A stretch of 64,000 nucleotides of DNA from Pseudodesulfovibrio portus (lineage in GTDB: Bacteria; Desulfobacterota; Desulfovibrionia; Desulfovibrionales; Desulfovibrionaceae). The stretch is from NCBI RefSeq assembly GCF_026000375.1, contig NZ_AP026708.1, forward strand, positions 1,676,501-1,740,500, in the 5' to 3' direction. Made by a program: the position numbers and the translations under genes. The notes under the pieces were generated by a model. That model saw nothing but the letters and a program-made list of their open reading frames with translations. It was not told the origin of the DNA and ran no database searches. Of the stretch, positions 1-64,000 are shown piece after piece (position 1 is the first letter of the stretch; each line of letters begins with the position of its first letter).

Positions 1-88
1 CTCCGGTGGCCCCCTGCTGCGCCTTGTTGCAGCCGAGCCCGGCCGCAAGGAAACAGACAACCAACGCCGATATCAAAAATGTACGCAT
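1..88 (-). CDS. Lipoprotein, N-terminal part only
   Basis: The gene runs off the left edge of the window, so only 29 residues are visible. They form a lipoprotein signal peptide: MRT start, a hydrophobic core (FLISALVVCFLAA) and the lipobox GLGC with the acylated cysteine at residue 20, followed by NKAQQGATG. The ATG follows an AGGGGG ribosome-binding site. The protein would be exported and anchored in a membrane. The Gly/Ala-rich beginning after the cysteine would fit a small glycine-zipper lipoprotein, but that is a guess because the body is missing. Confidence 0.6.
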   Translation of the reverse strand, partial: MRTFLISALVVCFLAAGLGCNKAQQGATG

Positions 89-182
89 GGCAACCCCCTT
101 GCCTCTTCGATTTTTTACCCGCGGCACGGTTGGACCGCCGACCTCCCGAGACCGCTTGCGCCGCATGGGCGGCTCCTGTCGG

Positions 183-210
183 ATAATACAATATACCAAA
201 AGAAGCGCAA
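183..210 (-). promoter_or_regulatory. Probable sigma-70 promoter of the partial lipoprotein
   Basis: On the minus strand TTGCGC (210-205) is followed after 16 bases by TATTAT (188-183). Transcription would start near 176, leaving a leader of about 87 bases before the lipoprotein ATG at 88. This is by inspection only. Confidence 0.4.
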
Positions 211-304
211 CGCCCACTTTTTTCGACGCGCCGCCGGGACGGGGGCACCCCGCGCGGGATGCCGACAACGGTCGCCGATGCGCCTGCCGAAAAGGCGATA
301 AGTG

Positions 305-475
305 CTAGGCGACCCGTTCCCGCACGGCTCGCTCGCCCTTGGCGGGGATGCCCTTGACATTCCTGGTCCCGTTGTTGCCTGCGCTGCCCACGCCGGTGGT
401 GATGAGCGCCCTGACGAGCTTTGTCAGCAGTTCCTTGATGTCGCCGTGCAGTTCCGGCTTGATGATGCAGCCCAC
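305..475 (-). CDS. Small protein of 56 residues, function unknown
   Basis: The frame opens with GTG at 475 and ends at TAG. An in-frame TGA two codons upstream means the start cannot be earlier. A purine-rich GAGAGGAAGAG lies about ten bases before the GTG, and a promoter-like TTGGTA/CATAAT pair sits just upstream. The product begins VGCIIKPELHGDIKELL, has one cysteine at residue 3, an amphipathic first half, and a basic C-terminus rich in Lys/Arg/Gly. There is no signal peptide or membrane segment. It lies downstream of the cydB terminator, so it is probably a separate transcript. I do not recognise the family. Confidence 0.45.
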   Translation of the reverse strand: MGCIIKPELHGDIKELLTKLVRALITTGVGSAGNNGTRNVKGIPAKGERAVRERVA

Positions 476-500
476 TCGTCACAATCTCTTCCTCTCGATT

Positions 501-530
501 ATTATGTAATTGGAGATTATTGGATACCAA
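501..530 (-). promoter_or_regulatory. Probable promoter of the 56-residue gene
   Basis: On the minus strand TTGGTA (530-525) and CATAAT (506-501, five of six consensus bases) are separated by 18 bases. Transcription would begin near 494, leaving a leader of about 19 bases that contains the GAGAGGAAGAG ribosome-binding site. Its position between the cydB terminator and the small gene supports that gene being real. Confidence 0.45.
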
Positions 531-599
531 ATCGGTTGGCCGGTGCGAAGACCTGGCGGCACCGCAGGAGGGGCGAATTCCAACAGGGAGGAAAGGACC

Positions 600-625
600 A
601 AAAAAAAGGCTGCCCGAAGGCAGCC
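600..625 (-). terminator. Rho-independent terminator after cydB
   Basis: On the minus strand a 7-bp stem GGCTGCC/GGCAGCC with loop TTCG is followed by eight T residues. It lies 23 bases beyond the cydB stop codon and closes the cydAB transcript. Confidence 0.85.
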
Positions 626-647
626 CTTGTTGTGTCGGCAGGAAGGG

Positions 648-1697
648 TTAGTAGTGCATGTCGTCGTCCGTCAGCGGTGTGGCGAACGTCTTGTAGGCCC
701 AGAATTGGTAGCCGATGACGATGGGCACGAAGACCAAAGCCACGCCGAGCATGATCTGCAGCGTCAGAGGGCTGGACGCGGAGTTCATGATGGTCAGCGA
801 ATTGGCCGGATTGGGGTTGGACGGGATGATGGCCGGGAAGATGCCGATCACGCCGAACAGGGCCGTGCCCCCGATGTACAGGCAGGAAGCGGCCCAGGCC
901 ATCCAGTACTTCTTGGCTCCCAGGTAGGAGCGCATGAGCACCAGCCCGGCCACGGGCAGCGCCAGGATCACGAACAGCACCGGGTAGACCAGGTAGTTGG
1001 TGAACAGCTTGGTGGACACGGCGGAGTAGGCCAGGAACAGGACGGTCAGGACGACCACGCCGGGCCACAGCTTGACGGCCAGTGCCTCGGCACGGACCTG
1101 CAAATCGCCCGTCGTGCGGATGCAGAGCCAGAGCGCGCCGTGCATGAGGAAGATGGTCACGAACAGGATGCCGCCCGCGATGCCGTAGGGATTGAGCAGG
1201 CCGAACAGCCCGGCCTGGGAGAACCCGGTCTCGTCCAGCGGGATGCCCTGGAAGATGTTGCCGAAGGCCACGCCGAGCAGCAGTGCGGGAAGGAAGGAAC
1301 AAAGAGCGTGCAGGGTGTCCCACAGCTTCTTCCAGCCTTCATGGTCCACCTTGGAGCGGAACTCGAAGGACACGCCCCGCACGATGAGGGTGAACAAGAG
1401 CAGCATGAGCGCCGTATACAGGCCGCTGAACATCTGGGCATAGGCATAGGGGAAGGCGGCGAAGGTCACGCCGCCGGCGGCGATGAGCCAGACCTCGTTG
1501 CCGTCCCAGAAGGGGCCGGTGGCGTTGTACATGGCCCGTTTTTCCGCCTCGGACCTGGCCAGGACCGGCAGCAGGCTGCCCACGCCCAGGTCAAAACCGT
1601 CAAGGATGAAGTAGACGGACCACAGCACCCCCCAAAGCAGGAACCAGACCATGGCCAGGTAATAGTGCAGCGAACCGGTTTCCATCAAAGTTTCCAT
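648..1697 (-). CDS. cydB: Cytochrome bd quinol oxidase subunit II
   Basis: This 349-residue integral membrane protein is the second subunit of the cytochrome bd quinol:O2 oxidoreductase. The family motif WDGNEVWL is present and the protein is a string of hydrophobic helices with an FDLGVGSLLP stretch near the N-terminus. I chose METLMETGS as the start because the ATG follows AAAGGAGAAAATCT; a longer frame exists but carries a non-family N-terminus. It follows cydA by 25 bases and ends with a strong terminator, so the two are one operon. In anaerobic sulfate reducers this oxidase removes O2 at high affinity, which is the likely role here. Confidence 0.96.
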   Translation of the reverse strand: METLMETGSLHYYLAMVWFLLWGVLWSVYFILDGFDLGVGSLLPVLARSEAEKRAMYNATGPFWDGNEVWLIAAGGVTFAAFPYAYAQMFSGLYTALMLLLFTLIVRGVSFEFRSKVDHEGWKKLWDTLHALCSFLPALLLGVAFGNIFQGIPLDETGFSQAGLFGLLNPYGIAGGILFVTIFLMHGALWLCIRTTGDLQVRAEALAVKLWPGVVVLTVLFLAYSAVSTKLFTNYLVYPVLFVILALPVAGLVLMRSYLGAKKYWMAWAASCLYIGGTALFGVIGIFPAIIPSNPNPANSLTIMNSASSPLTLQIMLGVALVFVPIVIGYQFWAYKTFATPLTDDDMHY

Positions 1698-1722
1698 AGA
1701 TTTTCTCCTTTCATTCGCTGGG

Positions 1723-3036
1723 TTAGACCTGGATGGGGCTGTTGTCTTCAGGCCCCTTCTTGGCAAGCTTGATCATCAGCCAGATGCCCGCCGCGCCGAG
1801 CAGGGAGTAGAGCACGGTCATCAGCACCAGCGAGAAGCCCACCTCGCCCGTTCCCACCGGCGAAACCGCGTCGGAGGTTCGCATCAGCCCGTACACGATC
1901 CACGGCTGGCGGCCCACTTCGGTCAGGGTCCAGCCCGCCCAGATGGCGATGTAGGGCAGCGGTATGCAGTAGGGGAGCACCTTCAGGTAGAGCGGGAAGT
2001 CGTCCAGCCGCTTGCGCATGAGCCAGCCGAAACCGGCCAGGAGCGGGAACAGGGTCCCCAGGCCGACCATCAACCGGAAGGAGAGGAAGGTCAGGACAAC
2101 GGGCGGACGGTCTTCCTTGGGGAAGTCGTTCAGCCCCTTCACCTCGGCGTTGAAATCATTGTAGGCCAGGAAGCTCAGCACGCCCGGCAGGGGCAGGGCC
2201 TCGAGCAGGTTGCCGTCCTCGCCCGGGATAACCAGCAGGTTCATGGGAGCGGCCGTCTGGGTTTCCCAGTGGGACTCCATGGCCGCCAGCTTGGCGGGCT
2301 GGGTCACGGACAGGTTGTTGCCGTGGATGTGTCCTTCCATGGCGGTGACCACGGAGAAAATCAGGGCCACGGTCACGCCCAGGGTGAAGGACCGCTTGAA
2401 GAAGTCCACGTTGCTCTTGCGCAGCAGGTGCCAGGCCGAGATGCCCATGATGAAGAACCCGGCCAGGAGCAGGGACGCCGGGATGACGTGGAAGAATTCC
2501 AGCCAGGCATACTTGTTGGCGATGACCGCGAAAAAGTCGGTCAACTCGGCACGCCCGTTGCGCAGGGTGAAGCCCACGGGATTCTGCATGAAGCCGTTGG
2601 CGATGAGAATCCAGATGGCGGACAGGTTGGAGGCGCCGGCCACCAGCCAGGCCACCGTGGCGTGCGCCTTGGGCGAGAGCTTGTCCCAGCCGAAGTGCCA
2701 GACGCCGATGAAGGTGGATTCCAGGAAGAACGCCGCCGTCGCCTCAATGGCCAGGAGCGAACCGAAAATGTCGCCCACATAGGCGGAGTATCGGGACCAG
2801 TTGGTGCCGAACTGGAATTCCAGGGTGATGCCGGTGACCACGCCGAGGGCGAAGTTCACCAGAAAGATTTTCCCCCAGAATTTGGCCATGTCGCGATACG
2901 CCTCGTTCCCGGTGCGCACGTACTGCGTCTCCATGCAGGCGATGAGGACGGACAGCCCCAGCGTCAGCGGGACGAAAATAAAGTGGAACATGGTGGCGGC
3001 CGCGAATTGCAGCCGAGAGAGCATCAGCACATCCAT
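1723..3036 (-). CDS. cydA: Cytochrome bd quinol oxidase subunit I
   Basis: This 437-residue membrane protein carries the haems and oxidises quinol. Visible family features are the N-terminal haem-ligand histidine (His18 in the FHFIF stretch), a His/Glu-rich helix around AWLEFFHVIP, and GRQPW in the C-terminal third. At 437 residues it is shorter than the E. coli protein (about 520), as expected for the form with a short Q-loop. Translation starts at MDVLMLSR, preceded by AAGGGGGTTTGT. It is the first gene of the cydAB pair. About 110 bases of AT-rich leader precede it; I found no convincing FNR, CRP or Rex site there. Confidence 0.96.
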   Translation of the reverse strand: MDVLMLSRLQFAAATMFHFIFVPLTLGLSVLIACMETQYVRTGNEAYRDMAKFWGKIFLVNFALGVVTGITLEFQFGTNWSRYSAYVGDIFGSLLAIEATAAFFLESTFIGVWHFGWDKLSPKAHATVAWLVAGASNLSAIWILIANGFMQNPVGFTLRNGRAELTDFFAVIANKYAWLEFFHVIPASLLLAGFFIMGISAWHLLRKSNVDFFKRSFTLGVTVALIFSVVTAMEGHIHGNNLSVTQPAKLAAMESHWETQTAAPMNLLVIPGEDGNLLEALPLPGVLSFLAYNDFNAEVKGLNDFPKEDRPPVVLTFLSFRLMVGLGTLFPLLAGFGWLMRKRLDDFPLYLKVLPYCIPLPYIAIWAGWTLTEVGRQPWIVYGLMRTSDAVSPVGTGEVGFSLVLMTVLYSLLGAAGIWLMIKLAKKGPEDNSPIQV

Positions 3037-3144
3037 ACAAACCCCCTTGCGGATATTGCCGTAAAACAACCATTGCCTTGAAAACTAATTATCCAACATT
3101 CCGGGTAACATACACAGCTCAAACACAGAGATCAAGAATAATTA

Positions 3145-4482
3145 TTATTTCGACTTAGTGTTTTTCATGGAAACGGGCTGGCCCGTGGACTCCAGCACGG
3201 CCCGCCAGTAGTTGGAACAGGTGTTGATCCGTTTTTTGCCCTTGGTGACCAGGTCCATGGGAATATGCACGTACCGGCCGTTCCAGCGGGAGATGACCAG
3301 TCCCGTGCGTCCGGTCATGCCCGCGTGCACGGCGTGGATGCCGAGGAAGGAGCAATAGATGCGGTCGTTGGCGTTGGCGGGGACCGATCGGATGATATAG
3401 CTCGGGTCGATGTACTTGAGGGTCGGCTCGATGGACTGCGCCCTGAAGTGATCCATGATCTCCTCCCTGAGCAGGGTCGCTATATCGCTCAAGCGGGCGT
3501 TGCCGGACCTGTCCTTGCGGCCCGAAGCCTTGAGCAGATCCTGTCCCGCGCCTTCGGCCACCACGATGACGGCGTTGCCGGACCCGCGCATGCGCTCTTC
3601 CAGGGCGGCCAGGAAGCCGTTCTCTCCCTGAATGTCGAAGGGGTCCTCCGGGATGAGGCAGAAGTTGACCTCCTGGCAGGACAGGGAGGACTGGGCCGCG
3701 ATGTAGCCCGCGTCGCGTCCCATGACCTTGACCATGCCGATGCCCCAGGGCGCGCCGGTGGCTTCCACGTGGGCTCCCTTGATGGCCATGGCCGCCGTCT
3801 CCACCGAGGTGTCGAAACCAAAGGACGGCGAGGCAAAATTGATGTCGTTGTCGATGGTCTTGGGCAGTCCCACCACGGAGATGGACAACCCGCGCGAGGA
3901 TATCTCCTCCACTACCTTGGAGGCGGCGCGCATGGTGCCGTCCCCGCCGATCATGAACAGGATGGAGACGTTCATGCGTTCCAGGGCGTCCACGATGGCT
4001 TCCGGGTCCTGGGGACCGCGCGAACTGCCCAGTATGGTGCCGCCGAACTCGTGGATGCGGCTGACGTACTCCGGGGTCAGCTCGATCACGTCGTGCCCGT
4101 ATTCCGGGATGAACCCCTCCAGCCCGAACTTGATGCCGAGCACTGACGGGACCTTGTATTCATGGTGGGCGGCCATGACGATGGCCCGGATGACGTCGTT
4201 GAGACCGGGACACAGCCCGCCGCAGGTGACCACCGCGCACTTGGTCTTGCTGGCGTCGTAATAAATTTTGCTCCTGGGTCCGGCGGGCTCGAAAAAGGCC
4301 ATTTCAGGTTTCTTGCGTCCCTTGCCCGCGCCCAGGATGCTGCGCCGGGAAATGTTCACCAGCACGGCATCGTCTTCGTGGACGAACCGGCCGAATTTGA
4401 TGGGGTTGTTTATCTTGGCCTGACCGACGACGGGTATGTCGGTGTTCTTGGCGTCAACGGACTCGTCCTGACAGGTTCTCAT
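3145..4482 (-). CDS. 6-phosphofructokinase, ATP-type by active-site signature
   Basis: This 445-residue enzyme phosphorylates fructose 6-phosphate to fructose 1,6-bisphosphate in glycolysis. GGLCPGLN (88-95), GGDGT (179-183) and PKTIDND (207-213) are the phosphate-donor and substrate loops. In the PFK superfamily GGDGT marks ATP users, while pyrophosphate enzymes carry Asp in place of the second Gly. The long N-terminal extension and PKTIDND place it in the PPi-PFK-like ATP group also found in trypanosomes and plants, rather than the short allosteric E. coli type. MRTCQDES is taken as the start because GAGGTCGAGC precedes it. It is monocistronic and transcribed towards cydA. Confidence 0.88.
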   Translation of the reverse strand: MRTCQDESVDAKNTDIPVVGQAKINNPIKFGRFVHEDDAVLVNISRRSILGAGKGRKKPEMAFFEPAGPRSKIYYDASKTKCAVVTCGGLCPGLNDVIRAIVMAAHHEYKVPSVLGIKFGLEGFIPEYGHDVIELTPEYVSRIHEFGGTILGSSRGPQDPEAIVDALERMNVSILFMIGGDGTMRAASKVVEEISSRGLSISVVGLPKTIDNDINFASPSFGFDTSVETAAMAIKGAHVEATGAPWGIGMVKVMGRDAGYIAAQSSLSCQEVNFCLIPEDPFDIQGENGFLAALEERMRGSGNAVIVVAEGAGQDLLKASGRKDRSGNARLSDIATLLREEIMDHFRAQSIEPTLKYIDPSYIIRSVPANANDRIYCSFLGIHAVHAGMTGRTGLVISRWNGRYVHIPMDLVTKGKKRINTCSNYWRAVLESTGQPVSMKNTKSK

Positions 4483-4647
4483 GCTCGACCTCGTGGAGTA
4501 GGGTGGGACATCGCTCACATTATTATAACTATTTCCCTGTCTGATCAATTTTTTAATTGAATTGGTTCGCATGGACGACAGGCGGGCCGCCATGACGGGC
4601 CGGGGAATCCGGTCCGACTGCAATTGCAGCGATTCGCCCCTCCCGCC

Positions 4648-4675
4648 TTGACGTCCCCGCCGAAATTCCTATCTA
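4648..4675 (+). promoter_or_regulatory. Possible promoter for htpX
   Basis: TTGACG (4648-4653) and TATCTA (4670-4675) are 16 bases apart, about 35 bases upstream of the htpX start. The -10 match is poor (three of six), so this is tentative. No heat-shock-type sequence was seen. Confidence 0.3.
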
Positions 4676-4709
4676 CTGGCAATACATCGTATTCGGAGGA
4701 ATCCCCGAC

Positions 4710-5555
4710 ATGACCAGTCAGATCAAAACCATACTTCTTCTGGGGCTGCTCACCGGCCTGCTGATGCTCATCGGCGGCGCCATGGGCGGCCGGGCCGGAC
4801 TCTTCCTGGCCTTCGGGTTGGCCATGCTCATGAACGTGGGCAGCTACTGGTACTCGGACAAGATCGTCCTGAGAATGTACAAGGCCGCCGAGCTCTCGCC
4901 CGGCGACGCTCCGCACATCCACCGGGTGGTGGAGGAAATGGCCCACAAGGCGGGCATCCCCAAGCCTCGCATCTTCCTCATCCCCCAGGACGCCCCCAAC
5001 GCCTTTGCCACGGGCCGCAACCCGGAGAACGCCGTGGTGGCGGTCACGCGAGGCATCGTCAACATCCTGAGCCCCGACGAACTGCGCGGCGTGCTCGCCC
5101 ACGAGCTCGGCCACATCGCCAACCGGGACATCCTCATCCAGACCATCGCGGCGGTCCTGGCCGGGGCCATCGTGTTCATCGCCAACATGCTCCAGTTCAC
5201 GGCCATCTTCGGCAGCTTTTCCGACGACGAGGACCGAGGCAATCCCCTGGCCGCCCTGGCCATGGCCTTTCTCGCGCCCATCGCCGCCGCCCTGATCCAG
5301 ATGGCCATCTCCCGGTCCCGCGAGTACCTGGCCGACGCCACCGGCGCGCGGCTGTCCAACCCCCTGCACCTGGCGGGCGCGCTGGGCAAGCTGGACGCCG
5401 CCTCCCGGCAGATTCCGCTCCAGGGCAGCCCGGCCACGGAAAACATGTTCATCGTCAACCCCTTCTCGGGCCGACGGGCGGCATCCCTGTTCGCCACTCA
5501 TCCGCCCATCGAAGACCGCATCGCCCGGCTCCACGCCATGGCCCACGACAGGTAA
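4710..5555 (+). CDS. htpX: Membrane zinc metalloprotease HtpX (M48)
   Basis: This 281-residue inner-membrane endopeptidase takes part in quality control of membrane proteins. Two hydrophobic segments lie in residues 5-45. The zinc site is HELGH (His131, Glu132, His135), with the third ligand Glu205 in SRSREYLADATGA. Two further hydrophobic stretches lie between them. The ATG follows GGAGGAATCCCCGAC. The stop is only six bases before the Deg protease gene, so a membrane protease and a periplasmic protease are co-transcribed, a sensible envelope-stress pair. Confidence 0.95.
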   Translation: MTSQIKTILLLGLLTGLLMLIGGAMGGRAGLFLAFGLAMLMNVGSYWYSDKIVLRMYKAAELSPGDAPHIHRVVEEMAHKAGIPKPRIFLIPQDAPNAFATGRNPENAVVAVTRGIVNILSPDELRGVLAHELGHIANRDILIQTIAAVLAGAIVFIANMLQFTAIFGSFSDDEDRGNPLAALAMAFLAPIAAALIQMAISRSREYLADATGARLSNPLHLAGALGKLDAASRQIPLQGSPATENMFIVNPFSGRRAASLFATHPPIEDRIARLHAMAHDR

Positions 5556-5561
5556 CACGGC

Positions 5562-6884
5562 ATGAAACACACCATCCCCCTACTGGCAACGATCCTTCTG
5601 CTCTCCGCGACCCTCCCGGCCCTGGCCGACCATCGGCGCACACCGGTGGTGGAGGCGGTCCGGGCGGTCTCCCCCTCGGTGGTCAACATCACCGTGGTCA
5701 CGACCTCCAAGACCGGACGCTCGCCCTTCGGCGACCCCTTCTTCGACCAGTTCTTCGAGAAATACTACGGCAAGCAGCGGGAGCGGAAATCCCAGAGCCT
5801 GGGGTCCGGCGTGATCATCGACGGCGACAAGGCGCTGGTCCTGACCAACGCCCACGTGGTGGCCTCGGGCGGCGACATCACGGTCCGGCTCAACGACGGC
5901 CGCGACTTCGAAGCCGAACTGGTGGGCTCGGACGCGGACTTCGACCTGGCCGTGCTCAAGCTCAAGGACGCCTCCCGCCTGCCCCAGGTGGCCATGGGCG
6001 ATTCCAGCGACATCTACATCGGCGAGACCGTCATCGCCATCGGCAACCCCTTCGGCTATTCCCACACCGTGACCACCGGCGTGGTCTCGGCCCTGAACCG
6101 CCCCATGCAGACCAACGCGGGCTCGTCCGGCAGCTTCATCCAGACCGACGCGGCCATCAACCCCGGCAACTCCGGCGGACCGCTGCTGAACATCAACGGC
6201 GAGCTGATCGGCATCAACACCGCCATCCTGGCCCGGGCAGAGGGCATCGGCTTCGCCATCCCCATCAACAAGGCGCGGCTGGTGGTCAACGAGCTGCTCT
6301 CCTCCGGCCATGTCTCGCCCATCTGGCTGGGCGTGTTCGGCCAGGACGTGGACCAATCCGTGGCCCGCTACTTCAACCTCAAGGACCTGCACGGCATGCT
6401 CGTGTCCGAGGTCTACCCCGACACCCCGGCGGCCCGGTCCGGCATCCGCGCGGGCGACATCATCGTGTCCATGAACGGTCGGACCGTGACCGACAAGGAC
6501 GACTACCTGACCCGGCTGTTCAACGTCACCAAGTCCGAATCCCTGACCGTGACGACTCTGCGCGACGGCCGCGAGGTCGCGCACACCCTGCACCCGCAGG
6601 TCCTGGACAAGGGGATGGCCCTCGAGCTGGTCCGCTCCAGGTGGGGCTTCGACCTCTCCGACCGCAGCAGTGGCTCCGGCGCGGAAGTGACCGACATCAC
6701 GCCCGGCTCGGCAGCGGCCAAGCTCGGCCTCAATCCCGGCGACATCATCCACCAGATCGGCAACCGGCGACTGGCCTCGGGCATCGACCTGCTCAACGCC
6801 TTCCTGCGCAACCGTATGCAGAAGACCGTGCTCATGCGCGTACAGCGCGGCAGAAACCTTTACACGGTCCGCCTGACGCTTTAG
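5562..6884 (+). CDS. Periplasmic serine protease of the Deg/HtrA family
   Basis: This 440-residue protein has a cleavable signal peptide (about residues 1-22, ending LPALA). A trypsin-like domain follows with the catalytic triad His98 (TNAHVV), Asp128 (DFDLAVLK) and Ser204 (GNSGGP). Two PDZ domains occupy roughly residues 255-345 and 355-440. Family members degrade or refold damaged periplasmic proteins. The layout matches DegP, DegQ and MucD; the sequence alone does not separate them. It lies six bases after htpX, and the methyltransferase gene starts ten bases after its stop, so the three form one operon. Confidence 0.94.
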   Translation: MKHTIPLLATILLLSATLPALADHRRTPVVEAVRAVSPSVVNITVVTTSKTGRSPFGDPFFDQFFEKYYGKQRERKSQSLGSGVIIDGDKALVLTNAHVVASGGDITVRLNDGRDFEAELVGSDADFDLAVLKLKDASRLPQVAMGDSSDIYIGETVIAIGNPFGYSHTVTTGVVSALNRPMQTNAGSSGSFIQTDAAINPGNSGGPLLNINGELIGINTAILARAEGIGFAIPINKARLVVNELLSSGHVSPIWLGVFGQDVDQSVARYFNLKDLHGMLVSEVYPDTPAARSGIRAGDIIVSMNGRTVTDKDDYLTRLFNVTKSESLTVTTLRDGREVAHTLHPQVLDKGMALELVRSRWGFDLSDRSSGSGAEVTDITPGSAAAKLGLNPGDIIHQIGNRRLASGIDLLNAFLRNRMQKTVLMRVQRGRNLYTVRLTL

Positions 6885-6893
6885 GTACTTTCC

Positions 6894-7529
6894 ATGGAAG
6901 ACCAACAACGGTACTGGAACGAAAACTGCGCGGCCAAGGACTTCACCTCCACCTTCAGGCTTGACGCGTTCCGGCAGCACGTCCCGGAAGACGCCGCCGT
7001 CCTCGACTTCGGTTGCGGATACGGCCGGACCCTGGCCGAACTGCGTGACGCCGGATACACCAAGCTGACCGGCATCGACTTCGCGGACTCCCTCATTGAG
7101 CGGGGCCGGAAGGAGAACCCCGGCCTGGACCTGAACGCCTATCCCGGCGGCCCCCTGCCCTGCGCCGACGACACGTTCGACGCCGCCGTCATGCTCGCGG
7201 TCCTGACCTGCATGCCCGAGACCCGGACCCAGGCCGAGACCCTCATCGAGCTCAAGCGCGTGCTCAAGCCCGGCTCCATCCTCTACGTCAACGACTTCCT
7301 GCTCAACCGCGACAAGCGCAATCTCGACCGCTACCGCGACGGCAAGGAGCGGTACGGCGTCTACGGCACCTTCGACTCCGGCGACGGCGGCATCCTCCGT
7401 CATCACGACCGCAACCACATGGAAGCCCTGTTCTTCGATTTCGAGACCCTCGCCTTCGAAGAAGTGACCTACGCCACCATGCACGGCCATCTGTCCGCAG
7501 GATTTTACGCAATCCTCCGAATGCCCTGA
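6894..7529 (+). CDS. Class I SAM-dependent methyltransferase
   Basis: This 211-residue soluble protein has the SAM-binding motif I VLDFGCGYGRTLAEL (about residues 34-48), the acidic end of strand 2 (GIDFADS), and a motif IV-like region around FDAAVMLAVLTC, as in Methyltransf_11 enzymes. The substrate cannot be told from sequence; the C-terminal half may bind it. An AGGTACTTTCC sequence precedes the ATG. It is the last gene of the htpX-deg operon, but no link in function is obvious. Confidence 0.8.
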   Translation: MEDQQRYWNENCAAKDFTSTFRLDAFRQHVPEDAAVLDFGCGYGRTLAELRDAGYTKLTGIDFADSLIERGRKENPGLDLNAYPGGPLPCADDTFDAAVMLAVLTCMPETRTQAETLIELKRVLKPGSILYVNDFLLNRDKRNLDRYRDGKERYGVYGTFDSGDGGILRHHDRNHMEALFFDFETLAFEEVTYATMHGHLSAGFYAILRMP

Positions 7530-7555
7530 GCGCATCGCACGCATCCGGGAACACG

Positions 7556-7588
7556 AAAAAACGCCCTGCCGGGTCCGGCAGGGCGTTT
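7556..7588. terminator. Bidirectional terminator between convergent genes
   Basis: The inverted repeat CGCCCTGCCGG/CCGGCAGGGCG (7562-7585) has six A residues on its left and TTT on its right. It closes the minus-strand PpiD-like gene best, since the T run there is longer, and can also serve the methyltransferase operon. Confidence 0.85.
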
Positions 7589-7610
7589 CGCATTCAAGGG
7601 ATTGTTTCGT

Positions 7611-9506
7611 TTACTGAAGCAGATCGGGCCGCGTGATCTCGATGTCGGCGTTCTTGCTCAGCTCGTCCATGTAGGCCGCGAGCATTTCCTGCTTGTAGGC
7701 GTTGCCGGCCTGTTCCATCCAGAAGTCCTTCTGCTGTTCCCAGGTGGCTTCGGAGGCCGGGATGCGTTCGTCCAGGCGGGCGATGACCGCGCTGTTGTTG
7801 ATGACGTAGACATCGGGCAGCCAGGCGGTATCCTTGGCCGCGAACACGGCCTCGGCCAGTTCCTGGCTCGCGCCCAGGCCGGTGATGTTGCCCTGGCGGT
7901 CAAAGGGTTCCGACACGGCTATCTTGCGCTCATAGGTTTTTTCCGCGCCGACGGGGTCGGCGATCAGGGCCTTGTGAATCTCGTCGGCCTTGTTCCCGGC
8001 CAGTTCGGCGGTCTTCTGATTCTTGAGCAGATTGGTGATGGCGGGAGTCACCTTGTCGATTTCCATGTAGGCGGCAGGAACGTCTTCGACCTTTTCCACC
8101 AGCATGTAGCCGCCGTTGATGTTCACGGGCGACTCGTACGCCTTGCCCGGAGCCAGCTCCTTGAGGGCCTGGGTCACCTCGGGAGTGACGCCGTAGGCCT
8201 GGCTCAGGAAATCGGCGGGCATGGGCTCGCCCGAAACAACTTCCAGGCCGAGTTCTTTGGCGATGTCTTCAAGGGTCATGCCGGACACCAGCCGGTCCAG
8301 GGACTGGTCCAGAAGGTCCTGGACCTGCTCGGACGCCTTTTCCTGGGCGATCTGGATGCGGATTTCGTCCTTGGCGTCGTCCAGGGTCCGGGCGGAGCCT
8401 TCCTTGCGGTCCTCCACCTTGATGACGTGCCAGCCGAACCGGGACTTGACCGGGCCGACGATGTCGCCCTTGGCGGCGCCGAACGCGGCCTCTTCGAAGG
8501 CGGGCACCATGGCGCCGCGCCCGAACCAGCCGAGGTCGCCGCCGGACGGGCCGGTGGGACCTTCGGAATATTCCTGTGCCAGCTTGGCGAAGTCCTCGCC
8601 GGACTTGGCCTTCTCAAGCACCATCTCGATCTTCTTCTTGGCTTCGGTCTTCACGGAGTCGGGGTCGGTGTCCTTGACCATGACCAGAATGTGGCGGGCC
8701 TTGACCTGCTCGCCCTCTTCCATGGAGGCCTGGTTGGCCGCGTAGTAGGCAGCCACTTCCTCGTCGGTCACGGCCTGGTTCTTGGCCAGCTCCACGGGCG
8801 TGAACACCAACTGGCGGATCTTGATCCGTTCGGGAATCTTGAACCGCTCCTTGTTGGCCTCGTAAAAGGCATTGACCTCGTCGCCGGACACGGCGGCGTC
8901 ATCCACGAACATGGCGGCCTTGACCTGAATGTAGTCGATGCGGACCTGTTCGCCCACCCAGTCGTACATCTGGCGGGCCTGCTCAGCGGTGACCCTGGCC
9001 GAGGAGGCCACGGCGTCCTTGACCTTGCTCATGATCAGCTGCTGCTTGAAATCCGCCTCGAACTGGGCCGGGGTCATGCGGTTCTGGCGCAGGACCGCTG
9101 CGTAAATATCCTTGTCGAACCTGCCGTTCGCGTCCTGGAAGCCCTTCTGGACGGCGATGCCCGCAAACACTTCCTTGTCCGATGCGGCGATGCCGAGCTT
9201 TTCGGCCTCGGCCAGCAGCAGCTTCCTGCTGAGCAGGTCGCCCAGGACCATCTTGCGGAATTCCGGGCTCTGGAGCTGTTCCCTGGGAACGTCGGGGTTG
9301 GAGCGTGAAACGGCCTCGGCCATGCGCTGGTATACCGTTTCAAACTCGGCCCTGGTGACGACCTGGTCGCCGACCTTGGCCAGCACCGGATCGCCGGTGG
9401 AGTTCAGCCCGGACATGCCGAAGGCAAAGACAAAGACGACGATGATAACGGCAAAAAGAATCTTGACGATCCAGCCTGATGCGTTCTTACGCATTATGTC
9501 TAACAT
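7611..9506 (-). CDS. Membrane-anchored peptidyl-prolyl isomerase chaperone (PpiD/SurA-like)
   Basis: This 631-residue protein starts with a short cytoplasmic MLDIMRKNASGW segment and one membrane helix (about residues 13-34), as PpiD does. A SurA_N-like helical chaperone domain follows. A parvulin-type rotamase domain is recognisable around KARHILVM...GPSGGDLGWFGRGAMVPAFEEAAF...GPVKSRFGWHVIKVEDR (about residues 268-370). A second, degenerate rotamase-like region lies in the C-terminal third. It would face the periplasm and help outer-membrane and secreted proteins fold. The ATG follows CTGGAGCGAAA. It is transcribed in the same direction as the aconitase gene upstream. Confidence 0.9.
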   Translation of the reverse strand: MLDIMRKNASGWIVKILFAVIIVVFVFAFGMSGLNSTGDPVLAKVGDQVVTRAEFETVYQRMAEAVSRSNPDVPREQLQSPEFRKMVLGDLLSRKLLLAEAEKLGIAASDKEVFAGIAVQKGFQDANGRFDKDIYAAVLRQNRMTPAQFEADFKQQLIMSKVKDAVASSARVTAEQARQMYDWVGEQVRIDYIQVKAAMFVDDAAVSGDEVNAFYEANKERFKIPERIKIRQLVFTPVELAKNQAVTDEEVAAYYAANQASMEEGEQVKARHILVMVKDTDPDSVKTEAKKKIEMVLEKAKSGEDFAKLAQEYSEGPTGPSGGDLGWFGRGAMVPAFEEAAFGAAKGDIVGPVKSRFGWHVIKVEDRKEGSARTLDDAKDEIRIQIAQEKASEQVQDLLDQSLDRLVSGMTLEDIAKELGLEVVSGEPMPADFLSQAYGVTPEVTQALKELAPGKAYESPVNINGGYMLVEKVEDVPAAYMEIDKVTPAITNLLKNQKTAELAGNKADEIHKALIADPVGAEKTYERKIAVSEPFDRQGNITGLGASQELAEAVFAAKDTAWLPDVYVINNSAVIARLDERIPASEATWEQQKDFWMEQAGNAYKQEMLAAYMDELSKNADIEITRPDLLQ

Positions 9507-9529
9507 TTTCGCTCCAGTAACTCTTTTGA

Positions 9530-9560
9530 CCGGCAGCCGCCCACCCCGGGCGGCTGCCGG
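9530..9560 (-). terminator. Strong hairpin between aconitase and PpiD-like genes
   Basis: A 13-bp perfect inverted repeat (9530-9542 with 9548-9560, arm CCGGCAGCCGCCC, five-base loop) lies between the two minus-strand genes. It has no T run on the transcribed side, so it may slow or process the transcript rather than act as a classical terminator. Confidence 0.5.
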
Positions 9561-9571
9561 ATCGTATCGTT

Positions 9572-11494
9572 TTAGGACTGGCCTTCGCGTACGGCGTTGA
9601 GGAGGCCACCTGCCTGGATAATCTCCAGTTCCTTTTTGGTCAAATCATTTGTGACCGCCACCTTCCCGCCATCGGCCAAACCGATCTCGACGGTGCCGCC
9701 GGGGGTCATGGCGGAGGCGGGGATGGTCAGGTCGTCGCCTTCACTGAGCCTGTCGTAATCCGCCGGGGCCACCAGGAGCAGCGGCAGGATGCCGAAGTTG
9801 ACCAGGTTGGCGCGGTGGATGCGGGCCAGGGACTTGACGATGACCGCCTTGACGCCGAGGTGGCGCGGACCCAGCGCCGCGTGCTCGCGGCTGGAGCCCT
9901 GGCCGTAGTTCTCGCCGCCCAGGATGACGCCCTTGCCGTGGTCCTTCATGCGGCCGACGAACTCCGCGTCCACGCGGGAGAAGATGTACTGGCTGATGGC
10001 CGGGATGTTGGACCGCAGGGCCGTGATCTCCGCGCCCGCGGGCAGGATGTGGTCGGTGGTGATGTTGTCCTCCACCTTGAGCAGCACCTTGGCCTCCACG
10101 GTCTCAGGCAGCTTGTCGAAGTCCTCCAGGGCCACGATGTTGGGGCCGCGCAGGACTTCCACGGAAGAACCGTCCTCGGGCGGGAACACGAACAGGTCGC
10201 GAATGGAGGGCACGTCCTCGGGCAGCTCCACGCGCTCGGGAGCCGGGCCCCAGGTGGCCGGATCGGAGAATTCGCCCTCCAGGGACAGGCGGGCCGCAGT
10301 CTGCGCGCTCACGAGATATATCTTGCCGTCCTGGGTGCCGGACCGGCCTTCGAAGTTGCGGTTGAAGGTACGCACGGACACGCCCCCGGAGGTGGGGGAG
10401 CCGCCCATGCCGATGCACGGGCCGCAGGTGCACTCAAGTACGCGCGCTCCGGCGTCCAGCAGGGGTTCGATGAGCCCCTCGCGGGAGAGCATCTTCATGA
10501 CCTGCTTGGAGCCGGGGGAAATGAGCAGGTCGGTCTCGGGCGGGGTCTTTTTGCCGGACAGGATCTGGGCGGTGTTCTTGAGATCGGAGTAGGAGGAGTT
10601 GGTGCAGGAGCCGATGGCGCACTGGTCGATCTTCAACCCGGCCAGTTCCTTCACCTTGCACACCTGGTCAGGCATGTGCGGCTGGGCGACCATGGGTTCC
10701 AGCTCGGACAGGTCGATGGTGATGACCTCGTCGTACTCGGCGTCGGCGTCGGCGACCAGTTCCATCCAGTCGGAGCCGCGGCCCATCTTCTCCAGGAAAT
10801 CCCTGGTCCGGTCGTCGGACGGGAAGATGGAGGTGGTGGCCCCGAGTTCCGCGCCCATGTTGGTGATGGTGGCCCGGTCGGGCACGGACAGCGTGGCCAC
10901 GCCGGGACCGGCGTATTCGAAGACCTTGCCCACGCCGCCCTTGACGGTCAGGCGACGAAGCAGCTCGAGGATGACGTCCTTGCCTGCGGCCCAGCCGGTC
11001 AGTTCGCCGGTCAGTTCAACCTTGACCACCTTGGGCATGGGAATGAAGTAGGCCTCGCCGGCCATGGCCAGCGCCACGGACAACCCGCCCGCGCCCATGG
11101 CCATGGAGCCGATGCCGCCCGCAGTGGGCGTATGGGAGTCGGAACCGATCAGGGTCGCGCCGGGCTTGGCGAAATTCTCCAGGTGAAGCTGATGACAGAT
11201 GCCGGTGCCCGCCGGGGAGAAGACCGCGCCGGACTTGGCGGCCACGGTGCGGAGGAAGCGATGGTCGTCCGGGTTGCGGAAGCCCATCTGCAGGGTGTTG
11301 TGGTCCACGTAGCTGACGGACAGGTCGGTCTTGACCTTGCCGATGCCGATGGCCTCGAACTGGAGCCAGGCCATGGTGCCGGTGGCGTCCTGGGTCAGGG
11401 TCTGGTCGATGCGCAGACCCACCTCGCTGCCCGGGACCATTTCCCCGGAGACAAGGTGTTTCTCTATGATCTTGTGTGTGATGGACTTGCCCAT
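9572..11494 (-). CDS. Aconitate hydratase, Aquifex type
   Basis: This 640-residue enzyme interconverts citrate and isocitrate in the TCA pathway. The [4Fe-4S] ligands are in SCTNSSYSDL and CTCGPCIGMGG. The substrate loops DSHTPTAGG and GGENYGQGSSREHAALGPRHLG are intact. The length (about 640) and the merged small C-terminal swivel domain fit the Aquifex-type subfamily, which is shorter than AcnA (about 890) and AcnB. MGKSITHK is the start, preceded by CGAGGAGGAGTA; 21 in-frame residues upstream are not family-like. A strong hairpin follows the stop. Confidence 0.93.
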   Translation of the reverse strand: MGKSITHKIIEKHLVSGEMVPGSEVGLRIDQTLTQDATGTMAWLQFEAIGIGKVKTDLSVSYVDHNTLQMGFRNPDDHRFLRTVAAKSGAVFSPAGTGICHQLHLENFAKPGATLIGSDSHTPTAGGIGSMAMGAGGLSVALAMAGEAYFIPMPKVVKVELTGELTGWAAGKDVILELLRRLTVKGGVGKVFEYAGPGVATLSVPDRATITNMGAELGATTSIFPSDDRTRDFLEKMGRGSDWMELVADADAEYDEVITIDLSELEPMVAQPHMPDQVCKVKELAGLKIDQCAIGSCTNSSYSDLKNTAQILSGKKTPPETDLLISPGSKQVMKMLSREGLIEPLLDAGARVLECTCGPCIGMGGSPTSGGVSVRTFNRNFEGRSGTQDGKIYLVSAQTAARLSLEGEFSDPATWGPAPERVELPEDVPSIRDLFVFPPEDGSSVEVLRGPNIVALEDFDKLPETVEAKVLLKVEDNITTDHILPAGAEITALRSNIPAISQYIFSRVDAEFVGRMKDHGKGVILGGENYGQGSSREHAALGPRHLGVKAVIVKSLARIHRANLVNFGILPLLLVAPADYDRLSEGDDLTIPASAMTPGGTVEIGLADGGKVAVTNDLTKKELEIIQAGGLLNAVREGQS

Positions 11495-11701
11495 TACTCC
11501 TCCTCGAAATCGCAAAAGGGTCTCTCTCAAAACCGCCCGGCGAGGATGTGCGGCCATGGGGCTCTCATCTCCCCGGCCTCCATGCCGAACGGGACATTGT
11601 TTCCTCTATTTCCAGCAGCGACTTTCCTGATCTGTGCAAAAGAGCGGGACCGGGGCTCGGCTTTCCCTCCGCCACGCGGCGGCCATGCCCTTTTCAACGG
11701 A

Positions 11702-12025
11702 TCAGAACAGGAAGCCGCCTTTGATCCCGTCCGCCACCTGCGCCTCGTCCATGCCGAGGTTGATCCGGTTGATCTTGTTGGTGCGGAACTTGATGTCCAC
11801 GTCAAGACGCAGCTTTTCCTGCTGCATCCGGAATATCTCTTCGTGATGGAAGATGCGCCTGGCCGGGTCCTCGGCCTCCCTCAGATCCCGGATGGCCTTG
11901 ATGGTCTTTTCCCGCTCGAGGGTGAGCTGGGCCACTTCGGCCTCCAGGGTCGGGATATCGTCGCTCAGGCGCGCTTCCCCCTGCTGTGCGGGGCTAGCGG
12001 ATTTTGATTCGTCTGCGTGGGTCAT
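11702..12025 (-). CDS. Small coiled-coil protein overlapping the EPSPS-like gene
   Basis: This 107-residue protein is highly charged. Residues 24-75 (IPTLEAEVAQLTLEREKTIKAI and on) show heptad spacing of leucine/isoleucine typical of a coiled coil, and the C-terminus ends hydrophobic (GGFLF). There is no signal peptide. The ATG follows GAGAAGAAAG and lies 32 bases inside the 3' end of the upstream EPSPS-like gene, in another frame, so translation of the two is probably coupled. I do not recognise the family; the tight overlap suggests it works with the EPSPS-like protein. Confidence 0.7.
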   Translation of the reverse strand: MTHADESKSASPAQQGEARLSDDIPTLEAEVAQLTLEREKTIKAIRDLREAEDPARRIFHHEEIFRMQQEKLRLDVDIKFRTNKINRINLGMDEAQVADGIKGGFLF

Positions 12026-13631
12026 CTTTCTTCTCTCGTACCGGCTTGGGCTTCATCTTGCCGGTGGGCAGGGAGTTGTAGAAGTTCCAGAATTCCGGCC
12101 AGGTGGACGTCACCTCGCCGTGGTTCTCCAAAACGATGCCGGGCACGGCGTAAGCGGCCAGGGCGCAACCCATGGACCAGATCGGGTCCGGGCTGAACCA
12201 GGTGCCGTCCCAGTTGGCGCTGAAGGGCTTCAGCTCGATGCCGTCGTCGGTCAGCTCGTAGCTGGCGCCCATGCGGTCGAGCAGCTCCAGGGCCACGTCG
12301 TTGTCCTTGCCGGACAGCCTGGCGTTCCGGACCTTGAGGGCCAGGGCCAGAGCCAGGGGCATGAGCTCGTCGTTCTCGCCGAGGACGATGTCCACGGATT
12401 CGGGCTGCGACCCCTCCATGGTGGCGATGATGTTCTCGGTGGCGACGTCCACCCGGACGCCGAGCTTGCGCAGCTCGGCCAGGACCAGGTCGGCCTGGTC
12501 GTTCTTCGGCCAGGAGCCCTGGATGTTGATGGAGCCGCCGGACATGACCGGCAGGGCCAGGAGCATGGAGTTGAGCTTGACGGACAGCGGCAGGACCGGG
12601 TTCTCCTCGATGACCGGGATGCCGTCGGACACGGTCACGAAGTCCTTGCCCAGCTCGGCCTTGATGGAGCAACCCTTGAGCACGTCCACGGCCTCGGCCA
12701 CGCGAATGCGGGCGGCGGCGGTCAGGCCCTTGATGGTCAGCCCGCCGGGGAAGGACCAGGCGGCCAGGGTCAGGGCGGCCGCGAAATCCGGCTCGATGCC
12801 GCCGGGCAGGGTCACTTCCTCGTCCATGGCGCCGCCGCACTCCAGCCGCACGGGCAGGCCGGGGTTGTTCGGGTTCATGGGCACCAGGCGGGCGCCCAGG
12901 CGGGGCAGCACCTTGTTCAACGCCGCCGCGTCCAGCAGCTGCAGGGCGGGCTTGCCCGTGAACTTGCAGCGGCCCGCATGGCCCAGGGCCAGGCAAAGCA
13001 GCATATAGAAGTTGAACGGGTCCTCGCCCACAAAGGCCATGGCCCCCTCGAATTCGAGAAATTTGCCGCCGTCGTTCCTGATCCAGTCGTCATCCCAGGA
13101 GATGGGCGCGCCCACCTGCTTGAGGGCCTTGGCCAGGTCCTTGTTTGGGGCGTTCATGGTCACCGGGGAGAGCTGCGTCCGCGCGCCCGAGGCTGCGGCC
13201 ATGGCCAGCATCATGCGGGTGTGGCGGAAGGAGCGCGGCCCGGCTATGGACGCGTTGATCTTCTCCACGCGCGGAGCCAGCTTGTACCCCTCGCCGGTGA
13301 ACGCCTTGCGGACGTCGGCCAGGGAGAACTGGTTGAGCAGGGTGAACAGCTGGCGGGAAAGCTTGGCGTCCAGGCCGCGGTCGCCCGACTGCTTGTCGAA
13401 GGAGCCGCGCAGCAGCTTTTCCAGCTTGGGGTCCACCAGGGACTTCTGCCGGGACTTGCGCCAGGCCCCTTCCTTGCGGATGAGAAAGGCCCGCTTTTCC
13501 AGCAGGTTCAAAATTTGGGTGTCGATTTCGGAAATGTCGTCGAAACGGTGGGCGGATACGACCTTCGACTTGTCGACGAATTGCTCGTCGTCGAAGGCAG
13601 CTTCCCTGTCGTTTTTGCGGATTTTGATCAT
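11994..13631 (-). CDS. Chorismate-mutase-like plus EPSP-synthase-like fusion, active site diverged
   Basis: This protein has 545 residues. Residues about 33-100 (ISEIDTQILNLLEKRAFLIRKEG and on) resemble the helical AroQ chorismate mutase fold. Residues about 125-535 follow the repeated alpha/beta pattern of EPSP synthase, with segments matching its N-terminal GSKSITNR region and its late NHIPDA and KETDR regions. The matching residues here are GPRSFRHT (131-138), GENDE and GKDND, so several substrate-binding Arg/Lys/Asp positions of AroA are lost. It therefore may not make EPSP. The C-terminal tail is very basic. Ribosome-binding site is weak. A regulatory or altered-substrate role is possible; the fold assignment rests on pattern, not on a search. 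Confidence 0.65.
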   Translation of the reverse strand: MIKIRKNDREAAFDDEQFVDKSKVVSAHRFDDISEIDTQILNLLEKRAFLIRKEGAWRKSRQKSLVDPKLEKLLRGSFDKQSGDRGLDAKLSRQLFTLLNQFSLADVRKAFTGEGYKLAPRVEKINASIAGPRSFRHTRMMLAMAAASGARTQLSPVTMNAPNKDLAKALKQVGAPISWDDDWIRNDGGKFLEFEGAMAFVGEDPFNFYMLLCLALGHAGRCKFTGKPALQLLDAAALNKVLPRLGARLVPMNPNNPGLPVRLECGGAMDEEVTLPGGIEPDFAAALTLAAWSFPGGLTIKGLTAAARIRVAEAVDVLKGCSIKAELGKDFVTVSDGIPVIEENPVLPLSVKLNSMLLALPVMSGGSINIQGSWPKNDQADLVLAELRKLGVRVDVATENIIATMEGSQPESVDIVLGENDELMPLALALALKVRNARLSGKDNDVALELLDRMGASYELTDDGIELKPFSANWDGTWFSPDPIWSMGCALAAYAVPGIVLENHGEVTSTWPEFWNFYNSLPTGKMKPKPVREKKDDPRRRIKIR

Positions 13632-13793
13632 GCAGTCTTACCGTCTTCCTTATAATATGATGTAACCCCGCCGAAACGGGGAAAGGCCTACCTATACCGA
13701 AACCCGGCGAGATGCAAGCCGTGGTTGCGCAGGGGAAAACGTCCCGGCGCAACCCGCCAGTTCACGGCCTGCTTCTTTTGCAGAAACACAGGA

Positions 13794-13821
13794 TTGATTG
13801 TCATATTAGTGTAATTATATA
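13794..13821 (+). promoter_or_regulatory. Possible promoter of the tetR gene
   Basis: TTGATT (13794-13799) is followed after 16 bases by TATATA (13816-13821). Transcription would start near 13829, just ahead of the two operator palindromes. A second choice, TTGACA at 13849-13854 lying between the operators, has a poorer -10 and would leave almost no leader. Confidence 0.4.
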
Positions 13822-13836
13822 AGCAGTTTGTGAAAT

Positions 13837-13852
13837 TTAATCAAATGATTGA
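13837..13852. promoter_or_regulatory. TetR operator O1
   Basis: TTAATCAAATGATTGA is a near-perfect palindrome of the form TTAATCA-NN-TGATTAA. It is one of three copies around this TetR gene; its centre is exactly 22 bp (two helical turns) from O2. Confidence 0.75.
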
Positions 13853-13858
13853 CATCCG

Positions 13859-13874
13859 CTAATCAAATGATTAA
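13859..13874. promoter_or_regulatory. TetR operator O2
   Basis: CTAATCAAATGATTAA is the second copy of the palindrome and ends eight bases before the tetR start codon. The repressor bound here would block its own gene. Confidence 0.75.
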
Positions 13875-13882
13875 ACACCCCC

Positions 13883-14464
13883 ATGACCAAGAAGGAAATC
13901 ATACTCGAGGCCGGGGCCAGGCTTTTTGCCAAGCGCTCCTTCAACTCGGTGGGCATCCGCGACATCGCGGCCGAGGCCGGGGTGAACAGCGCCATGATAT
14001 CCTACTACTTCGGCGGCAAGGTCGGGCTGCTGCGCGAGATATTTCTCCGCTTCGACCGGCTGTTGTCGTACGAATCCGGCCTGGCCCTGGAGCAAGCCAC
14101 GTCCCAGAACGACCTGATCAGGCGATTCGTGAGCAGCGTGCTGGACAGCGCACGGATGAACCGGGACGTCTACCTGGTGGGTCTCAAGGAGCTCAATCAC
14201 GACTCTGAGGACCTGCACGACCTGCGGGAGGATTTTCACTCCAAGGCCGAAGCCGTGTTTGTGGCCAACATCGACAGGCTGGGCATAAACATCCCCGACG
14301 ATCCCGCATTCCGCACCCTCGGATTCACGGCGACCCTCGGCATGATTTTCTCCGACTACCTGCTGGGCGGCGGCTCCTGCCTCGACGACGACACAGTGCT
14401 TGAAGCCTACAAACAAACCGTTATCACCATACTCCAGTCCGGCATGCCGAAGTACTGGGCATAA
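13883..14464 (+). CDS. TetR-family repressor of the adjacent RND efflux operon
   Basis: This 193-residue protein starts with a typical TetR DNA-binding domain: IILEAGARLFAKRSFNSVGIRDIAAEAGVN (residues 6-35, helix-turn-helix) and the ISYYFGGKVGLLREIF signature. The rest is a variable helical ligand-binding and dimer domain. No clear ribosome-binding site precedes the ATG, but the N-terminus aligns exactly with the family. Matching palindromes lie in its own leader (two) and just before the efflux genes (one), so it almost certainly represses both. A drug-like or toxic ligand would release it. Confidence 0.92.
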   Translation: MTKKEIILEAGARLFAKRSFNSVGIRDIAAEAGVNSAMISYYFGGKVGLLREIFLRFDRLLSYESGLALEQATSQNDLIRRFVSSVLDSARMNRDVYLVGLKELNHDSEDLHDLREDFHSKAEAVFVANIDRLGINIPDDPAFRTLGFTATLGMIFSDYLLGGGSCLDDDTVLEAYKQTVITILQSGMPKYWA

Positions 14465-14481
14465 TTTTTTTTCACCTGAAA

Positions 14482-14497
14482 TTAATCAACTGATTAA
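14482..14497. promoter_or_regulatory. TetR operator O3, in front of the RND operon
   Basis: TTAATCAACTGATTAA is the most symmetrical of the three copies (only the two central bases break symmetry). It lies in the 54-base gap between tetR and the adaptor gene, 22 bases before the adaptor ATG. Confidence 0.78.
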
Positions 14498-14518
14498 CTC
14501 ACACCGAGGGAAGACAAC

Positions 14519-15640
14519 ATGAAGAGAGACAGCGTCATTGCCATGGCTCTGGCCGTACTGGCCCTGGCCGTCCTGGCCGGTTGCAAGGAAGAAATGACAA
14601 AGGCCGATCCGATCCGGCCGGTCAGGGTCTATGAAGTGGCCGACAGCACCGAGAACGCCACCCGGACATTCCCGGGCAAGGTCAAGGCGACCAGGGAGGC
14701 CTCCCTGGCCTTCCGCATCTCCGGCCAGATCGTCCGCCTGGACGTGAAGGAAGGGGATTACGTTGAAAAGGGACAGCTCATCGCCATGCTGGACCAGCGG
14801 GACTACCAGGCCGCAGTGGCCGATCTCCGGGCCAAGCTTGCCGGTGCCCGCTCCGTGCTCAAGGAGGCCCGACTCAACATCGAGCGCAACCGCCAGCTCC
14901 TGGAGCAATCCATCATCGCCCAGTCCGCCTTTGACACGGCCCAATCCAATTTCGAGACCAGCCGCTCCGAGGTCCAGTCCATGGAGCAGTCCCTGCGCCG
15001 GGCCGAACTGAATCTGCAATACACCCGCCTGGAAGCGCCTTTCAGCGGTTATATCGCCAGGAAGATCCCGTCCAACCACGAGTACGTCCAGGCCAAGGAG
15101 CCCATTGTCGAGCTCGCCGACACATCGGCCCTGGACGTGGTCATCGACGTGCCCGAATCCGTCTGGATCGGGGCCTTCCAGACCAAGACCATCGACCTCG
15201 CTTCCATCCACGCCCGGTTCGAGTCCATGCCCGGCGTCCTCATTCCCGTGCGCGTCAAGGAATACCAGACAAACGCCAATGCCGAGACCCAGACCTACAA
15301 GGTCACACTGACCATGGACAACCCCGCCGACCTGGGCATCCAGCCCGGCATGACCGCCGAAATAGTGGGCAGCCTCTCTCCCGACCAGACCCAAAATGCC
15401 GTGGTCATCCCCTTCTCGTCCGTGACGGGCGATGACGGGGGGGACAAGTACGTCTGGGTCCTGGACAAGGAAAACACCGTGTCCCGGCGCGAAATCGAAG
15501 TGGGCCGGATCGTCAACGACATGTTCCGCGTGGAAAACGGCGTGGCCGTCGGGGACGTGATCGTGACGGCCGGCGTCAACTACCTGCGCGAAGGCCAGAA
15601 GGTGAAGATCCTGAACGGCCGCATCGGGGGCCGTGAATAA
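14519..15640 (+). CDS. RND efflux periplasmic adaptor lipoprotein (AcrA-like)
   Basis: This 373-residue membrane-fusion protein links the inner-membrane pump to an outer-membrane channel. It has a lipoprotein signal with lipobox LAGC and acylated Cys22. A lipoyl half (about 60-90), an alpha-helical hairpin (about 90-165, with heptad-like LNIERNRQLLEQS), the second lipoyl half and a beta-barrel follow. A GAGGGAAG sequence precedes the ATG. It overlaps the pump gene by one base (TAATG), so translation is coupled. No outer-membrane TolC-type gene lies here, so the pump must borrow one encoded elsewhere. Confidence 0.93.
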   Translation: MKRDSVIAMALAVLALAVLAGCKEEMTKADPIRPVRVYEVADSTENATRTFPGKVKATREASLAFRISGQIVRLDVKEGDYVEKGQLIAMLDQRDYQAAVADLRAKLAGARSVLKEARLNIERNRQLLEQSIIAQSAFDTAQSNFETSRSEVQSMEQSLRRAELNLQYTRLEAPFSGYIARKIPSNHEYVQAKEPIVELADTSALDVVIDVPESVWIGAFQTKTIDLASIHARFESMPGVLIPVRVKEYQTNANAETQTYKVTLTMDNPADLGIQPGMTAEIVGSLSPDQTQNAVVIPFSSVTGDDGGDKYVWVLDKENTVSRREIEVGRIVNDMFRVENGVAVGDVIVTAGVNYLREGQKVKILNGRIGGRE

Positions 15641-18600
15641 TGAACCTGGCAGAATTTTCCATCCGCAAGAAGACGATCACGCTCGTCCTGACGATCTGCT
15701 TCCTCGTGGGAGGAGCGCTCGCGTTCATGGACATGCCGCGCCTGGAGGACCCCGAGTTCACCATCAAGCAGGCGCTGATCGTGACAAACTATCCGGGCGC
15801 CACGCCCGCCGAAGTGGCCGACGAGGTGACCGACGTCATCGAGTCCGCCGCACAGCAGCTGGGCCAGCTGGACAAGGTCTCGTCCGTCAACAACCCCGGC
15901 CAGTCCATCGTCACGGTGGAGGTCATGGACAAATACGACAAGGACACCCTGCCCCAGGTCTGGGATGAACTGCGGCGCAAGGTCAACGACGCCCAGGGCG
16001 ACCTGCCCCCCGGGGCCGGGCCGTCCGTGGTGGTCGACGACTTCAGCGACGTATACGGCATCCTCCTGGCCGTCACCGGCGAAGACTATTCCCGCCAGGA
16101 CATCCAGGACTTCGCCGACTACCTGCGCAAGGAGCTTCTGCTGGTGGACGGGGTGGCCAAGATCACGGCCTGGGGCAGCCAGCCGGAACAGGTCTTCGTG
16201 GAGATATCCCGCGCCCGCATGAGCCGCATGGGGCTGTCCATGGAGTCCGTGTACGACGCCCTGTCCCAGCGCAACCTGGTCGTGCCCTCGGGCAACGTCC
16301 GCGTAGGCCGGGAATACGTGGAGATATCCCCCACCGGCACCATCCGCGACGTGAGCGACCTCGGCGACCTGCTCATCAAGGACGCCTCCAGCGGCAACAT
16401 GGTCCCGCTCAGGGACATCGCCGACATACGGCGCGGCTACGCCGACACCCCGTCGCAGCTCATGCGCTACAACACTTCCGAGTCCGTGGCGCTGGGCATC
16501 TCCATGGTCTCGTCCGGCAACGTGGTGGACCTCGGCCACGCCATCGACGCCAGGCTGGCCGAGCTGCAGGCCCAGACCCCGCTGGGGATGCACGTGGACA
16601 AGGTCTACTTCCAGTCCTCGCGCGTGGACGACGCCGTCAACTCGTTCGTCCTCAACCTGGCCGAGGCCGTGGGCATCGTCATCGTGGTCCTGCTCCTCTT
16701 CATGGGGATGCAGTCGGGCGTGCTCATCGGGGCCATCCTGCTCATCACCATCTGCGGCTCGTTCATCTTCATCCAGATGGCCGGGGTCGCCCTGGAGCGC
16801 ATCTCGCTGGGCGCGCTGATCATCGCGCTGGGCATGCTGGTGGACAACGCCATCGTCGTGGTCGAGGGCATCCTCATCCGCTACCAGCAGGGCATGGACC
16901 GGCTCCAGGCCTCCGTGGACATCGTCGAACAAAACAAGTGGCCCCTGCTCGGCGCCACCGTGGTGGCCATCATGGCCTTTGCGGGCATCGGCCTGAGCGA
17001 GGCGGCGGTGGGCGAATTCTGCCGCTCCCTGTTCATCGTGCTCTGCATCTCGCTGCTCATGAGCTGGGTCACGGCCGTGACCGTCACCCCGCTGCTGTGC
17101 CACATGTTCCTCAAGCCCACGGTGGCCGAGGGCGAGGACCCCTACGGCGGCCCGGTCTATCGCGGCTACAGGTGGGCCCTCGAGTTCTGCCTGAGTCACC
17201 GGGTCACGACAATGGTTTCCCTGGCAGCCCTGCTGGCCGCCTCGGTCTACGGCTTCGGCTTCGTCAAGCAGTCCTTCTTCCCCGACTCCACGCAGCCCCG
17301 CTTCTTCATCCACTACTGGATGCCGCAGGGCACGGACATCCGGGCCACCAGCGCCGACCTGGCGGAAATCGAGAAGATGCTGCTCGACGACGAGCGGGTC
17401 ACCTCGGTGACCACCTTCGTGGGCCAGGGCGGCCCCCGGTTCATCCTGACCTACACCCCGGAAAAGGCGAATTCGGCCTACGGCATGCTGCTGGTCGAGG
17501 TGGAAGACTACCACCAGGTAGACGCGGTCCTGTCCGAATACCGGAAAAAAGTCGAAGCGTCATACCCCGACGCGGAACCCAAGTTCAAGAAATTCCGCCT
17601 CGGCCCCGGCCGCGACGCCTCCATCGAGGTCCGGTTCAGCGGCCCGGACACAAAGGTCCTGAAGCGGTTGTCCGTGGAGGCTCAGGAGATCATGCACGCG
17701 TCGGGCAAGGCGCGCGGCGTACGCGACAACTGGCGGCAGGAAGTGAAGGTCGTCCGCCCGGTCATGTCCGAAGCCCAGGCCAAACTGGCCGGGGTGACGC
17801 GGCCCGGCCTCGCGGAAGCGCTCGAGCTCTTCTTCAACGGCAGGAACGTGGGTGTGTACCGCGAGGGCGACAAGCTGCTGCCCATCGTGGTCCGCCCGCC
17901 GGAAAAAGAACGCTCGTCGATACAGGAACTGGACAACGTCCAGGTCTTCAGCCCGGTGGCCGGGCGCATGATCCCGGTGGAGGAGATCGTTTCCGAATTC
18001 CGGACCGAAATGCAATTCGGCACTCTCAAGACGCGCAACCGGATGCTGACCATCACGGCCTCCTGCGACCCGGTGGAGGGATTGCCCTCGGAGCTCCTCA
18101 CCACGCTGCAGCCGCAGATTGAAGGCATGGAACTGCCGCCGGGCTATATGATGGAATGGGGCGGCGAGTACGAGGACTCCTCGGACGCCCAGGCCAGCCT
18201 CGCCGCCTGCCTGGGGCTGCCCTTCATCGTCATGATCCTGGTGACCATCATGCTCTTCAACAACCTCAGGAACCCGGCCATCATCTGGCTGACCGTGCCC
18301 CTGGCCATAATCGGCGTGGCCATCGGCCTGCTGGCAACCGGCGCGCCCTTCGGCTTCATGGCCCTGCTCGGCTTCCTCAGCCTGTCGGGCATGCTGATCA
18401 AGAACGCCGTGGTGTTGCTGGACCAGATCAAGCTGGAGCTGGAAAACGGCAAGGACCCGTACCTGGCGGTCGTGCACTCGGCCGTCAGCCGCATCAGGCC
18501 CGTGGCCATGGCCGCAGCCACCACCATCCTGGGCATGGTTCCCCTGGTCTTCGACGCCTTCTTCTCGTCCATGGCCGTGACCATCATGTCCGGGCTGACG

Positions 18601-18681
18601 TTCGCCACCATCCTGACCCTGATCGTGGTCCCGGTGCTGTACGCCATGTTCTACAAGGTCAAGAACCCGGCGACCCGCTGA
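15640..18681 (+). CDS. RND-family efflux pump, inner-membrane subunit (AcrB-like)
   Basis: This 1013-residue protein has the family layout: an N-terminal helix, a large periplasmic loop, six helices, a second loop and a second helix bundle. In TM4 the proton-relay segment reads LVDNAIVVVEG; TM10 carries the conserved lysine in MLIKNAVVLLDQ. AcrB has Asp-Asp where this has Asp-Asn, which is common in other HAE-type pumps. It would export drugs or other hydrophobic compounds using the proton gradient. It is the last gene of the TetR-controlled operon and is followed by a strong terminator. Confidence 0.94.
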   Translation: MNLAEFSIRKKTITLVLTICFLVGGALAFMDMPRLEDPEFTIKQALIVTNYPGATPAEVADEVTDVIESAAQQLGQLDKVSSVNNPGQSIVTVEVMDKYDKDTLPQVWDELRRKVNDAQGDLPPGAGPSVVVDDFSDVYGILLAVTGEDYSRQDIQDFADYLRKELLLVDGVAKITAWGSQPEQVFVEISRARMSRMGLSMESVYDALSQRNLVVPSGNVRVGREYVEISPTGTIRDVSDLGDLLIKDASSGNMVPLRDIADIRRGYADTPSQLMRYNTSESVALGISMVSSGNVVDLGHAIDARLAELQAQTPLGMHVDKVYFQSSRVDDAVNSFVLNLAEAVGIVIVVLLLFMGMQSGVLIGAILLITICGSFIFIQMAGVALERISLGALIIALGMLVDNAIVVVEGILIRYQQGMDRLQASVDIVEQNKWPLLGATVVAIMAFAGIGLSEAAVGEFCRSLFIVLCISLLMSWVTAVTVTPLLCHMFLKPTVAEGEDPYGGPVYRGYRWALEFCLSHRVTTMVSLAALLAASVYGFGFVKQSFFPDSTQPRFFIHYWMPQGTDIRATSADLAEIEKMLLDDERVTSVTTFVGQGGPRFILTYTPEKANSAYGMLLVEVEDYHQVDAVLSEYRKKVEASYPDAEPKFKKFRLGPGRDASIEVRFSGPDTKVLKRLSVEAQEIMHASGKARGVRDNWRQEVKVVRPVMSEAQAKLAGVTRPGLAEALELFFNGRNVGVYREGDKLLPIVVRPPEKERSSIQELDNVQVFSPVAGRMIPVEEIVSEFRTEMQFGTLKTRNRMLTITASCDPVEGLPSELLTTLQPQIEGMELPPGYMMEWGGEYEDSSDAQASLAACLGLPFIVMILVTIMLFNNLRNPAIIWLTVPLAIIGVAIGLLATGAPFGFMALLGFLSLSGMLIKNAVVLLDQIKLELENGKDPYLAVVHSAVSRIRPVAMAAATTILGMVPLVFDAFFSSMAVTIMSGLTFATILTLIVVPVLYAMFYKVKNPATR

Positions 18682-18690
18682 AACGACAAA

Positions 18691-18727
18691 AAAAAGGTGC
18701 GCGGCCTGAACGGCCGCGCACCTTGAC
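18691..18727. terminator. Bidirectional terminator between RND pump and lipoprotein genes
   Basis: The 11-bp stem GGTGCGCGGCC/GGCCGCGCACC (18696-18706 with 18712-18722) has a long A run on its left, which is a T run for the minus-strand lipoprotein gene. On the plus strand only TTG follows. Confidence 0.85.
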
Positions 18728-18742
18728 TTGAAATGTTTCCGG

Positions 18743-19303
18743 CTAATCCAGGGAGACCTTGTCCCGGGAACCGGTGAAGAGATCGGGGTTGGTCGCCATG
18801 GCGGTCTGGCGCAGGCTCAGCTTGTTTTCGTTCTGGGCCTTGAGGAAGGCCATGCGCCTCAGCTCGAGACGCTCGAACTGCACGCGGCGCTGGCCGAGCA
18901 GGTTCTCGATGCGCTTTTGGCGAAGCTCCTCGGACAGGGCAGGGTCCTGGATCGCGTCCGCCTGAGGCCCGGTTTCGGCCTCGGCCACCATGACTGCGGA
19001 TTCGGGACCGGCGGGTTCGTCGTTCATGTAATCGGGCATGTGAAAGGCATCGCCCGAAACAACGGAATCGATCTTGGCCTGGATGACCTGATCGGGCGTC
19101 TTGTCGTTGGCAGCGTATTCATAGGTGAACTCACCGATGGTGTAGACCGTCGACGCATACTGCAACGGCGCGAGCCCGGCCATTCCGCCGAGACTCAGCA
19201 AGGGCCCTATCACCGCACAACCGGAAAGAAGAGCGGCGAGAGCCGACACGGCCAGCAAACGGGAAATCGATTTCCCGGAAATGGTCGGTGTAACCTTTTT
19301 CAT
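18743..19303 (-). CDS. Predicted lipoprotein, function unknown
   Basis: This 186-residue protein starts at MKKVTPTISG, preceded by AAGGAGTGTCC. A signal peptide ends in the lipobox LLSGC with the acylated cysteine at about residue 28. The next segment is Gly/Leu-rich, then comes a Tyr/Thr-rich patch (YASTVYTIGEFTYEYAANDK) that recurs in small lipoproteins of Desulfovibrio relatives. The C-terminal third is helical and charged (QKRIENLLGQRRVQFERLEL). It has its own promoter and is monocistronic. I cannot assign a function. Confidence 0.8.
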   Translation of the reverse strand: MKKVTPTISGKSISRLLAVSALAALLSGCAVIGPLLSLGGMAGLAPLQYASTVYTIGEFTYEYAANDKTPDQVIQAKIDSVVSGDAFHMPDYMNDEPAGPESAVMVAEAETGPQADAIQDPALSEELRQKRIENLLGQRRVQFERLELRRMAFLKAQNENKLSLRQTAMATNPDLFTGSRDKVSLD

Positions 19304-19365
19304 GGACACTCCTTTGCAGGTGCGATGTTCCACGCATGCCCCCCCAGGCTTGGTAACACTTTGGT

Positions 19366-19394
19366 ACTTTAAACTATTCATCTTAATCGGACAA
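19366..19394 (-). promoter_or_regulatory. Probable promoter of the lipoprotein gene
   Basis: On the minus strand TTGTCC (19394-19389) and TAAAGT (19371-19366) are 17 bases apart. Transcription would begin near 19360, about 55 bases before the ATG. The flanking 19372-19500 is AT-rich; I see nothing else definite between this gene and the divergent membrane-protein gene. Confidence 0.4.
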
Positions 19395-19602
19395 CTATTT
19401 CAAAGCATTTAGGGCTGTTGAGTTATCGATATTCAGAAATGCAGTTTTTTCTTTGAATTACAGAGTGTTAAATTCGATTTTTATTACCACTGGCACCCGG
19501 CGCACCAAATAAAGTCTAAAAAAAATTTAGACGGGCCGGGACAAGCCGTCTTTTTCGGGGTGCAGGGGAATGCGCCTTTACCTGTGTCCGGCAAAGGGGT
19601 AA

Positions 19603-20913
19603 GTGAGCAACCGTATGTCTCAGGTTCAGCCGGTCCGCAAATTTCCACCAAACACGCCTTGGAGCCCATCCAGGATGGCGCCCATCCCGTTGGTCGTGGC
19701 CTATCTCGCCCTGCCGCTGACCAACGCCCTGACGCAGCGCATGGGGCCGGGACCCGAGGCGTCTCCGTACCTGCCTTGGCTGATCCTGGCCGGGCTCGGA
19801 TCATTCTGGGCCATGCTTTTCCGCCGCTCCGGCGTCCCTGTCAAGAAGCGGTTTTTCTTCGAGGCCCTCGCCTTTCTGGGGGTGGCGGTCCTGCTGTTTC
19901 TCCGCCAGGACGCCTTTCTGCAACAGATGGAGCTCGCCCTGCCCTATGCCTGGGAGCTGGCCCCGGCGGGCATCCTCGGCTTTTCCCTGATGTGGTCCAT
20001 GACCTTCGGCGTGCCGGACCGGGATGCCTTCCAGGGCTACGGCGCCGCCCTGGCCGTGCTCTGCGTGATGGACCTAGCCACGGGAGTGTTCACCCACCAC
20101 GCCCTGCCGGTCCAGCGTTTGTTGGGCGACGCGGACATGCTGGCCGGGCTGCTGCTCGTCTCCCTGTGCGCGGGCCTGCGTCCCGGCAGGGACGACCACG
20201 GGGTGTCCGAGCCGGACCAGGGACACCGCATCTGGCGGGTGCTGATCCTGCTCGGCCTGGCCGCCTGCCTGTCGCGCACCGGGCTCTTCGGGGCGGGCTG
20301 GATATTCCTCTTCTTCGGGCGCGGCTCCAGGCTGCGGCGCATCCTCGTCGCCCTCATCCTGTTCCTGCTCCTGGGCCTGACATTCGTGCTCCCCTATGCC
20401 CGGGTGGACGGGGCGCGCTACATCGACTACTGGTTCTGGGCCCAGTCCGTGGCCCTGTACCTCCGCGAACCGGGACTGCTGCTCACGGGGCTGCCGCTCG
20501 ACCAGGCGCTGCCCTTTGCCGTCCCGCCGGAACTGACAACCGTGTGGGAGCGGGTCACGGCCACCCCGGCCCTGTTCGGCGCGCACCTCTTCCAGGTGAA
20601 ATCCTTCTGGCTCCGCGTCCTGCTCGGCTGGGGCGCGCTCATCCCCCTCGGCGGCCTGACCGCGCTCTTCTTCCTGCTCTTCCGCCGAATGACGCACATG
20701 GGGGCCGGGCTGGCCGCAGCGCTCTTCGCCCAGGGCATGTCCACGCCGCTCTTTCACGATCCGGCCCTGGGCGCACCCTTCGGCCTGGCGCTCATCCTGG
20801 CCCTGTCGAAATCCGCGCCCCTGCCCGGAGACACGACGGCACCCGACGCCCCGGAGCCGGAACCCGGCACTGAATCCGACCCGGCCCGACAATGGGACAT
20901 GGGCCCCCTGTAA
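19603..20913 (+). CDS. Polytopic membrane protein, possibly O-antigen-ligase-like
   Basis: This protein of up to 436 residues has about ten hydrophobic helices, an Arg-rich loop (FGRGSRLRR) and a cytoplasmic Pro/Glu-rich tail. The spread of helices and a long central loop (about 275-330) recall O-antigen ligase/polymerase-type proteins, but no decisive motif is seen. GTG at 19603 lies only three bases after AAAGGGG, while ATG at 19615 lies fifteen bases after it, so the start is uncertain. The RNA methyltransferase gene follows 17 bases after its stop. Confidence 0.7.
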   Translation: MSNRMSQVQPVRKFPPNTPWSPSRMAPIPLVVAYLALPLTNALTQRMGPGPEASPYLPWLILAGLGSFWAMLFRRSGVPVKKRFFFEALAFLGVAVLLFLRQDAFLQQMELALPYAWELAPAGILGFSLMWSMTFGVPDRDAFQGYGAALAVLCVMDLATGVFTHHALPVQRLLGDADMLAGLLLVSLCAGLRPGRDDHGVSEPDQGHRIWRVLILLGLAACLSRTGLFGAGWIFLFFGRGSRLRRILVALILFLLLGLTFVLPYARVDGARYIDYWFWAQSVALYLREPGLLLTGLPLDQALPFAVPPELTTVWERVTATPALFGAHLFQVKSFWLRVLLGWGALIPLGGLTALFFLLFRRMTHMGAGLAAALFAQGMSTPLFHDPALGAPFGLALILALSKSAPLPGDTTAPDAPEPEPGTESDPARQWDMGPL

Positions 20914-20930
20914 CCGTCAAGAGAGACGTT

Positions 20931-22121
20931 ATGACTGATTTTTCAAAAAAGGCCCCCATCCTGGTCACCTGCCCCAAGGGGCTGCCCGAATATCTGCAGG
21001 CGGAGCTGACGGCCCTCGGTTTTCCGGAAGGCGAGGTCCTCGACGCGGGCGTGCAGGTGCACGGCTCGCTCAACGACTGCATGCGCCTCAACCTGATGGT
21101 GCGCACCGGGCACAGGGTCCTGTTCGGGCTGAAGCAGTTCCGGGCCTTTGACGCGGATGAGCTGTACCGCGAGGCCAAGGCCATCCCCTGGGAGGAGTAC
21201 ATCGCCGCCGACGGCTACTTCCGCGTGGACGCCGCGATCCGGGACACCACGGTCAACGACTCCCGGTTCGCCGGGCTTCGGATCAAGGACGCCGTGGCCG
21301 ACAGGTTCATGGAACGGCAGGGCAAGCGCCCGGACTCCGGGCCGGACACCACCGGCGTCTGCCTGTTCCTGCACTGGCGCGAAAACCTGGCCTCCCTGTA
21401 TCTCGATACCACGGGCGAGCCCCTGCCCCGCCGGGGCTACCGCAAGCGGCCGCACAAGGCCCCCATGCAGGAGACCCTGGCCGCGGCCTGCATCCTGGCC
21501 GCCGGATGGCCCGAGCTGGCCAAACGGGGCGGCCACTTCATCGCGCCCATGTGCGGGGCCGGCACCCTGGCCATCGAGGCCGCGCTCATGGCCCTGAACG
21601 GCGCGCCCGGACTGCTGCGGGACAACTTCGCCTTCATGCACCTGGTCGGCTTCGACCCGGCGGCCTGGGACGACATGGTGGTCCGGGCCGAGGATGCGGA
21701 AAACGCCGAGATCAAAGGACGGATCATCGCCACGGACCACGACCCCGAGGCCATCGAGGCGGCCAGGGACAACGCCCGGCTCGCCGGGGTGGGCGACTTC
21801 ATCGAGTTCGGCATCTGCGACTTCACCGAAACGGACATCCCCGAGGGCCCGGGACTGGTCATGCTCAACCCGGAATACGGCCAGCGGCTGGGCGACATCA
21901 AGGAGCTCGAGTCCGTGTACCAGGCCATCGGCGACTTCTTCAAGAAACAGTGCGGCGGCAAGACCGGCTTCATCTTCACGGGCAACGCCAAGCTGGCCAA
22001 GCTGGTGGGGCTGCGCACCAAGAGCCGCAGGATATTCTGGAGCGCCAAGATCGAGTGCCGCCTGCTCGAATACGAACTGTACGAAGGCACGCGAAAGGAG
22101 AAGATCATCAGCCCCGGCTGA
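20931..22121 (+). CDS. THUMP-domain RNA N2-guanine methyltransferase, RlmL/Trm14-like
   Basis: This 396-residue protein has an N-terminal ferredoxin-like/THUMP region (about 8-150), with the typical RVDAAIRDTTVNDSRFAGLRIKDAVADRF stretch. A Rossmann methyltransferase domain follows: APMCGAGTLAIEAALMA is motif I of the UPF0020 family, and MLNPEYGQRLGD takes the place of the NPPYG catalytic motif (here NPEYG). Relatives methylate G2445 of 23S rRNA or tRNA guanines. The start MTDFSKK follows AAGAGAGACGTT. The altered NPPYG motif is unusual but occurs in this subgroup. Confidence 0.88.
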   Translation: MTDFSKKAPILVTCPKGLPEYLQAELTALGFPEGEVLDAGVQVHGSLNDCMRLNLMVRTGHRVLFGLKQFRAFDADELYREAKAIPWEEYIAADGYFRVDAAIRDTTVNDSRFAGLRIKDAVADRFMERQGKRPDSGPDTTGVCLFLHWRENLASLYLDTTGEPLPRRGYRKRPHKAPMQETLAAACILAAGWPELAKRGGHFIAPMCGAGTLAIEAALMALNGAPGLLRDNFAFMHLVGFDPAAWDDMVVRAEDAENAEIKGRIIATDHDPEAIEAARDNARLAGVGDFIEFGICDFTETDIPEGPGLVMLNPEYGQRLGDIKELESVYQAIGDFFKKQCGGKTGFIFTGNAKLAKLVGLRTKSRRIFWSAKIECRLLEYELYEGTRKEKIISPG

Positions 22122-22192
22122 TGCCCTCCATCGGAAAAAACACGGGGCAAAACACTGGATTATTCGGTCTCACAGGCGTATATCCCAGCCCC

Positions 22193-23080
22193 ATGCAGCA
22201 ACGATCCCTCGCCTATACGTATACCCTGCTCGTCATCTCCATGATGCTCTGGGGCGGCACCTGGGTTGCCGGGCGCATTCTGGCCCAGTCCATCCATCCC
22301 ATGACCGCCGCCTTCCTGCGCTTCACCCTGGCCTCCATCGGCCTGGCCGCCATGTGCTGGAAGGTCGAGGGAGGGATGCCCAGGCTGGCGAAAAAACAGA
22401 TCCTGCCCGTGGCCTTCATCGGCGCCACCGGCGTGTTCGCATACAGCTATTTCTTCTTCACCGGCCTGCAGACCACCTCTGCGGGCCGGGCCGCGCTCAT
22501 CGTGGCCTGCATCCCGGTCTGCGTGGCCGCACTGTCCGCCGTGCTGTACAAGGAGAAATTCGGCCCGCTGCGCATCGCCGGGGCCCTGCTCTCCCTGATC
22601 GGCGTGTCCGTGGTCATCGCTGACGGCTCTCCCTTGGCGCTGCTGTCCGAAGGCGTGAGCCGGGGCGACTTCATGATCCTCGGCTGCGTGGCCTCATGGA
22701 CCGCCTACACCCTGGGCGGCCGCTCGGTCATGAAATCCGTGCCGCCGCTGGCCTGCGTCACATGGTCCTCCATCTTCGGCACGCTCATGCTCCTGCCCGC
22801 AGCCCTGGCCGAGGGTCTGGCGGCCGACATGATGCGCGCCCGCATGCTCGACTGGGGCTGTATCGTCTATCTCGGCTTCCTGGCCACATCCCTGGCCTAT
22901 CTCTGGTACTACCAGGCCATCGCCGTCATCGGCGCGGCCCGCTCCTCCATCTTCATCAACACCGTGCCGGTCTTTGCCGTCATCATGAGCTTCCTGCTGC
23001 TCGGCGAGCCCATCCACCTCTCCCTGGCCGTGGGCGGGCTGATGGTCATCACCGGCGTGTACCTGACCAACCGGCCCTGA
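22193..23080 (+). CDS. DMT-superfamily EamA transporter
   Basis: This 295-residue protein has ten hydrophobic helices arranged as two EamA repeats (about 15-145 and 160-290). It would export a small metabolite, but the substrate is unknown. The chosen ATG gives the standard N-terminus MQQRSLAYTYTLLVISMMLWGG. A frame-continuous ATG at 22122, overlapping the end of the methyltransferase gene, would add 24 non-hydrophobic residues; neither start has a clear ribosome-binding site. Confidence 0.88.
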   Translation: MQQRSLAYTYTLLVISMMLWGGTWVAGRILAQSIHPMTAAFLRFTLASIGLAAMCWKVEGGMPRLAKKQILPVAFIGATGVFAYSYFFFTGLQTTSAGRAALIVACIPVCVAALSAVLYKEKFGPLRIAGALLSLIGVSVVIADGSPLALLSEGVSRGDFMILGCVASWTAYTLGGRSVMKSVPPLACVTWSSIFGTLMLLPAALAEGLAADMMRARMLDWGCIVYLGFLATSLAYLWYYQAIAVIGAARSSIFINTVPVFAVIMSFLLLGEPIHLSLAVGGLMVITGVYLTNRP

Positions 23081-23141
23081 CCGGGTTTCATTGCAATTCG
23101 CGCCCCCCTGTCGCATGGTAGGGATATCAAGGAGGCACGCC

Positions 23142-23351
23142 ATGGAAAAGCGAGTGGAACGGCTGGAAAGCCTGGTCGCCCTGCAGGACCGGACCATCGA
23201 GGACCTGAGCGACCGGTTGTTCGAGCAACAGCAGCAGATCCGCGACCTGGAAAAGATCGTGGAACGGCTGGCAGGCAAGGTCAGGGAACTGGACGCGGAC
23301 ATGGAACAATCCGGCGGGCTGGATGTGCCGCCGCCCCACTACAACGGATAG
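23142..23351 (+). CDS. slyX: SlyX-family small coiled-coil protein
   Basis: This 69-residue protein is almost wholly one heptad-repeat helix (MEKRVERLESLVALQDRTIE and on) and ends in the family's PPPHY motif. The ATG follows AAGGAGG at ideal spacing. SlyX proteins are widespread and their job is unclear. The cupin gene starts eight bases after the stop, so the two are one operon. Confidence 0.88.
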   Translation: MEKRVERLESLVALQDRTIEDLSDRLFEQQQQIRDLEKIVERLAGKVRELDADMEQSGGLDVPPPHYNG

Positions 23352-23359
23352 GACCGACC

Positions 23360-23872
23360 ATGACCAAACTCTCCGCCCGGGAAGTCATCGACATGCTCGG
23401 CCTGGTCCCCCACCCCGAGGAAGGGGGCTGGTTCCTGGAAACCCACCGCTCGGACGAGACCTTCGCCCCGGACGCGCTGCCCGGCAGATACGCGGGCGAA
23501 CGCCGCCACTCCACGGCCATCTACTACCTCCTCACCCCGGAGACCTATTCCCACATGCACCGGCTCAAGACCGACGAGGTCTTCCACTTCTACGCGGGCG
23601 ACCCGTGCGAAATGATCCGGCTCCACCCGGACGGCTCGGGTGAGACCGTGGTCCTCGGCAACGACCTGGCCCGGGGCCACCGCCCGCAGGTCAGGGTGCC
23701 GCGAGACTCCTGGCAGGGCATGCGGCTGCTCCCCGGCGGCACCTTCGCGCTCATGGGCTGCACCGTGGCCCCGGGCTTCGAGTTCGCGGACTACGCCCAC
23801 GGCGTTCGTGCAAAGCTCCTGGCTGAGTATCCCGGCTTTGCAGAGCAGATCACCCTCCTGACCCGGGAATAA
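23360..23872 (+). CDS. Cupin-5 (DUF985) family protein
   Basis: This 170-residue protein shows the DUF985 pattern: LGLVPHPEEGGWFLETHRS near the N-terminus, STAIYYLLTPETYSHMHRLKTDEVFHFYAGDP in the middle, and a late GCTVAPGFEFADYAHG segment. It would fold as a single beta-barrel cupin; the histidines in SHMHR are candidate metal ligands. Members are soluble and mostly uncharacterised; sugar- or metabolite-related activity has been proposed for some. It is co-transcribed with slyX. Confidence 0.88.
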   Translation: MTKLSAREVIDMLGLVPHPEEGGWFLETHRSDETFAPDALPGRYAGERRHSTAIYYLLTPETYSHMHRLKTDEVFHFYAGDPCEMIRLHPDGSGETVVLGNDLARGHRPQVRVPRDSWQGMRLLPGGTFALMGCTVAPGFEFADYAHGVRAKLLAEYPGFAEQITLLTRE

Positions 23873-23878
23873 GGGACG

Positions 23879-23902
23879 GGGTGCGCCCCGTAGGACGCAC
23901 CC
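23879..23902. terminator. Hairpin between the cupin gene and the phage tail module
   Basis: GGGTGCG/CGCACCC (23879-23885 with 23896-23902) sits seven bases beyond the cupin stop. A second hairpin GGCGGG/CCCGCC follows at about 23917-23938. Neither has a T run, so their terminator role is likely but not certain. Confidence 0.45.
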
Positions 23903-23960
23903 CTGAGGCAGGGATGGCGGGCAGGAAGAAACCCGCCGAGGTCGGTGTTGAACTGTTTCC

Positions 23961-24398
23961 CTATGATTCCGGGTGAACGGGCCACTGCACCGCATCCGGG
24001 AATCCGGCCTGTTGCGGCACGGACCTGAGCCCCTGGCGATAGGTCGCCCAGGCCGTCCTTTCATCCGGGGAAAGCGGACTGTCGGCCAGTTGCGTCCAGT
24101 CCGACTCCACGAGCAGCCTGTCCCGCGCTGCCCGGATCGTGGCCGCGACGTGGGCCGCCCGGGCGGAGTCGTCCACCTGAACCGCCATCACGGTCTCGCG
24201 GCATATCAGGTCCTCCCCTTTGTCCCAGGCAGTTTCGTAGGCGGTGAAGGGCTCCCGTTTCACGGGCACGGCCTCGTTGTAACCGATCGCGTCACGCTGC
24301 TCGCGTGTCAGGTCATTGAATTTTCTTCGAAATCCATCAAAAACGACATGGGCGGGCGGTGCGGCCCGGCGCGAGCCGTCAGGGTATCTCCAAACCAT
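23961..24398 (-). CDS. Phage tail (fibre) assembly chaperone-like protein
   Basis: This 145-residue protein matches the pattern of phage tail assembly chaperones. It ends with a helical region (ARAAHVAATIRAARDRLLVESDWTQL, about residues 84-109), then LADSPLSPDERTAWATYRQGLRSVPQQAGFPDAVQWP. The segment DWTQLxDxPLxxxxRxAWxxYRQxLR is a signature of this group. The ATG follows AAGGAG. It is the last gene of the minus-strand tail module, right after the fibre genes, which is where such chaperones are normally encoded. Confidence 0.82.
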   Translation of the reverse strand: MVWRYPDGSRRAAPPAHVVFDGFRRKFNDLTREQRDAIGYNEAVPVKREPFTAYETAWDKGEDLICRETVMAVQVDDSARAAHVAATIRAARDRLLVESDWTQLADSPLSPDERTAWATYRQGLRSVPQQAGFPDAVQWPVHPES

Positions 24399-24421
24399 TG
24401 CAGTCTCCTTGCGATTGAGAG

Positions 24422-25957
24422 TTAGCCGCCAAAGGGCTTGAAGCCCGCAGGCGGCGAATAGGCCAGATCATGCCCCGCGAACCGGAAGACGCCGCAGGGG
24501 ATGTTCGAGGCGAACCTGTCGAAAACGAACGGGAAGACCTCGCCCGCGATGGTGGCGTCGACCGGACCGGCAAAGGCGACAGGATCGCCGTCCCACACGC
24601 CGTCCACCGACATCCACAGGTTGCCGTTTTTATAGGCAAAGCCGAGGACGCCCGCGTCGGGCACCGAGGCGGGAAAGCTGCCGCCGGTCCCGTCGAACCT
24701 GTGCACGTCCGAGTTCCCTGCCACCCAGGACGAACCGACGTCCTGGGCCTGGCCGACCCCGTCGGAGATGACGCCCGCAGCGGCCCCGGAGGCGGCGGTC
24801 CAGGCGAGCTCCCAATAGCAGCCGTCAAAACAGGGCAGGGTGGCCTTCATGAAAGCCACCGATTCATGGCCCTCGAAAGAACGGTTCCCCTCGGTCAGCA
24901 GCCAGCCGACGTCGGGCAGCGGATTGATCACCGGCAGGTTGTTCGTCGGCGTGTCCGTGGACTGGGAGCCGGGGGCGTCCCAGTGGTTCCCGTTGCCCGA
25001 GGAGTCGGCCCCCGGCGCCATGCAGTCGAGGAACTCGTACCGACCGCCGCCGGGTCCGTATGCCGAATCCGAGGCGGCGCAATCCCTGAACTCGATGGCA
25101 TAGAGATACGGGGTGGCGCTGAGGTATCCGCCCATGCCGAGCAGTTGATAGTGGGTGTATGACGCGCCGTTGCCGCCCAGGTCGCCCAGGATGGCCGAGG
25201 TGCTCCCGCCCATGGTGAACGGCTCGGACAGGTCGATCCACGTCTCCCCGTCATTGCAGGCCTGCCATTTCCATTCCCCGTGGTTGTAGCCGGACTGCTG
25301 CCTGAGCCGGGCCTCGACGACCCGCCGGGGGACGTCGAACTGGAAACGGATGTGTTTGCCTGCAACCGCTTTGGCAATGAACCAGCAGTCGTTGTCGTCG
25401 CCCCCGTCAACGAAATTGGCGGGCGGTCCGCTGGTCAGGGCCAGGACCTCGTCCGAGACCGCAACCGCAATCTCCCCGGTCCTGTCCCCGATCCTGTAGA
25501 CGCAGGGCGTTTCCCATGCCGGGTTCTCCCGCCACAACCAGGCCCCCTCGATCCGGGCGGAGGGTTCGAAGAACGTTTCCCACGCTAGGGCCGCGCCGTC
25601 GATCACGAACAGGTTGGAATGGTAACCGCAATCCGTTCCCGCATACTGCGTGAGGGCTTCGGACAGAAGGGCCGCATGGGTGGCGGCCGATGTGCCGTAG
25701 GTCCCGAGGCTTGCGTTGTTTGCAAAAACCTCCACGACGGAACCGTTTTTCACGATCAGCAACAGATAGTGGACGGCCGGGTCGCACAGGGGAAAGGCAG
25801 TGTTCACCACCGTGGGCTTGAAGCCGAGCGCCATGGTCGCGGTATCGGCCACGGTCCCGGCGGAAGCGTACCCGCCCTCCAGCAGGCCGGAATAGGCCAC
25901 CTCGAACGGACTGGCGGAAGGGGACCCGCCGGTTTCCTTGGGCGTCAGCATGATCAC
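24422..25957 (-). CDS. Phage receptor-binding/tail-fibre protein with SPRY-like domain
   Basis: This protein of up to 511 residues starts at GTG 25957, overlapping the fibre gene stop by GTGA; ATG 25951 is the alternative. The middle part (about 200-300) looks like a carbohydrate-binding beta-sandwich (WKWQACNDGETWIDLSEPF). The DTPTNNLPVINPL motif (about residues 335-347) opens a SPRY/lectin-like domain that occupies the rest, a layout known from many phage and prophage surface proteins. It would sit at the tail tip and bind host surface sugar or protein. Confidence 0.78.
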   Translation of the reverse strand: MIMLTPKETGGSPSASPFEVAYSGLLEGGYASAGTVADTATMALGFKPTVVNTAFPLCDPAVHYLLLIVKNGSVVEVFANNASLGTYGTSAATHAALLSEALTQYAGTDCGYHSNLFVIDGAALAWETFFEPSARIEGAWLWRENPAWETPCVYRIGDRTGEIAVAVSDEVLALTSGPPANFVDGGDDNDCWFIAKAVAGKHIRFQFDVPRRVVEARLRQQSGYNHGEWKWQACNDGETWIDLSEPFTMGGSTSAILGDLGGNGASYTHYQLLGMGGYLSATPYLYAIEFRDCAASDSAYGPGGGRYEFLDCMAPGADSSGNGNHWDAPGSQSTDTPTNNLPVINPLPDVGWLLTEGNRSFEGHESVAFMKATLPCFDGCYWELAWTAASGAAAGVISDGVGQAQDVGSSWVAGNSDVHRFDGTGGSFPASVPDAGVLGFAYKNGNLWMSVDGVWDGDPVAFAGPVDATIAGEVFPFVFDRFASNIPCGVFRFAGHDLAYSPPAGFKPFGG

Positions 25958-26934
25958 GCCTCCATGTTCTGCAGGCTGACGATGGTCTTGCGACCACCAT
26001 ACTGCTCAACCGCGATACGGATTTCCCCGGCCCCGGAATCCGGGTCGGGCAGGCTGCCGTCCGTCTTGTAGGAGGCGGCCAGGGCCAGGCCGTGGGTCGC
26101 CGGATAGACGTGGAACACATATGTCCCGTCATAGGGCAGGGCGACGTCGGAGAACTGGCTGTCCGCCGTCAGCGTCCAGGATATGTGGTTGCGGGCGACC
26201 GCCAGCCCGGACAGGTCCGTTCCGGCGTGGGACTGTGCCTCGTCGCCGTAGGCCGCCCGGAGCAGGTCAGGGATGTCCGCACGCAGGAGGTCCGGGTCGA
26301 GGGCTTCCACGGCCTCGCTGCCGGACTCGCATCCGGCCAGGGCCGCACCCATGGCCCCGAAACCGAGATTGAACAGTGCCTCGGTCACGTTGTCGGCGCC
26401 GGTGCCGCCCTGGGCGACGGACACGGGCACCAGGATGTTGCCGCAAGCCAGGACGTCGCGGTTTTCGAGATCGTCCCCGGTCCCGTTCCAGGCCAGCACC
26501 CGGTCCGGGTCCGGCTCGGGCAGGCTGACCCCGGTCACGGCGGACGAGACCCGGAAGGAAATGGTCCGGTCCAGCCGCTCGGACAGGGCCTGGCAGATCA
26601 TGGTCAGGTAGTCGAGGGCGGCCTCGTGGGAGGCGGCAGGGAAGGCGTCGTTCTCCGGGTAGTCGGTCTCCTGCACGATGGCCGGGACGCGGCGCAGGTG
26701 CAGGCTCTGACCGACGGCGGGCGGAACGGTCATGCGACACGTGCCCCCGGCCACCTCTCCGACTCCGGAAAGCTGGTAATCGGTGCCGGCCACCTGAACG
26801 CTCTCCGTCCCGGCCTCGTCCTTGAGCACCACCTCCACGTCCTCGTCGCGCAGGAACATGAAGTCGATCTGGAATTCCGTGGTGGAACCGTTGCCTTCGA
26901 AGCTTTCCTTGCTCTTGATGGATGAAATGGTCAT
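25954..26934 (-). CDS. Tail fibre protein with T7 gp17-like N-terminus
   Basis: This 326-residue protein starts at MTISSIKSKESFEGNGS, directly after GAGGAGGTAGCC. Residues 1-130 show the pattern of the T7-type tail-fibre N-terminal domain, which attaches fibres to the tail (STTEFQIDFMFLRDEDVEVVL, DYQLSG, LHLRRVPAIVQETDYPENDAFPAASHEAALDYLTMICQ). A QGGTGADN motif and a short C-terminal beta-rich part follow. It lies two bases after the ejection-like gene and overlaps the next gene by four bases, so translation is coupled along the module. Confidence 0.85.
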   Translation of the reverse strand: MTISSIKSKESFEGNGSTTEFQIDFMFLRDEDVEVVLKDEAGTESVQVAGTDYQLSGVGEVAGGTCRMTVPPAVGQSLHLRRVPAIVQETDYPENDAFPAASHEAALDYLTMICQALSERLDRTISFRVSSAVTGVSLPEPDPDRVLAWNGTGDDLENRDVLACGNILVPVSVAQGGTGADNVTEALFNLGFGAMGAALAGCESGSEAVEALDPDLLRADIPDLLRAAYGDEAQSHAGTDLSGLAVARNHISWTLTADSQFSDVALPYDGTYVFHVYPATHGLALAASYKTDGSLPDPDSGAGEIRIAVEQYGGRKTIVSLQNMEA

Positions 26935-26936
26935 GG

Positions 26937-27392
26937 CTACCTCCTCGGCCCGTAGATGCTCGACCCCAGGGACAGGGTGGAGCGCTCCGGTGACGACCCG
27001 GAATTGATGCGCAGCATGTTGGCCCGGCCCCTGGCCTGGCGCAGGATGGAATCGGCGCTCTGTCGGCCTTCGAAGAGGACGTCCTCCTCTTCCTGCATGT
27101 CCTTGATGCTCCTTGCGTCGCGCACAATGGCCTTGGAGCCGGACATGGCCAGGTTGGAACCGCCCCAATCGGCGCGTTCCCCGGATCGCTCCCGCTCGTT
27201 TTCGGCACGCACACGGCTCGCCTCCTTGGCGGCCCGGCGCTGCGCTTCCCGGGCGTCGGCCCTGGCGTCGGTTTCCAGCAGCGCGGCTTCGGCGGCACCG
27301 GACCGGTCCCGCTTCATCCTGCCGCTGAACTCCTCGATCATGCCCATCCCCTGGTTGATGGCCTGGATGGTTTGCTCCGAATTGGTTCCCAT
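26937..27392 (-). CDS. Ejection/internal-virion-like small phage protein
   Basis: This 151-residue protein is almost all charged helix (DARADAREAQRRAAKEASRVRAE and similar). The segment DWGGSNLAMSGSKAIVRDARSIKDMQEEEDVLFEGRQSADSILRQARGRANMLR resembles the recurrent GASGxxMSGSPxxVLAxxA pattern of short-tailed-phage internal virion proteins (T7 gp14-like). That reading is inference from pattern. GGAGATCAATA precedes the ATG. Its place directly after the nozzle gene matches the T7 order of nozzle then internal core proteins. Confidence 0.65.
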   Translation of the reverse strand: MGTNSEQTIQAINQGMGMIEEFSGRMKRDRSGAAEAALLETDARADAREAQRRAAKEASRVRAENERERSGERADWGGSNLAMSGSKAIVRDARSIKDMQEEEDVLFEGRQSADSILRQARGRANMLRINSGSSPERSTLSLGSSIYGPRR

Positions 27393-27430
27393 TATTGATC
27401 TCCTCTCTGGTTGATGGGACGCATCCCGAT

Positions 27431-29524
27431 TTATTCGTTGACCACAAGGTGGGGCACTATGAGCAGCACGGACATGGGCAGGGGCTGATCCTGCACGATG
27501 GTCAGCACACCGTCCCGGCCCCATCCCTTGGGGAAATTCACGATCTTGTCGCCCGTGAAAGCGCCTGCGGACCGGCCCATGGGCGTTGAGGGCGACCGGA
27601 AATACACGGGCTCCAAGTGGGCTTCGTCCGGGCCGATGCGCCCGCCCAGTGTGTTGTAGAAACGGGCCGCCACCTTGGTGATGCGCTTGCTCTTGGTCTG
27701 GGCGGTGCCCCGCCCGCTGCCCGCCTCCAAGCGCATGGGCTGGACCCGGGACACGTAGGGCAGTCCCGCGTGGACCTTCGAGGCAGGGCGGTCCAGCGTG
27801 AGGGAGCCGTCCTGGCCGACGACCCTGTCCGCCTGGATGGCCCCGTCGGCCAGCACCGACACGGTGCGCCCGGCCAGATGATCCAGACCGGCCACTACAG
27901 TGGTCGGCTCGCCGGAAAAGGACAGGCCGCTGTCCACGTAGAAGCCGTTTTCGATGTTGCCGTCGAAATCCCTTTCCAGGAACTCGACGCAGCGGCGCTC
28001 GACCCCGTTCACGGTTCGGCGGACAATGATCCACAGCTCGTCGCGCTTCTCCTGGTCGTTGTAGACGGACGCCGCGTGCTCCACGACCCCGTCGGTGGTG
28101 ATCCTGGACCAGGCGGCCACCTCCTGGTCCGGTACGTAGGTCAGGGCCACCAGCACCCCGTCGGCACGGACCGCGTAGACGATGGAATCCGGCTCCTGGA
28201 CAAAGGCCATGGCCGTGAGCCCGGTCCCGGTGATGTGCTCGGACAGGATGGTCAGGTCCCTGGACACGTAGGCGTCGGACTCGAAGCGGTAGGACATCTC
28301 CCGTATCTTGCGGCCCGCCCGCTGGATGTAGAGAGTGGCGAACCCCACGGACTCGGGCCGGGCCGAGGACGCCCCGCAGGTGCCCTCCTGATTGGCCTGG
28401 ATGGTCTCCGGCGTGACCGGGCCTCCCGCGCCGCTCAGGGTCCATTCACCGCCAGCCGTGCCGATCCACAGGCTGTTCCGCGGCACCACGAACTCGATGG
28501 CGTTGGCCTGGCGACCGGCCAGGGTGACCTCGATGCCGTCATCGTCCAGGGGCTCCTCGCCCGCCGGGGCGTCGGTGCGGTCCCCCACCTCGAAGCACTC
28601 CCAGAAGTCGGCGTTGAGCTCGCCCCCCGGCGTCCAGACGGATTCGATCTGGTTGTTGCCCGGCGCGTCCTTGAAGGTGATGGTCTTGTTGCTTCCCGAG
28701 GCCACGTAATTCATGGCCCCCCGGTAGCGGAAATAGCGGGTGGTCCCGTCCGCGTGCTGGCCCTTGATCCCGTCCCGCTCCTCGAAACCGGAACCGTTGA
28801 GTATGACGAAATTGTCCCCGTCGCGACCGTCGCGCAGGCCGTCGGCGTTGGCGTCCACGATCTCCAGGTCCCGCCAGCCGTCCAGCGGCACCTCGCGGGT
28901 CTTGAGGCGGAAATCCTTTGTCTCGCCCACCCGTGACATCCAGACCGTGCCCGGCTCCCCCGGGGTGGCGGCAAGGACCAGCCGCTGCTGGAAGAAGCCG
29001 ACCACGGACGGGTAGTTGTTCTCGCCCCACTTTTCGGGCCGGCCAGTGAACTCCATTGCCTCCAGGGACCAGTCGTCGTGGTCCACGCGGGTCATGGTGC
29101 GCGGGGGGTGGTCGGGGTGGACGATGATCAATTCGTTGGCGGACTGGGCGTATCGGATGCGGTCGAACTCCGACGCCGCGTACGGGATGTCCCGCACGTA
29201 TTCGGCCTCGCCGGAGAGTACCACGCCGTGGCCGGTGAAGACGCGCATCCTGCCCTGTCCATCCGGGTTCTCGCCGAATTCCAGCACATAGGTCTGGACC
29301 GCGTTGAACTCGAACGGGATCAGCAGGACCGGCCTGTCCGGATGCATGGCCTCGGCCACGAACCGGAACCCGGACCGGCGGGTGATGCCGCCGTGGGGAT
29401 GGATGTGGAAATTCTCCAGCACCCGGCAGCCGTTGAAGTACTTGGACAGGTCGACCCGCCCTTCGAGCCGGGGACTGATCTCGCCCGCTGTGAAGTTGGT
29501 GACCGCTGGTGTTGCCATGCTCAT
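27431..29524 (-). CDS. Short-tailed-phage tail nozzle-like protein
   Basis: This 697-residue protein opens TPAVTNFTAGEISPRLEGRVDLSKYFNGCRVLENFHIHPHGG, the hallmark N-terminus of a large structural protein in many podovirus-like phages (nozzle, T7 gp12-like place). The body is beta-rich with repeated aromatic/Gly motifs, as expected of a propeller-type nozzle. The frame is uninterrupted. In such phages it follows the adaptor gene; here the adaptor-like gene is 25 kb away on the other strand. AAGGAGCGAGAAACAG precedes the start. It is the first gene of the minus-strand tail module. Confidence 0.8.
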   Translation of the reverse strand: MSMATPAVTNFTAGEISPRLEGRVDLSKYFNGCRVLENFHIHPHGGITRRSGFRFVAEAMHPDRPVLLIPFEFNAVQTYVLEFGENPDGQGRMRVFTGHGVVLSGEAEYVRDIPYAASEFDRIRYAQSANELIIVHPDHPPRTMTRVDHDDWSLEAMEFTGRPEKWGENNYPSVVGFFQQRLVLAATPGEPGTVWMSRVGETKDFRLKTREVPLDGWRDLEIVDANADGLRDGRDGDNFVILNGSGFEERDGIKGQHADGTTRYFRYRGAMNYVASGSNKTITFKDAPGNNQIESVWTPGGELNADFWECFEVGDRTDAPAGEEPLDDDGIEVTLAGRQANAIEFVVPRNSLWIGTAGGEWTLSGAGGPVTPETIQANQEGTCGASSARPESVGFATLYIQRAGRKIREMSYRFESDAYVSRDLTILSEHITGTGLTAMAFVQEPDSIVYAVRADGVLVALTYVPDQEVAAWSRITTDGVVEHAASVYNDQEKRDELWIIVRRTVNGVERRCVEFLERDFDGNIENGFYVDSGLSFSGEPTTVVAGLDHLAGRTVSVLADGAIQADRVVGQDGSLTLDRPASKVHAGLPYVSRVQPMRLEAGSGRGTAQTKSKRITKVAARFYNTLGGRIGPDEAHLEPVYFRSPSTPMGRSAGAFTGDKIVNFPKGWGRDGVLTIVQDQPLPMSVLLIVPHLVVNE

Positions 29525-29868
29525 CTGTTTCTCGCTCCTTGGTGTGTCGGGGTCGCGCCCCGTGCATGGGAACGAGCCTAGCCCCGGTTTTTGCGCCGGA
29601 GAGCGATAGGCTACTGAGCGGAGCCGGGAGGTATGAAAGAACGTGTTGACACGGTTTTGCGGGGAGAATCGGCCGGGCGGGAAAAAACGGGTTTTTTTTC
29701 CTGTTCTATTACAGGATGTTGCCCATTCGGCACCGGAGACGAAACCGGGCGTTTTTTTCGCCTTTGGTGACGATTGACGTCCGATCGGCTATCAAATGGC
29801 GGTCCGATGCGGACAAAGGGGGCGGGCCGGAGACGCGGCCAAGAGTCCGGGGCGAGGGCGGAAATGCG
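29525..29868. other. Intergenic stretch upstream of the tail module
   Basis: These about 340 bases hold no convincing gene. They contain a short A/T run (about 29690-29705) and a few hairpins. A promoter for the tail module must lie here, but I could not pick one with confidence. Confidence 0.4.
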
Positions 29869-29909
29869 AAAACGCCCGCATTTCAGCAGGATACGCTGAA
29901 ACGAGGGCG
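29869..29909 (-). terminator. Terminator of the zinc-ribbon gene
   Basis: On the minus strand a nested stem (CGCCC/GGGCG outer, TTTCAGC/GCTGAAA inner) ends in GGGCG followed by TTTT. It begins 28 bases after the stop of the zinc-ribbon gene. Confidence 0.7.
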
Positions 29910-29936
29910 CCTTGGTGGACGGCATGTCTGCCGGGG

Positions 29937-30194
29937 TCAGTTGACCGCGGCGGGCATTGGTTCTCGATCGTCCTTTTCGCGGTTGAGGCGAATAACCTGG
30001 GTGGTGAAGGAGGTCTCGTCGGGGACGCAGCCTGGGCAGCCCTCGGACAGAATGACGCACCGCTCATCCAGGGTGGACGGATCGATTTTGGCCAGTTTGA
30101 GAAGTTTCGTAGTCAACCCGTGCTTCCAGAGGACCGGTTGGCCGCACTGGTGGCATTCCACGTACAGCAATTCGGGATCGAATTTTCTACTCAT
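29937..30194 (-). CDS. Small zinc-ribbon-like protein, function unknown
   Basis: This 85-residue protein starts MSRKFDPELLYVECHQCGQPVLWKHGLTTKLL. Cys pairs CHQC (about 14-17) and CPGC (about 55-58), with a further Cys near 49, could bind one zinc. It has no membrane segment. The sequence looks like a conserved small protein of Desulfovibrio relatives, which I recall only as hypothetical. No ribosome-binding site is evident before the ATG, and a repeated hairpin element lies about 70 bases upstream. Confidence 0.75.
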   Translation of the reverse strand: MSRKFDPELLYVECHQCGQPVLWKHGLTTKLLKLAKIDPSTLDERCVILSEGCPGCVPDETSFTTQVIRLNREKDDREPMPAAVN

Positions 30195-30263
30195 GGTTGT
30201 AGGGTATGCCCCTGCGGGGGGCTTGGCAAGAGGGCGGGGGGTATAATCTTTTTTTTCGAGCTC

Positions 30264-30424
30264 CATACCCGCCTTTGGCGGGTATGATCGCCTGGTTTTT
30301 TAGAGAGTGCGCGCATTCGCGTTTTACGGCACTCGTCATCCTTACTTTGTGTTCCGCTTTTACAGCGGCTGACTTTTTGGCTGGCGCACCAAAAAGTAAG
30401 CAAAAAGTGCGCTTTGCGAGCTTG
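30264..30424 (+). repeat. Structured repeat element, left copy
   Basis: The element opens with a hairpin (CATACCCGCC-TTT-GGCGGGTATG), continues GATCGCCTGGTTTTTT, a conserved stretch with GCATTCGCG and ATCCTTAC, and ends with the hairpin ACTTTTTGG/CCAAAAAGT around CTGGCGCA. The right copy lies inverted at 30920-31077 and is about 80% identical over about 135 bases. Where the hairpin arms differ between copies, both strands of the stem differ together, so pairing is kept. Confidence 0.8.
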
Positions 30425-30801
30425 GCCGCCCCCAGATCGCGGCGAAAATCCGATCAACTCGGGACGGCTCCCATCCGTGGGGGATGACAGGCGCTGCCTC
30501 CCAGCGAGGCCGAAGTCCCTGGCGATGCAACCGTATCCCCTTTCGAGAGCCGCCGCCCCTCGCTGTCGGCTTCTAGGCCGCGATCAAGGGCTGGAACGTC
30601 CCACGGACTGGGAGGGCAAGGGACAATAAAGGGTGCGCTTTGGTGGAATGGCCCATGGCGCGGTAGGGTGCACGGAAACGAGAGTCGCTGCCGGATCGCT
30701 GTGCTCTCCGGTGACGCTCCATTAGGAATAAAAGAAGCTGTTGTTCGCCTATGCCGATCTCACCGCGACAGTTACAAATCCACACACGAAGACCGGCAAT
30801 T
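30425..30801. other. Gene-free stretch between the inverted elements
   Basis: No open frame here has a ribosome-binding site or protein-like composition. It contains no recognisable tRNA or transposase and separates the left structured repeat from the nested hairpin. Confidence 0.5.
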
Positions 30802-30914
30802 GATGGCTGGGCTTAGAGCCTGTTGGGGGCGACACAGCGCGGCCCGTCGACCTTGCCGCAGGCAAGTTTGCAGACGGGCAGCGAAGTCGCCTACAGGCTC
30901 TTGGCCCAGCCATC
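30802..30914. other. 113-base nested hairpin, candidate structured RNA or DNA element
   Basis: Five stems nest in order: GATGGCTGGGC (30802-30812) with 30904-30914; AGAGCCTGT (30815-30823) with 30893-30901; GGCGAC (30828-30833) with 30886-30891; CCCGTC (30843-30848) with 30873-30878; CTTGCC (30852-30857) with 30861-30866, loop GCA. A short GCGC-AAAA-GCGC stem and six T follow at 30923-30941, which could end a plus-strand transcript. Confidence 0.6.
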
Positions 30915-30919
30915 ACGAG

Positions 30920-31077
30920 CTGGCGCAAAAGCGCGTTTTTTCCCCTATTTTTGGGGCGCCAGCCAAAAATAGGGCCGCCGAGGGGCGGAACACGATGTAA
31001 GGATAACGAATGCCGTACAACGCGAATGCGCTAACACCCAAAAAAACCAGGCGATCAAACTCGCAAGGCGAGTTTGG
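30920..31077 (-). repeat. Structured repeat element, right copy (inverted)
   Basis: Read on the minus strand it matches the left copy: outer hairpin AAACTCGC/GCGAGTTT, then GATCGCCTGGTTTTTTT, the conserved GCATTCGCG and ATCCTTAC stretch, and the hairpin CTATTTTTGG/CCAAAAATAG around CTGGCGC. The outer and inner stems have different bases from the left copy but still pair. Confidence 0.8.
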
Positions 31078-31161
31078 AGCCTGCCCAAAAAAAGTCTGGC
31101 ACCAAACTTGATATACCCGTGCAACTGGAAATATATTCCCTCACCAAGGCAAGGAAGCGAC

Positions 31162-32520
31162 GTGAAAACGAAATATCTGATCATCGGCGCGGGCCCCACC
31201 GGGCTGGGCGCTGCCCATAGACTCAATGAACTGGGATGCAACGACTTTCTGGTGCTCGAACGCAACGACTATGCGGGCGGGCTGGCGTCCAGCTTCACCG
31301 ACGACAAGGGCTTCACCTGGGACATCGGCGGCCACGTGGTCTTTTCCCACTACGACTACTTCGACTCCCTCATGGACTCCCTGCTCGGCGAGGACTCCCT
31401 CTACCACGAACGGGAGTCCTGGGTCCGCTCCAACAACACCTGGGTACCCTACCCGTTCCAGAACAACATCCGCTACCTGCCCGCAGACGCCCGCTGGGAG
31501 TGCGTCAAGGGACTGCTGCCCGGCCACCGGCCCGAAGCGACGCCAGCCAATTTCGGCCAGTGGATCGACCACGTCTTCGGCCAGGGCATCGGCAAACATT
31601 TCATGCATCCATACAATTTCAAGGTCTGGGCCACGCCGCCGGAACTGATGCAGTTCGACTGGATCGGCGAGCGGGTGTCCGTGGTGGACCTGAAAAAGGT
31701 GCTCCGAAACGTCATCCTGGACCGGGACGACGTGGCCTGGGGCCCGAACAACACCTTCCGCTTCCCGCTCAAGGGCGGCACCGGCGAGATATTCCGCAGG
31801 CTGGCGGACAGGGTGAAAGACCGCATCGAATACGGCCAGGCCGTGGCCGCCGTCGACGCCGGGGCCAAGACCGTGACCACGGCCCGGGGCATGACCGTGG
31901 AGTATGAGAAAATCCTGAACACCGCGCCCATCGACATCCTGGCCGGTCGCTGGCTGACCGACAAGGACGGGGCCATGGTCGACGCGGCAGGCAAACTCAC
32001 CCACAACTCGGTCTATGTGGCGGGCGTGGGTCTCGACGCCGACGGGATCGAGCCCGATTCCAGGTGCTGGATGTACTACCCCGAGTCCGACTCGCCGTTC
32101 TACCGGGTGACCAACTTCCACAACTATTCGCCCAACAACGTGGCCCGGCCCGGCGAGCAGCTGGCCTTCATGTGCGAGTCCTCGTTTTCCGAACACAAAC
32201 CGGAAAAGGTGGAAGAACTCATGGACCGGACCATTCAGGGTCTGGTAAATACCACCATGTTGGACGCGGCCAGGGTGAACGACATCCTGACCAAATGGGA
32301 CATCACCGTGGACTACGGCTATCCCGTGCCCTGCCTTGAACGCGACGCTGCCCTGAAAACGCTCCAGCCCCGGCTGGAGGCCATGGACATCTTCTCGCGC
32401 GGCCGTTTCGGCGGCTGGAAATACGAGGTGTCCAACATGGACCACTCGGTCATGCAGGGCGTGGAATGGGCCGAACGCATGGTGAACGATACTCCGGAAA
32501 AGACCTATACCCTGGATTGA
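31162..32520 (+). CDS. FAD-dependent amine-oxidase/UDP-galactopyranose-mutase-like protein
   Basis: This 452-residue protein starts VKTKYLIIGAGPTGLGAAHRL, the dinucleotide-binding GxGxxG motif. It has the ERNDYAGGLASS motif for ribose binding and FAD-contacting stretches such as GGHVVFSHYDYFDSL. Overall it resembles the protoporphyrinogen-oxidase/UDP-galactopyranose-mutase superfamily; the substrate is not clear. The GTG start follows AAGGAAGCGAC. It may share an operon with the M24 peptidase gene nine bases downstream. No nearby glycan genes clarify its role. Confidence 0.82.
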   Translation: MKTKYLIIGAGPTGLGAAHRLNELGCNDFLVLERNDYAGGLASSFTDDKGFTWDIGGHVVFSHYDYFDSLMDSLLGEDSLYHERESWVRSNNTWVPYPFQNNIRYLPADARWECVKGLLPGHRPEATPANFGQWIDHVFGQGIGKHFMHPYNFKVWATPPELMQFDWIGERVSVVDLKKVLRNVILDRDDVAWGPNNTFRFPLKGGTGEIFRRLADRVKDRIEYGQAVAAVDAGAKTVTTARGMTVEYEKILNTAPIDILAGRWLTDKDGAMVDAAGKLTHNSVYVAGVGLDADGIEPDSRCWMYYPESDSPFYRVTNFHNYSPNNVARPGEQLAFMCESSFSEHKPEKVEELMDRTIQGLVNTTMLDAARVNDILTKWDITVDYGYPVPCLERDAALKTLQPRLEAMDIFSRGRFGGWKYEVSNMDHSVMQGVEWAERMVNDTPEKTYTLD

Positions 32521-32528
32521 TACATTTC

Positions 32529-33596
32529 ATGAACACATCCGCTTTCGAGAAGCGCCGCCAGGCGCTCAAAGAGGAAATGAAGGCCCGCGAGCTTCCCGCC
32601 ATGCTCGTATCCCTCGCCGCCAACCGCTACTACCTGTCCGGCTTCGAGCTGCACGACGCCCAGTGCAACGAATCCTCGGGCTGGGTGGTGGTCACCCCCG
32701 GCGACGACTATCTTTTCACCGACCCGCGCTACGTGGACGCCGCCCGTCAGGTCTGGCCCGACGAAAACGTCTGCGTGTACGCGGGCAGGAAGCACGAGGA
32801 GGTCTGCTCCTTTCTCAAGGGAAAGGGCGTCACCTCCATGGGCTTCGAGCCCAAGGCGCTTCACCTGTTCGACTACGACAAGCTCAAGGAATACGTGGAC
32901 CTTGCTCCCACGGAAAACATCGTGGAGTCCCTGCGCATCATCAAGGACGCGGACGAAATTTACCGCATGGAAGAGGCCATCCGCCTCAACCACGAGCTGT
33001 TCGAATACATTGAGGGCGAGCTTGTCCCGGGCCGGACCGAGGCCGAGATCGCCTGGCTGGTTGAAAAATTCTATCGCGAGCACGGAGCCCAGGAGCTGGC
33101 CTTCTCCACCATCGTGGGCGTCGGCCCCAACGCGGCCCTGCCCCACGCCATTCCCGGCCAGACCAGGCTGCGCGAAAACGAGCTGGTGCTCATCGACTGC
33201 GGCTGCCGATACATGGACTACAACTCGGACCAGACCCGCACCTTCTGGGTGGGCGAGACCCCGTCCGACCGCTTCAAAAAGACCATGGACCAGGTGCGCG
33301 CCGCCCAGCAGGCGGCCATCGACATCATCCGGCCCGGCCTCTCCTGCCGGGAAGCCTATCAGGCCGCCTATGCCGTGTTCGAAAAGGACGGCGTGGAAGC
33401 GATGTTCACCCACGGCCTGGGCCACGGCGTGGGCCTCGAGACCCACGAGCCGCCGAGCCTGTCCCGCGTGGGCCAGGGCGAACTCGAGCCCGGCATGGTC
33501 GTGACCGTGGAGCCGGGCCTCTACGACCCGGAATGGGGCGGCATCAGGTGGGAATATGAAGTGCTGGTCACCGAGGACGGCTGCCGGGTGCTGTGA
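32529..33596 (+). CDS. M24 metallopeptidase, Xaa-Pro aminopeptidase/PepQ-like
   Basis: This 355-residue protein has an N-terminal creatinase-like domain (about 1-125) and a C-terminal pita-bread domain. Metal ligands fall in LIDCGCRYMDYNSDQTRTF (two Asp), GLGHGVGLETHE (His), VTVEPGLY (Glu) and GIRWEYEVLV (Glu). It would remove N-terminal residues before proline, or cut Xaa-Pro dipeptides. MNTSAFEKR is chosen as start; a 21-residue longer frame overlaps the upstream gene. A terminator follows. Confidence 0.9.
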   Translation: MNTSAFEKRRQALKEEMKARELPAMLVSLAANRYYLSGFELHDAQCNESSGWVVVTPGDDYLFTDPRYVDAARQVWPDENVCVYAGRKHEEVCSFLKGKGVTSMGFEPKALHLFDYDKLKEYVDLAPTENIVESLRIIKDADEIYRMEEAIRLNHELFEYIEGELVPGRTEAEIAWLVEKFYREHGAQELAFSTIVGVGPNAALPHAIPGQTRLRENELVLIDCGCRYMDYNSDQTRTFWVGETPSDRFKKTMDQVRAAQQAAIDIIRPGLSCREAYQAAYAVFEKDGVEAMFTHGLGHGVGLETHEPPSLSRVGQGELEPGMVVTVEPGLYDPEWGGIRWEYEVLVTEDGCRVL

Positions 33597-33630
33597 GCAC
33601 GGCATTCCTTCCGAACCGGATAAATAGCCA

Positions 33631-33655
33631 AGCCGCCCCTTCGGGCGGCTTTTTC
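33631..33655 (+). terminator. Rho-independent terminator after the M24 peptidase gene
   Basis: AGCCGCCC-CTTC-GGGCGGCT followed by TTTTT (33631-33655). It begins 34 bases after the stop codon. Confidence 0.9.
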
Positions 33656-33670
33656 CTTATATTGAAGCCC

Positions 33671-34000
33671 CTACAGGACGAACGCCCGCACGGCCAGGGC
33701 AATGCCGAGCCACAGGCCCGAGGCCACGATGCCCGCGCGGGCGAACCGGGCCATGGGCCGGGTCAGCCATTTCTGCTGCAGGATCATGCCGATGAAGATG
33801 ACGTGGAGCGGCACGGCAAGGGCCAGGAGCAGCCCGCCCAGATGGTGCTTTCCGGTGTGGACCGCGTCCGGGAAATACTCGGCGGCCAGCCGCCCCTCCC
33901 AGGCCTCGAACACGGCCACGCCGAGCAGGCACAGGCCGAGGATGGTCACCGTGGTGCAGATGTTTCGGACAATGGTCCTGACCGGAGAAGTCTCGCTCAT
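33671..34000 (-). CDS. Small membrane protein, function unknown
   Basis: This 109-residue protein has three hydrophobic segments (about residues 12-32, 55-75 and 88-108) separated by basic loops. The preferred start is MSETSPVRT; an upstream in-frame ATG adds 12 charged residues. The ribosome-binding site is weak. It faces the M24 peptidase gene convergently. No family recognised. Confidence 0.55.
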   Translation of the reverse strand: MSETSPVRTIVRNICTTVTILGLCLLGVAVFEAWEGRLAAEYFPDAVHTGKHHLGGLLLALAVPLHVIFIGMILQQKWLTRPMARFARAGIVASGLWLGIALAVRAFVL

Positions 34001-34123
34001 GGCCCGGATTCTGCCGCAAACGCCTTTTTTCGGCAATACCGGTCTTGACCGTCACGCCACGCTCTGTCATCAATTTGAATGACGAAATGAAAACTTTCCG
34101 CAAAGCCGTCCGGGGGGTGGACC

Positions 34124-34366
34124 ATGAGCAAGAAAGTACGTAGCGTCCGTGTTCCCAAAGAACTGGAAACATTGAATCTGTCCGGCCTGATCCGGGAGTG
34201 CGAGAAACATCTCCGGGACCTGGAGTCCGCCACCCTGCTCAAGCAGCAGGGAAGCGCGGAAGCCGCCGAGGCATTGATCAAGACGCGCCAGGCCGACCTG
34301 GGCCGCAAGATCGGGAAACTGGTCTGGGAGGCGCGGGTCCAGTACGGCAAGGCCAAGGGAGACTAG
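34124..34366 (+). CDS. Small helical protein, function unknown
   Basis: This 80-residue protein is charged and helical (MSKKVRSVRVPKELETLNLSG, then repeated Leu/Ala/Glu/Lys patterns) with no signal peptide. GGGGGGTGGACC precedes the ATG. The thioesterase gene starts two bases after its stop, so the two are co-transcribed. I do not recognise the family; VRVPKEL resembles the beginnings of small DNA-binding or antitoxin-like proteins, but no more can be said. Confidence 0.7.
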   Translation: MSKKVRSVRVPKELETLNLSGLIRECEKHLRDLESATLLKQQGSAEAAEALIKTRQADLGRKIGKLVWEARVQYGKAKGD

Positions 34367-34367
34367 C

Positions 34368-34868
34368 ATGGAACCGAAATCAGCAGCCGAATCCGAAGTG
34401 ATCATGACCCACCTGGTGCTGCCCCAGGACGCCAACCCGGCAGGCAACCTGCACGGCGGCGTGATCCTCAAGCACATCGACACCGCGGGCGGCGTGGTGG
34501 CCAAGAAGCACTCGCGCGGCAACGTGGTCACCGTATCCATCGACCGCATGGCCTTCAAACAGCCCGCCTACATGGGCGAACTGCTGACCTTCAAGGCGAG
34601 CCTCAATCACGTGGGACGATCCAGCATGGAGATCGGCGTGCGCGTGGAGGCGGAAAATCTCAGGACAGGCGAAGTCCGCCACACCAATTCCGCCTACCTG
34701 ACCTACGTGGCCCTGGGCGAAGACGGCAGGCCGACGCCCGTGCCGCCGCTCAAGCTCGAAAACGAGACCACCCGGCGACGCTACAAGGAAGCCGAGTTGC
34801 GCCGGGAGCTTCGCAAAAAGGAACGCCAACTGGAAGAAGGCCAGAAGGTCTGCCTGCAAAAGAAATAA
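34368..34868 (+). CDS. Acyl-CoA thioesterase, hotdog fold (YciA/BFIT-like)
   Basis: This 166-residue protein shows the family signature MTHLVLPQDANPAGNLHGGVILKHIDTAGGVVAKKHS near the N-terminus, where the Asn-Pro and His-Gly-Gly segment forms the active site. It would hydrolyse acyl-CoA to free acid and CoA. The last 30 residues are a lysine/arginine/glutamate-rich helix beyond the usual hotdog domain. It is the second gene of a two-gene operon and is followed by a terminator. Confidence 0.9.
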   Translation: MEPKSAAESEVIMTHLVLPQDANPAGNLHGGVILKHIDTAGGVVAKKHSRGNVVTVSIDRMAFKQPAYMGELLTFKASLNHVGRSSMEIGVRVEAENLRTGEVRHTNSAYLTYVALGEDGRPTPVPPLKLENETTRRRYKEAELRRELRKKERQLEEGQKVCLQKK

Positions 34869-34890
34869 CCGGCATGCACCCTGATTTTCC

Positions 34891-34915
34891 AAGGCCGTCC
34901 TTTGGGCGGCCTTTT
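34891..34915 (+). terminator. Terminator after the thioesterase gene
   Basis: GGCCGTCC/GGGCGGCC (one G-T wobble) flanked by AA on the left and TTTTCGTTT on the right. Confidence 0.8.
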
Positions 34916-34935
34916 CGTTTCCTTGGACCTGTACC

Positions 34936-35799
34936 CTACTCGGTATGGCTTTTCCCCGGCCTGACGGAGCCGATGTAGATACCGGCCAGGGCGGCGGCCA
35001 CGCCGGCCAGTTCCACCCAGACCACGGGCTTGGCGAAGAAGAGGATGTCCCAGATGTAGGAGAGCACGGGCTGCAGGAGCAGGATCAGGCCGATGGCCGC
35101 GCCGCGCACGAACTGCATGCCCCGGGCGATCAGGAAGCAGCCCACGGCGTGGCAGCCCAGGGCCAGGGCCGAAATGGCCGCCAGGGACTCGAGCGAGGGG
35201 ATGACGAAGGACTGGCCGCCGCCCACGGCCAGTGAACCGAGGATGACGCCGGTGATCACGGCCACGACGGCGGCGATGACCAGCGGATCGGCCCGGACCT
35301 CGGCCAGGGCGTACTTCAGGCTGAACAGGTACAGGGCGTAGAACAAGGCCGTGAGCAGGCCGAAATATACGCCCATGCGGAAGTCGGCGGAGAACGTGTC
35401 CCATTGCACCCCGACCATGAGGTAGAGCCCGGCCAGGGCCAGGGGGATGGCCAGGAGCTGCAGCCTGGTGACCCGCTCCTTGAGCAGGATCACGGACAGG
35501 ATGGTCAGGGGGATGACCTGGAAATTGCCGAGCATGGTGGCCATGCCGGGGCCGACGTAGCCGATGCACCGATGCCAGAAGAAGAAATCCCCGGCATAGA
35601 ACAGGCCGCCCACCAGCCCCCACTTGAGGATGCGCGGGGTGATCAGGTTGAGCCGCCCGCACCAGGCCAGCACGGCCATCATGGTCAGGCCGCCGCCCAT
35701 GAGCCGGTAGAACCCGGCCACGTCCGGCGGCAATCCGGCCAGCACGATCATGACCGAGGAGAAGCTGATCAGGACGGCCCCCAGCATCAGGGCGATCAC
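34936..35799 (-). CDS. DMT-superfamily EamA transporter
   Basis: This 287-residue protein has ten hydrophobic helices in two EamA repeats. Its ATG overlaps the end of sfsA by four bases (ATGA type), so translation is coupled to SfsA. The substrate is unknown. This is the second DMT gene of the window and is not closely similar to the one at 22.2 kb. Confidence 0.87.
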   Translation of the reverse strand: MIALMLGAVLISFSSVMIVLAGLPPDVAGFYRLMGGGLTMMAVLAWCGRLNLITPRILKWGLVGGLFYAGDFFFWHRCIGYVGPGMATMLGNFQVIPLTILSVILLKERVTRLQLLAIPLALAGLYLMVGVQWDTFSADFRMGVYFGLLTALFYALYLFSLKYALAEVRADPLVIAAVVAVITGVILGSLAVGGGQSFVIPSLESLAAISALALGCHAVGCFLIARGMQFVRGAAIGLILLLQPVLSYIWDILFFAKPVVWVELAGVAAALAGIYIGSVRPGKSHTE

Positions 35800-36524
35800 G
35801 GGCGCACCACCTCGAGTTTCTCACCGAGCGTGATGCCGGTCTCGTCCACATGGGCCTCGTAAGGCCACGCCTCCACCCCGGCGTCGAGCGCCTCGTAAAA
35901 CAACCGTGCGTATGCCGGATCAATGAAGTCGGCCGGTCCGAAGCAGTGCCCGTCGGACCGCTGGACCAAGAAGAACAAGGCCACCCGCACCCCGGTTTCG
36001 GCCAGGGACATGAGCTCGCGCAGGTGCTTCTGTCCCCGCTCGGTGACCGCGTCCGGGAAGCGGGCCACGCCGTCCTCGACCATAGTCACGTTCTTGCATT
36101 CCACCCACAGGTCGCCGTTCCCGTCGGACAGGTGCGCGTCGAGGCGGCTCTGCCCGATCACGGCTTCCTTCTTGAAATGGCTGTATCCGGCCATCTCTTC
36201 CATGGCCCCGGCCTGCCAGGCGGCGTGGAGCATGCGGTTGGGCGTGAACGTGTTCACCCCGACCATGGCCCCGGCCAGCTCCAGCCCTTCCAGGGTATAC
36301 TTGAGCTTGCGGTTCGGATTGGCGGCGGGGGACAGGAGCGCGGTTGCGCCGGGGCGCAGCAGCCCCATCATGGACCCGGTGTTGTTGGTGTGGGCGGCAA
36401 GGATCGTCCCCTTGTCCGGGCCTTCAAGCGCGGTCGCCTCCACCGTGAACCGCTTGATGCGACGGATGAAGGCCGCCCTGCGGCAGGGAGCGGGAAACGG
36501 AAGATGGCAGGATGGTCTGGACAC
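35796..36524 (-). CDS. sfsA: Sugar fermentation stimulation protein homologue
   Basis: This 242-residue protein has the SfsA signature segments SRLDAHL, WVECKNVTMVEDGVARFPDAVTERGQKHLRELM, and HTNNTGSMMGLL. These contain the conserved acidic and basic residues of a nuclease-like fold; its exact role is unproven. Translation starts at GTG, preceded by GAGGAGAATCC. It is the first gene of a two-gene operon with the DMT transporter. Confidence 0.92.
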   Translation of the reverse strand: MSRPSCHLPFPAPCRRAAFIRRIKRFTVEATALEGPDKGTILAAHTNNTGSMMGLLRPGATALLSPAANPNRKLKYTLEGLELAGAMVGVNTFTPNRMLHAAWQAGAMEEMAGYSHFKKEAVIGQSRLDAHLSDGNGDLWVECKNVTMVEDGVARFPDAVTERGQKHLRELMSLAETGVRVALFFLVQRSDGHCFGPADFIDPAYARLFYEALDAGVEAWPYEAHVDETGITLGEKLEVVRP

Positions 36525-36592
36525 GGATTCTCCTCAAGGCTCACCATCTAGGCCATGTGGCCGGGATTATCCAGCAAAAACCGGGGCGGGAT

Positions 36593-37186
36593 TCAGCCAC
36601 GCTGCTTTTCGATGGCGTCCATGATCACCTGGCCTTCGCCGTCGTAGACCTCCCGCTCCGATTCGGGCGTGGGCCGTGTCACCCGGGGCCAGGCCCCGGG
36701 CTGCGGCTCCGGCCCCTTGCGCGCCTCGGCGCTGGGGTCCGAGTCGGTCATGACCGGGGTCCTGCGGATGTCCACGCCCGCAACCGGGGCGCTGAACTCG
36801 ATGGCGATGTTGTTGGGATCAAAGGCGTAGATGGAGTGGATGAACCCGTGGTCCACCACCTCGGAGCACCACTGGTCGGCGGCTTCGAGCCTGTCCTTGA
36901 TCTCCCACAGGTCCGCCTCGGAAGCCACCTCGAAGGAGACGTGGTCGAACGCCACGGGCCCCTTGACCGGAAAACCGTGGTCCTTTTCCTGAAGGGGCAC
37001 CACGCCGTCCCACTCGAAAAAGGCGATCATGTCGTGCTCTGAAATCTCGAAAAAGTAATGGCGATAGCCGGGATGCCCCAGCCCCACCACCAGCCGCATG
37101 CCGAGCAGATCCCGCCAGAAACGAATGGTGGCGTCGATGTCGCCGGTGGCCATGGCCATGTGATTGATACCGGTATACGTGGGCAT
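36593..37186 (-). CDS. VOC-family (glyoxalase-like) metalloprotein
   Basis: This 197-residue protein has two beta-alpha-beta-beta-beta modules of the vicinal-oxygen-chelate fold. Candidate metal ligands are His in GINHMAMATGDID, His in AFDHVSFEV and Glu in NIAIEFSAPV. The last 50 residues are Pro/Glu-rich and lie outside the fold. AAGGAATCCAC precedes the ATG. Family members include lactoylglutathione lyases and dioxygenases; the substrate here is not clear. Confidence 0.83.
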   Translation of the reverse strand: MPTYTGINHMAMATGDIDATIRFWRDLLGMRLVVGLGHPGYRHYFFEISEHDMIAFFEWDGVVPLQEKDHGFPVKGPVAFDHVSFEVASEADLWEIKDRLEAADQWCSEVVDHGFIHSIYAFDPNNIAIEFSAPVAGVDIRRTPVMTDSDPSAEARKGPEPQPGAWPRVTRPTPESEREVYDGEGQVIMDAIEKQRG

Positions 37187-37544
37187 GTGGATTCCTTGTT
37201 TTTAGACGCGTTTGCTCCACGATACCACAGGGCAACAAGGAAGGGAAAACAGGTCGGACCTAATCTTGTCTTGAAACGAGCGTACCCTTCACCGAATTTC
37301 GAATAATCAAATACAACAAAGATAGCGAACAACAAATCCATAAAGCGCCTATAGTAGCCCTGATTTGATGTGTATCAAAAATGTACACAAACGCGAATCC
37401 CATTGATAACAGAATAATAATAAAAATATACAATGAAAGAATCCGTCCTTTAATCGCCAACAAGTTAACAGAAATCAAAAACACTACAATTACAATATAA
37501 TCTAGCGGCATAACAGCTTCGCTTCTAAACCATGCATTTAATAA

Positions 37545-37552
37545 AAAGTATA
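37545..37552. repeat. Target-site duplication, left copy
   Basis: AAAGTATA, identical to 38262-38269 on the other side of the insertion sequence. Eight bases is the usual duplication length of the IS1595 family. Confidence 0.85.
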
Positions 37553-38261
37553 GGGGCTGTACCAGATAACTAGCCCATATGCTTCTTAACCCACTGTTTC
37601 AACTGTTTAAGTTGCCTTCGCGGATTGCTGTTGTTAAAGCGCCACTCGCATTCCTTCAAAAAGAGATGGAAATGCTTGGTAGGAATGCCGTTGAATTTTC
37701 TCATGTGGCGTTTGGCTTGGTTCCAAAAGTTCTCAATCCCATTGATGTGATTCTGGCTGTCGGCGAACAACTTGGAGTGGTTGATCCTGAAGTGCTTGAA
37801 TTCGGACACATCGAGGACATTGTAGCCGTACCAGCAATCTGAGTAAACAACGCTGTCGGGCTGGATCTTCTCCTGGATAATCGGCATCAGCGTTTTGCCT
37901 TTGGCGTCGGGAATCACCTGTGTGTGTACCTTCCCGCCCCTTTTAAGGATCCCGAACACGGGCACTTTCCCTGCGGCCCCACGACCTCGTTTGCCCTTTC
38001 GCCTGCCGCCGAAATAGCTTTCATCGACTTCAAATTCGCCGAAAGCCATTCCTTCGTTGGCCTCTTCTTCGGCTATAATTTCACGAATCCGGTGAAAGTA
38101 ATACGCAGCCGTTTTGAAGTTCACGCCGACCAGATCAGCGGCACATCGTGCTGTTGTCCCGGCTACAAAATGCTCAATCAAACGGAGCTGCTTCTCGCGA
38201 CCTAAACGGCTCTTTCGCATTGCCATACCGATACCCCAACGGAGTTATCTGGTACAGCCCC
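37553..38261 (-). mobile_element. IS1595-family insertion sequence, complete (709 bp)
   Basis: The ends are perfect 19-bp inverted repeats: GGGGCTGTACCAGATAACT at 37553-37571 and its complement at 38243-38261. It is flanked by the 8-bp duplication AAAGTATA and carries one intact transposase gene. Both ends and the reading frame are undamaged, which suggests a recent insertion and possible activity. Confidence 0.93.
37570..38226 (-). CDS. IS1595-family transposase (ISXO2-like DDE domain)
   Basis: This 218-residue protein has an N-terminal helical DNA-binding region (about 1-50) and an ISXO2-like catalytic domain: EVDESYFGGRRKGKRGRG holds the first Asp, VVYSDCWYGYN the second, and HINGIENFWNQAKRHMRKF the last acidic region. 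It fills the insertion sequence from end to end. No frameshift or stop interrupts it. It would cut and rejoin DNA at the element's 19-bp ends. Confidence 0.92.
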   Translation of the reverse strand: MAMRKSRLGREKQLRLIEHFVAGTTARCAADLVGVNFKTAAYYFHRIREIIAEEEANEGMAFGEFEVDESYFGGRRKGKRGRGAAGKVPVFGILKRGGKVHTQVIPDAKGKTLMPIIQEKIQPDSVVYSDCWYGYNVLDVSEFKHFRINHSKLFADSQNHINGIENFWNQAKRHMRKFNGIPTKHFHLFLKECEWRFNNSNPRRQLKQLKQWVKKHMG

Positions 38262-38269
38262 AAAGTATA
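38262..38269. repeat. Target-site duplication, right copy
   Basis: AAAGTATA, the partner of 37545-37552. Confidence 0.85.
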
Positions 38270-38422
38270 TTAATGGAGAAATAAAAATAAATGTGCTAAT
38301 CGCCATAGCAATTTGTATACTACGAGGGTAACGCACTTTTTTATTTAGCATGCTCATCATATTTTCTCTTTATACCGTATAGAAGGGATAAGGGATACCA
38401 AACGAACCAGTACCCAAAGCAT

Positions 38423-38821
38423 TTACTGCGTTTTCCCTTTTCCCCTGGGGAAAATAGACCTGAGCCACCCAAAAAACGACTGGCATTCGAAATTGGTCTC
38501 TGCATAGATTCCTATCGCCATGGCTTTAGTGATGGAATCATCGCTTTTGTCATACGAACAATAGTCCAGGTCCGACAAACGGGTGTGGAGAAGCCTAAGC
38601 AATTCATCGTGCCGGACTGAAGAGTCCGCCACCATACACCCTACGACCATGTCTTCATCCACTGAAAACTCAAGAGGTCTCCCGTTGTAGTCATAGCCGA
38701 TGTAAACTCCGTCATTTACATCATAATGTTCAAGTTCTCTCCCAACGTCTTCCCTACGCAACAGGACAATACAATCGCCATCGCCGAAAATAAAAATTGG
38801 GAATGTTATCTCGGAAAACAT
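38423..38821 (-). CDS. Probable immunity protein of the Rhs toxin
   Basis: This 132-residue acidic, soluble protein starts MFSEITFPIFIFGDGDCIVLLRR, preceded by CTGGAGCGATC. It has many Asp/Glu (VGRELEHYDVNDG, SVDEDMVV) and no signal or membrane segment. It lies 45 bases after the Rhs toxin gene on the same strand and has a similar low GC. Rhs toxins are encoded directly before their cognate immunity gene, so this place is the main argument; no family was recognised. Confidence 0.65.
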   Translation of the reverse strand: MFSEITFPIFIFGDGDCIVLLRREDVGRELEHYDVNDGVYIGYDYNGRPLEFSVDEDMVVGCMVADSSVRHDELLRLLHTRLSDLDYCSYDKSDDSITKAMAIGIYAETNFECQSFFGWLRSIFPRGKGKTQ

Positions 38822-38866
38822 GATCGCTCCAGACCGGGTGCGGCATTGCCGCACCCGATTATCAAT

Positions 38867-40141
38867 TTAAAACCTATCTTTGTAGGACGTATCATTTTTC
38901 TTTTTGTCCCATGGCCTGTGTCTTCCAATACCTTGACCTTCTTTTGTCTTTCCGGTCTTGGAATTAATGCTCCGCCGATGATAGTGGGGCAATTCTCCTG
39001 CCTTTTTTCCTGTTCTATTTCCGAGAGGGGCAATCCTCCAATTCTTACCAAACTTGAACTCCTTACCAACCTTGTAGACATTCTTTATAGCCTTCCCAGC
39101 TTTAGTCGCTCCTCGGAAGACGGGAGGCAAAGGAATTAAATCCATTACAGGATCAAAGTCAGGATCATCAAGCCCGACTTCGCCTATCGGGATACCATTT
39201 TCATCATACGTAACACCATCGACAGTTTTGTGTTCTTTCAATCCCTTTGGGTCATATGCATTCACCGGGTCGTCGAGGCAATACCCGTACCAATCCGGGT
39301 CGCCGCCGCGATCACCGATGGGGTCGGGAGCGGTCCATCTGCCGGTGCGGACATCGTAGTCCCGCCAGCCGAAGCGGACAAAGCCCAGGTCGCGGTCGTG
39401 CAGGCCGCCTTCGAAACCGATGGGGATGCGCAGGGCCGGGTTGGAGTCTTCGATGACACCGCCGAACGGGTCGTAGAGAATTTCCTTTATCACGTAGCCG
39501 GAGGAGTCGGCAACCACGCGAAGGCTGCCCACCTGGTCGTAAAAGAGGTAGGCGATTGCTCCGTCGTCACGACGCAGGGCATAGGGGGTGCGCTCGCCGT
39601 CCGCGTAGGCGAATTCATAAGCGTTTTCGCCGTCGTGAAATGCCTCCAGACGCACGAAGTCGATCCATTGGTAGGCTTCAACCAGTTTCCCATTCAGGTA
39701 TTTGGCAACTCGCTGCCCGTCTTCGTCATGACTGAAGGTGAACACCCGGTTTCCATCTTCGACTCCGGCCTTGAGCAAGCGGTAATCCGGCGAGTATTCG
39801 TAACGCATATACTCGCCCTTGTCCGACCAGATGGACCGGAAGCCGTTCTCGTCGTGGGAGTATTGGCCGCACCCGGCCAGCATGAGCCGGTTGTCCGGGG
39901 TGTAGGTGTAGTTTCGGTAGTTCGGCCCAACGGTGGCGGGAAGATAGTCTCTGCTCCTGCGCCCCTCCCTGTCGTACCAGCATTGGCAGATCAACCTGCC
40001 GTTCAGATGGGCCTCGTGCAGCCGACCATCCTGATCATAGGAATACGTCCAGGTGACGGGTTCACCGGCCACGGTTTCGGTCTTCTCCATAATGCGACCA
40101 TTATGGCCGTGCCTCAGTTCAAGAATATACGGTCGTTCCAT
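38867..40141 (-). CDS. Compact Rhs-repeat protein with C-terminal toxin domain
   Basis: This 424-residue protein has Rhs/YD repeats (YDREGR, YDPFGG, YSHDENG) over about residues 1-300. The Rhs-core junction is intact: RFGWRDYDVRTGRWTAPDPIG and then DPKGL. The variable C-terminus ends in HYHRR (386-390) and GQGIGRHRPW (402-411), a His/Arg-rich segment that looks like a nuclease-type toxin domain. Full-size Rhs proteins exceed 1000 residues, so this is a very short form lacking any export or VgrG/PAAR-linked domain. A good ribosome-binding site (GAGGTCAGA) shows translation starts here. A 45-bp element shared with the phage adaptor gene lies upstream. Confidence 0.82.
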   Translation of the reverse strand: MERPYILELRHGHNGRIMEKTETVAGEPVTWTYSYDQDGRLHEAHLNGRLICQCWYDREGRRSRDYLPATVGPNYRNYTYTPDNRLMLAGCGQYSHDENGFRSIWSDKGEYMRYEYSPDYRLLKAGVEDGNRVFTFSHDEDGQRVAKYLNGKLVEAYQWIDFVRLEAFHDGENAYEFAYADGERTPYALRRDDGAIAYLFYDQVGSLRVVADSSGYVIKEILYDPFGGVIEDSNPALRIPIGFEGGLHDRDLGFVRFGWRDYDVRTGRWTAPDPIGDRGGDPDWYGYCLDDPVNAYDPKGLKEHKTVDGVTYDENGIPIGEVGLDDPDFDPVMDLIPLPPVFRGATKAGKAIKNVYKVGKEFKFGKNWRIAPLGNRTGKKAGELPHYHRRSINSKTGKTKEGQGIGRHRPWDKKKNDTSYKDRF

Positions 40142-40233
40142 TCTGACCTCATTACGCTTTGTTCCCTCGGATCATCCCGGGGAATCCCGACCACTATATC
40201 CCCGATTTCGGGCACAACCCGGTTTTGTGAACA

Positions 40234-40278
40234 AATGTAGAGTGAAAACAGCCCATAGGATAAAATGAGCACTTGACA
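40234..40278 (-). promoter_or_regulatory. 45-bp element upstream of the Rhs toxin gene, shared with the phage adaptor gene
   Basis: Read on the minus strand it begins TGTCAAGTGCTCATTTTATC and ends CACTCTACATT. It matches 54715-54759 (plus strand) at 41 of 45 positions. In both cases a related CCGGGTT...CGAAATC stretch follows and the gene starts about 90-110 bases on. Its role is unknown; a promoter or operator is the simplest reading. Confidence 0.7.
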
Positions 40279-40330
40279 GGGGGGTGGCGAAACGCCCCGA
40301 TCAGACACCCCACTCCGAGCGAAACTCGGC

Positions 40331-40402
40331 GATAAAAAGTTTGGGAAGGGGGTCCAGGGGGACAACCATTTTCAAAGGGTTTCCCCCTGGCCGCCGGAGG
40401 CA
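40331..40402. repeat. Dispersed hairpin repeat, copy 1
   Basis: The core AAAAAGTTTGGGA is followed by a hairpin with arms CCAGGGGG and CCCCCTGG around a GGTTG-ATTTTCAAAGGGTT-type loop, then GCCGCCGGAGGC. Related copies lie at 55562-55720 and 62803-62967. Confidence 0.65.
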
Positions 40403-40445
40403 ATCCTTTACAAATCGAGGTAAATGCGCTCAAAATGGCTGCCGT

Positions 40446-40988
40446 ATGAAAAGATTGTTATTGCATATCTGTTGCGGCCCGTGTTCGATCACCACGCTGA
40501 AGACCCTGCTTGCCCAAGGGTTTGAGGTCACCGGGCTGTTCTACAACCCGAACATCCACCCGCTCATGGAGTACGTGAAGCGGCGGGACGGCTGCATCCA
40601 GGTGGCCGAAAAACTCGGCATCAAGGTCATCGTCAAGGACGGCGAATACGACCCGCAAAAATGGTTCAGGGCCGTGGCCCACCGCGAGAACAACCGGTGC
40701 TTCCACTGCTATGCCATGCGCATGGAACGCACCGCCCAGATCGCCAGAAAGGGCGGATTCGACTATTTCACCACCACCCTGCTCTATTCCAAGCACCAGA
40801 AGCACGACGAGATCGCGGCCCTGGGCCGGGACCTGGAAACGGAAAAGACGAAGTTCCTCTACCACGACTTCCGCGAGGGCTGGAAAGAGGGCATCGACGT
40901 GTCCAAGGAATGGGGCATCTACCGCCAGCAGTATTGCGGCTGCCTGTACAGCGAAAACGAGCGGTACAAGAAGGAATTGGGAGACTAG
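40446..40988 (+). CDS. queH: Epoxyqueuosine reductase QueH
   Basis: This 180-residue enzyme does the last step of queuosine synthesis, reducing epoxyqueuosine in tRNA. Residues 2-16 (KRLLLHICCGPCSIT) carry the CC-G-PC iron-sulfur/metal motif, and further cysteines lie in RCFHCYAMRMERTAQIA and QQYCGCLYSE. MKRLLLHICC is the start; an in-frame stretch of 54 residues upstream runs through the intergenic repeat and is not family-like. It is short but of normal QueH length. The small membrane-protein gene follows three bases after the stop. Confidence 0.93.
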   Translation: MKRLLLHICCGPCSITTLKTLLAQGFEVTGLFYNPNIHPLMEYVKRRDGCIQVAEKLGIKVIVKDGEYDPQKWFRAVAHRENNRCFHCYAMRMERTAQIARKGGFDYFTTTLLYSKHQKHDEIAALGRDLETEKTKFLYHDFREGWKEGIDVSKEWGIYRQQYCGCLYSENERYKKELGD

Positions 40989-40991
40989 GCC

Positions 40992-41348
40992 GTGCGCGGG
41001 GTGACCGGTTTCCTGATGCGGCGCGGGGTCGTGCTCTCGGCCTTCCTGCTCCTCAAGCTGGCGGCGGTGATCACGGCCGGGACCACCCTGGGCAGTGTCG
41101 AGGGGTGGACCATCGGCATCCTTTCGCTGGCCGTCTACGCGACCATTGCCTGGTTCGCCCACAGGAACCGGGTCATCTCCATCTGGGCCATCACCGTCAT
41201 CATGCTCTACGAAGGCTCGGGCGCGCTGATCACGGGAATCCAATACTTCAACGCCGCCCCGGCCATCGGGATCATGGGCGTCACGGTGGCCGTATACCTG
41301 GTCCTCGGCGCGCTGGTGGTCTTTTCCAGCCGCCACAGGGGGCAGTGA
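40992..41348 (+). CDS. Small four-helix membrane protein, function unknown
   Basis: This 118-residue protein starts at GTG and has four hydrophobic helices with short loops (FLMRRGVVLSAFLLLKLAAV and on). It lies three bases after queH and two before the HemW-like gene, so the three are one operon. No family is recognised and no link to queuosine is evident. Confidence 0.7.
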   Translation: MRGVTGFLMRRGVVLSAFLLLKLAAVITAGTTLGSVEGWTIGILSLAVYATIAWFAHRNRVISIWAITVIMLYEGSGALITGIQYFNAAPAIGIMGVTVAVYLVLGALVVFSSRHRGQ

Positions 41349-41350
41349 CC

Positions 41351-42583
41351 ATGGGCAGGATCTACGGCGAAGACGTTCCCATGAAGCCCGCGTTCCCCGA
41401 CGCAACCCCCAAGAAGAAGGAGACGACGGGCATCGACGACAAGGGGCTGCTCCTCTACATCCACGTCCCGTTCTGCCGTTCCCGCTGCACGTACTGCAGC
41501 TTCCACTCCCAGTCCTTCAACCAGGTCACGTTCGCCTGGTATTTCAAATTATTGCTCGACGAGATCGCCCTCTGGGGCAAGCGACTGAAAAAGCCCGTCC
41601 TGCGCACCATCTATTTCGGCGGCGGCACCCCGAGCCTGATCCCCCTGAACAACCTCGATCAGGTCATGAAAGCGCTGGCCGACAATTTCACCTTCAACCC
41701 GTCCATGGAGGTGACCCTGGAGGCCAACCCGGACTCGGCTCAGGACACGAGCTATTTCAGGGGGCTGCTGTCCATGGGCTTCAACCGGCTGTCGCTGGGC
41801 ATGCAGTCCCTCAAGGACGAGGACCTCCAGATCATGGGGCGGCCCCACTCGGTGGCCATGACCCTGGCCTCCTTTGAGGCGGCCCGGCGGGCCGGATTCG
41901 GCAACATCGGCCTGGACCTGATCTGGGGGCTGCCCAACCAGCGGCTCAAGACATGGATGGACCAGCTCAAGCTGGTGGCCGACATGCGCCCGGAGCACAT
42001 TTCCGCCTACAACCTGACCCTGGAGGAAGGCACGGTCATGGCCGATCGGTGCGCGCCCGGCGGCGACCTGACCCTGCCCCAGGACCAGGAGCAGGGGCGC
42101 ATGTTCATCTACGGCGCCGAGTACCTGGAATCAATGGGCTACATGCACTACGAGGTGTCCAACTTCGCGCGCATGGGGTTCATGTCCAGGCACAACGCAG
42201 GCTACTGGGACGGTTCGGACTATCTGGGACTGGGCCCGTCGGCGGTCTCCACCCTGGGGCGGCGGCGGTTCACGGTGCCCAAGTACATGGACGAATACGA
42301 CGCCTTCGTACGCGGCGGGCTGGTGGGCAGCGACTACGAGGACCTGTCCGACGACGACCTGCTCAAGGAGATGGTCATGCTCTCCCTGCGCACCGGCAAG
42401 GGCCTCGACCTCAAGGAATTTCGCAAGCGGGCCGGGTACGACCTGATCAGGCGGCAGGAGCCGCTCATCACGGCCCTGCACAGGGAGAACCTCGTGCGCA
42501 TCAACCGGGGCAGGCTCCGGCTGACCAAAAACGGCATGCTCGTGTCCAACGTGATCATCAAACGGCTCGCCTTCGGAGATTAA
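41351..42583 (+). CDS. HemW-like radical SAM protein
   Basis: This protein of up to 410 residues has the radical-SAM cluster motif HVPFCRSRCTYCSF (C-x3-C-x2-C, about residues 40-53) and the FGGGTPSLI and EANPD family segments. The C-terminal HemN-type domain includes HYEVSNFARMG and GLGPSAVSTLG. HemW is a haem chaperone related to oxygen-independent coproporphyrinogen oxidase, and this length fits HemW. A 40-residue N-terminal extension precedes the core; the start could be MKPAF instead. It is tightly linked to chrA (next base). Confidence 0.9.
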   Translation: MGRIYGEDVPMKPAFPDATPKKKETTGIDDKGLLLYIHVPFCRSRCTYCSFHSQSFNQVTFAWYFKLLLDEIALWGKRLKKPVLRTIYFGGGTPSLIPLNNLDQVMKALADNFTFNPSMEVTLEANPDSAQDTSYFRGLLSMGFNRLSLGMQSLKDEDLQIMGRPHSVAMTLASFEAARRAGFGNIGLDLIWGLPNQRLKTWMDQLKLVADMRPEHISAYNLTLEEGTVMADRCAPGGDLTLPQDQEQGRMFIYGAEYLESMGYMHYEVSNFARMGFMSRHNAGYWDGSDYLGLGPSAVSTLGRRRFTVPKYMDEYDAFVRGGLVGSDYEDLSDDDLLKEMVMLSLRTGKGLDLKEFRKRAGYDLIRRQEPLITALHRENLVRINRGRLRLTKNGMLVSNVIIKRLAFGD

Positions 42584-43732
42584 ATGCGCCCGTCCCTTTT
42601 TCGCATATTCATCCGCTTTCTCAAGCTCGGGCTGACCGCCTTCGGCGGTCCGGCCATGGTGCCGTACATCAGGACCATGGCCGTGGATCGGGAACAATGG
42701 CTCGACGAGCGCACCTTCCGGCTGGGTATGTCCGTGACCCAGATCATTCCAGGGGCCACGGCCATGCAGGTGGCCGCCTTTGTCGGACTGCGCGCCCGGG
42801 GCGGGCCCGGCGCCCTGGCCGCCTACCTCGGGTTCGGCCTGCCCGCCTTCCTGCTCATGCTCGGGCTGTCCGCCCTGTATTTCTCCACCCGCGACCTGCC
42901 TGCCGTCATGGCCGCGTTCAAGGGCCTCCAGCTCGTTATCGTGGCCCTGATCCTGCACGCGGCCATCAATTTCGCCAAACGCTACCTCGACTCCCCGGCA
43001 GCCCAGTTGCTGGCCTGCGTGGCCGGCGTCTGGCTGGGGCTCAGGGGCAACCCGATCCTGGCCCTGGCCGTGGTCTGCGTGCTGTCGATATTCGTGTTCA
43101 GGCAGGAACAGGGGACCCTCCCCGCCAAACCCGAACGGATCGACACGGCCCCCCTGCGCTTTGCCGGGCTGCTCGCCGCCGCCCTGGCCGTTTTCGTGGG
43201 CGCGTTGTACATCCTTGACCCGGAATTGTTCCGGCTCGGCCTGCTGATGATCAAGATCGACTGCTTCGCCTTTGGCGGGGGGTACGTGTCCGTGCCTCTC
43301 ATGCTCCACGAAGTGGTCGAGGTGCGCGGCTGGCTGTCCGGCGTACAGTTCATGGACGGCATCGCCCTGGGCCAGGTCACGCCCGGCCCCATCGTCATGA
43401 CCGGCGCGTTCGTGGGCTACGCCATCGCCGGGGTGACCGGAGCGCTGGTGGCGACCATAGCCGTGTTCTCGCCGTCGCTGATCTTTCTGTGCGCGGCCAT
43501 GCCGTTCGCGGACCGCCTCCTGGCCTCGCCAATGGCCCAGCGGGTGCTCAAGGGCAGCCTCATTTCCCTGGTGGGCCTGCTGGCCGCCGTGGCCGTGCGC
43601 TTCTTCCTCAGCGTCGAGTGGGGCGTGGTCGAGGCGGTCATCGCGTTTGCCGCCTTCATAGCCCTGCGCATGAAGGCGGACATCCTCTGGGTGGTGATCG
43701 CCGGGGCGGCTGTCAGCGCACTCCTTCTCTAG
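42584..43732 (+). CDS. chrA: Chromate transporter family protein
   Basis: This 382-residue membrane protein consists of two homologous CHR halves of about five to six helices each. The first half carries KLGLTAFGGPAMVPYI and MSVTQIIPGATAMQVAAFVG; the second carries KIDCFAFGGGYVSVPLMLHE and GQVTPGPIVMTGAFVG. These are the FGG and PGP motifs of the family. It would expel chromate or act on sulfate-like oxyanions. Start is directly after the HemW-like gene stop. Confidence 0.92.
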   Translation: MRPSLFRIFIRFLKLGLTAFGGPAMVPYIRTMAVDREQWLDERTFRLGMSVTQIIPGATAMQVAAFVGLRARGGPGALAAYLGFGLPAFLLMLGLSALYFSTRDLPAVMAAFKGLQLVIVALILHAAINFAKRYLDSPAAQLLACVAGVWLGLRGNPILALAVVCVLSIFVFRQEQGTLPAKPERIDTAPLRFAGLLAAALAVFVGALYILDPELFRLGLLMIKIDCFAFGGGYVSVPLMLHEVVEVRGWLSGVQFMDGIALGQVTPGPIVMTGAFVGYAIAGVTGALVATIAVFSPSLIFLCAAMPFADRLLASPMAQRVLKGSLISLVGLLAAVAVRFFLSVEWGVVEAVIAFAAFIALRMKADILWVVIAGAAVSALLL

Positions 43733-43749
43733 CCGCTCGCCGGGCCGCA

Positions 43750-43778
43750 TTGACAGAATCGGCAAGCCGCCGTAGATG
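43750..43778 (+). promoter_or_regulatory. Possible promoter of the chemoreceptor gene
   Basis: TTGACA (43750-43755) is followed after 17 bases by TAGATG (43773-43778), which is a weak -10. Transcription would begin near 43786, about 75 bases before the chemoreceptor ATG. Confidence 0.35.
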
Positions 43779-43859
43779 TCCATAGAATGTCTAGAGTCTT
43801 AGCCGTGCGCCTGGAACACGGCTTCACCTCACTCGGGCGCTGAAACACAGGGGGCCCCC

Positions 43860-45494
43860 ATGTTCGATCCCAGAAAAGTCCCGTTCCGATTCAAACTCAT
43901 CATCGGCGTTGTCGGCATGGTGGCCGTATCCGCCATAGTCATGGCCAGCGCCATCATCTATCAGGTGGGAGCGGCCCTGAACGACATGGGCATCGACCCG
44001 GCCCTGCTGGAAGGCATGAAGCAGAATGTCCTGGTGACCATCCTCATCATCGTGACCTGCGTCATCGCCGCCGCCTGGGCCGGGGGCTTCATCCTGGTCA
44101 AGACCCTTATCAAGCCGCTGACCAACCTGGCCGCATACACCCATGAGGTGGTTCGCGGCAACTACGCCGCCACCATCGATTATCCGGCCAAGGACGCCCT
44201 GTCGGATACCATCGACGCGGTGAAAAACATGACCGGCGAGCTCAAGTCCAAACTCGGCATGGCCCAGGGACTCCTGAACAGCCTGACCCAGCCCTGTGTG
44301 GTGGTGGACCGGAACGAGATCATCACCTTCCTCAACCAGCCGGAACTCGACCTGCTGCAGATCGACGACCCGCCGGAAAAATTCATCGGCATGCACATGG
44401 CCGAATTCGTGTACAACGACATCAACCACCCGACCATGCTCGGCGAGTGCATGCGGGACGACAAGACCATCGTCGGACAGGCCACCAAGGGCACGGGCCG
44501 CAAGGGCCGCCCCTATCACCTGCTGGTGGACATCTCTCCCATCAAGGACCTGGACGGCGACATCCTCGGCGCCTTCACCATCCTCACCGAAACCACGCAG
44601 ATCGTGGAGAGCGAGGCCGAAGCACGGCACCAGACGGAACTCATCGTCGAGACGGCCGGACAGGCCGAGGACATCGCCCAACAGCTGGACGCCGCATCCA
44701 CCACCCTGGCCGATCAGGTCAACGAGGCCAGCCAGGGCTCGGACATCCAGCGCGACCGGGCTGCGGAAACGGCCACGGCCATGGAACAGATGAACGCCAC
44801 TGTCCTGGAAGTGGCCCGCAACGCCTCGGACGCGTCCGTCAACGCGGACCACATGCGCGAGCTGGCCGAGAACGGCAACGCCCTGGTGCGCCATCTGATC
44901 GAAGCCATCGAGGGAGTGGGGCAAAGGTCCGAAGGACTCAAGGAGTCCATGGCCGGACTGGACCGCAAGACCGAGGACATCGGGGCCATCATGCAGGTCA
45001 TCGACGACATCGCGGACCAGACCAACCTGCTGGCGCTGAACGCGGCCATTGAAGCGGCCCGTGCGGGCGAAGCGGGCCGGGGGTTCGCGGTTGTCGCGGA
45101 CGAGGTGCGCAAGCTGGCCGAAAAGACCATGGTCGCCACCAAGGAAGTGGACGGGGCCGTCCAATCCATACGCACCGGCACCAGGGAAAACGTGGCCGCC
45201 ACCGAGACCGCTGTCCAGGCCGTGAACGAGTCGACCGAACTGGCGAGCAAAGCGGGCGAGGCCCTCGAACACATCCTCGAAAGCGTGACCATGGCCGCAG
45301 ACCAGGTCCGTTCCATCGCCACAGCCGCCGAGGAGCAATCCGCCACCAGCGAGCAGGTCACCCGGGCCACCGACGAGATCAACACCATCTCCAGCGAGAC
45401 CGCCCAGGCCATGAATCAGGCCCGGACCGCCCTGAACGAATTGTCCGACCTGGCCGCGTCGCTCAAGGACCTGATCCAGCGCATGCAGTCGTAA
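43860..45494 (+). CDS. Methyl-accepting chemotaxis protein with PAS domain
   Basis: This 544-residue chemoreceptor has two membrane helices (about 13-36 and 57-79) separated by only about 20 residues. A HAMP linker ([20 protein letters not shown]), a PAS domain (about 140-235) and the signalling coiled coil follow. The hairpin tip [43 protein letters not shown] is canonical. With almost no periplasmic part, sensing must be done in the cytoplasm by the PAS domain, possibly through a bound cofactor. GGGGGCCCCC lies just before the ATG. Confidence 0.93.
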
Positions 45495-45552
45495 CGCGAA
45501 CGCCACGGCAGTCGCTTCCATTTCACACTCCATATGAGGTAAGACACCGGTC

Positions 45553-46530
45553 ATGAAAAAGACACTCATCACAGGCGGCGCCGGATACATCGGCTCCCAT
45601 GCGGCCAAGGCCCTGACCAGCCTCGGGCGCGAGGTGGTCGTCCTGGACTCCCTGGTCAACGGACACCGCGACTTTCTCAAGTGGGGCCAGTTCGAGGAAG
45701 GCGACCTGGGCGACCCCGCGTTCATCAAGTCCGTATTTTCCAAACACGACATCGGCGAGGTCCTGCACTTCGCGGCCTTCATCGCGGTCGGCGAATCCGT
45801 CGAGAAGCCGGACGCATACTACGGCAACAACGTGCGCAACACCCTGAATCTGCTCGACGCAATGATGGCCGCCGACGTGAAAAGGCTGGTCTTCTCCTCC
45901 ACCGCCGCAGTGTACGGCGAGCCGGTCACCGAGATCATCGCCGAGGATCACCCGCTCTCGCCGCTCTCTCCCTATGCCTGGTCCAAGCGCATGATCGAGC
46001 AGATCCTGGCCGACTTCGACCATGCATACGGCCTCAAGCACATCTGTTTGCGCTATTTCAACGCCGCCGGGGCCGATCCCGACGGCGAGGTCGGCGAACG
46101 CCACCAGCCCGAGACGCACCTCATTCCGCTCATCCTGCATGCGGCGCTTGGCATCCGCGACAACATCACCATCTTCGGCACCGACTACCCCACCCCGGAC
46201 GGCACCTGCCTGCGCGACTACATCCACGTGGCCGACCTGGCCGACGCGCACGTCAAGGCACTGGATTTCCTGGAGTCCGGCGGCTCTTCCCGCGCCTTCA
46301 ACCTGGGCAACGGCAACGGCTTCTCGGTACGCGAGATCATCGACGTGGCCCGCGAGGTGTCGGGCCGCGACATCCCGGTCACCGAATCAGAACGCCGCCC
46401 CGGCGACTCCCCGGCCCTGGTGGCCTCCTCGGCAGCGGCCCGGGAAATCCTCCAATGGAAACCCCAATTCGCCGACGTCCGCGACATCGTCCGCACCGCC
46501 TGGAACTGGCACCAGAAAGATCTGGCGTAA
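45553..46530 (+). CDS. galE: UDP-glucose 4-epimerase
   Basis: This 325-residue enzyme interconverts UDP-glucose and UDP-galactose for sugar and envelope metabolism. The NAD-binding GGAGYIGSH (residues 8-16), the catalytic SSTAAVYG and YAWSK (Tyr-x3-Lys), and the RYFNAAGADPDGEVGE stretch are all present. It lies about 60 bases after the chemoreceptor gene. A GC-rich hairpin at about 46564-46585 follows. Confidence 0.93.
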   Translation: MKKTLITGGAGYIGSHAAKALTSLGREVVVLDSLVNGHRDFLKWGQFEEGDLGDPAFIKSVFSKHDIGEVLHFAAFIAVGESVEKPDAYYGNNVRNTLNLLDAMMAADVKRLVFSSTAAVYGEPVTEIIAEDHPLSPLSPYAWSKRMIEQILADFDHAYGLKHICLRYFNAAGADPDGEVGERHQPETHLIPLILHAALGIRDNITIFGTDYPTPDGTCLRDYIHVADLADAHVKALDFLESGGSSRAFNLGNGNGFSVREIIDVAREVSGRDIPVTESERRPGDSPALVASSAAAREILQWKPQFADVRDIVRTAWNWHQKDLA

Positions 46531-46630
46531 GAGGCGTACCCCGACAAATCAAACGTGAGCGATTAGGGTGCCGCACGGCACCCTACAGCGGGTCACCGCA
46601 CACAGTACCGTGCCAAGGGTTTTCTTTCCC

Positions 46631-46760
46631 CGACGCCGCGAGGCTTGGGAGAGTGGGTCAGCTGTGCATTTTCTCCGGGTTCCGCCTCCCGCAGCGTACA
46701 CCGGTACGTGAGGACAGGCGGGGGCCGGAAAAATGTGCAGATGGCCCGCTATCGCAAGCC
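46631..46760. repeat. Hairpin repeat at gene 3' end, copy A
   Basis: The left arm (GGCTTGGGAGAGTGGGTCAG, then CTGTGCATTTTCTCCGG) pairs with the right arm (CCGGAAAAATGTGCAG, then ATGGCCCGC...CAAGCC). The middle differs from copy B at 57243-57369 but the ends agree. The element stops seven bases beyond the sirtuin stop codon. Confidence 0.7.
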
Positions 46761-46767
46761 GGAGGGT

Positions 46768-47511
46768 CTACTCCAGCACGGCCTGCACCAGCATGGGCGT
46801 CATCCAGCCCGCCTTGCCCTGCAGGAAGTAGTCGCTGGTGCGATAGCTGTACTCGGTGTCGTAGAGATTGATCTCGATGAGGATGCCGCCGTGGCTCTTG
46901 ACCACGTAGGGAATGCGCCCGGCGGGCTGGACCGTGCCGCCCGTGCCGATGATCAGGCAGACTTCCGCCTGCTTGGCCAGCTCGGTGGCGGCATGGTGCA
47001 CGTTTGAAGGGATGCCCTCGCCGAAGAACACGAAGTCCGGCTTGAGCAGGCCGCCGCAGTCCGGGCAGGGCGGAGGCAGGGTTTCCAGGGGTATGTCTGC
47101 GGAGTCGAAGAACCTCCGGCAGGTCATGCACTGCATGCGCCGGGTGGAGCCGTGGTACTCGTGGACCACCCCGCTCCCGGCGGCCTGATGCAGCCCGTCG
47201 ATGTTCTGGGTGACGATACCGGCAAGCTTTCCCGCGCCTTCCAGTTCGGCCAGCGCGATGTGCGCCGGGTTGGGCCTGGCCCGACCGAAATTGTCGAAGA
47301 ATATCTCCTTCAGGAGCGGCCAGACCTCGTCCGGATGACGCCTGAAGTAGCTCTTTTCGAACTTGCCGGAGTCGTACTTGGACCAGACGCCCCCGGGCCC
47401 GCGGAATGGCGGCACCCCGGACTCGACGGAAATGCCCGCGCCGGTGAAGGCCATGGCGCACCGGGCCTCCCGCAGGGCATGGGCCGCATTTTCCAGGGCG
47501 TGATTGGACAT
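46768..47511 (-). CDS. cobB: NAD-dependent protein deacylase (sirtuin)
   Basis: This 247-residue enzyme removes acyl groups from lysines using NAD. It has GAGISVESGVPPFRG (NAD binding), TQNIDGLH, the catalytic His in HEYHGS, and the zinc ribbon CMTCRRFF...CPDCGG. The start MSNHALENAAHALREAR gives the usual length; an upstream in-frame ATG would overlap the next gene. It is encoded seven bases after the small anchored protein gene. Confidence 0.9.
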   Translation of the reverse strand: MSNHALENAAHALREARCAMAFTGAGISVESGVPPFRGPGGVWSKYDSGKFEKSYFRRHPDEVWPLLKEIFFDNFGRARPNPAHIALAELEGAGKLAGIVTQNIDGLHQAAGSGVVHEYHGSTRRMQCMTCRRFFDSADIPLETLPPPCPDCGGLLKPDFVFFGEGIPSNVHHAATELAKQAEVCLIIGTGGTVQPAGRIPYVVKSHGGILIEINLYDTEYSYRTSDYFLQGKAGWMTPMLVQAVLE

Positions 47512-47518
47512 GTCCGGC

Positions 47519-47971
47519 CTAGTCCCCGACGTAGTCCAGGCGCAGCTTCCCGTCCGTATCCTTGAGGATGCGGAACATGGCGTGCCAGCGATCGAAGCAG
47601 TGTTCTTCGAGATTGTTGGGGTAGGTGAGGAAGGACCGCTCAAGGGGAATCTCGGCCACCACGTATGTCTCCTTGACGAACACCAGGCTCCAGACCTGGC
47701 CCGTGACCGCCTTGTGGCGGTAGGTCGTCCCGGCCCGCGTCCGGAAGGTCTGCTCCGATCCGGTCGGGACCACGCAGACCGAATCCCAGTCGTAGTATTC
47801 CATGAACGCGTCCAACGAAAAGCTCTCGCCCTCGTCTGTGCGGTAGGCCTCCACGGCCCGCCGGAAACGATCGCCCACGTAGCTGTCGGTATAGTCGAAC
47901 ACCCCCACCACGATGAAGGCGACGGCCAGCCCGGCGAATACGACCAGTGCGCTTTTTGTCCTCTTGTTCAT
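47519..47971 (-). CDS. Small membrane-anchored or exported protein, function unknown
   Basis: This 150-residue protein has a basic start (MNKRTKS) and one hydrophobic segment (about 8-24, ALVVFAGLAVAFIVVGV), then a soluble part of mixed charge with two Cys-containing turns (DWDSVCVVPTG and LEEHCFDRWH). It may be an uncleaved anchor or a signal peptide. GGAAGGTGTC precedes the ATG. It is co-directional with and just before the sirtuin gene. No family recognised. Confidence 0.75.
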   Translation of the reverse strand: MNKRTKSALVVFAGLAVAFIVVGVFDYTDSYVGDRFRRAVEAYRTDEGESFSLDAFMEYYDWDSVCVVPTGSEQTFRTRAGTTYRHKAVTGQVWSLVFVKETYVVAEIPLERSFLTYPNNLEEHCFDRWHAMFRILKDTDGKLRLDYVGD

Positions 47972-48197
47972 GACACCTTCCCCCCCGGCACGGTGCCGGG
48001 TCCATTATTCATTAACTAAAGCCTTACCCCTGACAGGTCAAATCAAGAGGAACGGACAGTGCTGCGCCCATCCGGGAAAATCTACATGAGAATTGTCAAA
48101 TTTTAACATTTATGTAAACAATTTTCCATATTTCCCACTTTTGTAAACAAAAAATCGCACAAAAATGCGCAATGCAAGGAATTACACCGTTTATATT

Positions 48198-48216
48198 TTG
48201 GCCCTTCTCTTGCAAA
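48198..48216 (+). promoter_or_regulatory. Sigma-54 promoter of amtB-PII
   Basis: TTGGCCCTTCTCTTGCAAA has the invariant GG (48200-48201) and GC (48212-48213) ten bases apart, matching TGGCAC-N5-TTGC. Transcription would start near 48224, about 15 bases before the amtB ATG. The 130 bases upstream are AT-rich, with an AATTGTCAAATTTTAACATTTATG stretch that could hold activator sites. Confidence 0.75.
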
Positions 48217-48238
48217 CGGTGATGCCGGAGGTATAAAA

Positions 48239-49441
48239 ATGAACTTTGTGGATAATGCTTTTATTCTTATTTGTGCGGCCCTGGTCATGTTCATGACCCC
48301 GGGCCTGGCCCTCTTCTACGGAGGACTTGTCCGCTCGAAAAACGTGCTGGCGACCATCATGCAGTCCTTCATCATGCTCGGCCTGATGTCCGTGTTGTGG
48401 GCGGTGATAGGGTATTCCCTGTCGTTCGGTTCCGACATCGGCGGCCTCATCGGCGGGTTTGACTTCGCGTTCCTGAAGGGCGTGGGCATGGACGCCGCCA
48501 ACTCCCCGGCGGACAATCTGCCCCACCTGACCTTCATGATCTTCCAGTGCATGTTCGCGGTCATCACCCCGGCCTTGATCTCGGGCGCGTTCGCCGAACG
48601 CATGAAATTCGCCGGGTTCATGGTCTTTTCCGCGCTCTGGCTGATCCTGGTATACGCCCCCATGTGCCACTGGGTCTGGGGCGGCGGCTGGATGGGCGAG
48701 ATGGGCGCACTGGACTTTGCGGGCGGCGCGGTCGTCCACATGAGCTCCGGCGCGGCGGCCCTGTGCTGCGCCATCCTCATCGGCAAACGCAAGGGACACG
48801 GCTCCACGGCCTTTATCCCGCACAACCTGCCCATGACCATCCTGGGCGCGGCCATCCTCTGGTTCGGCTGGTTCGGCTTCAACGCCGGCTCGGCCCTGGC
48901 TGCGGACGGCAACGCCGCCAACGCCTTTGTCACCACGCACATGGCAACCGCCGCCGCGGCCCTGTCCTGGATCGCCGCCGAGTGGATGCACGGCGGCAAG
49001 GCCACCACCCTGGGTGCGGCCTCCGGCGCCGTGGCCGGGCTGGTCGCCATCACCCCGGCAGCAGGTTTCGTCACCCCCATGTGGGCCATCGTGCTCGGCC
49101 TGGGCGCGGGCGTGATCTGCTACGGCGGGATCATGCTCAAGAACAAGTTCGGCTACGACGACGCCCTGGACGTTGTCGGCATCCACGGCGTGGGCGGCAC
49201 CTTCGGTGCGCTCATGACCGGCGTGCTGGCCACGGTCAACGCGGAAGGATTGATCATGGGCAACGCCCATCAGCTGTGGGTCCAGTTCGTATCCGTTGTG
49301 GCCACATGGGCCTTCTGTTTCGCCATGACCTTCGTTATCTTCAAGGTGGTGGACACCACCATCGGCCTCAAGGCCACCCCGGAAGAAGAGGACAAGGGCA
49401 TGGATATCGCGGAACACAGTGAAACAGGGTATCAGTGGTAG
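48239..49441 (+). CDS. amtB: Ammonium channel AmtB
   Basis: This 400-residue channel imports ammonium at low concentration. It has 11 helices, the twin-histidine pore pair (His in VVHMSSGAAAL and in VGIHGVGGTFGA), and the WFGWFGFNAGSAL segment. No cleavable signal peptide is needed in this type. GGAGGTATAAAA precedes the ATG. The PII gene follows after 86 bases and they share a sigma-54 promoter, so expression should rise under nitrogen limitation and PII should gate the channel. Confidence 0.95.
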   Translation: MNFVDNAFILICAALVMFMTPGLALFYGGLVRSKNVLATIMQSFIMLGLMSVLWAVIGYSLSFGSDIGGLIGGFDFAFLKGVGMDAANSPADNLPHLTFMIFQCMFAVITPALISGAFAERMKFAGFMVFSALWLILVYAPMCHWVWGGGWMGEMGALDFAGGAVVHMSSGAAALCCAILIGKRKGHGSTAFIPHNLPMTILGAAILWFGWFGFNAGSALAADGNAANAFVTTHMATAAAALSWIAAEWMHGGKATTLGAASGAVAGLVAITPAAGFVTPMWAIVLGLGAGVICYGGIMLKNKFGYDDALDVVGIHGVGGTFGALMTGVLATVNAEGLIMGNAHQLWVQFVSVVATWAFCFAMTFVIFKVVDTTIGLKATPEEEDKGMDIAEHSETGYQW

Positions 49442-49515
49442 GCCAGCCTACCGGAGGGGGAGCGCACGCTCCGCTCCCTGCCCGGCCACCGGAAAGCGGT
49501 AAAGCTTTCATCTAA

Positions 49516-49866
<351 letters not shown>

Positions 49867-49882
49867 GATATGGAAACAATCA

Positions 49883-49913
49883 CCGGCCCGGATGGCACAC
49901 CGATCCGGGCCGG
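49883..49913. other. GC-rich hairpin after the PII gene
   Basis: CCGGCCCGGAT/ATCCGGGCCGG is an 11-bp perfect stem with a nine-base loop. It lacks a T run, so it may stabilise the amtB-PII transcript end or pause transcription. Confidence 0.4.
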
Positions 49914-49984
49914 CTCATCGGGCCTGCGAGGTTTGAGAGTCCCTTAGCTGCCCGTTTGCCGACCCTGTCCCCATGGTCGGCACC

Positions 49985-50024
49985 ATGGCCGGGAGAGTGG
50001 AAAGGCTCCCGGCCATGATCTTTT
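49985..50024 (+). terminator. Terminator between the PII gene and glnD
   Basis: ATGGCCGGGAG (49985-49995) pairs with CTCCCGGCCAT (50006-50016), then a T-rich GATCTTTTC follows. It ends the amtB-PII transcript; glnD would need its own promoter or read-through. Confidence 0.65.
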
Positions 50025-50061
50025 CTTGCCCCGCAACCGTCAACCGCCTAGGTTTTATGCC

Positions 50062-52671
50062 ATGCAGCCGGACAACACCCTGCCCCCCTCCGCCGCCAGA
50101 CTGAAAAAAGCCAAGGCCGATCTCTTCTCGCGCGCCAGGACGGGCAATGTCGGCGGCTTTGCCTGGGAATACGCCCACCTGGTGGATCATTACTTCCAGG
50201 ACCGCATCCGCGAGGCCGGGCCGCAAAAATTCGCCTACGCCCTTGTGGCCGTGGGCGGCTATGGCCGCGGCAAGCTCTGCCCCGGCTCGGACATCGACAT
50301 CCTGGTCCTGTTCAAGCGGCGCATCCCGGCCACGGCGGACCGGTTCATCAAATCCCTGCTCTTTCCCCTCTGGGACCTCGGCCTGGACCTCGGCCACGGC
50401 GTGCGCATCGTATCCGACTGCGTATCCCTGGCCCGCAAGGACTTCCAGGTGCTGGCCTCGCTCATGGACGCCCGCCCCCTGGCCGGCGACGCATTGGTCT
50501 TCGAGACCTTCCGCACCACCTTTGACGCCAAGGTGCTCAGGAAAAAGGGCGACTCCTTTGCCCGGTCCCTGCGCGAACACAACGAGACGAGGCTTGCGCA
50601 GTACGGCGACGCCTCGGGCATGCTGGAGCCGGAACTCAAGAACGGGCTGGGCGGCCTGCGCGACGGCCAGCAGGTGGCCTGGCTGAGCCGGGTGCTCGAC
50701 GCCTCGGGCCGCAAACCGGTCTTCCTGCCCGAGGAATTGTCCCGGCTGCGCGACGACCAGGCCTTTCTCAACCGCGTCCGCACGGCCCTGCACCTGGCGG
50801 CAAAACGGAAAAACGACCGGCTGCACTTCGATCTGCAACCGCCCACGGCCCGCCTCATGGGTTTCACCCCCAGGAATGATTCCCCGGAGGCGATGGGCCG
50901 GACCGTCGAATTCTTTCTCTCCCGCCTGCACCAGGCCATGACCCGCATCAAGACCATGCGCGAGTCCCTGTTCCAGGAGGGGTTCTGCGAAAAAACCGCC
51001 GCCCCCCTGCCCGAATTGTCCATCCGCAACCTCGCCGCCGGGCCGGAGGGCATCTTCTTCAAGAGCCAGGCCGCTGCCACGCCCGACAACGTGCTCGGCG
51101 CGTTCCTGGAATCCGCACGGTCCGGCCTGCCCCTGACCTGGGGGGCGCGGCGCATCGTCCGCAGCAACCCGGCCCGGTTCGCAGCCGGGCTGGTGGACAA
51201 GCCCGAGACCCTGTCCACCCTGGTTGAGATATTCCAGGCTCCCCACGGCGGCGTGGCCTGCCAGGGGCTGGTCGAAACCAGGCTCCTGCCCGCCATCCTC
51301 CTGGAATTCGGCGACGTGGAGCACCTCATCCAGTTCAACGACTACCATGTCCACCCTGTGGGACGGCACACCCTGGCCACCGTGAACCTGCTTTCGGAGT
51401 TCCTGTCGGGTGCCGACGGATGGGCCGGGGAAATCGGCTCCCACATCGGCTACCGGGACGCCATCATCCTCATCCTGGCCGGATTCTTCCACGACCTGGG
51501 CAAGGGGGAACCCAATCACTCCAAGGCCGGGGCGGACATCGCCCGGGACGTGCTCAACCGGTACGCCAGGGAAACCACCCTGGTGGAAGAGGTGGCCTTC
51601 CTGGTGGAGCACCACCTGCTCATGCCCGAGGCCGCCACCCGGCGCGACCTGTCCGACGAAAGAGTGGCCGCGAACGTGGCCGCCGTGGCCGAGAACCCGG
51701 ACCGGCTGGACATGCTCTACCTGCTGTCCGTGGCCGACTCCATGGCCACCGGCCCCCGCGCCTGGAACTCGTGGACCCGATCCCTGTTCGGGGAACTCTA
51801 TTTCAAGGTCAGAAATCTCCTGGAACACGGCCCGCTCTCCAGGCCGGACGCCGCCCGCCGTCTGGCGTCGGTGCGCGCCGAGGTGCACGAACTCGCCGCC
51901 GACATGGACCCCGAATTCGTTGAGGCCGCGCTGGGAGCCATGCCCATGCGGACCTTCCTGGCCCTGGACGCGCCCACCATCGCCGGACACCTCAAGCTGG
52001 TGGACACCCTGTGGAAGGACGTGGCCGAAGACCGCATGCGCAAGCCTTCCGCCATCGGCGGCAAGGGGGTCAACCTCATCCAGGCCCGGCCCGGCAAGGC
52101 GGCAAATACCTTTGAGCTGACCGTGGCCGCCGTGGACCAGCCCGGCCTGTTCGCCACCATTGCCGGGGCCATCTCGCTCCACGGCCTGGACATCCTGGCC
52201 GCCGATATCTTCACCTGGAGGGACGGCACGGCCGTGGACGTGTTCACGGTCTCGGAACCACCGGAATCCCTGTACGCCGACGAGGTCTGGGCCCGCATCC
52301 GGCGGTCCATCAGCTACGCCCTGGCGGGCAAGCTCGACCTGGCCGCACGGCTCGAGGAACGGCGCAACTCCCCGCTGACCAAGCGCCGGACCGGCCCGAA
52401 GCTCAAGCCCATCGTCACCGTGGACAATACAACCAGCGATTTTCACACCGTCATCGAGGTGGCCGCCACCGACCGCACGGGCTTTCTCTTCGACATGGCC
52501 CGCACCCTGGCCGCCCACCACCTGTCCATTCACCTGGCCAAGATCGCCACCATCAAGGGCCGCGCCGCCGACGTCTTCCATGTCCGTACCCAGGACGGCA
52601 TGCGGTTGACCGACGAGACCCGCATACAGGCACTCAAAATAGATTTGCTGGATGCCGCCACTATGGCATAA
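50062..52671 (+). CDS. glnD: PII uridylyltransferase/uridylyl-removing enzyme
   Basis: This 869-residue enzyme adds UMP to PII when nitrogen is low and removes it when glutamine is high. It has the nucleotidyltransferase motif GGYGRGKLCPGSDIDIL (near residue 65), the HD domain (HTLATVNLL and FFHDLGKGEP), and two C-terminal ACT domains (about 690-770 and 800-869) that sense glutamine. MQPDNTLPP is the start; a TTG 12 codons earlier has no ribosome-binding site. It lies downstream of amtB and the PII gene, so the sensing circuit is complete here. Confidence 0.94.
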   Translation: MQPDNTLPPSAARLKKAKADLFSRARTGNVGGFAWEYAHLVDHYFQDRIREAGPQKFAYALVAVGGYGRGKLCPGSDIDILVLFKRRIPATADRFIKSLLFPLWDLGLDLGHGVRIVSDCVSLARKDFQVLASLMDARPLAGDALVFETFRTTFDAKVLRKKGDSFARSLREHNETRLAQYGDASGMLEPELKNGLGGLRDGQQVAWLSRVLDASGRKPVFLPEELSRLRDDQAFLNRVRTALHLAAKRKNDRLHFDLQPPTARLMGFTPRNDSPEAMGRTVEFFLSRLHQAMTRIKTMRESLFQEGFCEKTAAPLPELSIRNLAAGPEGIFFKSQAAATPDNVLGAFLESARSGLPLTWGARRIVRSNPARFAAGLVDKPETLSTLVEIFQAPHGGVACQGLVETRLLPAILLEFGDVEHLIQFNDYHVHPVGRHTLATVNLLSEFLSGADGWAGEIGSHIGYRDAIILILAGFFHDLGKGEPNHSKAGADIARDVLNRYARETTLVEEVAFLVEHHLLMPEAATRRDLSDERVAANVAAVAENPDRLDMLYLLSVADSMATGPRAWNSWTRSLFGELYFKVRNLLEHGPLSRPDAARRLASVRAEVHELAADMDPEFVEAALGAMPMRTFLALDAPTIAGHLKLVDTLWKDVAEDRMRKPSAIGGKGVNLIQARPGKAANTFELTVAAVDQPGLFATIAGAISLHGLDILAADIFTWRDGTAVDVFTVSEPPESLYADEVWARIRRSISYALAGKLDLAARLEERRNSPLTKRRTGPKLKPIVTVDNTTSDFHTVIEVAATDRTGFLFDMARTLAAHHLSIHLAKIATIKGRAADVFHVRTQDGMRLTDETRIQALKIDLLDAATMA

Positions 52672-52772
52672 GAAGACCTCCGGCACCGCGTTCGTCCCGG
52701 CTGAACCGCCTCGGCGGCTTTTGCTCCGGGCAGCACGCAGACGCCAAACCGATAAGCTTACGGTAGGTTGCT

Positions 52773-53399
52773 ATGCCAATAAAAATGACCATTTACTCCG
52801 ACTTCATATGACCTTTCTGCTATGTCGGCGCGGGCATCGTCGACAGCTTCAGGGACGAATTCGACATCCAGGACACATGGGTCCCCCATGAGATCCACCC
52901 GGACACGCCCGCCCAGGGGCGAGACATGACCGACCTGTTCAACCGGTTCGACATCGACAACATCACCGGCGTACTCCGTCAGCGCGGCAGGCCCTACGGC
53001 ATCGAATTCGGAGACATGTCCCGGCTGTCCAACTCGCGCCTGGCCCTGGAGACCGGCGAGTTCGCCCGCGATCACGGCGACTACCACCGGGTCCACATGG
53101 CCCTGTTCAAGGCGTACTTCACCTTCGGCCGGGACATCGGCGACCGGGCGGTCCTCAGGTCCGTGGCCGGGGACTGCGGCCTGGACCCGAACGAACTCAT
53201 GGCGGCGCTGGAAGAAGGACGCTATACCGAACAGGTGCGCCGGGGATCGGACGCCGCCCGCAGGGACAAGGTTACCGCAGTCCCGACCTTTATCATCAGG
53301 GGGTGTCCGGCCATCACCGGAGCGGTCAATGAAACGCTCTTTCGCGAAGCCCTGCAAGGGGCTGCAGCCGCCCTCTCCTCGGCCACGGACAACAAATAA
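52773..53399 (+). CDS. DsbA/FrnE-like thioredoxin-fold protein, predicted selenoprotein
   Basis: Translation from ATG 52773 (preceded by GGTAGGTTGCT) gives MPIKMTIYSDFI, then TGA at 52809-52811, then PFCYVGAG and an open frame to 53399. The FrnE/DsbA family reads SDF-x-CPWCY at this place, so the TGA sits exactly where the first redox Cys belongs: a U-PFC motif (U13, C16). Read through, the protein has 208 residues, the normal family length, and shows EIHPDTPAQGRDM, the helical insert (ALFKAYFTFGRDIGD) and the cis-Pro region VPTFIIRGCPAITG. A hairpin follows the TGA at SECIS distance. Without read-through the active site would be lost. Confidence 0.8.
52809..52853 (+). promoter_or_regulatory. 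Candidate bacterial SECIS hairpin with its UGA codon
   Basis: Right after the TGA, CCT (52812-52814) pairs with AGG (52851-52853), GCT (52819-52821) with AGC (52845-52847) and GTCG (52824-52827) with CGAC (52841-52844); a GCG/CGT (52828-52830 with 52838-52840) step closes the apical loop CGGGCAT. The loop lies 20-26 bases after the UGA, within the 16-37 bases SelB needs, and is G-rich. Confidence 0.6.
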
Positions 53400-53422
53400 C
53401 CGCAACGAACTGCAACAGCGGA

Positions 53423-54424
53423 ATGACCATGACAAAACAACAAGAAATCGTTGTCTTTTTTACCGGCGGAACCATCGGCATGTCCCCGGCAGAAGGCGTG
53501 ACTGGAGTGGCTCCGAACGACAACTTCCACGAGCTGCTCAACCAGTTCAAGCCGCAGGAGGCGAACGTCACCCTGCGACCCGTTCTCTGGTCGGACAAAC
53601 CGAGCCCGCACATGACGCCCGACGACATGTTCCGGCTGGCCCTGGACGTGGAGAAAACCCTGGTCGAGCCGTCCGTGGCCGGAGCCGTGATCCTGCACGG
53701 AACCGACACCCTGGCCGAGACCGCGTACATGTGCGACATGGTCATCGCATCCGACAAGCCGGTCATCCTCACCGGGTCCATGCGCTACTATTCCGAATCC
53801 GGTTACGACGGCATCCGCAACCTGGCCAACACCGTCCGCGCCTGCCTGCTCCCCCTGCCGCCCGGCATCGGGGCGTGCATCCTGATGACCGACCGCATCT
53901 TCGCCGCCCGCGAGGCGGTCAAGGTCAACTCCCTGAACGTGGACGCCTTCGAATCCCGCGAAGCGGGCGTGGTCGGCTACGTGGCAGGCGAGTCCGTGGT
54001 CCTTGCCAGACGCTATTCCACCCCCACCCCGAGGCGTGGGCTCCACCCCGAGGCCATTGAGGAGCGGGTCCCCCTCCTGACTGCATACACGGGCATGGAC
54101 CGATCACTTATCGATCATTGCAGAAGCCTGGGCAGCAAAGGGATTGTCATAGAAGGATTCGGGGCAGGGAATGTTCCTCCCACCATAGCGACCGCTCTTG
54201 AAGAGTGCCTTTCGGACAACATTCCGGTGGTCCTGGCCACCCGCTGCATCGAGGGCGGGGTGTGGCCCATATACGGCTACCCCGGCGGCGGAGCCGACCT
54301 GGAAAGCAAGGGGGTTATCCTGTGCGGTCGCCTGGGCGGCCCAAAGGCCCGCATTCGCCTCATCTGCGCCCTCGGAATGACTTCCGACATGAGGAAAATC
54401 CGGCAGATCTTCAGCGAGGCGTAG
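53423..54424 (+). CDS. L-asparaginase
   Basis: This 333-residue enzyme splits asparagine into aspartate and ammonium. The catalytic loops are TGGTIG (residues 14-19, Thr17) and HGTDTLAETA (92-101, Thr94 and Asp95). No signal peptide is present, so it should act in the cytoplasm, in line with type I enzymes. It lies 23 bases after the selenoprotein gene and belongs to the nitrogen-related cluster. Its 3' end overlaps the convergent HD-GYP fragment by 14 bases. Confidence 0.92.
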   Translation: MTMTKQQEIVVFFTGGTIGMSPAEGVTGVAPNDNFHELLNQFKPQEANVTLRPVLWSDKPSPHMTPDDMFRLALDVEKTLVEPSVAGAVILHGTDTLAETAYMCDMVIASDKPVILTGSMRYYSESGYDGIRNLANTVRACLLPLPPGIGACILMTDRIFAAREAVKVNSLNVDAFESREAGVVGYVAGESVVLARRYSTPTPRRGLHPEAIEERVPLLTAYTGMDRSLIDHCRSLGSKGIVIEGFGAGNVPPTIATALEECLSDNIPVVLATRCIEGGVWPIYGYPGGGADLESKGVILCGRLGGPKARIRLICALGMTSDMRKIRQIFSEA

Positions 54425-54611
54425 CCCGCAGTTTATTGATCGACACGGGTGAATCGCCGGAATCGGCCCGGGCCTGGGCGATGCCGAGATGGTTCCCGAT
54501 GGCGGCGGAAGCCATGGCAACCCGTCGATGATGTCCGTTGACGTGGGGAGACACGTAATCCAGGGCAGTCGAGATGCCGCACATGAGATCAATGAGGTAG
54601 ATATTCCGCAT
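54411..54611 (-). pseudogene. N-terminal fragment of an HD-GYP-type protein
   Basis: This 66-residue frame begins MRNIYLIDLMCGISTALDYVSPHVNGHHRRVAMASAAIGNHLGI, which resembles the opening helix and first HD histidines of HD-GYP c-di-GMP phosphodiesterases (ALDLVSPxxxxHHxRVAxxAxxIAxxLG). It stops in the asparaginase 3' end and has no metal-binding HD motif. GGAAGAAACGAC precedes the ATG and a promoter lies upstream, so it may still be expressed. It is probably a gene remnant left by rearrangement. Confidence 0.5.
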
Positions 54612-54645
54612 GTCGTTTCTTCCCTGCATTATGCTTGGGAGGCCC

Positions 54646-54673
54646 ATATTAAGGGTTGCAGGCCAACTGTCAA
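54646..54673 (-). promoter_or_regulatory. Promoter of the HD-GYP fragment
   Basis: On the minus strand TTGACA (54673-54668, exact consensus) and TAATAT (54651-54646) are 16 bases apart, about 35 bases before the fragment's ATG. Confidence 0.5.
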
Positions 54674-54714
54674 TCGAATGAATGTTCGTCACGAATCCGC
54701 ATCACCCACGATCA

Positions 54715-54759
54715 TGTCAAGCGCTCATTTTATCCTATAGCCTGTTTTCACTATACATT
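54715..54759 (+). promoter_or_regulatory. 45-bp element upstream of the phage adaptor gene, shared with the Rhs gene
   Basis: It begins TGTCAAGCGCTCATTTTATC and ends CACTATACATT, matching 40278-40234 at 41 of 45 positions. The adaptor ATG lies 110 bases further on. Which part binds protein or RNA polymerase cannot be told here. Confidence 0.7.
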
Positions 54760-54869
54760 CATCGACATTTCCGGGTTCGAGCGAAATCCCGTGGTACGCT
54801 GTTCACGCTCGCGGCCACGGCTCGGGCAACCTGACATCAACCTTCAATCCACCAAGCGAGGTACCGACT

Positions 54870-55451
54870 ATGGCTACGAGCGTGATCGAAATCTGCAACA
54901 ACGCCCTGCTCGACCTGGGCGAAGACGTCATCATGTCCCTTGGCGACGACTCCAAGGCCGCCGGGCTCTGCAACCACCGCTGGCCCGCCGTGCGCGACGC
55001 CGTGCTGCGCGCCCACCCCTGGAACTGCGCCATGTCCCAGGCCGAGCTGGCCGCCGGGACCGCCGCGCCCCTCTGGAAGTGGGCGTACAAATACACCCTG
55101 CCCAGCGATTTCCTGCGCGTCATCCAGATGGTGGGCTGCGACGGCGAGGATATCTCCGACTGGGAAATCCAGGGCAACATCATCCTGTGCGACGAAGACG
55201 CGCCCATCTTCATTTCCTTTGTCCGCTGCGAAACCGATCCCCGCAAATACGACGCCCTCCTCACGGAGACCCTGTCCGCCCGACTGGCAGCCGCCCTGGC
55301 CTATCCACTGACCGGCTCCACCTCCCTGGCGCAGGCATACTGGGAACTCTACCAGAAGAAACTGGCCGAAGCCCGGGGCGTGGACGCCCGCGAAGGCGTG
55401 CCCGAATCCGTCACACCCACCGCCTGGCTCGGGGCCAAGTTGGGGCGGTGA
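54870..55451 (+). CDS. Phage tail adaptor (T7 gp11/tail tubular protein A-like)
   Basis: This 193-residue protein starts MATSVIEICNNALLDLGEDVIMSLGDDSKAAGLCNHRWPAVRDAVL, the typical opening of short-tailed-phage adaptors (tail tubular A) that join the portal to the nozzle. The segments HPWNCAM, PLWKWAYKYTLPSDFLRVIQ and the final YWELYQKKLAEAR helix are intact. GCGAGGTACCGACT precedes the ATG. Normally it stands directly before the nozzle gene; here it is alone, 25 kb from the nozzle at 27431-29524, with a shared upstream element instead. Confidence 0.82.
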   Translation: MATSVIEICNNALLDLGEDVIMSLGDDSKAAGLCNHRWPAVRDAVLRAHPWNCAMSQAELAAGTAAPLWKWAYKYTLPSDFLRVIQMVGCDGEDISDWEIQGNIILCDEDAPIFISFVRCETDPRKYDALLTETLSARLAAALAYPLTGSTSLAQAYWELYQKKLAEARGVDAREGVPESVTPTAWLGAKLGR

Positions 55452-55770
55452 GGAAGGGCCTACCGGCGGTCCATTTCAGTGATACCAGAGCGCTGCCCTA
55501 TCGCTGCTGTCGACATTTCCAAGACCGAACAAATTCGGCCTAAGAACTGACGCGACCCCGCTTAAGGCCGAGGGCCTTGAGAATCCCACGTCGCCTGCGG
55601 CGAGGGCGCTTCGTCAAGACCCGGCTCGCCGCGCCTGCGCACCTCTCGCCGCCAGGCGACGCAACAAGTTTGGGAGATTCCCAAGAACCCTTTTCAAAGG
55701 GTTCTTGGGCCGTCGGAGACGCCCGCCGGCGAGACTGCCCCGCAGGCAGCGCGCTGGCGGCCTTCCCGGC
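55452..55770. other. Intergenic stretch between the adaptor gene and rsmB
   Basis: It contains dispersed repeat copy 2 (55562-55720) and GC-rich hairpins. No gene is seen. Confidence 0.5.
55562..55720. repeat. Dispersed hairpin repeat, copy 2
   Basis: It opens AAGGCCGAGGGCCTTGAGAATCCC, continues through GCAACAAGTTTGGGAGATTCC and a strong hairpin (CCCAAGAACCC/GGGTTCTTGGG, 55680-55709, TTTTCAAA loop), and ends GCCGTCGGAGAC. It matches copies at 40331 and 62803. Confidence 0.7.
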
Positions 55771-57045
55771 CTAGCCCACCTTGAGCAGGGCCGCGTAGAA
55801 GAATTCGTTGAGCGGCGAATCGGGCGGGGTGGTCCATTCGGTGTGGACGGTGATCTTGGGGTGCTTTTTGACGAACCGCTGGATGAGCCCCTGGTTTTCG
55901 TCGGGGTTCAGGGTGCAGGTGATGACGGCCACGGAACCGCCGGGTTTGACCTGATCGGTGGTGTTTTGCAGGATCTCCGCCTGGAGCACGGTCAGATCGG
56001 CCAGGTCCGACGGTTTGCGTTTCCACTTGGTGTCGGGCCTGCGCGAGAGCACGCCGAGACCGGAGCAGGGCAGGTCGAGCAACACCGAACCGGGTGCATG
56101 CGGCGCCTTGGCCGTGGCCGCATTGGCCACGAACGTCCTGACCCCGGGCAGTTCCCGCTTGAGTCCGTCGAGCCGTTCCTTGTGGGGGTCGGAGGCAAAC
56201 ACGTCCAGCTCCTTCTCGAGCAGGATGCGGGTCTTGCCGCCGCGTCCGGCGCAGGCGTCCCAGACCGGCTCGCGCCAGGTCTCGGGATTGAGCGCCTCGA
56301 TGGCCTGACGGGCGGCGAACGACTGGCGGTGCATGGGCGGATCGGGCTCTTCCTCGAACCGGGTCCCTGCGGGCAGGGCAAAGCTCATGCCTTCGATATC
56401 CAGAATCTCCGGCCAACCGGCCACTTCGGAATATATCTCGTCCGCCTCGGGGTGGCCGAACAGGTTGAATCCCAGCGCCGGAGGCTTGAGTTGCGCCTCC
56501 AGATAGTGGAGGGCGTCCTGCTCGCCGTACTCGCGCCACCACATGTCCACCATCCACTGCGGGCAGGAATACCAGCGGCACAGGAACTCGGGCAGGGACG
56601 CGTCCTTGCGGAAAAAATCGGGGTCATGGGCGGTCTCGCCCAACTCGGACACACGGCGCAACACCGCGTTGAACAGTCCGGCCAGCCGCGCGCCGGGCTT
56701 GGTCTTGGAGAACTCCACGGCCCAATCCACGGAGGCGTAGGCCGGGACCTTGTCCAGGTACAGGATTTCGTAGGCGGCCACGCCCATGGCCAGGCGCATC
56801 TTGGGAGGGAGCTGGCCGGGGTCCTTGAGGAACCGGGACAGGATGTACTCGATGCGGGCCTTGAGCCGCAGGTAGCCGTAGGAAAGTTCGGTGGCCAGCG
56901 AGGCGTCGCGCGGGTCTAGGGGGCCCGAGGACAGTCCTGCGTCGAGTCCGGCCTGGATATCCTGCCTGTTCATGAGGCAGCGGAAAAGTGCTTCGAGCGC
57001 GACCCGCCTCGCCGGAGGCAGGGGTTTGGGAGAACGTGCTTTCAT
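55771..57045 (-). CDS. 16S rRNA m5C methyltransferase, RsmB-like (NOL1/NOP2/Sun family)
   Basis: This 424-residue enzyme methylates C5 of a cytosine in rRNA. An NusB-like helical N-terminal domain (about 20-140) is followed by the methyltransferase core: DACAGRGGKTRILLE (SAM motif I), LLDLPCSGLGVLSRRPD (first active Cys, PCS) and VAVITCTLNPDENQ (second Cys, TCT). The start MKARSPKPLPP follows no clear ribosome-binding site. RsmB of E. coli makes m5C967 of 16S rRNA; the exact target here is inferred. Confidence 0.9.
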   Translation of the reverse strand: MKARSPKPLPPARRVALEALFRCLMNRQDIQAGLDAGLSSGPLDPRDASLATELSYGYLRLKARIEYILSRFLKDPGQLPPKMRLAMGVAAYEILYLDKVPAYASVDWAVEFSKTKPGARLAGLFNAVLRRVSELGETAHDPDFFRKDASLPEFLCRWYSCPQWMVDMWWREYGEQDALHYLEAQLKPPALGFNLFGHPEADEIYSEVAGWPEILDIEGMSFALPAGTRFEEEPDPPMHRQSFAARQAIEALNPETWREPVWDACAGRGGKTRILLEKELDVFASDPHKERLDGLKRELPGVRTFVANAATAKAPHAPGSVLLDLPCSGLGVLSRRPDTKWKRKPSDLADLTVLQAEILQNTTDQVKPGGSVAVITCTLNPDENQGLIQRFVKKHPKITVHTEWTTPPDSPLNEFFYAALLKVG

Positions 57046-57372
57046 AGGGGGATGGTTACGCCTGTCGGGCGCGGAAGGCAACCGCGTTAGATTGACGATA
57101 CCGTTACCTTTACGGGGCGAACCTGAAGGAGGGATTTACGCTGAAGGCACGGGGGGGTGACCCGGCTTCCGATAGCGAATCAACGCGCACCGTCCCGAAC
57201 ATCCTGCTTACGTGTCCGGATAGTGGCGTAAGCGAAGCGACACGACGCGAGGCTTTCGAGAGTGGTGCAGCTGTGCATTTTCTTCGGGCAGAATCAACGC
57301 AGGCGTAGCCTTCTACGGTGAGTATGATTTTGCCCGAAAAAATGTGCAGATGCGCCGCTGTCGGAAGCCGGG
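57046..57372. other. Intergenic stretch between rsmB and the molybdopterin oxidoreductase
   Basis: It contains the hairpin repeat copy B (57243-57369) and nothing else that looks coding. Confidence 0.5.
57243..57369. repeat. Hairpin repeat at gene 3' end, copy B
   Basis: The left arm (GGCTTTCGAGAGTGGTGCAG, CTGTGCATTTTCTTCGGGC) pairs with the right arm (GCCCGAAAAAATGTGCAG, ATGCGCCGCTGTCGGAAGCC) at about 80%. It ends three bases beyond the stop codon of the molybdopterin oxidoreductase gene. Copy A is at 46631-46760. Confidence 0.7.
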
Positions 57373-59274
57373 TCACCGGTTCTCCAGCCTGCACGGCTGG
57401 CTGTAGTACGCGATCCCCCCCGCCATGTCGGTCTTGCGGGGCTGGATGACGACGTTGGCCACGTGGCCGTATTTCATCCACCCCCCGCGTCTGACGATGA
57501 CGGCCCGGGGGTGCAGGTCCTCGGCGGTCTCGACCTTGACCTGCATGGCCCCTATCGGGGTGACGAGATAGGCGTCCCGTGCCGGGTCCAGGGCTCCCCA
57601 GGCCGGATTGCGCTTGGAAACCCAGACCACCGGCACGCCCCGCTGTTGGGAAGCCGGAATCTGGGTATGGAGATACTTCCCGCTGACCAGGGTCAGGAGC
57701 TGGAGCGGATAGTCCGGGTCGCGCCCGGGCTCGGGGTGCAGGTCCTCGGGAAAGCGATAGAGTCCGTCGGGATGGCCGAATCGCATGTTCTCGAAGGCGA
57801 CTTGGGGGTGATTGACCTTGACGAACCCCATGTCCACGAGTTCGCCGTAGGATATGTCGCCCTTTTTGAGGCCCTCTCGGACGCAGGTTTCGGCGTCCGG
57901 CAGGACGACGGGATCGGCCAGCCGTCGGCCCAGGTCGGAGACGATGTCGAAGTCCGGACGGCACCGGCCGGGCGGGCTGACTGCCGGGGCGCAGTGGTTG
58001 ACGCAGTTGTGGACGAAGGAGCCGAGCACGTCCTCGCGCTCGAACATCATGGCCGGAGGCAGGATGACGTCCGCCTGCATGGCCGTGTCGTTCATGAACC
58101 CGTCCACCACGACCACGAACGGCCGGGCGAATGCCTGGGCAACGGCCAGGCAGTCCGGCACCTGGTTGACCACGTTGTGGCCGTCCACCCAGATGAAATC
58201 CACTGTCGGGTCCGCCTTCTCCAACTCTCCGGCCAGGTCGCCGATCCAGAATTCCCGGCGGGTTGCGGACTGTTTCCCGCCCTTGACCAGATGATCCCAG
58301 GAGCCGAGGTTCCGGCCCGATGAAATATTGAAATACGCGCCGCCGCCCGCGATGCCGATGTTGCCGGAGACCATGGCCAGCGCGTTGATGAAGCGGACGT
58401 TCTCACCGCCGAAGACATGCCGCTGCAACCCCCAGCCGATGACCGTGGCCACCCGGCCGGTGTCCGCATACCAGTCGTAGAGCATTTCCACGTCCGAGGC
58501 CGGGACCTCGCAGGCCGCGCACAGGTCGGTGAATTTCAGACCGTCGATGAGGCCGCGCAGGGCGGGCCAGTTGGCCGTGCGGTTAAGCACCCACGGGTTG
58601 AGGTCGCCCGCCTCCAGATAGAGCTTGAGCACCGCTGCGGCCAGGAACCGGTCGGTGCCGGGCCGGATGACCACGTTGACGTCGGAAAATTCGGGCGTGC
58701 CGTCCCCGCCCGGGGAAACGGTCAGGACCTCGGTCCCCTTTTTGCGCGCCTTCTGGATCAGGGCCAGCTGGTGGATGGAGCAGCGGGTCATGTCCCGGCC
58801 CCAGTTGATCACCCGGTCCGCGTTGAGGATGTCCTCGGGGTCGTTGTGGTGGAGCACGCCGAAGTCGCGCTCGCTGGCGGTGATGCCGGTATCGTCGCAG
58901 ACCGAGCCGCTGTAGGCGGAAGCGCCGAGCCTGTTGAAGAACACGGAACTCGCCTTGGCCAGGATGCCTCGGTACCCGTGCCCGTGGATGTGCAGGATGG
59001 ATTCCGGCACGGCGCGGGCCGCATCCAGCCGGGCCGCGACCAACCCCAGGGCCTCGTCCCAGGAGGCCTCGCGGAATATCCCGTCCTCCCGGATCAGCGG
59101 GGTGACGATGCGGTCCTCGGCCTCCAGCCGCTCGAAATAGCGACTGCCCTTCTTGCAGCAGAAGCCCTTGGTGAACGGATGGTTCGGGTTGCCCCGGACG
59201 GTCTTCTTTTCACTGTCCACGATCAGGGAACAGGCGTCCCCGCAATCCATGGTACAGGCGGTAACAATGGTCAT
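57373..59274 (-). CDS. Molybdopterin oxidoreductase with N-terminal [4Fe-4S] cluster
   Basis: This 633-residue protein has the N-terminal cluster motif C7-x3-C11-x3-C15 and a later Cys in GFCCKKG (39-40), then the molybdopterin domain. SGSVCDDTG places a Cys (Cys126) at the usual Mo-ligand site, so it is a DMSO-reductase-superfamily enzyme of the Cys-ligated type. There is no Tat signal, so it is likely cytoplasmic. MTIVTACTMDCG follows GAGGCAGTC and is chosen as start. No partner iron-sulfur or membrane subunit lies beside it, so its electron partner and substrate are unknown. Confidence 0.85.
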   Translation of the reverse strand: MTIVTACTMDCGDACSLIVDSEKKTVRGNPNHPFTKGFCCKKGSRYFERLEAEDRIVTPLIREDGIFREASWDEALGLVAARLDAARAVPESILHIHGHGYRGILAKASSVFFNRLGASAYSGSVCDDTGITASERDFGVLHHNDPEDILNADRVINWGRDMTRCSIHQLALIQKARKKGTEVLTVSPGGDGTPEFSDVNVVIRPGTDRFLAAAVLKLYLEAGDLNPWVLNRTANWPALRGLIDGLKFTDLCAACEVPASDVEMLYDWYADTGRVATVIGWGLQRHVFGGENVRFINALAMVSGNIGIAGGGAYFNISSGRNLGSWDHLVKGGKQSATRREFWIGDLAGELEKADPTVDFIWVDGHNVVNQVPDCLAVAQAFARPFVVVVDGFMNDTAMQADVILPPAMMFEREDVLGSFVHNCVNHCAPAVSPPGRCRPDFDIVSDLGRRLADPVVLPDAETCVREGLKKGDISYGELVDMGFVKVNHPQVAFENMRFGHPDGLYRFPEDLHPEPGRDPDYPLQLLTLVSGKYLHTQIPASQQRGVPVVWVSKRNPAWGALDPARDAYLVTPIGAMQVKVETAEDLHPRAVIVRRGGWMKYGHVANVVIQPRKTDMAGGIAYYSQPCRLENR

Positions 59275-59361
59275 GACTGCCTCCACGACCAAGAGTGGAG
59301 AATTTGCCCGGTCAGGTCAAATCCAAAAAACCGATACCCCCGCTTGACAAAGCCCCCCCAC

Positions 59362-59379
59362 TTAATGCAATTGCATTAA
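59362..59379. promoter_or_regulatory. 18-bp perfect palindrome, probable TetR operator
   Basis: TTAATGCAATTGCATTAA is perfectly symmetrical. It lies in the gap between the divergent molybdopterin oxidoreductase and tetR genes, just after a TTGACA (59344-59349). It would let the TetR protein control both directions. Confidence 0.65.
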
Positions 59380-59460
59380 CCAAGCGCATTATACGGACGC
59401 ATTGTGCTTGAACGAAAGTCCGGCTACCCTTGTCGCCAACAATCTCACGGAGGTCCACAC

Positions 59461-60132
59461 ATGGGTATGCCGGAAAATCCGACGACAAGAGACAAGATAT
59501 TCTGCGCCGGGGTGCGTCTGTTCGCCAGGGACGGCTTCGAAGGCGCGACGGTCAGGGACATCTGCAAGGAGGCGGGCACGGCCAACGCCACGGCCGTGAA
59601 CTACTATTTCGGAGGCAAGGCGAAGCTCTACAAGGCCATTCTGGACATGGTCTTCGCCGAGAACCTGCGCCGCAGGCTGGAGGCGGCAAAGATACAACCG
59701 CCGGAAACCCTGTCCCCGGAAGAAAAACTGCGCCGATTTTTGACCATCATGGTGGACGTGGGGTTCAACGAAAACGAATTCGCCAAGGACATCACCACCA
59801 TCGTGCTCAGGGAGATGATGTCGCCGACAGAGTATCTGGATGAACTGGTGGACAGGTTCACCCGGCCGGACAACGACGAACTGGCCGGGATCATCCGGGA
59901 AATCCTGGGGGAGGAAGCCCCGGACTTCCTGGTACGGGACAGCCTGGCGAGCGTGGGCGGGCAGATATTCTACTACCTCGCCTTCTGGCCCGTGTTCAGC
60001 CGGGTCTACCCCGAGCATCCGGGGGTGGGCAACTACAAGGGCCCGCTCGTCGACCACATAATGCGCTTTTCCATGGCCGGACTGAAGGCAACGCGAGAAG
60101 CACTGGAAAACGGGGAGATACCTCCCCCATAA
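59461..60132 (+). CDS. TetR-family regulator, CecR-like
   Basis: This 223-residue protein has the TetR helix-turn-helix (IFCAGVRLFARDGFEGATVRDICKEAGTANATAVNYYFGGKAKLYKAIL, about 13-60) and a long helical C-terminal part similar to the CecR/DUF1956 group. The start MGMPENPTTRDK follows CGGAGGTCCACAC. The acyltransferase gene starts 12 bases after its stop, so the two share a transcript. An 18-bp palindrome upstream is its likely operator. The inducer is unknown. Confidence 0.9.
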   Translation: MGMPENPTTRDKIFCAGVRLFARDGFEGATVRDICKEAGTANATAVNYYFGGKAKLYKAILDMVFAENLRRRLEAAKIQPPETLSPEEKLRRFLTIMVDVGFNENEFAKDITTIVLREMMSPTEYLDELVDRFTRPDNDELAGIIREILGEEAPDFLVRDSLASVGGQIFYYLAFWPVFSRVYPEHPGVGNYKGPLVDHIMRFSMAGLKATREALENGEIPPP

Positions 60133-60144
60133 GGAGGCAGTGAA

Positions 60145-61344
60145 ATGACGACGGCAACCCCGCGGCGAAATTATGCATACGACAACCTGCGGACCCTGAT
60201 GGTCCTGCTCATCGTCCTGCTCCATGCGGCCTGCGCCTACGCCACGGGCATACCCTGGTGGCATGCCCAGGACGCCAAGGCCCTCCCCTTCGACATCACC
60301 ATCATCACCATCGACAATTTCGCCCTGCCGGTCCTGTTCTTCATTGCCGGGCTGTTCGCCCACGCCACCCGCGAGCGGTACGGGAACGCCGGGTTCATCA
60401 GGAACAAGCTCAAGCGGCTCGGCATCCCCCTGCTGGTCATCCCGTCCCTCTACCTCCCGGCCATGGTCTACGTCGGCTATCTCCGGCGCACCGAAAACCC
60501 GACCGGTTTCTTCGAATACTGGCTCCGTTGGATGGCCTCGCTCAAGGACTGGGGATTTGTCGTCATCACGAACATGGAACAGGGCACCCTGTACTCCGAC
60601 CTCTTTTCCCCCCACCATCTCTGGTTCCTGTCCCTGCTCCTGTTGTTCTTCATCGGCTATGCCTGCTGCCGGGCGGACCTTTTCTCCCGGTTCGAAACGG
60701 GCATGGGGAAGACCACGCTGATCGCCGCCCTGTCCATCGCCCTCGGCTTCACCGGCCTCAACCTGCTGACCCAGGACTGGGCATGGGCCCGGTTCGGGCC
60801 GTTCATCCTGTTCCAGCCCACCCGCATTCCGGTCTATCTCGGCATGTTCCTCTTCGGCGTCCTGGCCAGCCCGCACATGGACCGGCTCCGCCCCTTCCCC
60901 GGGCCGTGGTGGCTCTGGCTCATCGGATTCCTGGCCGCCCAGGCGGTCATGCTCCCCATGGTCTCGGTCTTCATGATGACGCCGGGACCGGCCCCGCTGG
61001 GCCTGGCGCTGCTTCACGGCGCGCTGCGCACGGCCCTGGCCGTGACCGCTGCCGGGTTTCTGGTCAATTTCGGCACGGCCCGACTCGCCGGGCCTTCCCG
61101 CTGGAGCCGGTCCCTGGCCGCATCGTCCTATGACATCTACATCTGGCACATGCCCATGGCGGTCTTTGTCCAGGCGGGGCTGGCAAGCGTTCCCGTGCCC
61201 CTCGCGGCCAAGGCCGCGCTCGCCTTCCTGGTCCCGGTGCTCCTGTTCTGGTTCCTGAGCCGCCGGGCGGCAGGGTTCCAGCCATGTCAATGGGCAGGGT
61301 TCCTGCTGCTGGTCTTTGCCGGGTTCGGCCTGACCACGCTCTAG
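60145..61344 (+). CDS. Membrane acyltransferase, acyltransferase-3/OpgC-like
   Basis: This 399-residue protein has about ten membrane helices and the acyltransferase-3 pattern: RRNYAYDNLRTLMVLLIVLLHAA at the N-terminus with the conserved His, FFIAGLFA, and SSYDIYIWHMP late. It would transfer acyl groups to a glycan or lipid, such as glucans or O-antigen. AAGGAGGCAGTGAA precedes the ATG. Co-transcription with the TetR gene suggests it responds to the same signal. Confidence 0.88.
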   Translation: MTTATPRRNYAYDNLRTLMVLLIVLLHAACAYATGIPWWHAQDAKALPFDITIITIDNFALPVLFFIAGLFAHATRERYGNAGFIRNKLKRLGIPLLVIPSLYLPAMVYVGYLRRTENPTGFFEYWLRWMASLKDWGFVVITNMEQGTLYSDLFSPHHLWFLSLLLLFFIGYACCRADLFSRFETGMGKTTLIAALSIALGFTGLNLLTQDWAWARFGPFILFQPTRIPVYLGMFLFGVLASPHMDRLRPFPGPWWLWLIGFLAAQAVMLPMVSVFMMTPGPAPLGLALLHGALRTALAVTAAGFLVNFGTARLAGPSRWSRSLAASSYDIYIWHMPMAVFVQAGLASVPVPLAAKAALAFLVPVLLFWFLSRRAAGFQPCQWAGFLLLVFAGFGLTTL

Positions 61345-61359
61345 CCGGACAACGCATCC

Positions 61360-61391
61360 AAAAGCCGCTTCCGGGGAAGCGGCTTTTCCAT
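61360..61391 (+). terminator. Terminator after the acyltransferase gene
   Basis: AAAAGCCGCTTCC/GGAAGCGGCTTTT (61360-61372 with 61375-61387) continues into TCCATTTC. The perfect 13-bp stem with flanking A and T runs can work in both directions. Confidence 0.85.
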
Positions 61392-61511
61392 TTCTGCAAA
61401 TCAGACCCGCCCCAGAGGGCCGGACCACTCTCTTTTTGACAATCCGGGCCGTATGGTCTAACCAGATTCGGTTCCAGCCACCTGACAATCACTAAGGAAT
61501 ATATACACGCC

Positions 61512-62753
61512 ATGGCGAAAGTACAAAAAATCAAGGGATTCGTGGACCTGTTCCCGGACGAAGCCGCCAAGTTCACCTTCATGGAGCAAAAGGCCCGCGA
61601 AGTCTTCTCCCGCTACGGTTTCGGCGAGCTGCGTACGCCCATCCTGGAAAAGACCGAACTGTTCCAGAAGTCCATCGGCGAGGACACGGACGTGGTCGGC
61701 AAGGAGATGTTCACCTTCCCGGACCGCAAGGACCGTTCCCTGACCATGCGCCCCGAAGCCACGGCGGGCGTGGTCCGCGCCTTCATCGATTCCAAGACCC
61801 ACCAGCCAGGCAAAGTCTCGAAATATTTCACCTTCGGCCCCATGTTCCGTTATGAGCGCCCGCAAAAGGGCCGCCAGCGTCAGTTCCACCAGATCAACGC
61901 CGAAATCTTCGGCGCGCCCGAGGCCCAGGCCGACGCGGAGCTGATCCTGATGCTGACGACGTTTCTGAACGGGATCGGCCTGACCAAGCTGACCGTGGAA
62001 CTCAACTCGCTTGGCTGCCACGAGTGCCGCCCGGCCTACAAGCAGGCCCTCATCGACTTCTACAGGTCCAAAGACAAGAGCAATTTCTGCGAGGACTGCC
62101 AACGCCGCATGGAGACCAACCCCCTGCGCGTGCTGGATTGCAAGGTCCCGACCTGCAAGGAGCTGGTCACCGAAGCGCCGATCATCACCGACCACCTGTG
62201 CGACGAGTGCGAGACCCATTTCACGGACGTCAAGACCATCCTGACCAGTGCAAACATCGACTTCACGCTCAACCCCCGGCTGGTGCGCGGCCTAGACTAC
62301 TACGTCCGCACCTGCTTCGAGGTCACGAGCCAGGACATCGGCTCCCAGACGTCGGTGGCCGGCGGCGGCCGGTACGACGGGCTGATCAGGAACCTCGGCG
62401 GCCCGGACTGCCCGGCCACGGGCTTTGCCTGCGGCATGGAGCGGCTGGCCCTGCTCCTGGACGGGCTGGAAGCGGATACGCCCGACTTCTACCTGGCCGT
62501 GGTGGACGACGAGGCGGCCAACGAGGCCATGCTCTTTGCCCAGGAACTCCGAGGCAAGGGGCTTACGGGTGAAGTGAGCTTTTCCGGGGGGTCCATGAAG
62601 TCCCGCATGCGCGCGGCCAACAAGTCAGGGGCAAAGGCCTGCCTGATCATGGGCGGCGAAGAGTTGGCGAACAAGACCATCACCGTCAAGGACATGGTCG
62701 GCGACCGGGAACAGGAAACCCTGGACCGCTCCCTGTACCTGGCGAGCATATAG
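61512..62753 (+). CDS. hisS: Histidyl-tRNA synthetase
   Basis: This 413-residue class II enzyme charges tRNA-His. Motif 2 (FRYERPQKGRQRQFHQINAEIFG), the histidine loop RGLDYYVRTCFEV, and motif 3 (GFACGMERLALLL) are intact, and the C-terminal anticodon-binding domain follows. An insertion between them is cysteine-rich (HECRP, FCEDCQRR, LDCKVPTCKEL, LCDECETHF), which could bind zinc. AAGGAATATATACACGCC precedes the ATG. It is upstream of aspS. Confidence 0.94.
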   Translation: MAKVQKIKGFVDLFPDEAAKFTFMEQKAREVFSRYGFGELRTPILEKTELFQKSIGEDTDVVGKEMFTFPDRKDRSLTMRPEATAGVVRAFIDSKTHQPGKVSKYFTFGPMFRYERPQKGRQRQFHQINAEIFGAPEAQADAELILMLTTFLNGIGLTKLTVELNSLGCHECRPAYKQALIDFYRSKDKSNFCEDCQRRMETNPLRVLDCKVPTCKELVTEAPIITDHLCDECETHFTDVKTILTSANIDFTLNPRLVRGLDYYVRTCFEVTSQDIGSQTSVAGGGRYDGLIRNLGGPDCPATGFACGMERLALLLDGLEADTPDFYLAVVDDEAANEAMLFAQELRGKGLTGEVSFSGGSMKSRMRAANKSGAKACLIMGGEELANKTITVKDMVGDREQETLDRSLYLASI

Positions 62754-62802
62754 GGAAGCAGGGAAGCCGCTGCGCGGCGATGACGGGTGATTTCGCCTCC
62801 GG

Positions 62803-62967
62803 CGGCCAAAGGCCGAGGGCCTTTGGAATCCCATCTGCGACTCCGTCGCGGGTTGGTTCCGTAAAGTGGCCATAACCGGGCGAAAGCCCCGCCGCAGGCG
62901 CAACAAAAAGTTTTGGAAGATCCTTGAGAAGCCTGTTTAAAGAGGTTTCTTAAGCCGCCGGAGGCAT
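62803..62967. repeat. Dispersed hairpin repeat, copy 3
   Basis: It opens GGCCAAAGGCCGAGGGCCTTTGG, continues to CAACAAAAAGTTTTGGAAGATCC and a hairpin (CTTGAGAAGCCT/GAGGTTTCTTAAG with mismatches), and ends GCCGCCGGAGGC. It fills much of the 260-base gap between hisS and aspS. Confidence 0.7.
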
Positions 62968-63013
62968 CCCCCCAAAGGGACGCCGGGGCACAAATACATG
63001 ATACGGAGAGAGA

Positions 63014-64000
63014 ATGTCTGAACATCAGGAAGAACGGGATTACAACGAATTTCGCGTCATCGAGGACCTCGGCGGCTGGCGGCGCACGCACCACAACAAC
63101 GAGCTGACCGCGGCCAACATGGACGAGACCGTCTGCCTCATGGGCTGGGTCCAGTTCCGCCGCGACCACGGCGGCCTGATCTTTCTCGACCTGCGCGACC
63201 GCGAAGGGTTGACCCAGGTGGTGTTCAACCCCGAGTTGAACGCCGAGGTGCACGAGCGCGCCCACGCCATCCGCCCGGAATACGTCATCGCCATCAAGGG
63301 CATCGTCCGTCCCCGACCCGAGGGCATGGCCAACCCGAACATGGTCACCGGCGAAGTGGAGATCGAGGTCACCGAGTACAAGCTGCTCAACACCTCCGAG
63401 ACCCCTCCCTTCCCCATCGAGGACCGCGTCGAGGTGGGCGAGAACCTGCGCCTCAAGTACCGCTTCCTGGACCTGCGCCGTCCCTCCCTGGCCAAGAATT
63501 TCATCATCCGCAACAAGGCCGCGCAATCCGTGCGCCGCTACCTGGACTCGCTGGGCTTCCTCGAAATCGAGACCCCGGTGCTGACCAAGTCCACCCCCGA
63601 GGGCGCGCGCGACTTCCTGGTGCCCAGCCGCGTGAACCAGGGCGAGTTCTACGCCCTGCCGCAGTCCCCGCAGCTGTTCAAGCAGATGCTCATGGTCTCC
63701 GGCATGGACCGCTACTTCCAGATCGTGAAGTGCTTCCGCGACGAGGACCTGCGCGCCGACCGCCAGCCCGAGTTCACCCAGATCGACATCGAGATGTCCT
63801 TCCCGGACGAGCCGCTCATCCAGGACATGGCCGAAGGCATGGTCAAGACCCTCTTCAAAGAGACCATCGACGTGGATCTGCCCGCCACCTTCCCCCGCAT
63901 GACCTACAACGACGCCATGCGCGACTACGGCGTGGACAAGCCCGACCTGCGCTTCGAGCTCAAGCACATCGACATCACCGACGTGTTCAAGAACTCCGGC
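63014..64000 (+). CDS. aspS: Aspartyl-tRNA synthetase, N-terminal part
   Basis: The gene starts at ATG 63014, preceded by ACGGAGAGAGA, and runs out of the window after 329 codons. The visible part has the OB-fold anticodon domain ([32 protein letters not shown]), motif 1 ([25 protein letters not shown]) and motif 2 ([32 protein letters not shown]). Aspartate is loaded onto tRNA-Asp. Length and the GAD-type domain start fit the bacterial, about 600-residue form. Confidence 0.96.

Follow-up and report, generated by a model that had tools for sequence, protein, structure and literature searches.

The 64,000-nucleotide stretch of Pseudodesulfovibrio portus DNA analysed here (the window) contains a gene whose reading frame is crossed by a UGA at codon 13. 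We are close to certain that this gene encodes a selenoprotein, in which UGA13 is decoded via SelB and a downstream hairpin, and that its product, a member of the FrnE branch, has a thioredoxin fold and a U-P-F-C active site and likely acts as a cytosolic reductase or isomerase. The gene and its key codons are as follows.

52773..53399, + strand: gene for the predicted FrnE/DsbA-type selenoprotein, 208 aa, read through UGA13, TAA stop included; homologues in 117 genomes, its own included
52809..52811, + strand: UGA codon 13, first redox residue of U-P-F-C; TGA, TGC or TGT in the 117 homologue-bearing genomes
52818..52820, + strand: codon 16, resolving cysteine in the second redox position of U-P-F-C; the same in all 14 rows of alignment A1
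53283..53285, + strand: codon 171, proline of the AVPTF segment; P171 is invariant in A1, and we take it to be the cis-proline of the thioredoxin fold

The original prediction had described an ATG, a TGA at codon 13 and 195 further sense codons, and the window sequence bears this out: a single frame runs from the ATG at 52773 through the TGA to the TAA at 53397-53399. Without recoding, the list of open reading frames offers 157 aa in the same frame, starting at an internal ATG (52926), as an annotation pipeline blind to selenocysteine might call it. If UGA13 were a true stop, this shorter frame would be the real gene. Its product would miss the first strand and the CxxC motif, and thus the active site, and the residues S9, D10, P14, C16 and G19 that flank codon 13 are all invariant in the 14 rows of A1. 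Codon 13 itself was only ever TGA, TGC or TGT among the relatives described below, and we regard a true stop as highly improbable.

A protein search among genomes of the family gave a match in 13 of 149 at E<=1e-20. Profile searches with A1 at E<=1e-30 gave matches in 39 of 348 genomes of the order and 79 of 395 of the phylum, together 117 different genomes when the window's own is counted once; homologues weaker than E 1e-30 lie outside this census, and distant FrnE paralogues are therefore uncounted. The matches were aligned to the profile (59 distinct sequences from the first 60 genomes, with 70 loci including duplicates, and 57 more). A pattern scan of contigs matched 63 stretches, one of which was a relative.

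The aligned codon 13 was TGA in 91 of the 117 genomes, TGC or TGT in 26, and any other codon in none. The original prediction had named TGA or a cysteine codon in orthologues as the decisive outcome, and it is this comparison that takes the observation beyond chance. An in-frame UGA, conserved flanks and cysteine in homologues are thus found together, the combination by which bacterial selenoproteins are recognized. A TGC or TGT misread as TGA, or a pseudogene, would be the other trivial explanation. Codon 13 is indeed TGC in the closest relative found (L031, from a Desulfovibrionaceae MAG and the same stretch as L032 from G327; 70% identity), as a misreading would suggest, but the TGA is present in 90 other genomes, and its conservation across the phylum sample refutes a sequencing error. 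The rest of the frame is intact, arguing against a pseudogene. We consider this explanation even less probable than a true stop.

In the 90 distinct TGA sequences, own included, the active-site motif was U-P-W-C in 51 cases, U-P-F-C in 35 and U-P-Y-C in 4. The U-P-W-C sequences form a large related clade (L080, L083-L087, L110-L112 and most of L116-L163; 51 Sec and 2 Cys tree rows), in which the hairpin discussed next is rebuilt by compensatory changes.

The selenoprotein reading calls for an RNA element shortly after the UGA, and the candidate is:

52824..52844, + strand: predicted bacterial SECIS hairpin, with the apical loop GGGCA (52832-52836) between arms 52824-52831 and 52837-52844

With the T of TGA counted as column 1, columns 16-23 pair with columns 29-36 and enclose a loop at 24-28; in the window's own sequence the innermost pair (23-29) is C-T and unpaired. 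Folding of 52806-52862 returned an 8-bp stem with a 7-base loop 20-26 bases after the UGA, the position at which the original prediction had placed it. As is expected of a bacterial SECIS, the hairpin follows the UGA closely and has a G-containing loop, base 25 being G in 87 of the 90 TGA genes. The folding energy of the window hairpin (-15.3 kcal/mol, z -0.65, equalled or bettered by 44 of 200 shuffles) is not distinctive and was set aside as evidence in its own right, as was the low consensus energy (-2.37 kcal/mol). What carries the case is instead codon conservation, together with covariation and wobble constraint. An Rfam scan of the window gave no match above gathering scores.

Covariation was evaluated in 43 TGA sequences (42 distinct) against 500 shuffles, which ignore relatedness, and against partners slid by 1-3 columns, which allow for it, although a structure drawn from its own sequences tends to beat slid versions. 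Standard pairs made up 89.9% of cells, the covariation score was 0.276, and 29 cells were changed on both sides; none of the 500 shuffles reached any of these values, and the slid partners gave 22-50% paired cells, scores of at most 0.161 and at most 16 doubly changed cells. Two further measures were not outstanding, namely the 5 pairs changed on both sides (reached by 24 of 500 shuffles; 6 in the +3 slide) and the 12 further pair types (reached by 46 of 500; 14 in the +3 slide), so that three of the five measures were clear. RNAalifold, run without a supplied structure, recovered six pairs of the same stem, four of them changed on both sides. The clearest compensations were those between the U-P-F-C and U-P-W-C groups, at 19-33 (GC to AU), 21-31 (CG to UA) and 23-29 (AU to CG).

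Pairing was much better kept in the 90 distinct TGA genes (637 of 720 cells) than in the 26 Cys genes (105 of 208), a difference that also speaks against a pseudogene or misread base. The stem is not uniform among TGA sequences: the outermost pair 16-36 is formed in 55 of 90, and four (L082, L121, L127 and L142) have just 3-5 of the 7 inner pairs.

Codon choice within the hairpin gave a separate line of evidence. In the 36 TGA genes most similar to the window gene (profile score >220), Val23 was GTC in 36 of 36 cases, Gly19 GGC in 34 of 34, Ile22 ATT in 27 of 29 and Val18 GTC in 20 of 21, whereas between codons 31 and 180 of these genes the same codons account for 32-37% of the amino acids concerned (binomial P 1.8e-9 to 1.5e-18, relatedness ignored). 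The simplest reading of this bias is a constraint on the RNA beyond that on the protein. The corresponding counts in 11 close Cys genes were 3 of 4, 8 of 11, 3 of 9 and 4 of 6, small numbers that partly reflect which residue occupies the site.

The stem is still almost complete in three of the 26 Cys genes (L026 with 7 of 7 inner pairs, L031 and L054 with 6 of 7 each), as expected of recent conversions. L026 (G129) belongs to genus g7, in which L028 and L050 (G117 and G313) have TGA; this likely represents a recent switch between Sec and Cys.

In bacteria, SelB carrying Sec-tRNA binds the hairpin, and the UGA is decoded as selenocysteine. The original prediction had proposed a search of the genome for selA, selB, selD and selC, and all four were found in the single 3.4 Mb contig (99.99% complete): selA (613.1 bits, cut-off 267.9), selB (399.8 bits, cut-off 242.25), selD (339 bits, cut-off 125) and selC as tRNA-Sec (83.6 bits, gathering score 47; ARAGORN tRNA-SeC, anticodon tca). 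Two formate dehydrogenase alpha genes also exceeded the cut-off. These and selD are themselves probably selenoprotein genes, because each has one in-frame TGA.

G000 contig 2044643-2045572, 2706604-2709618 and 1118412-1121417, outside the window: selD and the two formate dehydrogenase alpha genes, one in-frame TGA each

Readthrough by near-cognate insertion of Trp or Cys would be another route past UGA13. The complete machinery, the fact that the alternative residue in relatives is Cys in 26 of 26 cases, and the covarying SECIS hairpin all speak against this, and we consider it about as improbable as a true stop. Sequence and comparison together support the recoded codon, the SECIS, the machinery and, as a predicted model, the fold. 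With sel genes and tRNA-Sec in the genome, codon 13 confined to TGA and Cys, and compensatory changes in the hairpin, the original proposal is upheld: UGA13 is almost certainly decoded as selenocysteine.

Presence of the machinery separates the TGA and Cys groups only weakly, because selA exceeded its cut-off in 22 of 26 Cys genomes as well as in 89 of 91 TGA genomes (its own, 79 of 80 and 9 of 10; Fisher p 0.02), and we did not retain it as a discriminator. The two TGA genomes with no selA above the cut-off, G204 and G539, are drafts of ~140 and ~240 contigs. In the window's genus, every one of the seven genomes with Cys at this position has nonetheless kept selA.

The recoded protein matched Pfam PF01323 (E 4.7e-27), and its modelled structure is a DsbA-like thioredoxin fold closest to FrnE. 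In the predicted model strand 1 begins at residue 3, leaving by inspection no room for a signal peptide. If the reading is correct, the ribosome would reach UGA13, SelB and Sec-tRNA(Sec) would assemble on the hairpin with its G-rich loop starting ~20 bases downstream, and selenocysteine would be inserted in place of termination. The resulting 208-residue enzyme would belong to the FrnE branch within the DsbA family and have U-P-F-C as its active site. By analogy with the family, the Sec13 selenolate would attack a disulfide, or some other oxidised sulfur group, in the substrate, and Cys16 would resolve the mixed selenide-sulfide. We infer the binding of SelB at the hairpin and the cytosolic location, and likewise which way the reaction runs, the electron donor and the substrate.

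The active-site motif of FrnE is described as CP(W/F)C in the portions of PMC8945050 considered here, and the window protein has it near the N terminus as U-P-F-C. In the same portions, Deinococcus radiodurans FrnE (DrFrnE) is a cytoplasmic disulfide reductase with insulin reduction and isomerase activity in vitro, and it reduces DTNB with NADPH and E. coli thioredoxin reductase. Because of these activities and this location, a cytosolic reductase or isomerase is the most likely assignment for the window protein by analogy. The two proteins differ in that the window protein has Sec in place of the first Cys of DrFrnE (DR0659, COG2761) and is without its C-terminal CXXXXC; outside positions 13 and 16, Cys occurs only at 135 and 178. 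According to the portions cited, this second motif is present in many FrnE proteins and absent from those of D. maricopensis and S. roseofulvus, so that it is not strictly defining (PMC8945050). The motif may recharge DrFrnE, and Sec may make such recharging unnecessary in the window protein.

Selenoproteins of the DsbA-like type have been described before, and it is well supported that the window gene is a further example with an ordinary mechanism. In the excerpts considered, a DsbA-like UxxC selenoprotein of COG2761, the group of DR0659 FrnE (PMC1978522), was represented by 9 sequences from the Sargasso Sea in 2005 (PMC1088965); 4 DsbA-like selenoproteins were counted in another survey, with Desulfovibrio desulfuricans among the organisms (PMC1794560); and further DsbA-like entries appear in PMC2398784, PMC9312934 and PMC13188914. 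A Desulfovibrio desulfuricans member with TGA is given as Dde_1263 plus upstream sequence (PMC1914089, in part), an annotated gene and its upstream region that we liken to the window gene by the published description. As far as these partial descriptions go, the published family and the window gene share pfam01323, UxxC with Sec first, a SECIS after the UGA and Cys homologues; the asparaginase pairing and phylum census given here do not appear in them. The Rcas_1661 family of thioredoxin-like (seleno)lipoproteins (NF041057), given for a DsbG-like protein in the excerpt of PMC13188914, is likewise a Sec-containing thioredoxin-fold family; the window protein was rejected as a member (36.9 bits, cut-off 190, with only residues 87-194 matched), and no NCBIfam model reached its cut-off for it.

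A literature search for FrnE together with selenoprotein returned, at the level of titles, none on a bacterial FrnE selenoprotein. The word FrnE is absent from the main text of PMC1794560, PMC2398784, PMC9312934, PMC13188914 and PMC1088965, and DsbA from that of PMC12013277. The partial texts covered showed us no experiments on a selenium-containing FrnE.

In order to follow the exchange of Sec and Cys, a quick protein tree of 116 rows was built with residue 13 masked, unrooted and without outgroup. It needs at least 12 Sec/Cys changes, 8 of them forced by starred branches, compared with a mean of 23.7 for shuffled labels. L031, which has Cys, is the sister of the window gene (98, a starred branch), and several Cys rows of the window's genus sit among Sec rows. 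Because of this placement and the relic hairpins, the direction from Sec to Cys is favoured, on an unrooted tree that does not by itself tell gain from loss. A divergent U-P-F-C gene of the same genus (L107 / L109, G341; 46% identity) groups with other genera and has no asparaginase neighbour; it was perhaps acquired by transfer.

The original prediction had left the place of the gene between glnD and an asparaginase gene unexplained.

50026..52671, + strand: glnD-like gene, upstream (PF08335 2.6e-23)
53423..54424, + strand: asparaginase gene (PF00710 7.7e-49, PF17763 1.5e-30), downstream partner in close relatives

Regions of ~12.6 kb were fetched around 20 homologues. The window's genus supplied 13 of them, out of 24 further genomes with a match and with preference mostly given to long contigs; the remaining 7 belong to different genera in the same family. 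The asparaginase half of the cluster proved stable: 12 of the 13 same-genus regions have a homologue (74-81% identity) as the following gene in the same orientation, the exception being the divergent L107. The selenoprotein stop codon and the asparaginase ATG are separated by 23 bases in the window, and distances in relatives were 17-88 bases from the last sense codon (approximate, extrapolated from match ends). The glnD half was less constant, lying within ~6 kb in 8 of 13 regions and immediately before the selenoprotein gene in the same orientation in 6, and was dropped as a fixed neighbour; PII/ammonium transporter genes and glnD are looser neighbours than asparaginase. The gene order suggests a functional or at least operonic link to asparaginase.

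This arrangement raises the question of whether UGA13 might in addition serve as a selenium switch, compatible with its being a selenocysteine codon: without selenium, a stop at codon 13 would lower asparaginase by polarity. The close downstream position of asparaginase on the same strand would fit, in the window as in its same-genus relatives. However, asparaginase also follows genes that have Cys at codon 13 (L097 = G318, L098 = G319), and no asparaginase lies within 6 kb in any of the 7 other-genus regions, 5 of them with TGA. We consider such a switch unlikely.

A 193-aa gene at 54870-55451 (+ strand) matched the tail protein phrog_394 (6.4e-53) and, more weakly, a tail tubular protein, with no Pfam match at 1e-5. 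In 10 of 13 same-genus regions a homologue of this gene (78-83% identity) occurs on either strand no more than ~6 kb away from the selenoprotein gene, so that it is perhaps a resident phage-tail-like gene.

The gene is a clean example of a selenoprotein, with an apparent stop interrupting its frame, that was found by reading the raw sequence. Its 90 Sec and 26 Cys distinct relatives provide a natural series for studying the timing and causes of the exchange of Sec for Cys, and the asparaginase pairing is a first functional lead for selenium FrnE. We tentatively suggest, as a possibility that we rate well below even, that a U-P-F-C FrnE was ancestral in the phylum and repeatedly went from Sec to Cys even where the machinery was kept, leaving relic SECIS elements, and that in this genus it became the partner of a cytosolic-type asparaginase, which would link selenium redox control to asparagine and ammonium metabolism.
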